Shown here one piece after another: positions 1 through 41,111 of a DNA stretch of 41,111 nt (within the stretch, counting starts at the first letter, position 1; every line of letters starts with the position of its first letter). A program made the translations under genes and the position numbers. The notes below the pieces were generated by a model. That model was given only the letters and a program-made list of their open reading frames with translations. It was not told where the DNA came from and did no database searches. The stretch comes from Verrucomicrobiota bacterium (lineage in GTDB: Bacteria > Verrucomicrobiota > Verrucomicrobiia > Palsa-1439), in assembly GCA_003152315.1 (NCBI GenBank), contig PLZV01000051.1:126467-167577 (forward strand). Reading direction: 5' to 3'.

Positions 1-929
1 TTGACCACGTTCAGCCGGTAGAACAGGTCCTCGCGGAATGTTCCCTCCGCGATCGCTTTGTGGATGTCCACGTGGGTCGCACTGATCACGCGAACGTTCA
101 CTTGAACATCTTTGACGCTGCCGAGCCGTTGAAACCGGCCATCCTGCAAGACGCGTAACAGCTTCGCCTGCAATTGCGGGCTCATCTCCGCGATTTCGTC
201 GAGAAACAGCGTGCCGCCATCGGCTACTTCGAACTTACCGGGCTTGGAACCCGCTGCGCCCGTGAAGGCCCCGCGTTCGTAACCGAACAATTCACTTTCG
301 AGCAGGGTCTCCGGAATTGCCGCGCAACTGATTTTCACGATGGCCTTGTCCCGTCGTTGGCTGAGGTTGTGGATCACGTCGGCGACCACTTCCTTACCGG
401 TGCCACTTTGGCCCTGGATGAGCACGGTGACGTCCGTTGGCGCAATTTGCCGGATGAGTTTCTTGACGGCAACCATCAGGTCACTGTTGCCAATGAGCGC
501 GTCTTCGCCCCGCTGCTGCTGCAGTTCTTCGCGCAACCGCCGGTTCTCCTCCGACAGCTTCTGTTTCTCAACGGCCTTGCCAACAGCTTTCACCAGCTCC
601 GCGCGATCCAGCGGCTTCTCAATGAAATCGTAGGCCCCGAGACGCATGGCTTCGACGGCCTTTTCGACCGTGGCGTGCCCGGTAATGACGATGACTTCGA
701 CCGTTGGGTGCAGCTCCTTGGCGCGCTTGAGCACCGAGATGCCGTCCGCATCGGGAAGCATTAAATCGGTGATCAGCAAGTCAGCGCCATCACGCTCAAA
801 CTTCGCCAGCCCGTCCGCCGCCGTGTTCATGGACGTGACGTGGTAACCCTCCTTGGTGAGGATTTTTTCGGCGGCATTGCAGAGTGCCTCCTCATCGTCC
901 ACCAAAAGTATCTCGGGTTTCTTTGCCAT
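1..929 (-). CDS. NtrC-family sigma-54-dependent response regulator (3' end cut by window edge)
   Basis: Transcriptional activator of the NtrC class, partner of the adjacent histidine kinase. The visible 309 residues start with a receiver domain (acidic D11/D12, phospho-acceptor D55 in the ITDLMLPD stretch, K105 in EKP). An AAA+ sigma-54 interaction domain follows, with Walker A GQSGTGKE near 173-180 and the sigma-54 contact loop GAFTGA near 220-225. The rest of the AAA+ domain and the C-terminal DNA-binding domain lie outside the window, so DNA specificity cannot be read. The start ATG lies 4 bp after the kinase stop, so the two are surely co-transcribed. An intact GAFTGA loop means it should activate sigma-54 polymerase. 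Its likely targets are the -24/-12 promoters with paired dyads found elsewhere in this window; that link is inference. Confidence 0.93.
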   Translation of the reverse strand, partial: MAKKPEILLVDDEEALCNAAEKILTKEGYHVTSMNTAADGLAKFERDGADLLITDLMLPDADGISVLKRAKELHPTVEVIVITGHATVEKAVEAMRLGAYDFIEKPLDRAELVKAVGKAVEKQKLSEENRRLREELQQQRGEDALIGNSDLMVAVKKLIRQIAPTDVTVLIQGQSGTGKEVVADVIHNLSQRRDKAIVKISCAAIPETLLESELFGYERGAFTGAAGSKPGKFEVADGGTLFLDEIAEMSPQLQAKLLRVLQDGRFQRLGSVKDVQVNVRVISATHVDIHKAIAEGTFREDLFYRLNVV

Positions 930-933
930 TTAT

Positions 934-2487
934 CTAATTCTCCGTTGCTAGCGGCAGGCGGATAATGAAGGTTGTGCCCCCGTTTGGGACAGACTCACAT
1001 TCGATACCGCCATCGTGTTCGATGATAATTTGTTGCGTCAGAGGCAATCCCAGTCCCGTACCGCCTGATTTCGTACTGAAGAACGGCTTGAATATCTGTT
1101 GTCGCTCGGCCTCCGTGATGCCGCTGCCCGTGTCCGAAATACGGATGACAACATAATTGCCATCGCGCGCGGTGGAGACAGTGAGCGTGCCTCCCTTGGG
1201 CATTGCTTCGATGGCGTTGCGCACGAGATTGAGGATTGCCTGCCAGAGTTGCTCTTCGTCGGCGCTGATGCTTGGCAGCGATGGCTCGAGCTCGATATTG
1301 ACGGTCACGCCCGTGGCCTCGAACAGCGATTTCATAAACAGCAACCCATGACCAAGAAGCTCGTCAAGCGCGACGCGTTCGCGACGCAGCTTGGGCATGC
1401 GTGCGAACTTGAGGTAATCCTCGGTGACCCGCTGGATGCGGTGCACCTCCGAATCAATGGACCGTAAGAGCGATCGTGCCTCGTCGCCGTCCTTCGCCTT
1501 GTCCCGGGCGAGCGTCTCGATTTCATCTCCGACCAGATCAATGTTCAGCGTGATGGAACTAAGCGGGTTCCGAATCTCGTGTGCGAGCCTGGCGGACATG
1601 GCTCCGATCACTGCCAGCCGCTCGGCCTGTAGTTTCGCCTCTTCCAGCCGTTTGCGCTCCGTGATGTCGCGCAGGATCGCCGAGCGACCGATGATGTTGC
1701 CCTGTAATCCGCGCAATTCAGAGACAGTTATCTCTACCAATACGCGGCAACCGTCTTTCGCTATGCGCTCTGTTTCCAGATAGTCGTGGCCGTTCTGGCG
1801 GACATGGTCTTCGATGCGAGCCAACTCCCCTGCCTTCACGAGTTCCGGCGGCACGATCACGCTGAAATGCTTCCCGATGATTTCCTCAGCGCGCCACCCG
1901 AAGATGGTCTCCGCCGCGTGGTTCCACGTGCGAAAGCGATTCTCGGCGTCCAGCGAGAAGATCACGTCGGCGGAGTCGTTGACGATCCTTTCCAGTTGTT
2001 GCAAGTGGCGGAACCGGTCGCTGGCGATGTACGCGTCTATCGCCAGCGAGGCGTCGAGCATGAATACCTTCTCCAGCGCCACGATGGACTCGGTCGCGCG
2101 CGCTGGATCGTCAGGATAGTAGCCAGAAATTAACGGCGCGATGATCTTGAAGTACTGGCTGTACGCGATCAGGTACCATCGTGGCGACAATCCCACGCGC
2201 TCGTGGGTCTGCCCAACACGAAGGCGGTCCGCGAGATAGGCGTCGTCAAAGTTCCCCTCTGTGATCCGCATCAAGTAGTCGTGCTGGAGTTTCTTGAGGC
2301 GCTCGACCGTCGTGCGGTCACGCAATAGTTGTGCGGTTTCGGGGAAGCTGAGCAGGTGGTCGTAAAACTCGTCTTCCACAGCAGCGATGTGTTTCTCGAA
2401 CAACGGACGCAACGCCTTGAGCAGTTGCTCGTCGTGCTCCGTCAAGCAGAGAAATCTCAGTCGCTGCTCTCTTTCCATGGGGGACAT
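934..2487 (-). CDS. Globin-coupled PAS sensor histidine kinase
   Basis: Predicted soluble haem-based gas or redox sensor kinase, 517 aa from the ATG chosen here. An in-frame TTG at 2517 would add 10 residues. Domains in order: an N-terminal protoglobin/globin-coupled-sensor domain (about 10-160) with the family signature RVGQTHERVGL, whose His (residue 95) fits the proximal haem ligand; a PAS domain (about 170-285); HisKA with the H-box LAHEIRNP (His303); and HATPase_c with N-box NLVRNAIEA, G1 DTGSGI and G2 GTGLGLPL. No membrane segments are seen. Known globin-coupled sensors bind O2 and sometimes CO or NO through haem, so this kinase probably reports oxygen to the downstream NtrC-type regulator. 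Neither candidate start has a clear Shine-Dalgarno. A sigma-70-like promoter at 2497-2525 would start transcription about 3 nt before the ATG. Confidence 0.92.
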   Translation of the reverse strand: MSPMEREQRLRFLCLTEHDEQLLKALRPLFEKHIAAVEDEFYDHLLSFPETAQLLRDRTTVERLKKLQHDYLMRITEGNFDDAYLADRLRVGQTHERVGLSPRWYLIAYSQYFKIIAPLISGYYPDDPARATESIVALEKVFMLDASLAIDAYIASDRFRHLQQLERIVNDSADVIFSLDAENRFRTWNHAAETIFGWRAEEIIGKHFSVIVPPELVKAGELARIEDHVRQNGHDYLETERIAKDGCRVLVEITVSELRGLQGNIIGRSAILRDITERKRLEEAKLQAERLAVIGAMSARLAHEIRNPLSSITLNIDLVGDEIETLARDKAKDGDEARSLLRSIDSEVHRIQRVTEDYLKFARMPKLRRERVALDELLGHGLLFMKSLFEATGVTVNIELEPSLPSISADEEQLWQAILNLVRNAIEAMPKGGTLTVSTARDGNYVVIRISDTGSGITEAERQQIFKPFFSTKSGGTGLGLPLTQQIIIEHDGGIECESVPNGGTTFIIRLPLATEN

Positions 2488-2496
2488 TGCAGGCCA

Positions 2497-2525
2497 AGCG
2501 TATGAGGCCACTGACAAGTTGTCAA
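2497..2525 (-). promoter_or_regulatory. Candidate sigma-70 promoter of the sensor kinase gene
   Basis: Reading the minus strand, a perfect -35 TTGACA (2520-2525) is followed by a 17-bp spacer and a weak -10 TACGCT (2497-2502, 3 of 6 matches). The predicted start, near 2490, is almost at the kinase ATG (2487). The perfect TGACA dyad overlaps the -35 box. The -10 is poor, so this is a candidate only. Confidence 0.35.
2512..2524. promoter_or_regulatory. Perfect TGACAAGTTGTCA dyad upstream of the kinase gene
   Basis: A 13-bp palindrome of the same type as the six paired dyads at 4690, 4720, 6100, 6130, 19732 and 19762, and the only copy with full symmetry. It stands alone, with no partner 30 bp away. 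It overlaps the candidate -35 of the kinase/regulator operon, a position that fits autorepression. No -24/-12 element was found on the minus strand beside it. Confidence 0.5.
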
Positions 2526-2594
2526 TTCACAACGGCTTGACTCACCGCATCCTCCACAGCCCGTGTGGGTTATCGCGTCAACCCGAGTGTTGGG

Positions 2595-4493
2595 TCATGG
2601 CGCAATTCCGTCGGCGGGGTGAAAATCGGTCAGGGCCTTTGGTGGCCACGCAGCCCGCAGAGCGTTGAGCACGACGACAACGTCGATGACCTCTTGTGCG
2701 ACAGCCCCTGCCACGGGGGGTAAATGACCGACTGCCGCGGCGATCATTCCGGCCATGCTCAATCCCATCCCCCCTACGGCGCTTTGCAACGCGATCATCC
2801 GCATGCGGTGGCTGATGTGTAGAAGCTCATCCACCTTCTCCAAAGAACTGTCCAGGATCACCGCGCCGGCGGCTTCGCTGGTGATATCGCTGTTCTGCCC
2901 GAAGGCCACGCCAACGGTGGCGGCCATCAACGCCGGCGCGTCGTTAATTCCATCACCGAGATAGAGAGTCTTTCGTTTTGCCGTTTCCCGTCGGACGATG
3001 ACCAGTTTTTCTTCCGGGCTTTGGCTGGCATACACTTCGCCGATGCCCACCCGGTCGGCCAGGTAGCGGACTTCAGACTCCCGATCGCCGGACACGAGCA
3101 TCACCTTGTGAAACAGATGTTTCGGTTTCAGATGACCGATGAACGACGCGCCTTCCGACCGCGGTTCATCGCGAAATCGATACATGGCGGCGTAAACGCC
3201 ATCGATTAAAATGACGCATTCCAAGCCGCCGGCAGCTGGCGGCAGGTCGCGCGCGATGGCCGGCTGTTGCGCCGCCAGTCGATTGCGACCGGTGATTTGA
3301 ATTGTTCGTCCATCCACTGTCCCGCGCAACCCGGCACCGGGCGGTTCGCTGATTTCACCGGCTTGGCGAACGCTGACACCAGCCACGCGGGCTGCTGCAA
3401 GGATGGCGCGGGCCAGTGGATGCTTTGAATATTGTTCCAGAGAGGCCGCGAAATAGAGCACATCCGTGGGGGAGACGCCGGAAGCGCAGATCTGATCCGT
3501 TAGTTTCGGTTCGCCGTACGTGAGCGTGCCAGTCTTGTCGAAGATGATGGTGCGGCAGGTGTCGATCTGTTCGAGCACGGCGGGATTTTTGATGATGATG
3601 GCGCGTTTCGCCGCGAGCGAGATTGTCCCAATGATGGCGACGGGGATCGCAATCAACAACGGGCACGGCGTCGCAACCACCAGCACCGCCAGGAACCGGA
3701 CCGCGTCCCCGCTCAACAGCCAGGCGGCCAGTGCGATGGTTAGGGCAACGGGCGTGTAATATGCGCCCAGTTGATCGCCGAGCCGGCGCAGGCGGGGCCG
3801 CTGGTGTTCGGAGGCGCGCATCACCTGCATGATCTTGGCGTAACGTGAATCCACCGTCAGCTTGGTGGCGCGGATGGTGAGCATCGCATCACCGTTGATG
3901 GCCCCCGACAACACATCCGAGCCCGGCGTTTTCGACATCTGAAAAGGTTCGCCCGTCAGATACGACTCATCCATGACACCGTGCCCCTCCAGCACCAGAC
4001 CGTCGACCGGGCAAATCTCATGGGGATGAATCAGGACCGCATCGCCGACGGCGACCTGATCCAATGGCACATCCACGACACCGGCCTCACGTTTGAGGTG
4101 GGCAATCGCTGGCAGGCGTTTGGCCAGCGCCTGAAGAACAGCGGAGGCGCTGCGGACGGCATAGGTCTCTAGTGCCTCGCCACCCGAGAGCATCAGCACC
4201 ACGAGTGAGCCAGCGAGGTATTCACCGAGCAGCACGGATGTCACGATCGAGATGCCGGCCAGCAAATCGGAGCCAAACTGCCGTCGGGCAAGTTTGCCAA
4301 GCAATTCCCATACAAGAGGAAGGCCACCAAACAATAGCGTGGCGATCAAGGGCAGTTGGCGGACCATCACGCTCGTGTGCCCAACGGTGCGGAACACAAG
4401 GTGGATGAGAATCGCCGCAATAGAAAACACGGAGATCACGGCGTTTTTCCGAGATGGGTGAACTGTATCCGGCTCACCTGCTGTCCCGCGCAT
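2595..4493 (-). CDS. P1B-type heavy-metal-translocating ATPase with TPC motif
   Basis: Membrane ATP-driven metal pump, 632 aa. Visible motifs: ion-path TPCPLL in the transmembrane segment before the P-domain, phosphorylation site DKTGTLT, the P1B-specific HP dipeptide (SKHPLA) in the N-domain, hinge [10 protein letters not shown], and TGEP in the actuator domain. No N-terminal CxxC metal-binding domain is present. TPC-type pumps differ from the CPC copper class. Some relatives (P1B-5) are linked to Ni/Fe, which would suit the hydrogenase context, but the metal is not proven. Start choice: ATG at 4493 has GGAGG 7 nt upstream (4501-4505); a GTG at 4550 would add 19 residues. It diverges from the HupE gene across a region with two dyads and likely promoters both ways. 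Confidence 0.9.
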
Positions 4494-4593
4494 TATCTTG
4501 CCTCCAAGTGCGCCGACGCTTCCGCGAGTATCGTCATGAGAAGTTTCCACTCACCGGTTGTTTCCAACTAACTGCGAGATTGCCCAAGTCTTT

Positions 4594-4609
4594 AGCCGCG
4601 CTCATGCCA
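4594..4609 (-). promoter_or_regulatory. Candidate sigma-54 -24/-12 promoter for the P-type ATPase
   Basis: The minus strand reads TGGCATGAGCGCGGCT. This keeps the essential GG and GC doublets at correct spacing and matches the TGGCA part of the -24 box; the -12 box has two mismatches. It is the weakest of the four candidates. Predicted start near 4583 gives a 90-nt leader to ATG 4493. The paired dyads lie about 95-137 bp upstream on this strand. Confidence 0.4.
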
Positions 4610-4689
4610 CTGCAAAGGCAGCATTGGTAAGTTGTTACGTGCGTAGTCGATAATGACGGGAAATGGACAGAGCGCAAGCGCACGCCGGC

Positions 4690-4732
4690 TGACAATGTGA
4701 CGGTTTACGGCTCAAGTCGTGACAGCTTGTCT
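4690..4732. promoter_or_regulatory. Paired TGACA-N3-TGTC dyads between ATPase and hupE (putative shared enhancer)
   Basis: Two copies: TGACAATGTGACG at 4690-4702 (right half imperfect) and TGACAGCTTGTCT at 4720-4732, starting exactly 30 bp apart. They lie between two divergent -24/-12 candidates: the ATPase -12 is 95 bp left of the first copy, and the hupE -12 is 140 bp right of the start of the second. This is the geometry of an upstream activating sequence for an enhancer-binding protein serving both directions. The binding protein is inferred, not shown. Confidence 0.6.
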
Positions 4733-4845
4733 GTCATGAAGCGCGTTTGCGAGAGACTGATGACTATCCTCTGCACTCTGGATGATGTTGCAGATCACGG
4801 CGGTAGCTGATCATTATCATCGATCTCCACGCTCTTGACAGCCGA

Positions 4846-4861
4846 CGGCATGGCGTATGCA
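4846..4861 (+). promoter_or_regulatory. Candidate sigma-54 -24/-12 promoter for hupE
   Basis: CGGCATGGCGTATGCA matches TGGCACG-N4-TTGCW at the GG and GC doublets, CA, G and the final TGCA. The predicted start, near 4872, lies only 3 nt before the ATG at 4875 (9 nt before ATG 4881), so the transcript would be almost leaderless. Confidence 0.45.
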
Positions 4862-4874
4862 GCGGGCGGCACGT

Positions 4875-5459
4875 ATGAAAATGATGTGGCGTTCGTTTCT
4901 GATTTCAATGGGTTTGCTTCTCTTCACATGTGCCGGTGCTCATGCCCACCTGATACCCGGTGATGTCCATGGTTTTGGCAGCGGGTTTGCGCATCCGTTG
5001 CACGGACTTGACCATTTGCTGGCGATGATCGCCGTGGGTTTATGGGCGGCGCAGCTTGGCGGACGGGCGCGTTGGCTGGTTCCCACAAGCTTTTTTGGGG
5101 TCATGATCGTTGGCGCGGCACTGGCTATGAATGGGTTGCGCGTACCTTTTGCAGAAGAAGGGGTTTTACTTTCCGTTTTGGTGTTGGGAATCTTGATTGC
5201 GGTCGCGGCGCGGTTCCCGCTGGCGGCGAGCATGGCGATAGTCGGATTATTCGCGATTTTTCACGGACATTCGCATGGCACGGAAATACCCGTAAACGCC
5301 GTCGGCTTCGCTTACGGCGCGGGCTTTGCATTGGCAACGGTCGCGTTGCATGGGTGTGGGATCGGATTGGCCAGCGTGTCGCAATCCGTGAGGCTGCCCG
5401 TCGTACGTTGGGCGGGTGCAGCGATTGGCGTGGCGGGGATTTGTCTGTGGGTGTTGTAG
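4875..5459 (+). CDS. hupE: HupE/UreJ-family nickel permease
   Basis: Predicted inner-membrane secondary permease for Ni2+ (or Co2+), 194 aa. The N-terminus is a hydrophobic signal-like segment ending GAHAH. Next comes the family signature around HPLHGLDHLLAM (about residues 38-49), and an HGHSHG stretch later that is typical of the metal-binding region; about six hydrophobic segments are visible. HupE proteins feed nickel to NiFe hydrogenases, and the HydSL and Hyp genes downstream supply the reason. Starts at 4857, 4875, 4881 and 4884 are all in frame. I prefer 4875 because the candidate promoter would start transcription at about 4872, and none has a good Shine-Dalgarno. Confidence 0.9.
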   Translation: MKMMWRSFLISMGLLLFTCAGAHAHLIPGDVHGFGSGFAHPLHGLDHLLAMIAVGLWAAQLGGRARWLVPTSFFGVMIVGAALAMNGLRVPFAEEGVLLSVLVLGILIAVAARFPLAASMAIVGLFAIFHGHSHGTEIPVNAVGFAYGAGFALATVALHGCGIGLASVSQSVRLPVVRWAGAAIGVAGICLWVL

Positions 5460-5504
5460 TTAAAGGGCCGCAAGACTGACGTGCAGCTTGAGGAAGGATT
5501 CACA

Positions 5505-6059
5505 ATGCGGGCTAACCTGCGAGCTTTTCATGAGTCGGACGCGGAACGGCTCTTCGATATGTATCGCCATTTCGAACCGAAGGGTGAGTTTCAAGGGCTG
5601 CCGCCACGCACCGCTTTGCAGATCAAAAAGTGGCTCACCCAACTTTGCGAGCGTGGCTTCTACCAGTTTGTAATCGAAGTTGGCGACCGTATCGTTGGTC
5701 ACGCCGCATTGTGCCCCTCGCACCGAAAAACCGAGGCTGAGGTGGCAGTTTTCCTTCAGCAAGACTACCGCGGGCACGGTTTGGGAAAGAAACTGTTACT
5801 CGGAACACTTAATTTTGGATGCAAGAAGCTGGAGCTCGCGCGTGTATGGATTTTCGTCATGGGCTCCAACCTCGTCGCGTTACATCTGTTTGAGAGCGTC
5901 GGTTTCCGACCGGGGCGTGATGGCGATCCCCTGAAGTGGGAAATCGAAATGGAGCGGCCCTCCCATTGCGCGAAGTGCAAAGGAGACAAATGCGCCGTCT
6001 TTGGAGAAACCTTCCCCATGACTGTTGGTACTCACGCCCCCTGCGGACCCAAACGTTGA
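5505..6059 (+). CDS. GNAT-family N-acetyltransferase with Cys-rich C-terminal tail
   Basis: A 184-residue GNAT fold protein. The acetyl-CoA pyrophosphate loop is seen as the QDYRGHGLGKKLL stretch (about residues 93-105), and the later strand reads ALHLFESVGFRPG. Start ATG 5505 has AGGAAGGA 6 nt upstream, better than the in-frame GTG at 5481. The last 30 residues carry a CAKCKGDKC cluster plus one more Cys, possibly a small metal site. It follows hupE by 45 bp and lies just before the acetyl-CoA synthetase operon. In enterobacterial Pat/PatZ a GNAT domain is fused to an ADP-forming synthetase-like domain, so protein acetylation linked to acetyl-CoA is possible. The substrate is unknown. Confidence 0.8.
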   Translation: MRANLRAFHESDAERLFDMYRHFEPKGEFQGLPPRTALQIKKWLTQLCERGFYQFVIEVGDRIVGHAALCPSHRKTEAEVAVFLQQDYRGHGLGKKLLLGTLNFGCKKLELARVWIFVMGSNLVALHLFESVGFRPGRDGDPLKWEIEMERPSHCAKCKGDKCAVFGETFPMTVGTHAPCGPKR

Positions 6060-6099
6060 GCGAAACCGCGCAGCGCCCGATACGATCCCTACCGTCGCG

Positions 6100-6142
6100 T
6101 GACAATGTGTCGGGATTCTCGTGGGCGGTTGACAGTTTGTCC
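6100..6142. promoter_or_regulatory. Paired TGACA-N3-TGTC dyads upstream of the hydrogenase operon
   Basis: TGACAATGTGTCG at 6100-6112 and TGACAGTTTGTCC at 6130-6142, starts exactly 30 bp apart as in the other two regions. They lie 126-156 bp upstream of the -12 element of the candidate sigma-54 promoter at 6242-6257, a normal enhancer distance. The putative binder is the NtrC-family regulator encoded at 1-929. Confidence 0.65.
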
Positions 6143-6168
6143 TGTCTGCGGGGTTTCTCTGTTTTGGC

Positions 6169-6186
6169 TTGTGAAATGTTTCACAC
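6169..6186. promoter_or_regulatory. Rex/CRP-like palindrome between enhancer and promoter
   Basis: TTGTGAAATGTTTCACAC contains a perfect 7+2+7 inverted repeat (6170-6185). It matches 17 of 18 positions allowed by the Rex operator consensus TTGTGAA-N4-TTCACAA, and also TGTGA-N6-TCACA of CRP/FNR-type regulators. It sits between the paired dyads and the -24/-12 element. Rex would report the NADH/NAD+ ratio, which fits an NADH-oxidising hydrogenase. Sequence alone cannot decide between the two families. Confidence 0.6.
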
Positions 6187-6241
6187 CCTATCTTGGCCAA
6201 TCACAAGCTCTTATGGGATGACTGCAGGGCTGGTCGCAAGC

Positions 6242-6257
6242 TGGCAAGGCCGCTGCT
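6242..6257 (+). promoter_or_regulatory. Sigma-54 -24/-12 promoter of the acetyl-CoA synthetase/hydrogenase operon
   Basis: TGGCAAGGCCGCTGCT matches TGGCACG-N4-TTGCW at 10 of 12 defined positions, with exact spacing between the GG and GC doublets. Predicted transcription start is near 6268, 7 nt before the ATG at 6275. This is the best of the four candidates. Confidence 0.6.
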
Positions 6258-6274
6258 AAGACAGCGAGCGGGCA

Positions 6275-8470
6275 ATGATACAAACCTTACAAGATACAGC
6301 TGGACCGTCAAAACAATCGGCAGGGACTGTGCGCGGCGGCAACCGACTTGAAGCCATCTTCCGTCCAAACTCTGTGGCTGTGATTGGCGCGTCGAACCGC
6401 GTGGGGACGGTTGGTCACGATCTGTTCCGCAACATCCTACTCAGTGGTTACAGTGGCACGCTGTACCCGGTCAATCCCAAGGCGGCCTCGATCGCCGGTG
6501 TACATGCCTACAAGAGCGTCGGCGAAATTCCTGACGACATCGATCTCGCCCTGATTATGGTCCCGGCCACCGCGGTGGCGCCGGTCTTGGAAGAATGTGG
6601 CCAGAAAGGTGCACGCGGGGCGGTGATCGTGACGGCAGGATTCAAGGAAGTTGGCGCCGAGGGCGCAGCGTTGGAGCGTCGCGCAGTGGAAATCGCTCGC
6701 GAGTATGAGATCTCGCTGGTCGGCCCGAACTGCCTCGGCGTGATCAACACCGACGCCGACATTATGCTCAATGCAAGCTTCGCACGGTGTATGCCCAAGC
6801 ACGGCAACATCGCCTTCCTTTCTCAAAGCGGCGCTCTCTGCGCAGGCATTCTCGACTACGCCCGAGGCCGCAACATCGGATTTTCAAAATTCATCAGTGT
6901 CGGCAACAAGGCCGACGTAACCGAAATTGATCTGCTGCGATACCTCGCCAAGGACGACAGCACCGACGTGATATTGATGTACCTGGAAACTCTCGTCGAC
7001 GGTCGGGCCCTTATCGAACTGGCTCGCGAAATCACGGGCGAGCTTGCCCACCGTAAACCGATACTGGCCATTAAATCCGGGCGGACTACGCAGGGCGCGG
7101 CCGCCGCCCGGTCACACACCGGCGCTTTGGCCGGTAGCGATGCTGTTTACGACGCCATTTTCGCGCAGGCCGGCATCCTGCGCGTCGACACTGTAGAAGA
7201 ACTTTTCGACTTCGCGGTCGGGTTCTCACGCCAGCCGTTGCCGAAAGGCAACCGCTTCGCCATAGTCACCAATGCGGGTGGACCCGGCATCATGGCCACC
7301 GATGCAGCCATCCGTCACGGACTCGAGCTCGCCAAACTGCGACCCGAGACACTCGAGTCCCTCAAGGCGAAGCTGCCACCGACCGCGAACTTTTCCAACC
7401 CCGTCGATGTGATCGGCGATGCCACCTGCGATCGCTATACCACCGCTCTGGAAGCCGTACTGGGCGACCCGAACGTCGACGGGTTGGTGGTTTTGCTCAC
7501 ACCGCAGTCCATGACCGACATCGAAGCCATTGCACGCACGATTGGCGAAATTGCGCCATTGAGCAAGAAGCCCGTACTTGCGTCATTCCTCGGCCACGTC
7601 GATGTGTCCGTGGGCGTTCGCATCCTCGAACAGCACGGCATCCCAAACTACGAGTTCCCTGAGAACGCATCCCGTTCGCTCGCCGCTATGTGCCGCTATA
7701 CGCAGTGGCTAACACGCCCGCGCACGCAGGAGCGTCGCTTTGAAGCAGACCAAGACGCGGTCCGGAAGATTTTCACGAAAGTTCGGGGTGAGGGCCGTAC
7801 GTTCCTCCCTGAGGCCGAAGCCTTGGCGGTATTGAAGGCGTACGGTTTCCCGTTGCTGCAGCATGATTTGGCGAAGAATGAAGACGAGGCCGCCGCATTG
7901 CTTGAAAAGATCGGCGGACCTGTCGCGATGAAGATTGCATCGCCCGATGTGGTGCACAAGATCGATGTCGGCGGTGTCCTGCTTAACATTTCCACGCCCG
8001 AGGAAGCCCGTGCTGGTTATAAAAAAATCACAAACGGGGTGAAACAAAAACTACCCAGTGCGCGGCTCCTCGGCGTGGAGATTCAAGCGATGGCGGGCAA
8101 GGGCGTCGAGGTCATCCTCGGTATCAGCAAAGATCCCACATTTGGTCACCTCATCATGTTCGGTTTGGGCGGCACGTACGTCGAAGTACTCAAGGACGTC
8201 AGCTTCCGTTTGGTGCCCATTCGCCAGCTTGGCGCTTGCAACATGATCAATTCCATCCGTGCCGCCAAAGTGTTTGAAAGCTTCCGTGGTCAGCCGCCTG
8301 CTGACATCGAGGCGATTGCCGAATGTCTGGAGCGTCTTTCGCAACTCATCGTTGATTTCCCGGAAATCTCCGAACTGGACATCAATCCCCTCATCGTCCA
8401 TGCCCAAGGCAAGGGCGCACGGGTGGCCGACGTGCGCATCGCACTTGCTGCTGACGCTCCCGGACCCTAG
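6275..8470 (+). CDS. ADP-forming acetyl-CoA (acyl-CoA) synthetase, alpha-beta fused
   Basis: Catalyses acyl-CoA + ADP + Pi to acid + ATP + CoA, the ATP-yielding last step of acetate fermentation in organisms without Pta/AckA. The 731 aa contain, in order: a CoA-binding Rossmann domain (VIGAS at about 36-40), a succinyl-CoA-ligase-like domain (SQSGALC at about 183), the phospho-histidine loop RSHTGALAGSD (His281), and an ATP-grasp domain (about 505-731). The conserved His argues for an active enzyme rather than the degenerate Pat regulatory domain. It lacks a GNAT domain, but a separate GNAT gene precedes it. It is first in a long operon; the next gene's AGGAGG overlaps its stop. It has no Shine-Dalgarno of its own, in keeping with the very short predicted leader. 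An alternative GTG start lies near 6329. Confidence 0.92.
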   Translation: MIQTLQDTAGPSKQSAGTVRGGNRLEAIFRPNSVAVIGASNRVGTVGHDLFRNILLSGYSGTLYPVNPKAASIAGVHAYKSVGEIPDDIDLALIMVPATAVAPVLEECGQKGARGAVIVTAGFKEVGAEGAALERRAVEIAREYEISLVGPNCLGVINTDADIMLNASFARCMPKHGNIAFLSQSGALCAGILDYARGRNIGFSKFISVGNKADVTEIDLLRYLAKDDSTDVILMYLETLVDGRALIELAREITGELAHRKPILAIKSGRTTQGAAAARSHTGALAGSDAVYDAIFAQAGILRVDTVEELFDFAVGFSRQPLPKGNRFAIVTNAGGPGIMATDAAIRHGLELAKLRPETLESLKAKLPPTANFSNPVDVIGDATCDRYTTALEAVLGDPNVDGLVVLLTPQSMTDIEAIARTIGEIAPLSKKPVLASFLGHVDVSVGVRILEQHGIPNYEFPENASRSLAAMCRYTQWLTRPRTQERRFEADQDAVRKIFTKVRGEGRTFLPEAEALAVLKAYGFPLLQHDLAKNEDEAAALLEKIGGPVAMKIASPDVVHKIDVGGVLLNISTPEEARAGYKKITNGVKQKLPSARLLGVEIQAMAGKGVEVILGISKDPTFGHLIMFGLGGTYVEVLKDVSFRLVPIRQLGACNMINSIRAAKVFESFRGQPPADIEAIAECLERLSQLIVDFPEISELDINPLIVHAQGKGARVADVRIALAADAPGP

Positions 8471-8480
8471 GAGGTCTGCC

Positions 8481-9443
8481 ATGCGTCATGCGGTTGCCAC
8501 TCTCTCGGATGTCAACACGAGCGACGCGCGCCGAATCTCGGTCGCACAAGTTCTTGTTTACGAATTGCGGGTGCGTGACGCCATGAGCAAGCCGCCCATC
8601 ACTGCTGCACCGACCGATACTTTGCGCGCCGTTCAAAATCTAATGAAAGCGCGGCGCATCTCCGGTGTGCCGATCAGCGACGGCGACAACTTGCTCGGCC
8701 TCGTCAGTATCGAGGACATCATCCGCGCGCTCGACAAAGGCTACATCGACGACTGCGTGCAGCAACACATGACCCGCAAGGTGATCACGCTCCGTGACCA
8801 CTTCTCGCTTGTGCGCGCCGTCGCAGAGTTCGACCGACACGAGTTCGGTCGTTTTCCCGTACTCGATGGGAACGACCACCTGGTCGGCGTCCTCAGCCGT
8901 GGCGACATTACGGGGTGTCTGATGCAGCACTTGGAACGTCGTGCCGAAGAAGCCCTGGCACATGAGGCCGCCTTGCGCGCGGAACGCGTGGCTAATGATA
9001 CCGCCGACCGGGTCGTGGTACGCGCACACGTGCGCACGGGTGATTACGACAGCGCGGGGAAGCTTTCCCAGCGAATGCGGCAGGTGTTGCGCGAGCGTGG
9101 TGTTGCCCCTGAGATTCGGCGGCGCGCGGCGGTGGTCGCCTATGAAGCTGAGACGAACATCATCATCCACTCGCTCGGTGGCGAGATCACCGCAACCATT
9201 GACCCTGACAAGGTGTGCATCGAAGCGGTCGATGTCGGTCCTGGCATTGAGAATGTGGAACAAGCGATGCAGGAAGGCTGGTCGACCGCGGGACGGCTAC
9301 CGCGCGAACTCGGATTCGGCGCCGGCATGGGATTGCCGAACATCAAGCGATGTTCGGACAGTTTAGAGATCAAATCGGATAGCAAGCATGGAACGCGTCT
9401 GCGTTCCGAGATTCACCTCCACAAAGCAGGAGTCTCTACATGA
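8481..9443 (+). CDS. CBS-pair protein with RsbW-type ATPase domain
   Basis: A 320-residue protein with two CBS motifs (about 30-150; RDAMSKPP and QHMTRKV begin the two halves) followed by a GHKL/anti-sigma-type ATPase domain (about 180-315: N-box EAETNIIIH, G1 VDVGPGI, G2 GFGAGMGLPNIK). CBS pairs usually bind adenine nucleotides; RsbW-type domains bind ATP and phosphorylate or sequester partners. Similar ATPase proteins sit at the head of HydABC hydrogenase operons in Clostridia and Thermotogae, but their role is unsettled. AGGAGGT at 8469-8475 sits 5 nt before the ATG; the reading frame stays open upstream but that part overlaps the synthetase. The stop overlaps the next start (ATGA). Confidence 0.88.
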   Translation: MRHAVATLSDVNTSDARRISVAQVLVYELRVRDAMSKPPITAAPTDTLRAVQNLMKARRISGVPISDGDNLLGLVSIEDIIRALDKGYIDDCVQQHMTRKVITLRDHFSLVRAVAEFDRHEFGRFPVLDGNDHLVGVLSRGDITGCLMQHLERRAEEALAHEAALRAERVANDTADRVVVRAHVRTGDYDSAGKLSQRMRQVLRERGVAPEIRRRAAVVAYEAETNIIIHSLGGEITATIDPDKVCIEAVDVGPGIENVEQAMQEGWSTAGRLPRELGFGAGMGLPNIKRCSDSLEIKSDSKHGTRLRSEIHLHKAGVST

Positions 9444-9805
9444 AAAGCCCAACGCTGGTTAAATTCCAGCCACTGATTGCCGCGCTCCAGGCCGTCCCGC
9501 TCACCGACAACCTGCCGGAAGAATTGACGGGCTGTTACATCTCCGATTTGCTTAGTGACGTTCTCGCGCACGCGGAGCCCGGGATGATTTGGCTGACCAT
9601 TCAGACGCACCGCAATGTCGTGTCTGTTGCCGCCACAAAGGATGTTGCCGTCGTCTTGTTCACCTGCGGACGCACGCCCCACGCCGAAATCATCGCCGAG
9701 GCGGAAGAGGAAGGCATTGCCCTGTTGACCACGTCATTAACGACGTACGAAGCCGCCGGGAAGCTTTGGGTAGCTGGATTGCGAGGGGAGAGCGGCCATG
9801 AGTAA
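9440..9805 (+). CDS. DRTGG-domain protein of the hydrogenase operon
   Basis: A 121-residue single-domain protein. The stretches CYISDLLSDVLAHA, MIWLTIQTHRNVVSVAA and EEEGIALLTTSLTTYEAAGKL follow the DRTGG family pattern known from phosphotransacetylase-type proteins and from hydrogenase operons. The function in hydrogenase operons is not established; a regulatory or ligand-sensing role is usual speculation. It overlaps the upstream CBS-HATPase by ATGA, and the downstream HydC start lies inside its last codons, so translation is coupled. Confidence 0.85.
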   Translation: MKSPTLVKFQPLIAALQAVPLTDNLPEELTGCYISDLLSDVLAHAEPGMIWLTIQTHRNVVSVAATKDVAVVLFTCGRTPHAEIIAEAEEEGIALLTTSLTTYEAAGKLWVAGLRGESGHE

Positions 9806-10370
9806 GCCCGTTGCGACCTCGACAACCTCGATTACGGCGCCCCCGCGAACTCATGGATCGAGCGAATCCACAGCGCCAATGTTGCCGCATCACCCGAGCG
9901 GCGACCAACGGTTCGCGCAACTCGACCAGACGATGCAGCACTACAACTACGAGCCGACGGCGCTCATCCAGGTGCTGCACGCGGCCCAACATAGTTTCGG
10001 TTATCTTGCGCTGGATGTGCTTCGTTACATCGCTTCGGCGATGAAGTTGCCGCTGGCGCATGTGTATGGCGTGACGACGTTCTACAACTTTTTCTCGCTC
10101 GTTCCGCGCGGCAAGTACCAAATCATGGTTTGCACGGGCACAACGTGTCACGTGCGCGGCGCGGCGACGGTCGTCGAGCGTGTCGGCCAGCAACTTGGTA
10201 TCAAGCAGGGCGAGACGACGAAAGACGGTTTGTTCAGTCTCCAGACCGCGCGCTGCATCGGCGCTTGCGCGCTGGCACCCGCGATCACCGTCGGTGACGA
10301 CGTGTACGGCAAGCTCTCGCCCGACAAGATTCCGCGATTCTGTCAGAAGGAGTTGAAGAAATATGTTTGA
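9798..10370 (+). CDS. hydC: HydC: NuoE-like [2Fe-2S] subunit of bifurcating hydrogenase
   Basis: Cytoplasmic NuoE/HoxE-like electron-transfer subunit, 190 aa. After a 40-residue low-complexity N-terminus come the NuoE fold and the four expected cluster ligands, in CTGTTC (about 113-118) and CIGAC (about 154-158). In HydABC-type complexes this subunit pairs with HydB next to the FMN. It overlaps the DRTGG gene by 8 bp and the following HATPase gene by 8 bp. The neighbouring HydB, HydA, HydS and HydL place it in a HydABCSL-type complex rather than respiratory complex I. Confidence 0.92.
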   Translation: MSKPVATSTTSITAPPRTHGSSESTAPMLPHHPSGDQRFAQLDQTMQHYNYEPTALIQVLHAAQHSFGYLALDVLRYIASAMKLPLAHVYGVTTFYNFFSLVPRGKYQIMVCTGTTCHVRGAATVVERVGQQLGIKQGETTKDGLFSLQTARCIGACALAPAITVGDDVYGKLSPDKIPRFCQKELKKYV

Positions 10371-10887
10371 TCAACTCTCGCTAAACATTCTCGACATCGG
10401 CATGAATTCGCTCGCCGCTGGCGCGACCGTGTTGCGCATTACCGTAATCGAGAATGCTGAGCATGACTGGCTGGTCATTCGTATCCGCGACAACGGACAT
10501 GGCATGGACCAGAAGACGTTGCGCGAGATCCTGGCCAGGAACGCTTCCACCAAAGCGGGTCGCAAGAAGCCCATCGGCCTTGGCCTCGCGTTGTTGCGGC
10601 AAACCTCCGAGATGTGTGGGGGGGCATTCCATGTTCATTCCGCTCCGGGAGAAGGCACCGGGGTGACTGCTTCCATGCGGGCTTCGCATGTGGACCGGCC
10701 GCCCCTGGGCGATCTCAATGCCACGATTTTCGCGTTGTGTGCGGCCAACCCCACCGTAGATATCCAACTGAATTGCGAATCGAATGGCGAGAAATTCCAC
10801 TTTAGCTCACAGGAAGGGAAATATCATGAACCTCGACGAACTCAAGAAGCTCAAAGAGAAGGCACAGCGGCAGGTCGCGCTGCGTGA
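10363..10887 (+). CDS. Stand-alone GHKL ATPase domain protein
   Basis: A 174-residue protein with a histidine-kinase-like ATPase domain (N-box DIGMNSLAAGA, G1 DNGHGM, G2 PIGLGLALL) but no phospho-accepting HisKA region and no sensor domain. The same small ATPase sits between the NuoE-like and NuoF-like genes in many [FeFe]-hydrogenase operons, so it belongs to the module. Its role is unknown. Its last 20 codons overlap the next gene by 62 bp, unusually long here. That tail (EPRRTQEAQREGTAAGRAA) reads like out-of-frame coding sequence and may be a read-through end. Confidence 0.85.
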   Translation: MFDQLSLNILDIGMNSLAAGATVLRITVIENAEHDWLVIRIRDNGHGMDQKTLREILARNASTKAGRKKPIGLGLALLRQTSEMCGGAFHVHSAPGEGTGVTASMRASHVDRPPLGDLNATIFALCAANPTVDIQLNCESNGEKFHFSSQEGKYHEPRRTQEAQREGTAAGRAA

Positions 10888-11212
10888 AGGCAACAAGAAG
10901 TACCGTGTTGTGTTCAGCATGGGCACCAGCGGCATCGCCGCCGGTGCGCGTGAGATCATGACCACCATGTTGGATGAAATCGACAAGCGCGGCATTGAGA
11001 ATGTGGAAGTCGCCGTCACCGGCGAGATCGGTTTGGTGGATGCCGAACCGGTCATCCGCATCGAGGAACGGAGCGGTGAGAAGGTCACGTACGCCAAAGT
11101 CAACGCCGACGCCGCACGCAAAATCGTCTCGGAGCATTTGCAAAAGGGCAAGGTTGTTGACGGCCTCGCCGTCGGTAAAGTCAAACAGAAGGAAGCCGAG
11201 CGCCTGAAATGA
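10826..11212 (+). CDS. Ferredoxin-like ([2Fe-2S] thioredoxin-fold) protein lacking all cysteines
   Basis: A 128-residue protein in the slot that holds a [2Fe-2S] ferredoxin-like gene in HydABC operons. It keeps the family's fold pattern (GTSGIAAGAREIM, VTGEIGLVDAEP). Yet relatives have cysteines in GTCG and TGCIG-C, and here these are Ser35, Glu67 and Val71; the whole protein has no cysteine. It therefore cannot hold an Fe-S cluster in the usual way. The reading frame is intact with a good ribosome site (AGGAAGGG, 7 nt before ATG 10826), so it looks maintained rather than decayed. A structural, assembly or regulatory role is possible. The stop overlaps the HydB start (ATGA). Confidence 0.85.
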   Translation: MNLDELKKLKEKAQRQVALREGNKKYRVVFSMGTSGIAAGAREIMTTMLDEIDKRGIENVEVAVTGEIGLVDAEPVIRIEERSGEKVTYAKVNADAARKIVSEHLQKGKVVDGLAVGKVKQKEAERLK

Positions 11213-13077
11213 TTCGCACTCACGTCCTGGTTTGCACGGGCACGGGCTGCACCAGCAGCGGCAGTCTCGCGACGCGCGACGCGTTGCTGGCGGAGCTGAA
11301 GAAGCACGGGCTTGATAACGAGATTGAAATTGTCGAGACCGGCTGCATGGGCCGCTGCGATCTTGGCCCGGTTTCGCTCGTGCATCCCGACGGCACGTTT
11401 TACAAGAATGTCCTGGCCGCGGAAGTGCCGAAACTCGTCGAGGAACATTTCCTCAAAGGGCGCCCCTACAAGAAATTGCTGCCCGAAGACCCGACGACTC
11501 ACAACGCGGTGCTGACGCAGGCGGATTTCACCTTCTTCAACCGCCAACTGCGCATCGTGCGCGACAACTGCGGCGTCATCGACCCCGAGAACATTGAGGA
11601 GTACATCGCGCGTGACGGCTACCTGGCGCTCGGGAAGGTGCTCACCGAAATGAAACCCGAGCAGGTCATCACGGAAATCAAAGCGAGCAGCCTGCGTGGA
11701 CGCGGAGGCGCGGGTTTCCCGACCGGCAAGAAATGGGAGATTATGCGCAAGGCATCTGATTTCCCGAAATACGTTGTCTGCAATGCCGACGAGGGTGATC
11801 CGGGCGCATTCATGAATCGCTCGGTTCTTGAAGGAGATCCGCATAGCGTCATCGAAGGCATGGCGATCGGCGCTTACGCGATGGGCGCCAGTCGCGGCTT
11901 CGTATATATCCGCGCGGAATACGGCCTGGCCGTCAAACGCCTGCACATTGCCATCGAACAGGCCTACAAGTATGGCTTCCTCGGCAAACAACTCTTCGGA
12001 ACCAACTTCGACTTTGACGTTGAGGTGCGCATCGGCGCCGGCGCATTCGTTTGCGGTGAGGAAACGGCTCTGATGCGTTCGGTTGAAGGGCGTCGCGGCC
12101 AGCCGCAACCGCGTCCACCCTTCCCCGCACAACGCGGCCTCTGGGGCAAACCGACGAATATTAACAACGTCGAAACGTGGGCCACGATTCGTCCAATCAT
12201 GCTCAAAGGCGCGAAGTGGTTTGCTTCCATCGGCACCGAGAAGACCAAGGGGACGAAAGTCTTTTGTCTCGCGGGAAAGATCAATAACACCGGCGTCGCG
12301 GAGTTGCCGTACGGCACGACGTTGCGCGAGATGATTTTCGAAGTCGGCGGCGGTATTCCCAACGGCAAGAAGTTCAAAGCCGTGCAAACCGGCGGCCCAT
12401 CGGGCGGCGTTATACCGGAGCAGCACATCGACGAGCCAATCGACTACGAGTCACTGCAAAAGCTCGGCTCCATCATGGGATCGGGCGGCCTCGTCGTGAT
12501 GGACGAAGACTCCTGCATGGTGGACGTTGCCCGGTTCTTCCTCGAATTCTGCTGTGACGAGAGCTGCGGCAAATGCCCGCCCTGCCGCGTCGGTACGCGC
12601 CAGATGCTGAACATTCTGGACCGAATCAGCAAGGGCGAGGGCGAGCCGGATGACATCGGGAAACTGCAAGACCTCGCCGCGATGGTGAAAGATACCAGTC
12701 TCTGCGGTCTTGGACAGACCGCCCCGAACCCGGTGTTGACGACATTGCGCTATTTTCGGCAGGAGTATGAAGCCCATATTCACGACAAACGTTGTCCCGC
12801 GCAGGTTTGTCGCGATCTCCTCTCCTTTACGATCAACCAGGAAAAGTGTGTTGGCTGCTCCGTGTGCGCCCGGAGTTGTCCGGTCAATACAATCTTCAAG
12901 GTCAAAGGCCAAAAGAAATACTTTATCGTCGAGGAAGACTGCATCCACTGCGGCGCGTGCCTGGATACGTGCAAGTTCGACTCGATCATCAAAGCCTCGG
13001 AAGGACCGTCTCACACGGCACCGCCCAAACCCGAGTTTGAACCGATTCCCGGCCGCAAGATGGCGGTGACCAGATGA
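11209..13077 (+). CDS. hydB: HydB: NuoF-like FMN/NAD(H) subunit of bifurcating [NiFe] hydrogenase
   Basis: A 622-residue flavoprotein, the proposed site where electrons are split or merged between NAD(H) and ferredoxin. Domains: an N-terminal thioredoxin-like [2Fe-2S] domain (Cys9, Cys14, Cys46, Cys50); the NuoF core with the FMN/NADH loop RGRGGAGFPTGKKW; the [4Fe-4S] site CDESCGKCPPCRVGT with a later Cys; an HDKRCPAQVC segment, where T. maritima-type HydB has a zinc hinge; and two C-terminal [4Fe-4S] motifs, CVGCSVCARSCP and CIHCGACLDTCK. The extra N- and C-terminal cluster domains separate it from HoxF and NuoF and match HydB of HydABC/HydABCSL enzymes. It overlaps both neighbours by ATGA. 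Confidence 0.95.
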   Translation: MIRTHVLVCTGTGCTSSGSLATRDALLAELKKHGLDNEIEIVETGCMGRCDLGPVSLVHPDGTFYKNVLAAEVPKLVEEHFLKGRPYKKLLPEDPTTHNAVLTQADFTFFNRQLRIVRDNCGVIDPENIEEYIARDGYLALGKVLTEMKPEQVITEIKASSLRGRGGAGFPTGKKWEIMRKASDFPKYVVCNADEGDPGAFMNRSVLEGDPHSVIEGMAIGAYAMGASRGFVYIRAEYGLAVKRLHIAIEQAYKYGFLGKQLFGTNFDFDVEVRIGAGAFVCGEETALMRSVEGRRGQPQPRPPFPAQRGLWGKPTNINNVETWATIRPIMLKGAKWFASIGTEKTKGTKVFCLAGKINNTGVAELPYGTTLREMIFEVGGGIPNGKKFKAVQTGGPSGGVIPEQHIDEPIDYESLQKLGSIMGSGGLVVMDEDSCMVDVARFFLEFCCDESCGKCPPCRVGTRQMLNILDRISKGEGEPDDIGKLQDLAAMVKDTSLCGLGQTAPNPVLTTLRYFRQEYEAHIHDKRCPAQVCRDLLSFTINQEKCVGCSVCARSCPVNTIFKVKGQKKYFIVEEDCIHCGACLDTCKFDSIIKASEGPSHTAPPKPEFEPIPGRKMAVTR

Positions 13078-14894
13078 TTGCCCCGAAACAGATTACTGTC
13101 ACAATCGATGGCCAGAAGTGCGTGGGTGATGAAGGTCAGACCGTTCTTCAAATCGCCACGGCCAACCACATTTACATCCCCACACTCTGTTATCTCAAAC
13201 ATCTTTCGTCATGGGGTGGCTGCCGTATGTGCATCGTTGAAATCGCTGGCAGCCCGAAGGTCGTTCCCTCCTGCGCCACGCCGGCGGTGGATGGCACAAA
13301 CTATTCCGCCAATAACGACCGCTTACGCCAACTCCGTCGTCTCACGCTGGAGCTACTTTTCAGCGAGCGCAACCATATTTGCCCATTCTGCCCGACGAAC
13401 CATGGCGATTGCGAACTGCAGCAGCAGGGCTATCGACACGGAATGGATAGTGTCCGCTATCCCTATCTCTATCCCGCGCTGCCAGTGGATACGAGTGGTG
13501 AATACTTCGCGCTGGATCACAACCGTTGCATCCTCTGCACCCGATGTGTCCGTGTTTGCGATGAGATCGAAGGCGTTCACACGCTCGATGTCGCCTTCCG
13601 CGGGGAGAAAAACCGCGTCGTCGTCGATCTCAACGGAACCTTCGGCGCGTCCGACACTTGCACAAATTGCGGCGCCTGTGTCGCCGCGTGCCCGACTGGT
13701 GCTTTGTTCGACAAGGCCGCCGCGTTTCGTGGCAAGCTTAATACCTGCCAGGTCGTTCGCACCACGTGTACCGAGTGTCCCGTCGGTTGCGGCCTGCTCG
13801 TGTTCACCAAGGAGAACCGCATCGTCGAGGTGTTCGGCGACCACGATTCAAAAGTCAGCCTGGGCCACCTTTGCGCGCGTGGCCGCTACGAAACATGGGC
13901 CGTGCCGCGTGAGCGTATCGTGCAGCCGATGATCCGAACGATTCACGCACTCAAACCCGTCTCCTGGCAGCAAGCGCTGCGCGAGATTGCCCGCATTCGC
14001 GGCAAGCTCGACGCGACTCAGACGGCATTGCTTGTCTCTCCACGCATCACAAACGAGGCCGCAAAAGCCGTGGCTCGCGTTGCCGCGCGTTTCGGAAAGG
14101 TCGGCATGTTCGTCGCGCGCGACGAATCTGCGTTGTGCGAAGCGGGTACGGGTGCTTTGGAGGGGACGAACTCCCTGTCTAACGCCGACGCAATCATCGT
14201 TCTCGGTGCGCAGCCGAGCCGCACACACGGCGTCCTTGCCGCGAAAATCCGCAACGCCGTCCGCCGACGCCGCGCAAAACTGCTGGTCTTCCACGCGCAC
14301 AAGAGCGACCTCGATCAGCACGCGGACATCTGCGCCAATATTGTGAGCCTCGAACATGTATTCTGGGATCGCGTCGCTGAAGCGTTGAAGAATGTGAAGC
14401 GTCCCGCGCTGGTGTACGGCGCGGCGGCGATGACACCCATCGGTGTCACTGTGATGGCTCGGCTCATCCAGATTCTCGAATCGAATCCGAGTCGACACGC
14501 GCCGGTGTTGATCCCACTCCCAACGAGCACGAATAGCCAGGCAGTGGCAGCGGCAGGTGTCGAACCCGTCGAAGATGTCGCACCGTGGCTCGACGCGCAG
14601 CCGTTGCAGTACCTGCATATCATTGCGAGCGACGAACCCGATGGCGGCGCGCGGTTATTCGAGGAGAAACCTGTGCGCGTGTTGCTTGAGCGGATTGACT
14701 GCGTGGTCGTGCAAGCGAGTTACCAGTCGGAGTTGACCGAGGCGGCGCGGATCGTGTTACCGGCAGCAATGTGGAGCGAGAAGTCTGGCACGGTCACGAA
14801 CATCGAAGGGCGCGAGTTGCCGCTGCAGTCGGTGTTGACGCCGCGAGGCGAGGCGCGCGAAGACGCGAGGATTCTTGGGGAATTGGTATCATGA
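13074..14894 (+). CDS. hydA: HydA-like (NuoG-type) Fe-S subunit without H-cluster domain
   Basis: A 606-residue NuoG-like electron conduit. N-terminal [2Fe-2S] ligands lie in CYLKHLSSWGGCRMC and later PSC; a His/Cys cluster region follows (HICPFCPTNHGDC), then two [4Fe-4S] motifs CILCTRCVRVCD and CTNCGACVAACP. A fourth CTECPVGC...C site begins a molybdopterin-oxidoreductase-like C-terminal half (about 225-606), which appears vestigial as in NuoG. The [FeFe] H-cluster motifs (TSCCP, FMPCxxK-type) are absent, so it is not itself a hydrogenase. It should pass electrons from HydB to HydS/HydL. At 606 aa it is far larger than HoxU (about 240 aa), which argues against a Hox enzyme. Confidence 0.9.
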   Translation: MIAPKQITVTIDGQKCVGDEGQTVLQIATANHIYIPTLCYLKHLSSWGGCRMCIVEIAGSPKVVPSCATPAVDGTNYSANNDRLRQLRRLTLELLFSERNHICPFCPTNHGDCELQQQGYRHGMDSVRYPYLYPALPVDTSGEYFALDHNRCILCTRCVRVCDEIEGVHTLDVAFRGEKNRVVVDLNGTFGASDTCTNCGACVAACPTGALFDKAAAFRGKLNTCQVVRTTCTECPVGCGLLVFTKENRIVEVFGDHDSKVSLGHLCARGRYETWAVPRERIVQPMIRTIHALKPVSWQQALREIARIRGKLDATQTALLVSPRITNEAAKAVARVAARFGKVGMFVARDESALCEAGTGALEGTNSLSNADAIIVLGAQPSRTHGVLAAKIRNAVRRRRAKLLVFHAHKSDLDQHADICANIVSLEHVFWDRVAEALKNVKRPALVYGAAAMTPIGVTVMARLIQILESNPSRHAPVLIPLPTSTNSQAVAAAGVEPVEDVAPWLDAQPLQYLHIIASDEPDGGARLFEEKPVRVLLERIDCVVVQASYQSELTEAARIVLPAAMWSEKSGTVTNIEGRELPLQSVLTPRGEAREDARILGELVS

Positions 14895-15436
14895 GCGACA
14901 AACCGAAAATCCGAGTGGCGACGGCGTGGCTGGGCGGTTGTTCCGGCTGTCACATGTCGTTTCTCGATCTCGACGAGCGGCTGATCGAGTTAAGCAAGCT
15001 TGTCGAGCTTACTGCCAGCCCGATCACGGACGTAAAGGAAATCCCGGAAGTGGACGTGGGTATCGTCGAAGGGGCGGTGTGCACCGATGAAAACGAGCAT
15101 GTGCTGCGCACGATGCGCGCGCGGTGCAAAGTGCTCGTCGCCATTGGCGACTGCGCGGTGACGGGCAATATCCCTGCGTTGCGCAACCAGTTCCTGCTGG
15201 AGGATGTCGTTGCGCGCGGGTTCATTGAAACGGAAAGTACGCAGATCGGCGAAATGCCCAACGATCCTGTCGTGCCGCGACTGCTGAAACGCGTGCGCCC
15301 CATCCACGAGTTAGTCAAGGTGGACGCCTATATCCCTGGCTGCCCACCCGACGCCGACACGATTTGGTACGCGCTCACAGAATTACTGGCCGGCCGCGCC
15401 CCGAATTGGGACGAGAGGACTTTTAGTTATGACTGA
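14891..15436 (+). CDS. hydS: HydS: [NiFe] hydrogenase small subunit
   Basis: A 181-residue HoxY-like small subunit carrying the cluster next to the NiFe site. Ligand segments are [11 protein letters not shown] near the N-terminus, GDCAVTGN in the middle and [11 protein letters not shown] near the C-terminus, as expected for one proximal [4Fe-4S] cluster. There is no Tat signal or membrane anchor, so the enzyme is cytoplasmic (group 3 type). It overlaps HydA by ATGA and HydL by 8 bp. Confidence 0.94.
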
Positions 15437-16865
15437 CGCCGACAGCAACGTCATCACCATCAACCCCGTGACGCGCATCGAGGGACACGCGAAGATCACA
15501 ATCCACCTCGACGAGACGGGTGAGGTGTCGGACGCGCGATTTCACGTGGTCGAGTTTCGCGGGTTCGAAAAATTCTGCGAGGGCCGCTACTTCGCCGAGA
15601 TGCCGCAGATTACCGCGCGCATCTGCGGTATCTGTCCTGTGAGCCATCTGTTGGCAAGCGCGAAAACCTGCGACGCCATTCTGGGTGTGGAGATTCCCCG
15701 TCCGGCGAAATTGCTGCGCGAGTTGATGCACATGGGTCAACTCACGCAATCGCATGCCCTGAGCTTTTTCCACCTCAGCGCGCCTGACTTGCTACTCGGG
15801 TGGGACAGCGACCCCGCGCAGCGCAACATTATCGGACTTATCCAACAGCATCCGGATATTGCCAGGCGCGGGATTCGACTTCGCAAGTTCGGCCAAGAGG
15901 TAATCAAGCTGACGGGTGGTCGCAAGATTCACGCGGATTTTCCTGTGCCTGGCGGGGTGAACAAGGCGCTGGTGGAAACCGAGCGCCTCGAGATGCTCGA
16001 GGGTTTGTCTGAAGCAATGGGGCATGCCCGGTTCGCGCTCGACTTGCTGAGGAAGTATCAGGCGGATCATTTGCAGGAGGTTGAAGAGTTTGCCAGTTTT
16101 GATTCGAATTTCATGGGACTGGTGCGGCCCAATGGCTCGCTCGAGCATTACGATGGCAATCTGCGCTTTTGCGACCACGGTGGGCAGGTGCTCGAAGACC
16201 AGATCAACCCGGCGCACTACCTCGATATTATCGCCGAAGCAACGGAACCCTGGTCGTACCTGAAGTTTCCCTTTATCAAGCGGCTTGGTTACCCGCAGGG
16301 GATGTATCGTGTTGGGCCGTTGGCCCGGCTGAACATCTGCGATCATATTTCAACGCCGCTGGCGAACGCGGAATTGCAGGAATGGCGGGCGACGGGGGCC
16401 GCGCCACGGCGCAGTTCGTTCCACTATCATTGGGCGCGGCTCATTGAAATCATCTATGCCTTGGAGCGCATCCGCGAATTGCTCGAAGACCGTGAGATCA
16501 CGAGCACCGACGTGATGGTCTCCGGCCCGCCAAAAAATGAGGAAGGCGTGGGCATTATCGAGGCCCCACGCGGCACGTTGTTCCACCATTATTGGGTGGA
16601 CTCTGGCGGGCGCATTGAGAAGGTCAACCTCGTGGTCGCCACCGGCCACAACAACCTCGCGATGAACCGCGCTGTGAAAGCCATCGCGGAACAATACGTG
16701 AAGTCGCAGCGACTACAGGAAGGCATGCTTAACCGCGTCGAAGCCGCCATTCGCTGCTACGACCCTTGCCTTTCCTGCTCGACGCACGCGGTCGGCCAGA
16801 TGCCGATGCGCGTTGAGTTGGTGAGCGTGGGCGGCGATGTGTTGCAGACGCTCCAGCGTGATTGA
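15429..16865 (+). CDS. hydL: HydL: [NiFe] hydrogenase large subunit precursor
   Basis: A 478-residue HoxH-like catalytic subunit that reduces protons or oxidises H2. Both NiFe-binding motifs are present: L1 [10 protein letters not shown] (about 58-67) and L2 [10 protein letters not shown] near the C-terminus. The 25 residues after His453 are the usual extension removed by a maturation endopeptidase, whose gene follows 9 bp downstream. With HydA, HydB, HydC and HydS it completes the five-subunit set of the electron-bifurcating [NiFe] hydrogenase HydABCSL known from Acetomicrobium mobile. Assignment of bifurcation rests on subunit make-up, not on activity data. Confidence 0.95.
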
Positions 16866-16874
16866 GACAAAACC

Positions 16875-17354
16875 ATGAAAACACTTGTGCTCGGTTATGG
16901 CAATCGCAGCCGCACGGATGATGGTGTCGGCTGGTTTGTCCTGGAGCGCTTGCAAGAATTGGGGTTGCCGAATACGGAATTGCATACTTCACACCAACTC
17001 GACGTGGATCATGCCGAACTGATCTGTAGTTTCGACGAGGTGTTATTCGTCGATGCCGCGATCCCGCAAAGTCCGCAACTGATCACCCGAACGGTCGTCC
17101 AACCGTGTTTTCGGAGCCACGCGGTGGCGCACTATCTGACACCGGGCGATCTGCTTGAATTGGCGCAGACCCTCTTTGGCCGGGCGCCCCGCGGGATTCT
17201 CTTCAGCATCCGCGGCTCTGATTTTAATTTCGGCACAACGCTGTCGTCGGCGACTGAGCGCGCTGCGTATGAAGTGGTGCGCGAGATTGGAGACTTGCTG
17301 TCATTGCCGGGGCAATCGGAAGCGGCGAAGAGAGGGTTCGGGGCGCATGCATGA
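16875..17354 (+). CDS. Hydrogenase maturation endopeptidase (HycI/HoxW family)
   Basis: A 159-residue nickel-dependent protease expected to remove the C-terminal extension of HydL after NiFe insertion. The N-terminus has the family motif GYGNRSRTDDGVGW, with Asp where HybD has its metal-ligand Glu16 (a change common in HoxW-like members). A second acidic ligand is likely Asp56 (LFVDAAIP) and a His lies in SHAVAHYLTP. It sits directly after its substrate gene and overlaps hypA by 8 bp. Confidence 0.9.
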   Translation: MKTLVLGYGNRSRTDDGVGWFVLERLQELGLPNTELHTSHQLDVDHAELICSFDEVLFVDAAIPQSPQLITRTVVQPCFRSHAVAHYLTPGDLLELAQTLFGRAPRGILFSIRGSDFNFGTTLSSATERAAYEVVREIGDLLSLPGQSEAAKRGFGAHA

Positions 17355-17718
17355 ATTGTCCATCGCCGAGGAACTCGTGCGAGTAATTCGCGAGGAGTTG
17401 CGAATTCACCCGAACGCGAAACTCAAGACGGCTCTCGTACGCATCGGTGTGCTGCGGCTGATTGAACCTGCGACGCTCGAATTCTGCTTCGAGGCGGCCG
17501 CATGCGACAGTCCCCTGGCAGGCGCGCGGCTGCAAGTCGAGCAGGTCGAAGCATCGGCGCGGTGTTGCAAGTGCGATCGGGAGTTTCCGGTGGAGCACAA
17601 CTGGTTCGAATGTCCGTGGTGTGGCGAGACCGGCTCAGAGTTGCTGCGCGGTAACGAATTGCAACTCGTTAGCCTGGAAATCGAAAAAGAAATGGCGAAC
17701 GCATATGCCGTCGAATAA
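17347..17718 (+). CDS. hypA: HypA nickel metallochaperone
   Basis: A 123-residue protein that delivers Ni to the hydrogenase large subunit. It begins MHELSIAEEL, so the start is fixed by the invariant Met-His-Glu N-terminus that binds nickel; the frame is open further upstream but that part overlaps the protease gene. The zinc site is in the second half (CCKCDREF and FECPWCG). HypA is separated from hypBFCDE, which are in the next plus-strand operon. Confidence 0.95.
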   Translation: MHELSIAEELVRVIREELRIHPNAKLKTALVRIGVLRLIEPATLEFCFEAAACDSPLAGARLQVEQVEASARCCKCDREFPVEHNWFECPWCGETGSELLRGNELQLVSLEIEKEMANAYAVE

Positions 17719-17738
17719 AATCGCCGCTGAAGGAGTTT

Positions 17739-18539
17739 ATGGAAGCCAAAAGTGACCGCTCTGCCTGGCTGAAAGGCCCGGCTTTCCCGTGTGAAGTGAT
17801 ATCGACGAATGTCACCCGCCCGTGGAGAATCGTGCTACTAGGAGCGCCCGGCGTCGGTAAAGGGACCCAGGCTGAACTCCTCACGCGGCAACTCGGCGCC
17901 TGTCATCTTTCAACGGGCGACATCTTTCGCACCGCAAAATGCCTCCGGGAAGATGAACGCAGTCCCGCGATGACCGCTGCCCTGGAATACATGCGACGCG
18001 GTGATCTGGTTCCCGACACCACCGTGTTGCAGATGGTGCGCGAGCGGATGAGCTGCCTGCGTTGCCAGGGCGGTTTCCTTCTCGATGGTTTCCCGCGAAC
18101 GGTAGCCCAAGCGGAGGCCTTGCAAAACCTGTTGCAGGAACAGAATCTCACGCTTGACGCGGTCTTGGATTTTGAATTACCCATCGATGAAGTGGTGGCG
18201 CGCCTGGGTGGACGGCGCACCTGCGAAGCGTGCAAGGCCGTGTACCACGTGACGGGGCGCCCGCCGAAGAAAGAAGGCGTTTGCAATCAGTGCGGTGGAC
18301 CACTCGTTCAGCGTGAAGACGATAGGCCGGAGTCGGTACGTGTTCGCATGGAGGTCTACGAGAAAAGCACGGCTCCGCTGACGGAGTTCTACCGCCGTCT
18401 CGGTCTGCTTGTTCCCGTGACCGCGCAAAGCACGGCGGAAGCAACTCTGGAACGAACCATGGTCGCCCTGCAGTCGCGGGAACAGGAAGCCAGCCAAAGC
18501 GACAAGGGTGCGCCTTCTCTCGTCCGCGGCCCTGCCTGA
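17739..18539 (+). CDS. adk: Adenylate kinase with zinc-type lid
   Basis: Interconverts 2 ADP and ATP + AMP. The 266 aa include the P-loop GAPGVGKGTQ, the NMP-binding STGDIFR, DGFPRT, and a lid with CEAC and CNQC, the four-cysteine zinc lid. There is a 29-residue N-terminal extension before the usual adk start and a short polar C-terminal tail, together making it longer than the usual 215 aa. ATG 17739 has AAGGAG but only 3 nt away; a GTG at 17796 is an alternative. It is the last gene of the hydrogenase operon, 20 bp after hypA. Why an adenylate kinase sits here is not clear; it could recycle AMP from the AMP-forming ligase encoded later in the window. Confidence 0.9.
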   Translation: MEAKSDRSAWLKGPAFPCEVISTNVTRPWRIVLLGAPGVGKGTQAELLTRQLGACHLSTGDIFRTAKCLREDERSPAMTAALEYMRRGDLVPDTTVLQMVRERMSCLRCQGGFLLDGFPRTVAQAEALQNLLQEQNLTLDAVLDFELPIDEVVARLGGRRTCEACKAVYHVTGRPPKKEGVCNQCGGPLVQREDDRPESVRVRMEVYEKSTAPLTEFYRRLGLLVPVTAQSTAEATLERTMVALQSREQEASQSDKGAPSLVRGPA

Positions 18540-18582
18540 ATTCACTCATCAAAAGCGAGTCGAAGACAGATGAAGCCCCGGG

Positions 18583-19548
18583 TTACTTGCCGCCCGGCGT
18601 CACGGCACCAACCGCCATAAATGAAAAGACAAGCACGTCCTGCAAAAAGTGGATGAACCACGGCCAGAAAAGTCCGTTGGTCTCCGTCATGGATTTTCCC
18701 AAGAACCAGCCCAGAAAACTTGCCATGACGACGCCGACCAGTCCGTACGGCACTCCGTAATAGTGGGCGATCCCAAAGAACGCCGCCGTCAGCAGAACAG
18801 CCTGCCGCTGATCCACGGCTTCCCGCAGCGGCCCCAGTAACGCGCTGCGATAACTGACTTCCTCAAAGAACGCGTTCATCGAGGCCAGAATCAACACCAT
18901 GGGGAACACCGGCAGTGCTTTCCCGGCAGCGGCCCACGATGGCCGCCCGCCGATCAGTAGAAAGGCCAGCAGGCCCAAACTGATGCACAGCGAACTGATT
19001 GTCCCTAGGCGTCGCCATCCCATCGGTTTGTCGATCCCCAGCCACCGCACCGGCGCGGCGGTGCCGTTCAGGTTGCCTTTAACGAGAAAGAAATCTCGCG
19101 GTCGATACTGCAGGAAGAGCAACACAGCAATCATAACCATCGCGACGCCGACTCGCAGGACTTGCGCCCCCAACATCTGTGTGGCGAATGACGTGCCGGA
19201 GGCTCCGAACCATTGTTGCCACTGCGCGGAAGCCTCCACTCGACCGCGGAGACCCTCCATCAGGAAGAGCACGGCCAACATGATGCAAAAGACGCTTAAG
19301 GGGCGTGCTCTCGACCACAAGAGTCCGAGCAGAATCATCACCCCCAACAAAGCCAGTTTTGCCCCGAAGAGCCATGACGGAGTGTGTCCCGTCGACACTT
19401 GAAAGAGTATGTTTGGCGCCAGCGATACGGTCAGAGTCACAGCCCACGCCAACCAGAGCACCCGCTTTGGGGAACCCAGTTCCAACCGATTTGGTTGCTT
19501 CGAATTCGCCCAGGACTTCGTCTCCCTGACTTCAATCGTCGAGAGCAT
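18583..19548 (-). CDS. CPBP-family intramembrane metalloprotease
   Basis: A 321-residue polytopic membrane protein of the CPBP/CAAX-protease-like (Abi) family. The motif set is present in order: FFEEVSYR (EExxxR), FGIAHYY, and a final HFLQD. About eight hydrophobic segments are visible. The substrate is unknown; members process or protect peptides and membrane proteins. AAGGAG lies 8 nt before the ATG. It converges with adk and diverges from hypB, so it interrupts the hydrogenase genes on the other strand and may be unrelated to them. Confidence 0.85.
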   Translation of the reverse strand: MLSTIEVRETKSWANSKQPNRLELGSPKRVLWLAWAVTLTVSLAPNILFQVSTGHTPSWLFGAKLALLGVMILLGLLWSRARPLSVFCIMLAVLFLMEGLRGRVEASAQWQQWFGASGTSFATQMLGAQVLRVGVAMVMIAVLLFLQYRPRDFFLVKGNLNGTAAPVRWLGIDKPMGWRRLGTISSLCISLGLLAFLLIGGRPSWAAAGKALPVFPMVLILASMNAFFEEVSYRSALLGPLREAVDQRQAVLLTAAFFGIAHYYGVPYGLVGVVMASFLGWFLGKSMTETNGLFWPWFIHFLQDVLVFSFMAVGAVTPGGK

Positions 19549-19615
19549 TGGCTTTTCTCCTTCTGGCCGGGATGAGCAAGCCGGCCAGGAGTATAAACCG
19601 CGTCTTCATGACAAC

Positions 19616-19633
19616 AAGTGAAAAACTTCACAA
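19616..19633. promoter_or_regulatory. Rex/CRP-like palindrome upstream of hypB
   Basis: AAGTGAAAAACTTCACAA matches TTGTGAA-N4-TTCACAA except at its first two positions, and also fits the CRP-type xGTGA-N6-TCACA. It is the second such site; the first lies at 6169-6186. Here it is upstream of the paired dyads, 68 bp before the start codon of the divergent protease gene and about 270 bp before hypB, so it might serve either. Confidence 0.45.
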
Positions 19634-19731
19634 TCCTCTCGCCACTGAATTGCATCGGCGCCTGGAGCTCCTTTTAGGCATGCCGACCAACTGCGGTAGG
19701 TGGCCCGTGAAAACATTAGCGTGTGCGGAAA

Positions 19732-19774
19732 TGACAAGTTGTCGTGACCGCAGGCTACCAGTGACACCGTGTCG
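19732..19774. promoter_or_regulatory. Paired TGACA-N3-TGTC dyads upstream of hypB
   Basis: TGACAAGTTGTCG at 19732-19744 and TGACACCGTGTCG at 19762-19774, starts exactly 30 bp apart. They lie 106-136 bp upstream of the candidate -12 element at 19868. This is the third region with the same pair and spacing. Confidence 0.65.
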
Positions 19775-19853
19775 TTGTCTGCCGCGATCTGATCTCAAGC
19801 CGTGGCTCTATAAGCCGCTGCACAGCAATTGATTGCCAATTTGTCTGACGTGG

Positions 19854-19869
19854 TGGCATCAGCGGTGCT
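19854..19869 (+). promoter_or_regulatory. Sigma-54 -24/-12 promoter of the hyp/oxidoreductase operon
   Basis: TGGCATCAGCGGTGCT has perfect GG and GC doublets with correct spacing, TGGCA in the -24 box and TGCT in the -12 box. The predicted start, near 19880, is 9 nt before the HypB ATG at 19889. This argues against the upstream in-frame ATG at 19829, which would place the promoter inside the gene. Confidence 0.55.
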
Positions 19870-19888
19870 AACCCATTGCACACCGGAT

Positions 19889-20641
19889 ATGAACGTCAAA
19901 GTTTTGCGTAACGTACTGGAAGCAAATGACCAGATTGCCTCGCGAATCCGCGAGCAACTGGTCGCCAAGCACGTCACCACAATCAACCTCATCAGTTCGC
20001 CTGGTGCCGGCAAAACCTCATTGCTGGAACGCACAATCCCACTTCTCAATGGTCGCTATCGCGTCGCCGTGCTTGAGGGTGACATCGCCACCACACGAGA
20101 CGCCGAACGCATCGAAAAACTCGGCGTACCAGTGGTGCAACTGCTCACGGGTGGCGCGTGCCATCTTGAAGCGCCGCTGGTGCAGCGAGGTCTCGGCGAA
20201 TTGAATCTGGATGAGATCGATCTGCTGTTCATTGAGAACGTCGGTAATATCGCGTGTCCCGCTGAGTTCGATCTCGGCGAGACCGCGAAAGTCGGGATTC
20301 TCAGCGTGACCGAAGGCCACGACAAGCCGGCGAAATATCCCCTGCTCTTTCACGAGATCGGCGCGCTCGTGTTGAATAAGACTGATTTGCTGCCATACAC
20401 CGATTTCGATTTTGAGCAATTCCGCGGTGACTTCCGCAGGCTCAATCACGGCGCCCCCGTCTTCCAAGTTTCCTGCAAGACATCCAGCGGCATCGACGAG
20501 TGGGTGCATTGGATCGAACACTTGTGCGCCGGCGAACTTCACTTCGAGCCGCACTCGCACAGCCACGACGATCTTGCCGGCATCATCCAGCCCCATCAAC
20601 ATCCACATCGACACCATCACGAAGGAGTAGTACGAGGATGA
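19889..20641 (+). CDS. hypB: HypB nickel-inserting GTPase with C-terminal His-rich tail
   Basis: GTPase that drives nickel insertion into the hydrogenase large subunit, 250 aa. The P-loop is SSPGAGKTS; the metal site between subunits is GGACHLEA; NKTD gives guanine specificity. The N-terminus starts directly with MNVKVLRNVLEANDQ, with neither the E. coli-type CxxCGC nor the N-terminal His stretch. Instead the last 35 residues carry ten histidines (PHSHSHDD and PHQHPHRHHHE), a likely nickel store at the opposite end of the protein from the usual place. ATG 19889 is chosen over 19829 by family alignment and by the promoter at 19854-19869. The stop overlaps the hypF start. Confidence 0.93.
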   Translation: MNVKVLRNVLEANDQIASRIREQLVAKHVTTINLISSPGAGKTSLLERTIPLLNGRYRVAVLEGDIATTRDAERIEKLGVPVVQLLTGGACHLEAPLVQRGLGELNLDEIDLLFIENVGNIACPAEFDLGETAKVGILSVTEGHDKPAKYPLLFHEIGALVLNKTDLLPYTDFDFEQFRGDFRRLNHGAPVFQVSCKTSSGIDEWVHWIEHLCAGELHFEPHSHSHDDLAGIIQPHQHPHRHHHEGVVRG

Positions 20642-22902
20642 AAACCCGTGTGCGAGCGAAGGTTGTTGGCCGCGTCCAAGGCGTCGGTTTCCGGCCAACT
20701 GTTTACCGGTATGCCACCCAATTCGGTTTGTGCGGTTTCGTCTGCAACGGCCCGCACGGGGTGACGCTTGAAGTCGAGGGCGACGACAACAACGTCGGCG
20801 CTTTCTTCAATTGCCTGACCCATGAACCACCCCGGCAAGCTGTCATCACCGACATCAAAACGGAAGTGCTTGGCACGAAAGGCTACCGGAACTTCGAGGT
20901 CATTGAGTCAGAGCAGCAGGGCCTGGCGGTGGTGCATATCTCGCCTGACCTCGCAACCTGCGACGATTGCTTGAAGGAAATCCTCGACGCCAAGAACCGC
21001 CGTTGTGGGCATGCATTCACCAACTGTACGAACTGTGGTCCGCGTTTCACGATTATCCGCGATGTGCCGTACGACCGCAAGCGGACTTCCATGGCGAAGT
21101 TCGAGATGTGTGAACCGTGCGAACACGAGCATCACAACCCGCACGACCGGCGATTCCACGCGCAACCCAATGCCTGTAAACGGTGCGGCCCGGTGCTGCA
21201 GCTTCGAGTGGAAGGTGGAAGCACAAGCGATGATGCTGATCTGGCGAAGACGAAGGAATTGCTCCGACGCGGCCGGATCGTGGCGATCAAGGGCGTTGGC
21301 GGCTACCATCTGGCCTGCGACGCCCTGAGTGCAGAATCCACCGCACGGCTCCGCAGCCGCAAGCAGCGCCCGCATAAGCCGCTCGCCGTCATGTTCCGCG
21401 ACATCGCTGCGGTGAGGGAACTATGCGAGGTCAACGAGGCGGAAGAAGCAGAACTGCTGAGCGTGGCGCGTCCAATCGTCTTGCTGTCCCGTAAGCTGAC
21501 CGAAACGCGTCTGGCCAGGGGCATTTCTCCCGACACCAACACGGTTGGCGCATTCCTGCCTTATACGCCGCTCCATCACTTGCTGCTTCAGGATTTCCAA
21601 GCGCTGGTGATGACGAGCGGTAATCTCACGGACGAGCCGATTATCAGCGACGAAGCGGAATTGCCAACGCTACTCGGTCCAATTGCCGACGCGGCGCTGA
21701 TACACAATCGCTCCATCGTCCATAAGTGTGACGACTCGGTGCTGCGCGTCGTCAACGGTCAGCGTCAATTTTTGCGGCGCGCCCGCGGTTATGTACCGAA
21801 TCCAATTCGGGTCGCCGCGCCAGGTACGCCGCACATTCTTGCTGTCGGCGGCGAACTGAAAAACACGTTCTGCCTCGTGCGCGACGGCCAGGCGTTCCTC
21901 TCGCAGCACATCGGCGATCTGAAGGATTACAAGACCTACAGCTATTTCTCCTGCGAGATCGAATCGTGGAAGCGTCTGATGCGAATCGAGCCGCAGGTGA
22001 TTGCGCACGATCTGCATCCCGGTTATTTGTCCACACGGTTTGCCGCCATCGCGCGCATCCCGCACAAGGTCGGCGTACAACACCATCATGCGCACATCGC
22101 GAGCGTGATGGCCGAGCACGATTTGCACGATCCCGTCATTGGCGTCGCGCTCGACGGGACAGGCTATGGGACTGATAATACAATTTGGGGCGGTGAATTC
22201 ATGGTGGCTGACCGCAGCGACTTTGAGCGCGTGGCCCACTTCAAAGCCTACCGTCTGCCCGGTGGCGATAAGGCTGTCGAAGAACCGTGGCGCATGGCCG
22301 TGAGCGTGTTGACCTCTGAAGGACTCGAGGAAGCAGGGATGCGGAAATTCTCGGCGATAAAATGGGGTCTGGTGGAGAAGATGACCAAAGCCGGCTTCAA
22401 CTCACCGTGGACCTCCAGCGCGGGACGCCTCTTCGACGCGGTGGCGGCAATTCTCGGCTTGTGCGACGTGACCAGTTACGAAGCACAGGCGGCAATTCGG
22501 CTGGAGTCGATCGCCGACCCGCACGTGACCGACCGCTATCCGTTTATCGTCCAGACGTGGGATCGTCCGTGGGTGCTGGATTTTGGCCAAACCATTCGCG
22601 CCATTCTCACGGAACGTCGCCAGGGCGTTGCGGCGGGCGCAATCTCCGCGAAATTTCACAACACGATTGCCGATTCGATCGTACATACTTGTCGATTCGT
22701 GCGCGGGCAGCGTGACCTTAATATCGTGGCGCTTTCCGGCGGGGTCTTCCAGAACGAGCTGCTTTTGCGCCGCACGGTGGAAGGGCTTCAGTCGCGACAT
22801 TTCCGTGTTTTCACCAACACCGCCGTGCCACTCAATGATGGCGGTCTCGCGCTAGGCCAGGCGGCGATAGCAGCGGAAAGGGTGAAACGGAAATGTGTCT
22901 AG
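20638..22902 (+). CDS. hypF: HypF carbamoyltransferase
   Basis: Makes the carbamoyl-AMP used to build the CN ligands of the NiFe site and passes the carbamoyl group to HypE. The 754 aa hold an acylphosphatase domain (VQGVGFRP near the start), two zinc-finger-like units (CDDC...CTNC and CEPC...CKRC, about 108-185), a YrdC-like domain, and a Kae1/TobZ-like C-terminal domain with HHHAHIASVMAEH and GVALDGTGYG. ATG 20638 overlaps the hypB stop; the frame is open upstream, but only the overlap start gives the acylphosphatase N-terminus. The 3' end overlaps hypC by 10 bp. Confidence 0.96.
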   Translation: MKTRVRAKVVGRVQGVGFRPTVYRYATQFGLCGFVCNGPHGVTLEVEGDDNNVGAFFNCLTHEPPRQAVITDIKTEVLGTKGYRNFEVIESEQQGLAVVHISPDLATCDDCLKEILDAKNRRCGHAFTNCTNCGPRFTIIRDVPYDRKRTSMAKFEMCEPCEHEHHNPHDRRFHAQPNACKRCGPVLQLRVEGGSTSDDADLAKTKELLRRGRIVAIKGVGGYHLACDALSAESTARLRSRKQRPHKPLAVMFRDIAAVRELCEVNEAEEAELLSVARPIVLLSRKLTETRLARGISPDTNTVGAFLPYTPLHHLLLQDFQALVMTSGNLTDEPIISDEAELPTLLGPIADAALIHNRSIVHKCDDSVLRVVNGQRQFLRRARGYVPNPIRVAAPGTPHILAVGGELKNTFCLVRDGQAFLSQHIGDLKDYKTYSYFSCEIESWKRLMRIEPQVIAHDLHPGYLSTRFAAIARIPHKVGVQHHHAHIASVMAEHDLHDPVIGVALDGTGYGTDNTIWGGEFMVADRSDFERVAHFKAYRLPGGDKAVEEPWRMAVSVLTSEGLEEAGMRKFSAIKWGLVEKMTKAGFNSPWTSSAGRLFDAVAAILGLCDVTSYEAQAAIRLESIADPHVTDRYPFIVQTWDRPWVLDFGQTIRAILTERRQGVAAGAISAKFHNTIADSIVHTCRFVRGQRDLNIVALSGGVFQNELLLRRTVEGLQSRHFRVFTNTAVPLNDGGLALGQAAIAAERVKRKCV

Positions 22903-23120
22903 CCGTACCAGCGCAGATCGTGGAATTGCACAGCCCCACCGCGACGATTTCCGTCGGAGGCGCCATGCGCGAAATCGATGTGTCGCTGATCGAAGAACCG
23001 CGGCTGGGCGACTACGTGCTCGTGCACGCGGGGTTTGCGATCCACAAGTGGGACCAGAGCGAAGTCGAAGAATTGCAGGCGATCCGCACGGCGATGGACT
23101 TGCGAGAGGCAATTGCGTGA
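22893..23120 (+). CDS. hypC: HypC hydrogenase assembly chaperone
   Basis: A 75-residue chaperone that works with HypD to deliver the Fe(CN)2CO unit. It begins MCLAVPAQ with the essential Cys2, and has the family's GDYVLVHAGFAI segment. Its first codons overlap the hypF stop and its stop overlaps the proposed hypD GTG start, so the set is translationally coupled. Confidence 0.96.
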   Translation: MCLAVPAQIVELHSPTATISVGGAMREIDVSLIEEPRLGDYVLVHAGFAIHKWDQSEVEELQAIRTAMDLREAIA

Positions 23121-24181
23121 AGGCCATGGTACAGAACATCGAGGAACTGTCGCAACGAGTCGGCCACGATGTAAAGTTCATGGAAGTCTGTGGCACGCAC
23201 ACCATGGCCGCATTTCGCAGTGGGTTGCGGCAATTGCTGCCAAAGAGCGTACGTCTCGTTTCCGGGCCGGGCTGCCCGGTGTGCGTGACGGATCCAAGCT
23301 ACCTCGACGCGGCGATCGAGCTTTGCGGTCGATCCGATGTCATCCTCGCCACCTTTGGCGATCTGGTCCGCGTACCGGGCACCGATACCTCGCTGGAGCG
23401 GGAACGGGCTGCGGGCGCGAACGTGCGCATCGTCTACTCGCCAAGTGACGCGTTACTGCTGGCGCGCGAATGTCCTTCCAAGAAGGTCGTGTTCCTCGGC
23501 ATTGGCTTTGAAACGACCGCGCCAACCATTGCCTGGGCGATCTGGCGCGCCGCACACGATGGCGTGCAGAATTTTTCCGTGCTCTGTGCGCACAAGACGA
23601 TGCCGCAGGCGATGGACGCCTTGCTGCGCGACAAAGAACTCAGAATCGACGGCTTCCTTTGCCCTGGCCACGTCAGCGTCATCACGGGCGCGCACATCTA
23701 TCGATTCATTAGTGAGCGCTACCGGATTCCGTGCGTCGTCAGCGGCTTCGAAGCGTGGGACATCTTGAAATCCATCGAGATGTTGCTGCGGCAACTGGCC
23801 GAGGGCCGCGCCGAGGTGGAAAACGAGTACAGTCGGTCGGTCAAGGAGTACGGTAATGAGGCCGCGCTACGGCTGATGGATGAGGTGTTCGAACCGTGCG
23901 ACACCGTATGGCGGGGCATCGGTATTATCCCCGGTAGCGGGCTGGCGATCCGCGAGAAGTACGCGCGCTTCGATGCCACGAAGGTGCTCGGCGTACAGTT
24001 TCCGGAAGCGCGCGTGAATCCCTTGTGCTCGTGCGGCTCGGTGCTGCGCGGAGCCGCGTCGCCGCTGGATTGTCGGTTGTTTGGCCATCCGTGCTCGCCG
24101 ACGCACCCCATTGGGCCGTGCATGGTGTCGGGGGAAGGCGTGTGCGCAGCGTACTACAAATACGAAGGGGTCGCGGCGTGA
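23117..24181 (+). CDS. hypD: HypD Fe-S scaffold for Fe(CN)2CO assembly
   Basis: A 354-residue [4Fe-4S] protein that assembles the iron-cyanide-carbonyl unit with HypC and HypE. The conserved cysteine segments are present: EVCGTHT, GPGCPVCVTD, FLCPGHVS, and the cluster region NPLCSCGSVLRG with later Cys residues. The start is either GTG 23117 (GTGA overlap with hypC, GAGAGG 7 nt upstream) or ATG 23126, 3 codons later. The stop overlaps the hypE GTG start. Confidence 0.94.
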   Translation: MKAMVQNIEELSQRVGHDVKFMEVCGTHTMAAFRSGLRQLLPKSVRLVSGPGCPVCVTDPSYLDAAIELCGRSDVILATFGDLVRVPGTDTSLERERAAGANVRIVYSPSDALLLARECPSKKVVFLGIGFETTAPTIAWAIWRAAHDGVQNFSVLCAHKTMPQAMDALLRDKELRIDGFLCPGHVSVITGAHIYRFISERYRIPCVVSGFEAWDILKSIEMLLRQLAEGRAEVENEYSRSVKEYGNEAALRLMDEVFEPCDTVWRGIGIIPGSGLAIREKYARFDATKVLGVQFPEARVNPLCSCGSVLRGAASPLDCRLFGHPCSPTHPIGPCMVSGEGVCAAYYKYEGVAA

Positions 24182-25188
24182 GACGAGATCGTATTTTACT
24201 GGCGCATGGCGGCGGCGGCTCGTTGACACGCGAACTGATCGAGAAACTGTTTCTCGCGAGGCTGGAGAATCCGCTGTTGAAACCGCTCGACGATAGCGCC
24301 GTGCTGGTGATGGGCGGCAAGGCGCACGCGTTTACGACCGACAGTTACGTCGTGAGACCGTACATCTTTCCGGGAGGAGACATCGGCAAACTGGCTGTGT
24401 GCGGCACGATCAACGATCTCGCCGTGATGGGAGCGCGACCGCTCTGGATGAGCCTCAGTTTCATTCTCGAAGAAGGATTATTGCTCGCAGACCTGCAGAG
24501 AATTATTGAGTCCATCGGCGCAACTGCTGCGGAGGCTGGCGTGCAAATCGTCACCGGCGACACCAAGGTCGTCGAGCGCGGCAAATGCGAGGGGTTGTAC
24601 ATCAATACGGCCGGGCTTGGCGAAATCGTGGCTCCGAATCGACTCGGGGCAGCCAATGTAAAGGCAGGCGACGCGGTCATCATCAACGGCCCCATCGGAG
24701 AGCATGGCGTCGCCGTAATGAGCCAGCGTGAGGGCATCGCCTTCCAGACAAACGTCGTGAGCGACTGTGCGCCCCTGTGGCCGCTGGTAAAAGCCATTCT
24801 GGACACCGGAGCCGAGATTCACGCCATGCGCGACCCCACGCGCGGCGGAGTCGCCGCTGCCGTGTGCGACATCGCGCGGGCGTCGAATGTTGGAATTCGA
24901 TTACGCGAAGATGCGCTGCCGGTCAGCCGCGAAGTGCGCGGCGCGTGCGATTTGCTGGGATTTGATCCGTTGACGATTGCCAACGAAGGAAAGGTACTCG
25001 TGTTTTGCCGCACGACAGACGCGGCGAAGGTGTTCGCCGCCATGAGGGAGAATCCGCTTGGCAAACACGCGTGTGTCATTGGTGAGGTGTGCGAACAACC
25101 TCCCGGCACTGTGACCTTGCGTACGACAATTGGCGGCGAACGGATAATCGATATGCCTACGGGCGAGGATTTGCCACGCATTTGCTAA
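24178..25188 (+). CDS. hypE: HypE carbamoyl dehydratase
   Basis: Dehydrates a thiocarbamate on its C-terminal cysteine to thiocyanate, the source of the NiFe-site cyanides. The 336 aa are of AIRS/PurM fold (AHGGGGSLTRELI, DDSAVLVM, DPTRGGVAA). The protein ends PRIC, the exact active C-terminus of the family. Start GTG 24178 overlaps the hypD stop by GTGA. Confidence 0.95.
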   Translation: MRRDRILLAHGGGGSLTRELIEKLFLARLENPLLKPLDDSAVLVMGGKAHAFTTDSYVVRPYIFPGGDIGKLAVCGTINDLAVMGARPLWMSLSFILEEGLLLADLQRIIESIGATAAEAGVQIVTGDTKVVERGKCEGLYINTAGLGEIVAPNRLGAANVKAGDAVIINGPIGEHGVAVMSQREGIAFQTNVVSDCAPLWPLVKAILDTGAEIHAMRDPTRGGVAAAVCDIARASNVGIRLREDALPVSREVRGACDLLGFDPLTIANEGKVLVFCRTTDAAKVFAAMRENPLGKHACVIGEVCEQPPGTVTLRTTIGGERIIDMPTGEDLPRIC

Positions 25189-25217
25189 TTACAAAGACAA
25201 CCCCCAAAAACTACACA

Positions 25218-28200
25218 ATGAAGATCAACACACGAGAATTCGTAACCATGGATGGAAATGAGGCGGTGGGCCATGTGGCTTATCGCACAAACGAAGTCAT
25301 CGCCATTTACCCGATCACGCCGTCCTCGCCCATGGGTGAATGGGCGGATGAATGGGCCGCGCACGGCATTCCCAACATCTGGGGCACGGTGCCGTCGGTC
25401 GTCGAGATGCAAAGTGAAGGCGGCGCGGCGGGTGCGGTGCACGGCGCGCTGCAGACGGGATCGCTCACGACGACTTTCACCGCGTCACAAGGCCTGCTGT
25501 TGATGATCCCCAACATGTACAAGATCGCCGGGGAGTTGACGCCGGCGGTATTTCATATTGCGGCGCGCTCGCTCGCGGCGCAAGGGTTGTCGATCTTCGG
25601 TGACCACGCCGACGTGATGGCCGCGCGCCAGACAGGCTGGGCAATGCTCGCATCCAACTCCGTGCAGGAAGCGATGGACTTCGCGTTGATCGCACAGGCG
25701 GCGACCCTCGAAGCGCGCGTGCCGTACCTGCATTTCTTCGATGGGTTTCGCACCTCGCACGAGGTATCCAAAATCGAGGTGCTCACCGATGACGACATGC
25801 GGGCCATGACCGATGAAACACTCGTGCTCGCGCATCGCGCGCGCGGGCTATCACCCGATCATCCCGTGTTGCGAGGCACGGCGCAGAACCCCGATGTGTA
25901 TTTCCAGGCGCGTGAGACGGTGAATCCGTTCTACGCGGTGTGTCCCGACATCACACAGAAAGCGATGGACAAGTTTGCGAAGTTGGTGGGCCGCGCGTAT
26001 CACCTGTTCGACTACCACGGCGCGCCGAATGCCGAACGCGTAATTGTGTTGATGGGTTCGGGCTGCGAAGCGGTGGAAGAGACAGTGGACTCTCTCACGA
26101 AACACGGCGAGAAGGTCGGTGTCTTGAAAGTGCGCCTCTATCGCCCCTTCGATGTGGCGCGATTCGTCGCCGCCCTGCCGTCGAGCGTGAAGAGCATTGC
26201 CGTTCTCGACCGCACAAAGGAACCGGGCTGTCCGGGGGAACCGTTGTATCTGGATAGTATCGTCGCGCTCCACGAAACTGGACGGACCGGGATTAATGTT
26301 GTCGGCGGACGTTACGGGCTTTCGTCGAAGGAATTCACACCCGCGATGATCAAGGGGGTGTTCGACAACCTGGCGGCAGCGAAGCCGAAGAACCACTTCA
26401 CGGTAGGCATCGTCGACGACGTAACCAACACCAGCCTCGACTACGATCCGTCATTCTCGACGGAGAACCCGAAGACCGTGCGGGCGTTGTTCTACGGACT
26501 GGGCGCGGACGGGACGGTGGGTGCGAACAAGAACTCGATCAAGATCATCGGCGAGGATACCGACAACTACGCGCAGGGTTACTTTGTGTACGACTCCAAG
26601 AAGTCTGGCTCGACGACGGTGTCGCACCTGCGATTCGGGCCCGAGCCCATTCGATCGACGTATTTGGTGACTGAAGCCAATTTCGTCGCCTGTCACCAGC
26701 CGGTTTTCCTGGAGCGATACGACATTCTCAAGGAAGCAATCCCCGGTGGCACGTTCCTGCTCAATACGCCTTATGGCCCCGACGAAATCTGGGGCAAACT
26801 TCCGCGCGTTTATCAGGAGCACATCGTCAGTAAGAAACTGAAAGTTCATGTCATCGACGCCGTGAAGGTTGCTCACGACAGTGGCATGGGCGGTCGCATC
26901 AACACTGTTATGCAAGTTTGCTTCTTTGCGATTTCAGGTGTGCTGCCGCGCCAGGAGGCCATCGAGGCGATCAAGAAATCCATCAAGAAAACCTACGGCA
27001 AGAAGGGCGACGAAATCGTCCAGATGAACCTCACCGCTGTAGACAATACGTTGGCACACCTGCACGAAGTGAAGACGTCTGCTCGCGTCGAAAGCAGGGT
27101 GGAATTGCCACTGCCCGTGGCGAAGGAGGCGCCGGACTTTGTGCGCGATGTGCTCGGCGAAATCATGGCGGGCCGGGGTGATTTGCTCCCCGTGAGCAAG
27201 ATGCCGTGCGATGGGACGTTTCCGACGGCAACGACGCGCTGGGAGAAGCGCAACATCGCGCTGGAGATTCCGGTTTGGGATTTCGCGATCTGTATCCAGT
27301 GCGGCAAGTGCGCGATGGTTTGCCCGCATGGCGTTATTCGCGCAAAGGCTTACGAATCGAAGGCGCTGGCATCCGCTCCGTCAACGTTCAAGTCCACCGA
27401 CGCGAAGGATCGCGATTGGAAGGAACTCGGTCTGAAGTACACGATCCAGGTCGCGCCCGAGGACTGCACGGGTTGCGCCTTGTGCGTGGATGTTTGCCCG
27501 GCGCGCAACAAATCTGAAACGCGGCTCAAGGCGATCAATATGGGGTCGCAACCGCCTCTGCGCGAAGCCGAGGTGAAAAACTGGGACTTCTTCCTGGGTA
27601 TTCCCGAACTTGATCGCCGCAAGATCAAAGTTGGCAGCATTCCGCAACAGCAGTTGCAGCGGCCGCTGTTTGAATTCAGCGGCGCGTGCGCGGGCTGCGG
27701 TGAAACGCCCTACCTCAAGTTGGTCAGCCAACTCTTCGGTGACCGCATGGTGGTCGCGAACGCGACGGGTTGTACGTCGATCTACGGCGGCAATCTGCCG
27801 ACAACGCCCTGGGCCGTGAACGCCGACGGACGCGGCCCTGCCTGGTGTAACTCGCTATTCGAGGACAACGCGGAATTCGGCCTGGGCTTCCGTGTGTCAA
27901 TCGACAAGCAGAAGGAATTTGCGGGCGAACTGTTGAAGAAGCTCGCGCCGCAGATCGGGGACACGCTAACCGAGGCAATCTTGAAGGCCGACCAAAAGGA
28001 CGAAGCAGGCATTTTCGACCAGCGGGAACGAATCGCCGCCCTCAAGGCCAAACTGGCGGGCGTGAACTCGTTGGAGTCGCGCGCGCTTCTCACCGTTGCC
28101 GACATGCTCGTGAAGAAGAGCGTGTGGATCGTCGGCGGCGACGGCTGGGCGTACGACATCGGATACGGCGGCCTTGACCACGTTCTCGCCAGTGGTCGCA

Positions 28201-28817
28201 ACGTGAACATTCTCGTGCTCGATACCGAAGTGTACTCGAACACGGGTGGTCAGTGCTCGAAGTCGACGCCGCGCGGTGCGGTGGCGAAATTTGCCGCCGG
28301 CGGGAAATCGTCGGCCAAGAAGGACCTCGGTCTCATCGCCATGACCTACGGAAACGTGTACGTCGCGTCGGTGGCGATGGGCGCGCGGGACGAGCAAACA
28401 CTGCGTGCGTTGCTGGAAGCCGAGAGCTACGACGGACCGTCCTTGATCATTGCCTACAGCCATTGCATTGCGCACGGCATCAATATGACCACGGCGATGC
28501 AGAACCAGAAAGCCGCAGTGAACTCCGGGCAGTGGTTGCTCTATCGGTACGATCCGCGACGCGAGTTGGCGGGCGAGATTCCATTGCAGCTCGACTCACG
28601 GGCGCCGAAGCAGAAAGTCGAAGAATACCTGCTGATGGAAAACCGATTCAAAATGCTTACGAAGAGCGATCCCGCACGGGCGAAGGACTTATTCCGTAGG
28701 GCGCAGCTGGACGCCGAGCGGCGTTTCAAGTTCTATGAGCATCTGTCTGCCCGACCATCCAATGGCCAGAAGGAACCAGCCAAACCGCCGCAGGCCGCAA
28801 CCGCGGTAACATCGTGA
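25218..28817 (+). CDS. nifJ: Pyruvate:ferredoxin (flavodoxin) oxidoreductase
   Basis: Single-chain homodimeric-type enzyme: pyruvate + CoA + 2 oxidised ferredoxin to acetyl-CoA + CO2 + reduced ferredoxin. Its 1199 aa fit the family. Seen in order: the pyruvate/TPP domain (YPITPSSPMGEWADEW, about 31-46), the gamma domain, the EKR region, two [4Fe-4S] motifs CIQCGKCAMVCP and CTGCALCVDVCP, and the TPP-binding C-terminal domain (CAGCGETPY, GGDGWAYDIGYGG, NTGGQCSKS). It begins 29 bp after hypE without a clear Shine-Dalgarno. Its products feed the hydrogenase (ferredoxin) and the ADP-forming synthetase (acetyl-CoA). Confidence 0.96.
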   Translation: MKINTREFVTMDGNEAVGHVAYRTNEVIAIYPITPSSPMGEWADEWAAHGIPNIWGTVPSVVEMQSEGGAAGAVHGALQTGSLTTTFTASQGLLLMIPNMYKIAGELTPAVFHIAARSLAAQGLSIFGDHADVMAARQTGWAMLASNSVQEAMDFALIAQAATLEARVPYLHFFDGFRTSHEVSKIEVLTDDDMRAMTDETLVLAHRARGLSPDHPVLRGTAQNPDVYFQARETVNPFYAVCPDITQKAMDKFAKLVGRAYHLFDYHGAPNAERVIVLMGSGCEAVEETVDSLTKHGEKVGVLKVRLYRPFDVARFVAALPSSVKSIAVLDRTKEPGCPGEPLYLDSIVALHETGRTGINVVGGRYGLSSKEFTPAMIKGVFDNLAAAKPKNHFTVGIVDDVTNTSLDYDPSFSTENPKTVRALFYGLGADGTVGANKNSIKIIGEDTDNYAQGYFVYDSKKSGSTTVSHLRFGPEPIRSTYLVTEANFVACHQPVFLERYDILKEAIPGGTFLLNTPYGPDEIWGKLPRVYQEHIVSKKLKVHVIDAVKVAHDSGMGGRINTVMQVCFFAISGVLPRQEAIEAIKKSIKKTYGKKGDEIVQMNLTAVDNTLAHLHEVKTSARVESRVELPLPVAKEAPDFVRDVLGEIMAGRGDLLPVSKMPCDGTFPTATTRWEKRNIALEIPVWDFAICIQCGKCAMVCPHGVIRAKAYESKALASAPSTFKSTDAKDRDWKELGLKYTIQVAPEDCTGCALCVDVCPARNKSETRLKAINMGSQPPLREAEVKNWDFFLGIPELDRRKIKVGSIPQQQLQRPLFEFSGACAGCGETPYLKLVSQLFGDRMVVANATGCTSIYGGNLPTTPWAVNADGRGPAWCNSLFEDNAEFGLGFRVSIDKQKEFAGELLKKLAPQIGDTLTEAILKADQKDEAGIFDQRERIAALKAKLAGVNSLESRALLTVADMLVKKSVWIVGGDGWAYDIGYGGLDHVLASGRNVNILVLDTEVYSNTGGQCSKSTPRGAVAKFAAGGKSSAKKDLGLIAMTYGNVYVASVAMGARDEQTLRALLEAESYDGPSLIIAYSHCIAHGINMTTAMQNQKAAVNSGQWLLYRYDPRRELAGEIPLQLDSRAPKQKVEEYLLMENRFKMLTKSDPARAKDLFRRAQLDAERRFKFYEHLSARPSNGQKEPAKPPQAATAVTS

Positions 28818-28824
28818 GGTTATT

Positions 28825-29823
28825 ATGGATTTAAGAACCACCTACATGGGAATGACGTTGCGCAACCCGCTCGTGGTATCCGCCTGCGGGCCACTCTCTG
28901 AGGACATCGGTAACATTAAACGCGCGGAGGACGCCGGCGCGGGCGCCGTGGTGTTGTATTCGTTATTCGAGGAACAATTACACCTGGAATCGCGGGAACT
29001 GGACCATTATCTGACGCAAGGCACCGATAGTTTCGCCGAAGCACTCAGCTATTTCCCCGAGCCAGAACAATTCCACCTGGGCCCGGAAGGGTACTTGAAC
29101 CACATTCACAGCGCCAAGCAAGCCGTTGGCATCCCGATCATTGCCAGCTTGAACGGCACGACAGCCGGCGGATGGACCAAGTTTGCCAAACAAATCGAGC
29201 AGGCCGGTGCCGATGCGCTGGAACTGAACATTTACTACATCCCCACCGACACGAAACTGAGCGGCGCGGAGGTCGAGCAAACGTATGTGGACATTGTCAA
29301 AGCGGTCAAGGGCGTGGTCGCGATCCCCGTCGCGGTGAAGTTGAGCCCATTTTTCAACAATATGGCGAACATGGCGAAGCGTCTCGACGATGCGGGCGCG
29401 GACGCGCTTGTGCTGTTCAATCGATTCTACCAACCCGACATCGACCTTGAGGAGCTTGCGGTGCAGCCCTCGGTGATCCTCAGCACGCCGCAGGCGTTGC
29501 GGTTGCCGATGCGCTGGATCGCGATTCTCTTTGGCCGCATCGACGCCGACCTTGCCGCAACCAGCGGCATCCATCACGCGCCCGATGCACTCAAGATGCT
29601 CATGGCCGGGGCGGACGTGACGATGCTGTGCTCAACGCTGTTGGCCCGTGGCATCGATTACATCCGCACCATCGAAACCGAAATGAGCCATTGGATGGAA
29701 GAGCATTGGTACGAGTCCGTGCATCAACTTAAAGGCAGCTTGAGCCAGATGCGCTGTCCCGACCCGAGTACATTCGAGCGCGCCCAGTACATGCGCGCGC
29801 TGACCACCTACAAGCCAGCCTAG
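28825..29823 (+). CDS. Dihydroorotate dehydrogenase-like flavoprotein
   Basis: A 332-residue TIM-barrel protein of the DHOD/PreA type (RNPLVVSACGPLSED, PIIASLNGTTAGGW, DALELNIYY, VAVKLSPFF). The DHOD-like family member is often found next to nifJ; a true pyrimidine role is doubtful in this context. The partner Fe-S subunit (PyrK or PreT-like) is not present nearby. It starts 7 bp after nifJ. The substrate is unknown; a flavin-linked reduction using ferredoxin electrons is a guess. Confidence 0.85.
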   Translation: MDLRTTYMGMTLRNPLVVSACGPLSEDIGNIKRAEDAGAGAVVLYSLFEEQLHLESRELDHYLTQGTDSFAEALSYFPEPEQFHLGPEGYLNHIHSAKQAVGIPIIASLNGTTAGGWTKFAKQIEQAGADALELNIYYIPTDTKLSGAEVEQTYVDIVKAVKGVVAIPVAVKLSPFFNNMANMAKRLDDAGADALVLFNRFYQPDIDLEELAVQPSVILSTPQALRLPMRWIAILFGRIDADLAATSGIHHAPDALKMLMAGADVTMLCSTLLARGIDYIRTIETEMSHWMEEHWYESVHQLKGSLSQMRCPDPSTFERAQYMRALTTYKPA

Positions 29824-29843
29824 CGGAAAGGGATGTGACGGAA

Positions 29844-30227
29844 ATGAAGTACACCCGAGAAGACGCGCTGAAGAAAATCCGGGAGCATCTGGCCGCCAGC
29901 ACGCGTGATGATGAAACCACCTGCCAGGCGGCGGCACGACTGGGGATTTTCTGTCACGGCTACGACCAGTGGACCGAGGAGCAATTGCGCGAACTCTATC
30001 CCTGGCTGGCCAGGAAAATGCCTCGCGGCACACCCCGTGAGGAGTTCTTGAAACTAATCATGGCCTGGGACGGCGCACGAATGCTGGCGCGCAAGTCACC
30101 GACGACATGCGACGTCAAAGTGTTGGATCATGAAGGTTGTCTCGGCTTCGACCGCTACAGCAATCAGCAACTCAAGCAGCTCTTTCCGCAAGTGTTCGGC
30201 GCCGACGACGAAATCGCACAATGGTAA
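29844..30227 (+). CDS. Unrecognised conserved-looking protein of the oxidoreductase operon
   Basis: A 127-residue soluble protein with no motif I recognise. It is charged, mostly helical in look, with Cys in TTCQAA, GIFCHGYDQW, TTCDVK and EGCLGFDRYS. The segments EEQLRELYPWLARKMP and NQQLKQLFPQVFG look like two related helices, so it may contain an internal repeat. Start: ATG 29844, or an in-frame GTG at 29835. The stop overlaps the next gene (ATGGTAA). Tight packing between the DHOD-like and thioesterase genes suggests a real role in this pathway. Confidence 0.7.
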   Translation: MKYTREDALKKIREHLAASTRDDETTCQAAARLGIFCHGYDQWTEEQLRELYPWLARKMPRGTPREEFLKLIMAWDGARMLARKSPTTCDVKVLDHEGCLGFDRYSNQQLKQLFPQVFGADDEIAQW

Positions 30228-30676
30228 AAGGTCAAAGTATTGGGTGTCAGACTCCCGAGGAATGCGTCGTTCAATTCCGCGTGCGCTACAGCGAGACCGA
30301 CCAGATGGGTACGTTCTACAACTCGCGCGCGTTGGAATGGTTCGAATGCGGACGCACCGAGCTACTCCGATCTCTCCGCCTGCCGTATGCCGAGATGGAG
30401 AAGCGTGGCGTCTTTCTGCCCGTCATCGAGGCGCACGTGGAGTATCGCAGTCGCGCCCGCTACGATGATCTCCTGCACATGACGAGCCGCGGTTCGCTCG
30501 TCGGCAAGGCGCGCCTTCGCGTGGATGTGGATATTGTGCAGAGCAACGGCGGTGCCCCTGTTGCCTGCGGCTATACGATTCATGCGGTGACCGACCCCAC
30601 TGGCAAGCCGATCCGACCTCCGCCCTGGCTGGCGGAGTTGTTCGCTAACGGGGTGAATGATGAACGCCGCCGCTGA
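30221..30676 (+). CDS. YbgC/4-hydroxybenzoyl-CoA thioesterase-family hotdog protein
   Basis: A 151-residue single hotdog-fold acyl-CoA thioesterase. The family active-site stretch YSETDQMGTFYNSRALEWFE (about 23-42) carries the catalytic Asp. ATG 30221 overlaps the preceding stop; upstream in-frame Met codons would give an Arg-rich leader that overlaps the previous gene, so they are rejected. Next to IorA and an arylacetate-CoA ligase it may hydrolyse arylacetyl-CoA and free CoA. Confidence 0.87.
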   Translation: MVKGQSIGCQTPEECVVQFRVRYSETDQMGTFYNSRALEWFECGRTELLRSLRLPYAEMEKRGVFLPVIEAHVEYRSRARYDDLLHMTSRGSLVGKARLRVDVDIVQSNGGAPVACGYTIHAVTDPTGKPIRPPPWLAELFANGVNDERRR

Positions 30677-32294
30677 CCGCCTCTTTCTTAGTGGCAATGA
30701 TGCCGTGGCGCACGCTGCGCGGGCCGCCCAGGTCTCGCTCGGCACCGGCTACCCCGGCACCCCCTCCACGGAGATTCTCGAAACGTTTTCGTCATTGGGC
30801 GGCAAGGCGCAGTGGTCGCCAAACGAAAAGGTCGCCGCGGAAGTGGCCCTCGGCGCTGCCTTCGGGAATGCGCGGGCCATCGTCACCATGAAGCACGTGG
30901 GCCTGAATGTCGCCGCGGATGTGTTGTTCACCGCGGCGTACACAGGTGTTAGTGGCGCACTCGTGGTGGTGACCGCCGATGATCCCGGTATGTCCTCCAG
31001 CCAGAACGAACAGGACAACCGTCGCTATGCGGTTGCGGCCGGTGTGCCCATGCTCGAACCATCCGACGCCCAGGAAGCTTACGATTTTACCCTCGCCGCA
31101 ATCGAGATTTCCGAACGCTGGCGCATCCCCGTCCTGCTTCGGCTCACCACGCGTGTGTGCCACGCCAAGTCCATTGTGACGCCAAGCCGTATCGTGGCGC
31201 CGCCCACCACGCCGCAGTTCCAGAAGGACATCCGTTCCCTGGTAATGATTCCATCCAACGCGCGACCGGCGCACCGGCGATTGCGCAAGAAACTGGCCGA
31301 GATCGACGCTTGGAACGAGAATTCCACACTCAATCGCGTCATCGAAGGTGACGTTGCATTGGGCATCATCGCGTCCGGCGCGACCTTTTTACACGCGCGC
31401 GAAGCGGCACCCCACGCGAAGTTTCTCAAGCTGGGGATGACGTATCCCTTGCCCATGAATGCCATTCGTCGTTTCGTCGATAGTGTGAGTCGCTGCATCG
31501 TGATTGAGGAGGGTGACCCATATCTCACCGATGCCATACGGGCTGCAGGATTGCACGTGGAGGGCAAGGCGGAAGTATACCGGTTCGGGGAACTGAACGT
31601 GCCGCGCGTTCGCCGAATTCTCACGGGCGACATCACGCCGGAACCGATATTGCCGCCGGGCAAACCACCGGAACTCTGCCAGGGTTGCTCCCATCGGTAT
31701 GTGTACGAGGCGCTGCGAGACCTGAAATGCATCGTGCCCGGCGATATCGGCTGCTACAGCCTCGGTGCGTTGCCGCCTTACGAAGCGATGGACACGCTGG
31801 TGTGCATGGGGGCGGGCATTACGACGGGACTTGGGCTGCGCCACGTTTTACCGCGCGAAGAAGCGAAGCGTGTGGTGAGCGTCATCGGCGACAGCACATT
31901 CGTCCACAGCGGCATCACCGGCCTGGTCGAGATGGTTTACAATCCGCCGCCGACGGGGCATGTGGTGCTGATCCTTGACAACAGCACCACGGCGATGACC
32001 GGTCACCAGGAACACCCCGGTACCGGTCGCACACTCGAGCATCAAGCGACGGGACAGGTGGTGTATGAGGACCTCGCGCGATCGCTGGGCATCCACAACG
32101 TCCACGTGATCGATCCCTCCGCCGACCCGAAGGGTTTTGCCGCACTGCTCAAGGACAGTCTCGCCGGGGAGAAACTTATAGTCATTATTGCTCGCCGGCC
32201 TTGCCTGCTCATTGCGGGAAAGATCGAGGAGTACGAGCGCGCGGAATCCCGGCAGACCTGCGAGACCGACAGCAAGAAAGATGTCGTGAGATGA
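30657..32294 (+). CDS. iorA: Indolepyruvate ferredoxin oxidoreductase alpha subunit (IorA) lacking its ferredoxin domain
   Basis: TPP-dependent oxidative decarboxylation of aryl-pyruvates (from aromatic amino acids) to arylacetyl-CoA with reduction of ferredoxin. The 545 aa cover the pyrimidine-binding half ([32 protein letters not shown]) and the TPP half ([42 protein letters not shown]). Typical IorA continues with a C-terminal domain holding two [4Fe-4S] clusters. Here the protein stops after [14 protein letters not shown] with no CxxCxxC motifs. It therefore needs another electron carrier or contact. It starts inside the thioesterase gene (overlap 20 bp) and ends with an ATGA overlap to IorB. 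Confidence 0.92.
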
Positions 32295-34141
32295 GCCGCG
32301 ACGTCACCAATATCGTCATTGCCGGTCTCGGTGGCCAAGGTGTCATCAAAGCTTCCGACATCATCGCCGAGGCGGCAATCCGGGCCGGTTTCGAGGTCAA
32401 GAAGAGTGAACTCCACGGCATGAGCCAGCGTGGCGGCTCGGTTTCCAGTGATGTGCGGTTCGGTGTGAGTGTGTTGAGTCCCATGGTGCCGACGGGCGAG
32501 GCGGATTTCCTCGTCGTGGTGGACCCCGATCAAGTCGGCGTAAATCGCCATCAACTTCGCAACGGCGGTGTGCTCATTACGCCGTCGGTGATCGACGAGA
32601 AGCAGTTGACGGCGAAGAAGAGCCTCAACATTGCCCTGCTCGGCGAGTTGAGCCGGCATCTGCCGATTGCCGAGAAGGAATGGCTGGAGGCGATCCGCAC
32701 CAACCTGTCCCTGAAGCTGCAGGACGCAAATCTAAAGGCATTCGCGCTCGGTCGGGCCAATTGCGGTTCGGCATTGACCGTTGCGACTTCGGCCGTGCGC
32801 AGTAAGGCCCCGGTCTCCACGAGCGCCAGGCCCCGGCACCCGGCGAGCGAGCCGGACTTCATCCCGATTGAGAATTTGCGGGCCGTTCAATTACAGCGCC
32901 TGCAATTCATCGCGCGCCGGGCGTATGAGCGCGTGCCCTTGTACCGTCAACGCATGGACGGCAGTGGCGTGAAACCAGACGACATCCGTTCGCTCGACGA
33001 CATCACCCGGCTGCCATTCACGCAGAAAGCGGATTTGCGGGACACGTACCCGTTCGGCTTGTTCGCCAGCCCGTTGCGTGAGGTGGTTCGGCTGCACGCG
33101 TCGAGCGGGACGACAGGCAAACCGATTGTAGTGGCCTATACACGCGAGGATGTCGCCGTTTGGACCAACGTCATGATGCGGGCCTTCGCGTCCTACGGCC
33201 TGCACGAACACGATGTCATTCAAAACGCGTACGGATATGGATTATTCACGGGTGGACTCGGGGCGCATTACGGCGCCGAAGCCCTCGGCGCGACCGTGAT
33301 CCCCATTTCCGGCGGAAACACCGAACGCCAGATCATGGTGATGAAAGATTTCGGCGTCACCGCCATCTGTTGTACGCCGAGCTATTTTCTGCACTTGATC
33401 GAAAAGGCGCGGGAGATGGGCGAAGACCTGCGCCAACTGTCGGTCCGTGTCGGGGTTTTCGGCGCCGAACCGTGGACGGAAGGGATGCGCCAGCGGATCG
33501 AGGCCGAGAGTGGCATCAAAGCCTACGACATCTACGGCTTGTCGGAAATCGTGGGGCCCGGCGTCGGGGCGGAGTGCGAGCACCAGTGCGGACTCCACAT
33601 TTTTGAAGACCATTTCTATCCCGAAATCGTGGATCCACAAACCGGCGAATCGCTGCCCGACGGCGCTGAAGGGGAACTGGTGTTTACGACGTTGAGCAAG
33701 CTGGCGATGCCGATGATTCGGTACCGGACGCACGACATAACCGCCTTGATGGCCGAGCCGTGCGCTTGCGGGCGCACCATTCGTCGCATCCGTCGCATCA
33801 GCCGCCGTTCCGACGACATGCTCATTATTCGTGGGGTGAATGTGTTCCCATCGCAGATCGAAAGCGCCTTGCTCCGCATCGAACAAACGTTGCCGCATTA
33901 CCAGATTGTCCTCACGCGCGAGGGTGGCCTGGACCAGATGGAGGTGCATGTTGAGGTCACGCCCCAGGTTTTCAGTGATGAAGTGCGGGCGCTGGAAGAA
34001 CTCCATCGCAAGTTGACCCATGCGATCGAAACGGTCACGGGCATCCACATTCACGTTCGCCTCGTTGCGCCGCGGACGCTGCAACGCAGCGAGGGCAAAG
34101 CCAAACGCGTCCTGGATAAACGGAATGAGGCCCCCCGATGA
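32291..34141 (+). CDS. Fusion: IorB (beta subunit) with phenylacetate-CoA ligase
   Basis: One 616-residue chain with two enzymes. Residues 1-157 are the gamma/beta-type subunit of indolepyruvate ferredoxin oxidoreductase ([27 protein letters not shown]). Residues about 158-188 are an Ala/Ser/Pro-rich linker. Residues about 189-616 are an AMP-forming arylacetate-CoA ligase of the PaaK type (P-loop-like [41 protein letters not shown]). No frame break is visible and no start with a ribosome site is seen at the junction. Physical linkage suggests that arylacetyl-CoA made by the oxidoreductase passes to or from the ligase. Run backwards, the ligase would give ATP + arylacetate from AMP + PPi. Confidence 0.92.
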
Positions 34142-34548
34142 AACTCCATCAACTTTCACTATTCCTCGAAAACCGACCCGGCGAGCTTCGGCCCCCGATT
34201 CAAGCACTGGCGGACGCCGGCATCAACATACTCACGCTCTCGCTCGCGGACACCGAGCAGTTCGGCATCTTGCGGTTGATCGTGCGCGACTGGCAGAAAG
34301 CGAAGACCGTCCTGGAGAAAGCCGGCGTCGTTGCGAAGGTGACGGAGGTCGTCGCGGTTGAAGTACCCGACCGCCCGGGTGGCCTGGCGGCCCTGCTTGG
34401 CATCTTTGACCGGGCCAAACTCAACATCGAGTATATGTACGCCTTCAGCGAGAAGCGCGGCGATAAAGCCCTGATGGTTTTCCGCGTTGCGGACCCCGAT
34501 GCAGCGCTTCGCGCCCTGCAGGCCAGCGGCATCAACGTTGGCCTTTGA
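34138..34548 (+). CDS. Tandem ACT-domain protein
   Basis: A 136-residue protein made of two ACT domains. The first begins [13 protein letters not shown], the second [17 protein letters not shown], each with the ligand-loop pattern of amino-acid-binding ACT units. Such proteins accompany iorAB/paaK genes widely and probably sense aromatic amino acids or related ligands. It overlaps the fusion gene by ATGA. Confidence 0.9.
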
Positions 34549-34654
34549 GAAGCCATCGTGTGGCAGACCACCGAGACGACGGATCAGGCTCGCGAGAAAA
34601 GATTGCAGATCCCGGGGCGGAGAATTATCGTGCCTACGAACAGCGAGGAGGCTT

Positions 34655-35149
34655 ATGTCCAAGGTAGCGGTTTATCCTGGCGGTTTTGATCCGATCACCA
34701 ACGGCCATCTTGACATCGTCCGTCGGGCGTCGCAGATGTTTGACCGGGTGGTGGTCGCGGTCGCCACCAGCGCCGACAAACACCCGCTGTTTGATATCGA
34801 TGAGCGTATCGACATGGCGCAGAAGGCGGTCGCCGGACTGCGCAATGTCCGGGTGGACCGGATCGACGGGTTGCTGGTCAACTACGTGCGGCGCAAGGGG
34901 GCCACCGTGATTGTCCGTGGATTGCGCGCGGTGTCGGACTTCGAGTTTGAATTCCAGTTGGCCCTCATGAACCGCAAGTTGGATTCGCGAATCGAGACAA
35001 TTTTCCTCATGACGAAGGACGAATATACGTTCATCAGTTCGCGGCTGGTGAAGGAAATCAGCCAATTGGGCGGGGACGTGAGCGGTTTCGTTCCTCGCGG
35101 GGTCAAGCACACCTTGGCCCGTAAGTTCGGCGCCGCGCGATTACGGTGA
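34655..35149 (+). CDS. coaD: Phosphopantetheine adenylyltransferase
   Basis: Fourth step of CoA synthesis: ATP + 4'-phosphopantetheine to dephospho-CoA + PPi. The 164 aa show the nucleotidyltransferase motif YPGGFDPITNGHLDIV near the N-terminus, GLRAVSDFEFEFQ in the middle and the ISSRLVKEI stretch near the end. GAGGAGG lies just upstream of ATG 34655; the frame is open upstream, but the family starts here. Placement at the end of a CoA-thioester gene set may supply CoA for the oxidoreductases. Confidence 0.95.
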   Translation: MSKVAVYPGGFDPITNGHLDIVRRASQMFDRVVVAVATSADKHPLFDIDERIDMAQKAVAGLRNVRVDRIDGLLVNYVRRKGATVIVRGLRAVSDFEFEFQLALMNRKLDSRIETIFLMTKDEYTFISSRLVKEISQLGGDVSGFVPRGVKHTLARKFGAARLR

Positions 35150-35157
35150 GGCCTGTA

Positions 35158-35574
35158 ATGGAATCGATCGAACAATTCTTTCAGCGGGACCAGTACGCGA
35201 AGCATTGCGGCATTGAGTTGGTATCCGTTTCCCCCGGACGTGCCGTGGCGAAGATGCGACTGCAACCCTGGCATCTGAACGCGGTGGGCAGCGCACAAGG
35301 CGGAGCCATCTTCACCCTGGCCGACTTTGCGTTTGCGGCCGCGTCCAATGCGCATGGGACCGTAGCGGTAGGGATCAATGTCAGCATCACCTATCTGAAG
35401 GGAGTGCAGTCGGGGGTGTTGACGGCTGAGGCGCGGGAGGTGGGGCTGAATCCCAAGCTCGGAAGTTACACGGTTGATATCCGGGACGAGACGAGCGCGC
35501 TCATTGCCGTCTTCCAAGGGCTGGTCTATCGCAAGAGTGAAAGTCTTGAGTCGGTGGTGCAGCGCGGTAGTTGA
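35158..35574 (+). CDS. PaaI-like hotdog thioesterase
   Basis: A 138-residue hotdog protein. The PaaI/YdiI-type active-site stretch is NAVGSAQGGAIFTLADFAFAAA (about 40-61), followed by the substrate-loop SITYLKGV. It probably releases acids such as arylacetate from CoA. ATG 35158 has GAGG 6 nt upstream; a GTG at 35146 overlapping the coaD stop is possible. It is the last gene before a 300-bp gap. Confidence 0.88.
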   Translation: MESIEQFFQRDQYAKHCGIELVSVSPGRAVAKMRLQPWHLNAVGSAQGGAIFTLADFAFAAASNAHGTVAVGINVSITYLKGVQSGVLTAEAREVGLNPKLGSYTVDIRDETSALIAVFQGLVYRKSESLESVVQRGS

Positions 35575-35875
35575 CCAAGCGGCGTGATGTCGCGCACGAC
35601 CATCCTGTCAGTTTCTCCTCGGCAAGATCATCACCGAATAGTCTTGCAGACATAATGCTTACAGGCATATAAGTTAACGGATCACCCCGCTTGTAGGGTC
35701 GCCTCCCGACCCCAACCAATCCGTCTGCGCGAGGCTAGGAGTACTGTAGCAAAAGCCAAAAGTGAGGCACCACGTCTGGAGACGTTCGATCTCTAGAATG
35801 GGCTACCCCCATTACATACTGTCACCGTTACGGTGCTCTGTTGCTTCCTAACCTCGCCCAAAATGAGAGGGTGTC
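35575..35875. other. Intergenic region between thioesterase and barrel protein
   Basis: No credible gene is seen. It holds a weak sigma-70-like pair TTGCAG-18-TATAAG (35644-35673), about 200 bp before the barrel gene. It also holds a GC-rich inverted repeat at 35696-35712. No copy of the TGACA dyad and no -24/-12 element was found here, so the downstream genes are probably outside the proposed regulon. Confidence 0.4.
35696..35712. repeat. GC-rich inverted repeat GGGTCG-N5-CGACCC
   Basis: A 6-bp perfect inverted repeat with a 5-base loop, within a TAGGGTCGCCTCCCGACCC stretch. It could be a transcription terminator hairpin (no T-run follows) or one copy of a dispersed palindromic repeat. No second copy occurs in the intergenic parts I read. 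Confidence 0.4.
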
Positions 35876-37447
35876 ATGAGAATCAAAACACTCCCGTTAG
35901 CGTCGGCTTTGTTGGCGTTCGCGTTTGTCGCGACCGCCGTCCGGGCCCAAACATCGGCTACAGCAAATGCGGCAGACGCTTTCAGCGCGGGGCCGGCGGC
36001 GGCAAAGCCCTGCACGTTTGACGAGTGCGTCAAAGAGATCAAGCAACCCGTAGACTGGTTCAGTTGGGGGGGCGATTTTCGGGTGCGGAACGAGTACTTC
36101 AACAATGCGCTGAGCCTGACGACTGATCCTCACCTGAGCCCGCTGTTTGCTCCCGTGCATGAACAGGACTATTTTCGCTATCGCGGCCGGCTTTGGGCCA
36201 GCTTCTTGCCGACAGACGGTCTGAGTTTGAACGTCCGGCTGGCCGCTGAACCGCGGGAGTTCATGAAACCCGCGACCGTGGACACATTCTACCAGCACTC
36301 CGGCATGCAATGGCGCTACGGGATTATTGACAACCTCAACGCGCAATGGAAGAAACCATTGGACCTGCCTGCCACCTTGACCGTTGGTCGCCAGGATATT
36401 TTCCTGGGTGACGGCTGGCTGGTAGGAGATGGCACGCCCGAGGATGGGTCCTTTACCTATTTCCTCGATTCCGCCCGCTTGACCTACGATCTCAATGAAC
36501 AGCACACCACCATTGATGCCATCGGGATTGACCAGTACGCCCGGCCGGACGCCTGGCTACCCACCCTCGGAGCTTCCGGTTCCGTGCCCGGCGACCCGGA
36601 AGGCCTCCTCTTGACCGATCAAAACGAAAAGGGCGCCATCCTGTGGATTGCCAACAAGAGTCTGGCGGAGGCCAATCTGGACGGCTACTTCATTTACAAA
36701 CATGATTCTCGCCTCAACAATCCGCCGGCCGCCACCTTTGGAGATAATGCCGATATCTATACACTCGGTGGTCGCGTCTCGGGTTTATTGGAAGACCACT
36801 GGAAGTATTCGGTCGAAGGCGCCTATCAGTTCGGAGAAAAACAGGATCCGGAACTCAACCAGGGTGGCAATAACCCCGTGCTCTCCCCATCCGCCGAGAC
36901 CACTGGCTTCCGCGACGTCAGAGCTTTTGGTGTGAACAGCAAGCTCAGTTATCTCTTCAAAGATCAATGGAACAACCAGCTCAGTTTCTCCTACGAATTC
37001 CTTTCCGGGGATGATCCAAAAACCGGGAACGACGAGATGTTCGACGTGCTGTGGGGGCGATGGCCGCGCTGGAGCGAAATGTACAACATTTACAGCTATG
37101 TCCCCGAAACGCGCGTTGGCCAAACCGCCAATCTCCACCGCTTCGGCCCGACCTGGAGCCTGAATCCCATCAAAGACATGGACTTCAGCCTCACCTACTT
37201 CGCTTTGCTTGCTGACCAGGACGTGCCCACACGACCGTTAAACCAAGCCTTCGGCCTCCCGGCGACAGACACGCCGTTCTCCAACAACGGTAACTTTCGC
37301 GGCCATTACCTCCAAGCTGTCCTCAAATACAAGTTCACCAAGAACCTGAGTGGTCATCTCTGGAGCGAATTCCTCTTACCGGGCGACTACTACGTCAGCC
37401 GGAACCTGGTGGATTTCCTGCGCGCGGAATTGATGTTCAGCTTCTAG
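35876..37447 (+). CDS. Outer-membrane beta-barrel protein (alginate-export-like)
   Basis: A 523-residue secreted barrel. A signal peptide is seen (MRIKTLPLASALLAFAFVATAVRAQ, cleavage near residue 25). It then resembles the alginate-export/porin-type family: WFSWGGDFRVRNEYF, YFRYRGRLWASF, LTVGRQDIFLGDG, and strongly alternating aromatic strands up to the last residues AELMFSF, with the terminal Phe expected of an outer-membrane protein. GAGAGG lies 5 nt before ATG 35876. It shows the organism has an outer membrane. The substrate is unknown. Confidence 0.8.
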   Translation: MRIKTLPLASALLAFAFVATAVRAQTSATANAADAFSAGPAAAKPCTFDECVKEIKQPVDWFSWGGDFRVRNEYFNNALSLTTDPHLSPLFAPVHEQDYFRYRGRLWASFLPTDGLSLNVRLAAEPREFMKPATVDTFYQHSGMQWRYGIIDNLNAQWKKPLDLPATLTVGRQDIFLGDGWLVGDGTPEDGSFTYFLDSARLTYDLNEQHTTIDAIGIDQYARPDAWLPTLGASGSVPGDPEGLLLTDQNEKGAILWIANKSLAEANLDGYFIYKHDSRLNNPPAATFGDNADIYTLGGRVSGLLEDHWKYSVEGAYQFGEKQDPELNQGGNNPVLSPSAETTGFRDVRAFGVNSKLSYLFKDQWNNQLSFSYEFLSGDDPKTGNDEMFDVLWGRWPRWSEMYNIYSYVPETRVGQTANLHRFGPTWSLNPIKDMDFSLTYFALLADQDVPTRPLNQAFGLPATDTPFSNNGNFRGHYLQAVLKYKFTKNLSGHLWSEFLLPGDYYVSRNLVDFLRAELMFSF

Positions 37448-37714
37448 GGCCGCTCCGGCAGGATGTTGTTCTGGGATCAGGAAACCGAAACCATCGACCG
37501 CGCCCGGAAGAATGTTAGCTTGTTTTCCGGTGGCCCTGTTGGTATAAGGGTTTTGCGGCAGCTGGACTTTCGAAGGCGAACTGATGAAGTTAAACCCACG
37601 ATGGTTTGGTTGGGCGTTTGTCCTTCTTCGACTTTTGCAGGATCAGGCCGCCATGCTCACGGACCTCTGCGTTGTAAACAATTCCCCAACATTTAATCGA
37701 GCACGACCCGTGCA
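37448..37714. other. Intergenic region before the amylase
   Basis: A 267-bp stretch without a convincing gene. A small open frame at 37463-37696 has no ribosome site or recognisable product. A weak CCCT/AGGG hairpin followed by four T (around 37540-37555) is too small to call a terminator. Confidence 0.35.
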
Positions 37715-40700
37715 ATGAGAAGCCTCTTCATCGCTATCGGGCTTTTGCTCGCCACCGCCGCCCTCGCCGCGCCGTTTCCGTCGCCTGCGGACTGGCGCGA
37801 CGAGAATATCTATTTCATTTTCCTGGATCGGTTCTACGACGGCGATCCCTCCAACAACAATGTCGAAAGTGCGCACGGAGCACCCTATTCGCCGAGTGAC
37901 GCCCACGCCATCCATGGCGGCGACCTGAGAGGCGTCCAGCAAAAGCTCGACTACATCAAGTCGCTTGGCGCGACCGCCATTTGGGTCACCCCCCTCGTGT
38001 ACAACGTCGGTAACTCCGCGTTTCACGGCTACGGGGCGCAGGATTTTTACCAGCTGGCGCCGCACTGGGGCACGATGACTGACCTGTCGAACATGGTCAA
38101 CGCAGCACATTCGCGCGGGATCATGGTCATTCTGGATATTGTCTGCAATCATAGCGGCGATCTCATTGACAGTGGCGACGCCGGTTACCCGAATTTCCTG
38201 GCACCGCCGTCGGGGTACAACATGCGGTACACCAATCCCAGCCAACAACACGCGCCGCCATTCAACATCACCAACGCCACGCCACCGACTTTCACGTCCA
38301 TTTTCCATAACAACGGTGCGATACAGAATTTCGGCATCACCCAGCAGGTGGTGCTGGGAGAATTGTCCAGCCTGGACGATTTTGCCACCGAGACGACGTA
38401 CGTCCGCACCAACATGATGAACATCTATACCAACTGGGTTGGTATCGCCGACCTCGATGGTTTTCGCATCGATACGGTGAAGCACGTGGACTATGGTTTC
38501 TGGCAGTACTGGTGCCCGCAAATCCACCAGTATGCCACCTCCATCGGCAAATCGAACTTCTTCATGTTCGGCGAAGTATTCGATAGCAACGAGGCGTTGG
38601 TGGGTTCTTATACGGGCACGATGGGTGGCGGCCCGTACAAGCTGGATTCCTCACTGGACTACCCGCTCTATGACACCGTCAACTCCGTCTTCGCCACCGC
38701 CTCGGGCAACACGCAGCAGATCGAAAACCATTACAACGCCATCGCAGCGAACTACGACACCAACGCCTGGTATCGACTCGTCACGTTCCTTGACAATCAC
38801 GACAATCCGCGCTTCCTGAGTTCGAGCGCTGCCAACGATAACACCAACCGGCTCGGCGTCGCGCTGGAGTTTCTGTATACCTCGCGGGGCATTCCATGCC
38901 TCTATTACGGTACGGAGCAGGCGTTCGACGGCACTACCGACCCAAACAATCGTGAAGACATGTTTGACGGCCAATTCGAACAAGGCCCATCACTCGGCGA
39001 CAATTTCAACGAGACACACCCGCTCTTTCAGCTGGTCGCCCGGCTCAATAACTACCGCCGCCTCTACCAATCGCTGCGCCGCGGCGTGCACAACAATCGC
39101 TGGAACACCGCCAGCGGCCCGGGCCTGTTTGCCTACTCCCGCGTCTTCAGCAATGAAGAGGTGTTTGTCGTCTTCAATACCGCAAGTTCCACCCAGACGC
39201 TCAGCAATCGTTCGACCATCTATCCGTCCGGTACCGTGCTCGTCAACCTGCTCGACACGAACGAAACCATTGTCGTTACCGCCATTACCAACACGACGCC
39301 GCAGATATCGGTGCCCAGCATGACCGCGAAGATCTTCATCGCGCAATCGCTGGTGCAGCCGCTCGATCCCGTCGTGATCAGCCAAAGCCCGGCGCACGCG
39401 GCGACCTGCATCTCAGCTTCCGCGTCGATTGTGCTGCAATTCAGCAAATCGATGGATCCCAGCTCGGTTCAGACAGCGTTCTCCGTGACGCCGGCGACGC
39501 CGGGCACTTTCACGTGGAACACGCTTCACGATACCATGACGTTTACGCCGAGCACTGCCTGGCCCACGTTCACCACGAATCTGGTTCACGTGGCAGCCAC
39601 CGCGATGGATTCGGTCGATGGCAATTCGCTCTACGCGCCGTTCGACACTTACTTCGTGACATCCACCACCAATACAATCACCACCAGTTCCTCGCCTGCC
39701 GGTGGGGGCACGACCAGTGGCGGCGGTACGGTGAACTGCGGGTCGAACATCACCGTCTGTGCGACGCCAAACTCCTGCTACAGCTTCGTGTACTGGACAC
39801 GGAACAGTAGTCTGGCCAGCACCTCAGTCTGCTATAGCTTTTTCGTAACGAGCAATGAAACCGTGGTGGCGAATTTTGCGAACGGGCAGGAGGCCCTGGC
39901 GATTGACACCGCTGCTGATCCCGCTTACAGCGGCACCAACGGCTGGTCGAATGGCGGTAACGGTGGCATCGGATTCGACCCATGGGTGTTGATGGAGACA
40001 AGCACCTCGGGCAATAGAAACGGCTTCTTCATTGGCTTGTCCACCAGCGACTCACCTCATGTGCCACCTGGAATCGACGCCGGCGGCAAGTCGTGGGGCC
40101 TCTACGCGAACAGTACCAACACCGCGGCGGCGTTTCGGGAATTTGATATCGGTCCAGTGCAAGTCGGAGGGCAACTCCTGATCGACATGGACAACGGCTT
40201 AAACGAAGTGGCCGACTCGGCTGTGGGATTCGCCCTGCGCAACGGTGACGCCACGAACAGCCCGGCGGACTACACCACGGGCGCCCGCCTCCAGTTCTAC
40301 CTGGCCGGTGGCGACGCCGATTACACGGTCGTTGACGCTACGGGTGCTTACGACAGCGGAGTGCCGTTGACGTACACGGGGTTGCATTTGATCTTCGCAC
40401 CGGGCACGAATGATAGTTATACGCTGACAATCATCACGTACGGAAGTGGCGCGACCAATATCATCAGCGGCACCTTGGGAGGCACGCCGAGCAGCACGCT
40501 GGACAGCATTGCCTTGTTTAACAACAACGGCGGTCCCGGCGGTTCTCACAACGTTTTCTTCAACTCGCTGTCGGTGGCCAACTTCACGCCGATCACCTAC
40601 ACGATCAACACCAGTTCCTCGCCGGCTGGTGGCGGTTCCACAAGCGGCGGTGGCACCGAGACCTGTGGCACGACCGTGACGGTGGTGGCGACAGCCAACA

Positions 40701-41111
40701 TTGGCTACGACTTTGTGAATTGGACGGAAGGCGGAATGGTGGCAAGCACGTCAGCGAGCTATAGCTTCACGGCGAACACCAATCGCACTTTGGCGGCGAA
40801 TTTTACGCCGACTGTCTGCAGCTTCACGCTTTCTTCAACCGGTACAAACATGTCTGCTGCAGAAGGCAGCGGCAGTGTGGGCGTGAGCACAGGTAGCGGT
40901 TGCAGTTGGACGGCCACCAGCAACGTTGGCTGGCTGACCATTACTTCCGGCAGCAGCGGCACAGGGAACGGCACGGTTAATTACGCGGTGGACGTCAACC
41001 CTGGCGCCGCTTTGCGCATCAGGACAATGACCATCGCTGGTCAGACGTTTACGGTGACACAGGCGGGTGGCCCCACCCCTCCCGTTGTTGTTCTGACCGC
41101 GCCGACCTCGG
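37715..41111 (+). CDS. Secreted GH13 alpha-amylase with InlB-like and BACON repeats (3' end cut by window edge)
   Basis: Extracellular starch/alpha-glucan hydrolase; 1132 residues are visible and the frame is open to the window end. A signal peptide lies at residues 1-18. The GH13 barrel follows, with VNAAHSRGIMVILDIVCNHS, nucleophile Asp253 in DGFRIDTVKH, acid/base Glu287 in FMFGEVFD and Asp363 in FLDNHDNP. After a C-terminal beta domain come a Big-type Ig-like domain (about 550-645), two InlB-like beta-repeats (39672-39867 and 40594-40803) around a possible lectin-like segment, then a BACON-type domain (CSWTATSNVGWLTI). No Shine-Dalgarno is obvious. The long modular tail suggests surface attachment or substrate binding. 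Confidence 0.9.
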   Translation, partial: MRSLFIAIGLLLATAALAAPFPSPADWRDENIYFIFLDRFYDGDPSNNNVESAHGAPYSPSDAHAIHGGDLRGVQQKLDYIKSLGATAIWVTPLVYNVGNSAFHGYGAQDFYQLAPHWGTMTDLSNMVNAAHSRGIMVILDIVCNHSGDLIDSGDAGYPNFLAPPSGYNMRYTNPSQQHAPPFNITNATPPTFTSIFHNNGAIQNFGITQQVVLGELSSLDDFATETTYVRTNMMNIYTNWVGIADLDGFRIDTVKHVDYGFWQYWCPQIHQYATSIGKSNFFMFGEVFDSNEALVGSYTGTMGGGPYKLDSSLDYPLYDTVNSVFATASGNTQQIENHYNAIAANYDTNAWYRLVTFLDNHDNPRFLSSSAANDNTNRLGVALEFLYTSRGIPCLYYGTEQAFDGTTDPNNREDMFDGQFEQGPSLGDNFNETHPLFQLVARLNNYRRLYQSLRRGVHNNRWNTASGPGLFAYSRVFSNEEVFVVFNTASSTQTLSNRSTIYPSGTVLVNLLDTNETIVVTAITNTTPQISVPSMTAKIFIAQSLVQPLDPVVISQSPAHAATCISASASIVLQFSKSMDPSSVQTAFSVTPATPGTFTWNTLHDTMTFTPSTAWPTFTTNLVHVAATAMDSVDGNSLYAPFDTYFVTSTTNTITTSSSPAGGGTTSGGGTVNCGSNITVCATPNSCYSFVYWTRNSSLASTSVCYSFFVTSNETVVANFANGQEALAIDTAADPAYSGTNGWSNGGNGGIGFDPWVLMETSTSGNRNGFFIGLSTSDSPHVPPGIDAGGKSWGLYANSTNTAAAFREFDIGPVQVGGQLLIDMDNGLNEVADSAVGFALRNGDATNSPADYTTGARLQFYLAGGDADYTVVDATGAYDSGVPLTYTGLHLIFAPGTNDSYTLTIITYGSGATNIISGTLGGTPSSTLDSIALFNNNGGPGGSHNVFFNSLSVANFTPITYTINTSSSPAGGGSTSGGGTETCGTTVTVVATANIGYDFVNWTEGGMVASTSASYSFTANTNRTLAANFTPTVCSFTLSSTGTNMSAAEGSGSVGVSTGSGCSWTATSNVGWLTITSGSSGTGNGTVNYAVDVNPGAALRIRTMTIAGQTFTVTQAGGPTPPVVVLTAPTS
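39672..40803 (+). repeat. Two InlB-like repeat copies inside the amylase gene
   Basis: Copies at about 39672-39867 and 40594-40803 share the coding pattern TSSSPAGGG-TSGGGT, then a Cys-containing strand, an F-x-x-W-T stretch and a final ANF. The DNA is also similar (both contain accagttcctcgcc). They are separated by a 730-bp unique segment. Confidence 0.75.

Follow-up and report, generated by a model that had tools for sequence, protein, structure and literature searches.

A predicted Rex operator within the sigma-54 enhancer loop of a NiFe hydrogenase operon in a Verrucomicrobiota bacterium

We analysed a stretch of 41,111 nucleotides from a Verrucomicrobiota bacterium (the window) and propose that an 18-bp inverted repeat found between the enhancer sites and the sigma-54 element of a hydrogenase promoter is a Rex operator, which would add a redox check to the conserved sigma-54 promoter of an operon for an NAD-linked, bifurcating-type NiFe hydrogenase. 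We consider this the best explanation of the data, with a probability of about 0.8. The features on which it is based are collected in Table 1.

Table 1. Features of the hydrogenase and hyp promoters and of the neighbouring genes (positions in the window).
Feature	Sequence	Position	Strand	Basis
Rex operator (predicted)	TTGTGAAATGTTTCACAC	6169-6186		1 mismatch; 0/100 shuffles; arm conservation; class-wide motif-Rex association
Upstream activator site 1	GACAATGTGTC	6101-6111		Exact 30-bp repeat kept in relatives
Upstream activator site 2	GACAGTTTGTC	6131-6141		Same as site 1 (30-bp repeat, relatives)
Sigma-54 -24/-12 element	TGGCAAGGCCGCTGC, then TAA	6242-6256	+	GG-N10-GC spacing; conserved
hyp-operon enhancer pair	GACAAGTTGTC / GACACCGTGTC	19733-19773 (starts 19733 and 19763)		30-bp repeat, kept in G001 and G010
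hyp-operon sigma-54 element	TGGCATCAGCGGTGC	19854-19868	+	Promoter comparison with relatives
Possible second Rex-like box, weak	AAGTGAAAAACTTCACAA	19616-19633		2 mismatches; 100 bp upstream of hyp enhancer pair
NtrC-type response regulator / sigma-54 activator		1-929, runs off window (G000:C32:126175-127395)	-	Pfam Response_reg, Sigma54_activat, HTH_8
Protoglobin-PAS histidine kinase, presumed partner of the activator		934-2517	-	Pfam Protoglobin, PAS, HisKA, HATPase_c
First operon gene, ADP-forming acyl/acetate-CoA ligase (predicted)		6275-8470	+	Pfam ATP-grasp_5, Succ_CoA_lig, CoA_binding_2; NCBIfam TIGR02717 over cut-off
Rest of operon		8259-17718	+	Pfam: CBS-HATPase, DRTGG, NuoE-like, HATPase, NuoF-like, HydA-like, small and large NiFe hydrogenase subunits, HypA

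The box TTGTGAAATGTTTCACAC, read on the + strand, lies in the 215-bp gap between the end of a GNAT gene (6059) and the start of the first gene of the operon (6275). It has the form TTGTGAA-N4-TTCACAA and matches 13 of the 14 specified bases; as the original prediction had stated, only one position departs from the Rex consensus TTGTGAANNNNTTCACAA; it is the final base, C in place of A. Measured against TTGTGAAW4TTCACAA, the stricter consensus from S. aureus (PMC2883068), the box deviates a second time, by a G in the spacer. The box is the sole match to TTGTGAANNNNTTCACAA in the whole window at no more than one mismatch, and not one of 100 dinucleotide-preserving shuffles of the window holds any match at this threshold.

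The box is flanked on one side by a pair of GACANNNTGTC elements, which start exactly 30 bp apart, and on the other by a TGGC-N8-TGC sigma-54 element, so its earlier placement between enhancer and promoter was correct. The sigma-54 element has the GG-N10-GC spacing expected at -24/-12, and the genome encodes RpoN as well as an enhancer-binding activator to accompany the upstream sites. When the flanking T is included (TGACANNNTGTC), the only two exact tandem pairs of the genome are both inside the window, one at the hydrogenase operon and the other at the hyp operon, and a third GACANNNTGTC pair with one mismatch is found upstream of hupE at 4691-4731; as pairs of exact 30-bp periodicity at all three loci, hupE and the hydrogenase and hyp operons, they resemble a hydrogenase-specific enhancer code. 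In the relatives' P1-type promoters, 100-102 bp separate the end of the pair from TGGC, compared with 90 bp in G007 and 80 bp in the hyp promoters; these spacings differ by about one helical turn each, as looping enhancers would lead one to expect (PMC4740811). In both promoters (6242-6275 and 19854-19889), the transcription start predicted from the sigma-54 element precedes the first ATG by only about 8-9 nt, so that either the leaders would be of minimal length or translation in fact begins further in.

The NtrC-type regulator encoded at the left edge of the window is probably the activator of this promoter. It presumably binds the GACANNNTGTC sites, given its proximity and the additional GACANNNTGTC at 2513, at the start of the protoglobin kinase gene itself; this single copy also suggests autoregulation. 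Its counterpart in the same-genus genome G001 is 78% identical, and the activator-kinase neighbour pair is conserved beside the locus there. The activator of the hydrogenase operon probably responds to gas. The activator gene (L198:2676-3896) contains unread bases, which give XX in the translation, and is about 47 residues short of the G001 copy, probably owing to an assembly gap or a masked stretch.

Following the original prediction, we looked for its possible regulators and for further copies. The genome encodes one canonical Rex with a winged helix (PF06971) and a Rossmann domain (PF02629) carrying the GxGxxG motif as GVGHLG; this protein is over the cut-off of the NCBIfam Rex models and is matched by the T. 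aquaticus Rex structures at an E-value of about 3e-42. Two CRP/FNR homologues are also present. In a genome-wide scan allowing two mismatches or fewer, the motif had 22 sites and its reversed control 8; with no more than one mismatch allowed, the counts were 6 and 1. Other boxes are located at nuoA, at a Fer4-HEAT (ferredoxin) operon that neighbours a second NiFe hydrogenase cluster, and in the interval from ppx to an ATP-synthase operon, and those at nuoA and Fer4-HEAT were found again in other family members. Together with the box upstream of the NAD-linked hydrogenase operon, these predicted targets in NADH or fermentation metabolism fit a Rex regulon. Five genomes, belonging to four genera of the family, keep a Rex box upstream of the small polyferredoxin (Fer4) and HEAT-repeat operon (L021:4017-4034 and its relatives in L189, L193, L194 and L195), with a neighbouring hydrogenase present or absent. 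Another Rex-like box is common to two species (L021:12981-12998 and L187:6925-6942), near an ORF without Pfam match.

We then considered the distribution of the motif across the class, by counting near-perfect boxes in 141 genomes, 38 with Rex and 103 without, with the reversed pattern as control. The motif co-occurs with Rex: Rex-bearing genomes hold a mean of 4.4 boxes against 0.4 in Rex-less ones (Mann-Whitney p = 1e-20, for genomes that are phylogenetically non-independent, though many families are represented), the control means being 0.29 and 0.17, respectively. At least three sites are found in 30 of the 38 genomes with Rex and in 2 of the 103 without. In G006, G008, G109 and G140, Rex boxes are present and a Rex gene was not found; the gene may be missing from the assembly only, as most of these genomes are incomplete or have Rex-bearing congeners.

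The original prediction had also noted that the box fits a CRP-type site, and it does contain the half-sites TGTGA-N6-TCACA, a fit that does not discriminate between the two families. An operator for a CRP/FNR-family protein could be served by either of the two homologues, one of which is encoded on the contig of the window, some 10 kb upstream of it, but both carry an FNR-type E-x-x-S-R recognition helix, reading KETFSR, and FNR prefers TTGAT-type sites; the CRP-type helix (R-E-x-x-x-R) was found in neither (0/2), and both proteins are below the NCBIfam CRP cut-off. Co-occurrence is likewise against this reading, as the motif follows Rex across the class and did not accompany CRP/FNR proteins among the family genomes G001, G002, G003, G009 and G010: the same-genus G001 and G002 retain boxes with no CRP/FNR HTH found above cut-off (in G001 this absence is not certain, as the genome is about 90% complete), whereas G003, G009 and G010, which do encode CRP/FNR proteins above cut-off but no Rex, are not enriched in boxes. 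We therefore regard a CRP/FNR operator as very unlikely. Of the two regulators originally named for the box, Rex is upheld by the canonical Rex protein, the conserved box and the class-wide association, and CRP is disfavoured by the recognition helix and by co-occurrence; judging from these comparisons, the box is very probably a Rex operator.

Selective conservation of the box is seen in the promoter of the same-genus relative (L063/G001), the hydrogenase of which is 83% identical. Four conserved islands stand out there: the two enhancer sites (15/15 and 13/13 identical), the sigma-54 element (19/20) and the box (16/18), whose arms are intact (14/14, final C included), both changes being in the spacer (2 of its 4 bases). 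The loop DNA around the box is only 37% identical (29/79), and the distance from the start of the box to the start of TGGC is unchanged at 73 bp. The enhancer and sigma-54 core is conserved across the family, the sigma-54 element keeping its distance in family members, but the box is absent from this promoter in G003, G006, G007, G008 and G009, even though the core is present, and G007 is without it despite having Rex. The conservation of the box here thus rests on two species; it held within the genus and failed outside it, and we rejected the box as a family-wide feature of this promoter. By its distribution in these genomes, the redox layer is therefore restricted to the genus, either gained there or lost elsewhere.

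This absence from all other family members examined, the Rex-bearing G007 included, counts against the Rex operator reading. Together with the off-consensus final base, it would also be expected of a chance palindrome or of a remnant without present function. Against such an origin, which we consider extremely improbable, are the shuffled windows, none of which held a match, and the retention of all 14 arm bases, with the same final C, in a loop that is otherwise so divergent. A further point against our reading comes from the hyp promoter, where the weak Rex-like box lies upstream of the enhancer loop and outside it; AAGTGAAAAACTTCACAA was not seen in the aligned same-genus hyp promoter, and we rejected it as a conserved partner of the hydrogenase box.

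The position of the box, near -90, also counts against the Rex operator reading as it stands, since the verified S. aureus sites are in or beside the promoter. As these sites overlap or adjoin sigma-A promoters (PMC2883068), the box might instead overlap a second promoter, read with the housekeeping sigma factor, which Rex would repress simply by excluding polymerase, the sigma-54 promoter acting on its own. Short patches common to both species between the box and the sigma-54 element, such as ATGACT, would agree with this. However, a scan of 6040-6300, crude for a phylum whose promoters are poorly known, found no sigma-70-like promoter, and the flanks next to the box, unlike the sigma-54 element, are unconserved between the two species. 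An overlapping promoter of this kind appears to us unlikely, although less so than the CRP/FNR or chance origins.

Under the preferred reading, a Rex operator inside the enhancer loop, the protoglobin histidine kinase would presumably phosphorylate the NtrC-type activator which, bound to its two sites, would loop to the sigma-54 polymerase. Rex binds when NAD+ dominates and is released as NADH rises (PMC2883068); at a low NADH/NAD+ ratio, a Rex dimer would thus occupy the box, within the 100-bp loop, and reduce looping or the contact between activator and polymerase. As NADH accumulates, Rex would leave and the operon would be open to full activation. The outcome would be an AND gate that needs both an active activator signal and NADH in excess. 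The box is separated by 27 bp from the second activator site and by 55 bp from the -24 element; between its centre and that of site 2 there are 41.5 bp, or 3.95 helical turns. Expression from a sigma-54 promoter can be quenched by proteins bound within its enhancer loop, and the effect peaks when they lie an integral number of helical turns away from the activator site (PMC4740811); the phase seen here matches that of strongest quenching in the synthetic enhancers, a match that is suggestive only. In its fullest form, the proposal would be a natural quenching switch, in which in-phase Rex in the sigma-54 loop gates a gas-sensing activator by NADH, as a recent addition within one genus to a conserved activator-promoter pair; we hold this version tentatively, at somewhat less than even odds.

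By homology, the operon is predicted to encode an NAD-linked NiFe hydrogenase of the bifurcating type. The nearest solved structure for both its large and its HydA-like subunits is NiFe-HydABCSL of Acetomicrobium mobile (7t2r), the best PDB matches being 7t2r_D (E 3e-171) and 7t2r_A (E 5e-101), respectively. NiFe-HydABCSL couples H2 to NAD and ferredoxin (PMC8880783). This operon determines when electrons of NADH and ferredoxin are exchanged with hydrogen in the cell and, if Rex acts as proposed, it would be held down until NADH accumulates.

The Rex regulon has mostly been studied in Gram-positive bacteria, and a large comparative-genomics study of Rex reportedly appeared in J. Bacteriol. in 2012. 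The present analysis extends this regulon to the Verrucomicrobia with genome-wide evidence, the motif tracking the Rex gene across the class and occurring at nuoA and hydrogenase promoters. It also provides a natural promoter for testing repression from within a sigma-54 loop, which has been demonstrated to date with synthetic enhancers. Our literature searches, in which coverage of subscription journals was thin, found no paper on Rex with Verrucomicrobia and hydrogenase and, for Rex with an enhancer-binding protein and sigma-54, only a study of C. beijerinckii.

Compared with known systems, the box resembles the S. aureus Rex operators in its 18-bp inverted repeat, its spacer length, the Rex family concerned and its targets in anaerobic and NADH metabolism (PMC2883068), but those sites are associated with sigma-A promoters, whereas here the box has its centre near -90 and lies within the loop of a sigma-54 enhancer. 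The A. mobile enzyme, the closest solved relative of the two subunits, has been characterised biochemically in a report whose main text makes no mention of Rex (PMC8880783), and the operon described here also starts with a CoA ligase. The hnd promoter of Solidesulfovibrio fructosivorans has a predicted Rex site at an electron-bifurcating, NAD-linked hydrogenase; that enzyme is of the FeFe type, by contrast with the NiFe enzyme here, and the accessible part of the report does not describe a sigma-54 enhancer layout (PMC10084766). The synthetic sigma-54 loops offer the same proposed mode of action, in which a protein within the loop lowers looping in a phase-dependent manner, but they were built with LacI, TetR or TraR sites in E. 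coli and not with Rex (PMC4740811). Finally, the adhA1 and adhA2 genes of C. beijerinckii are redox genes under a sigma-54 activator (SigL/AdhR) and also members of the Rex regulon (PMC7017808); they differ in encoding alcohol dehydrogenases and in their activator, and the position of the Rex site relative to a loop is not discussed in the part of the source available. Joint control by Rex and sigma-54 is therefore already known, and it is the layout found here that is unusual.
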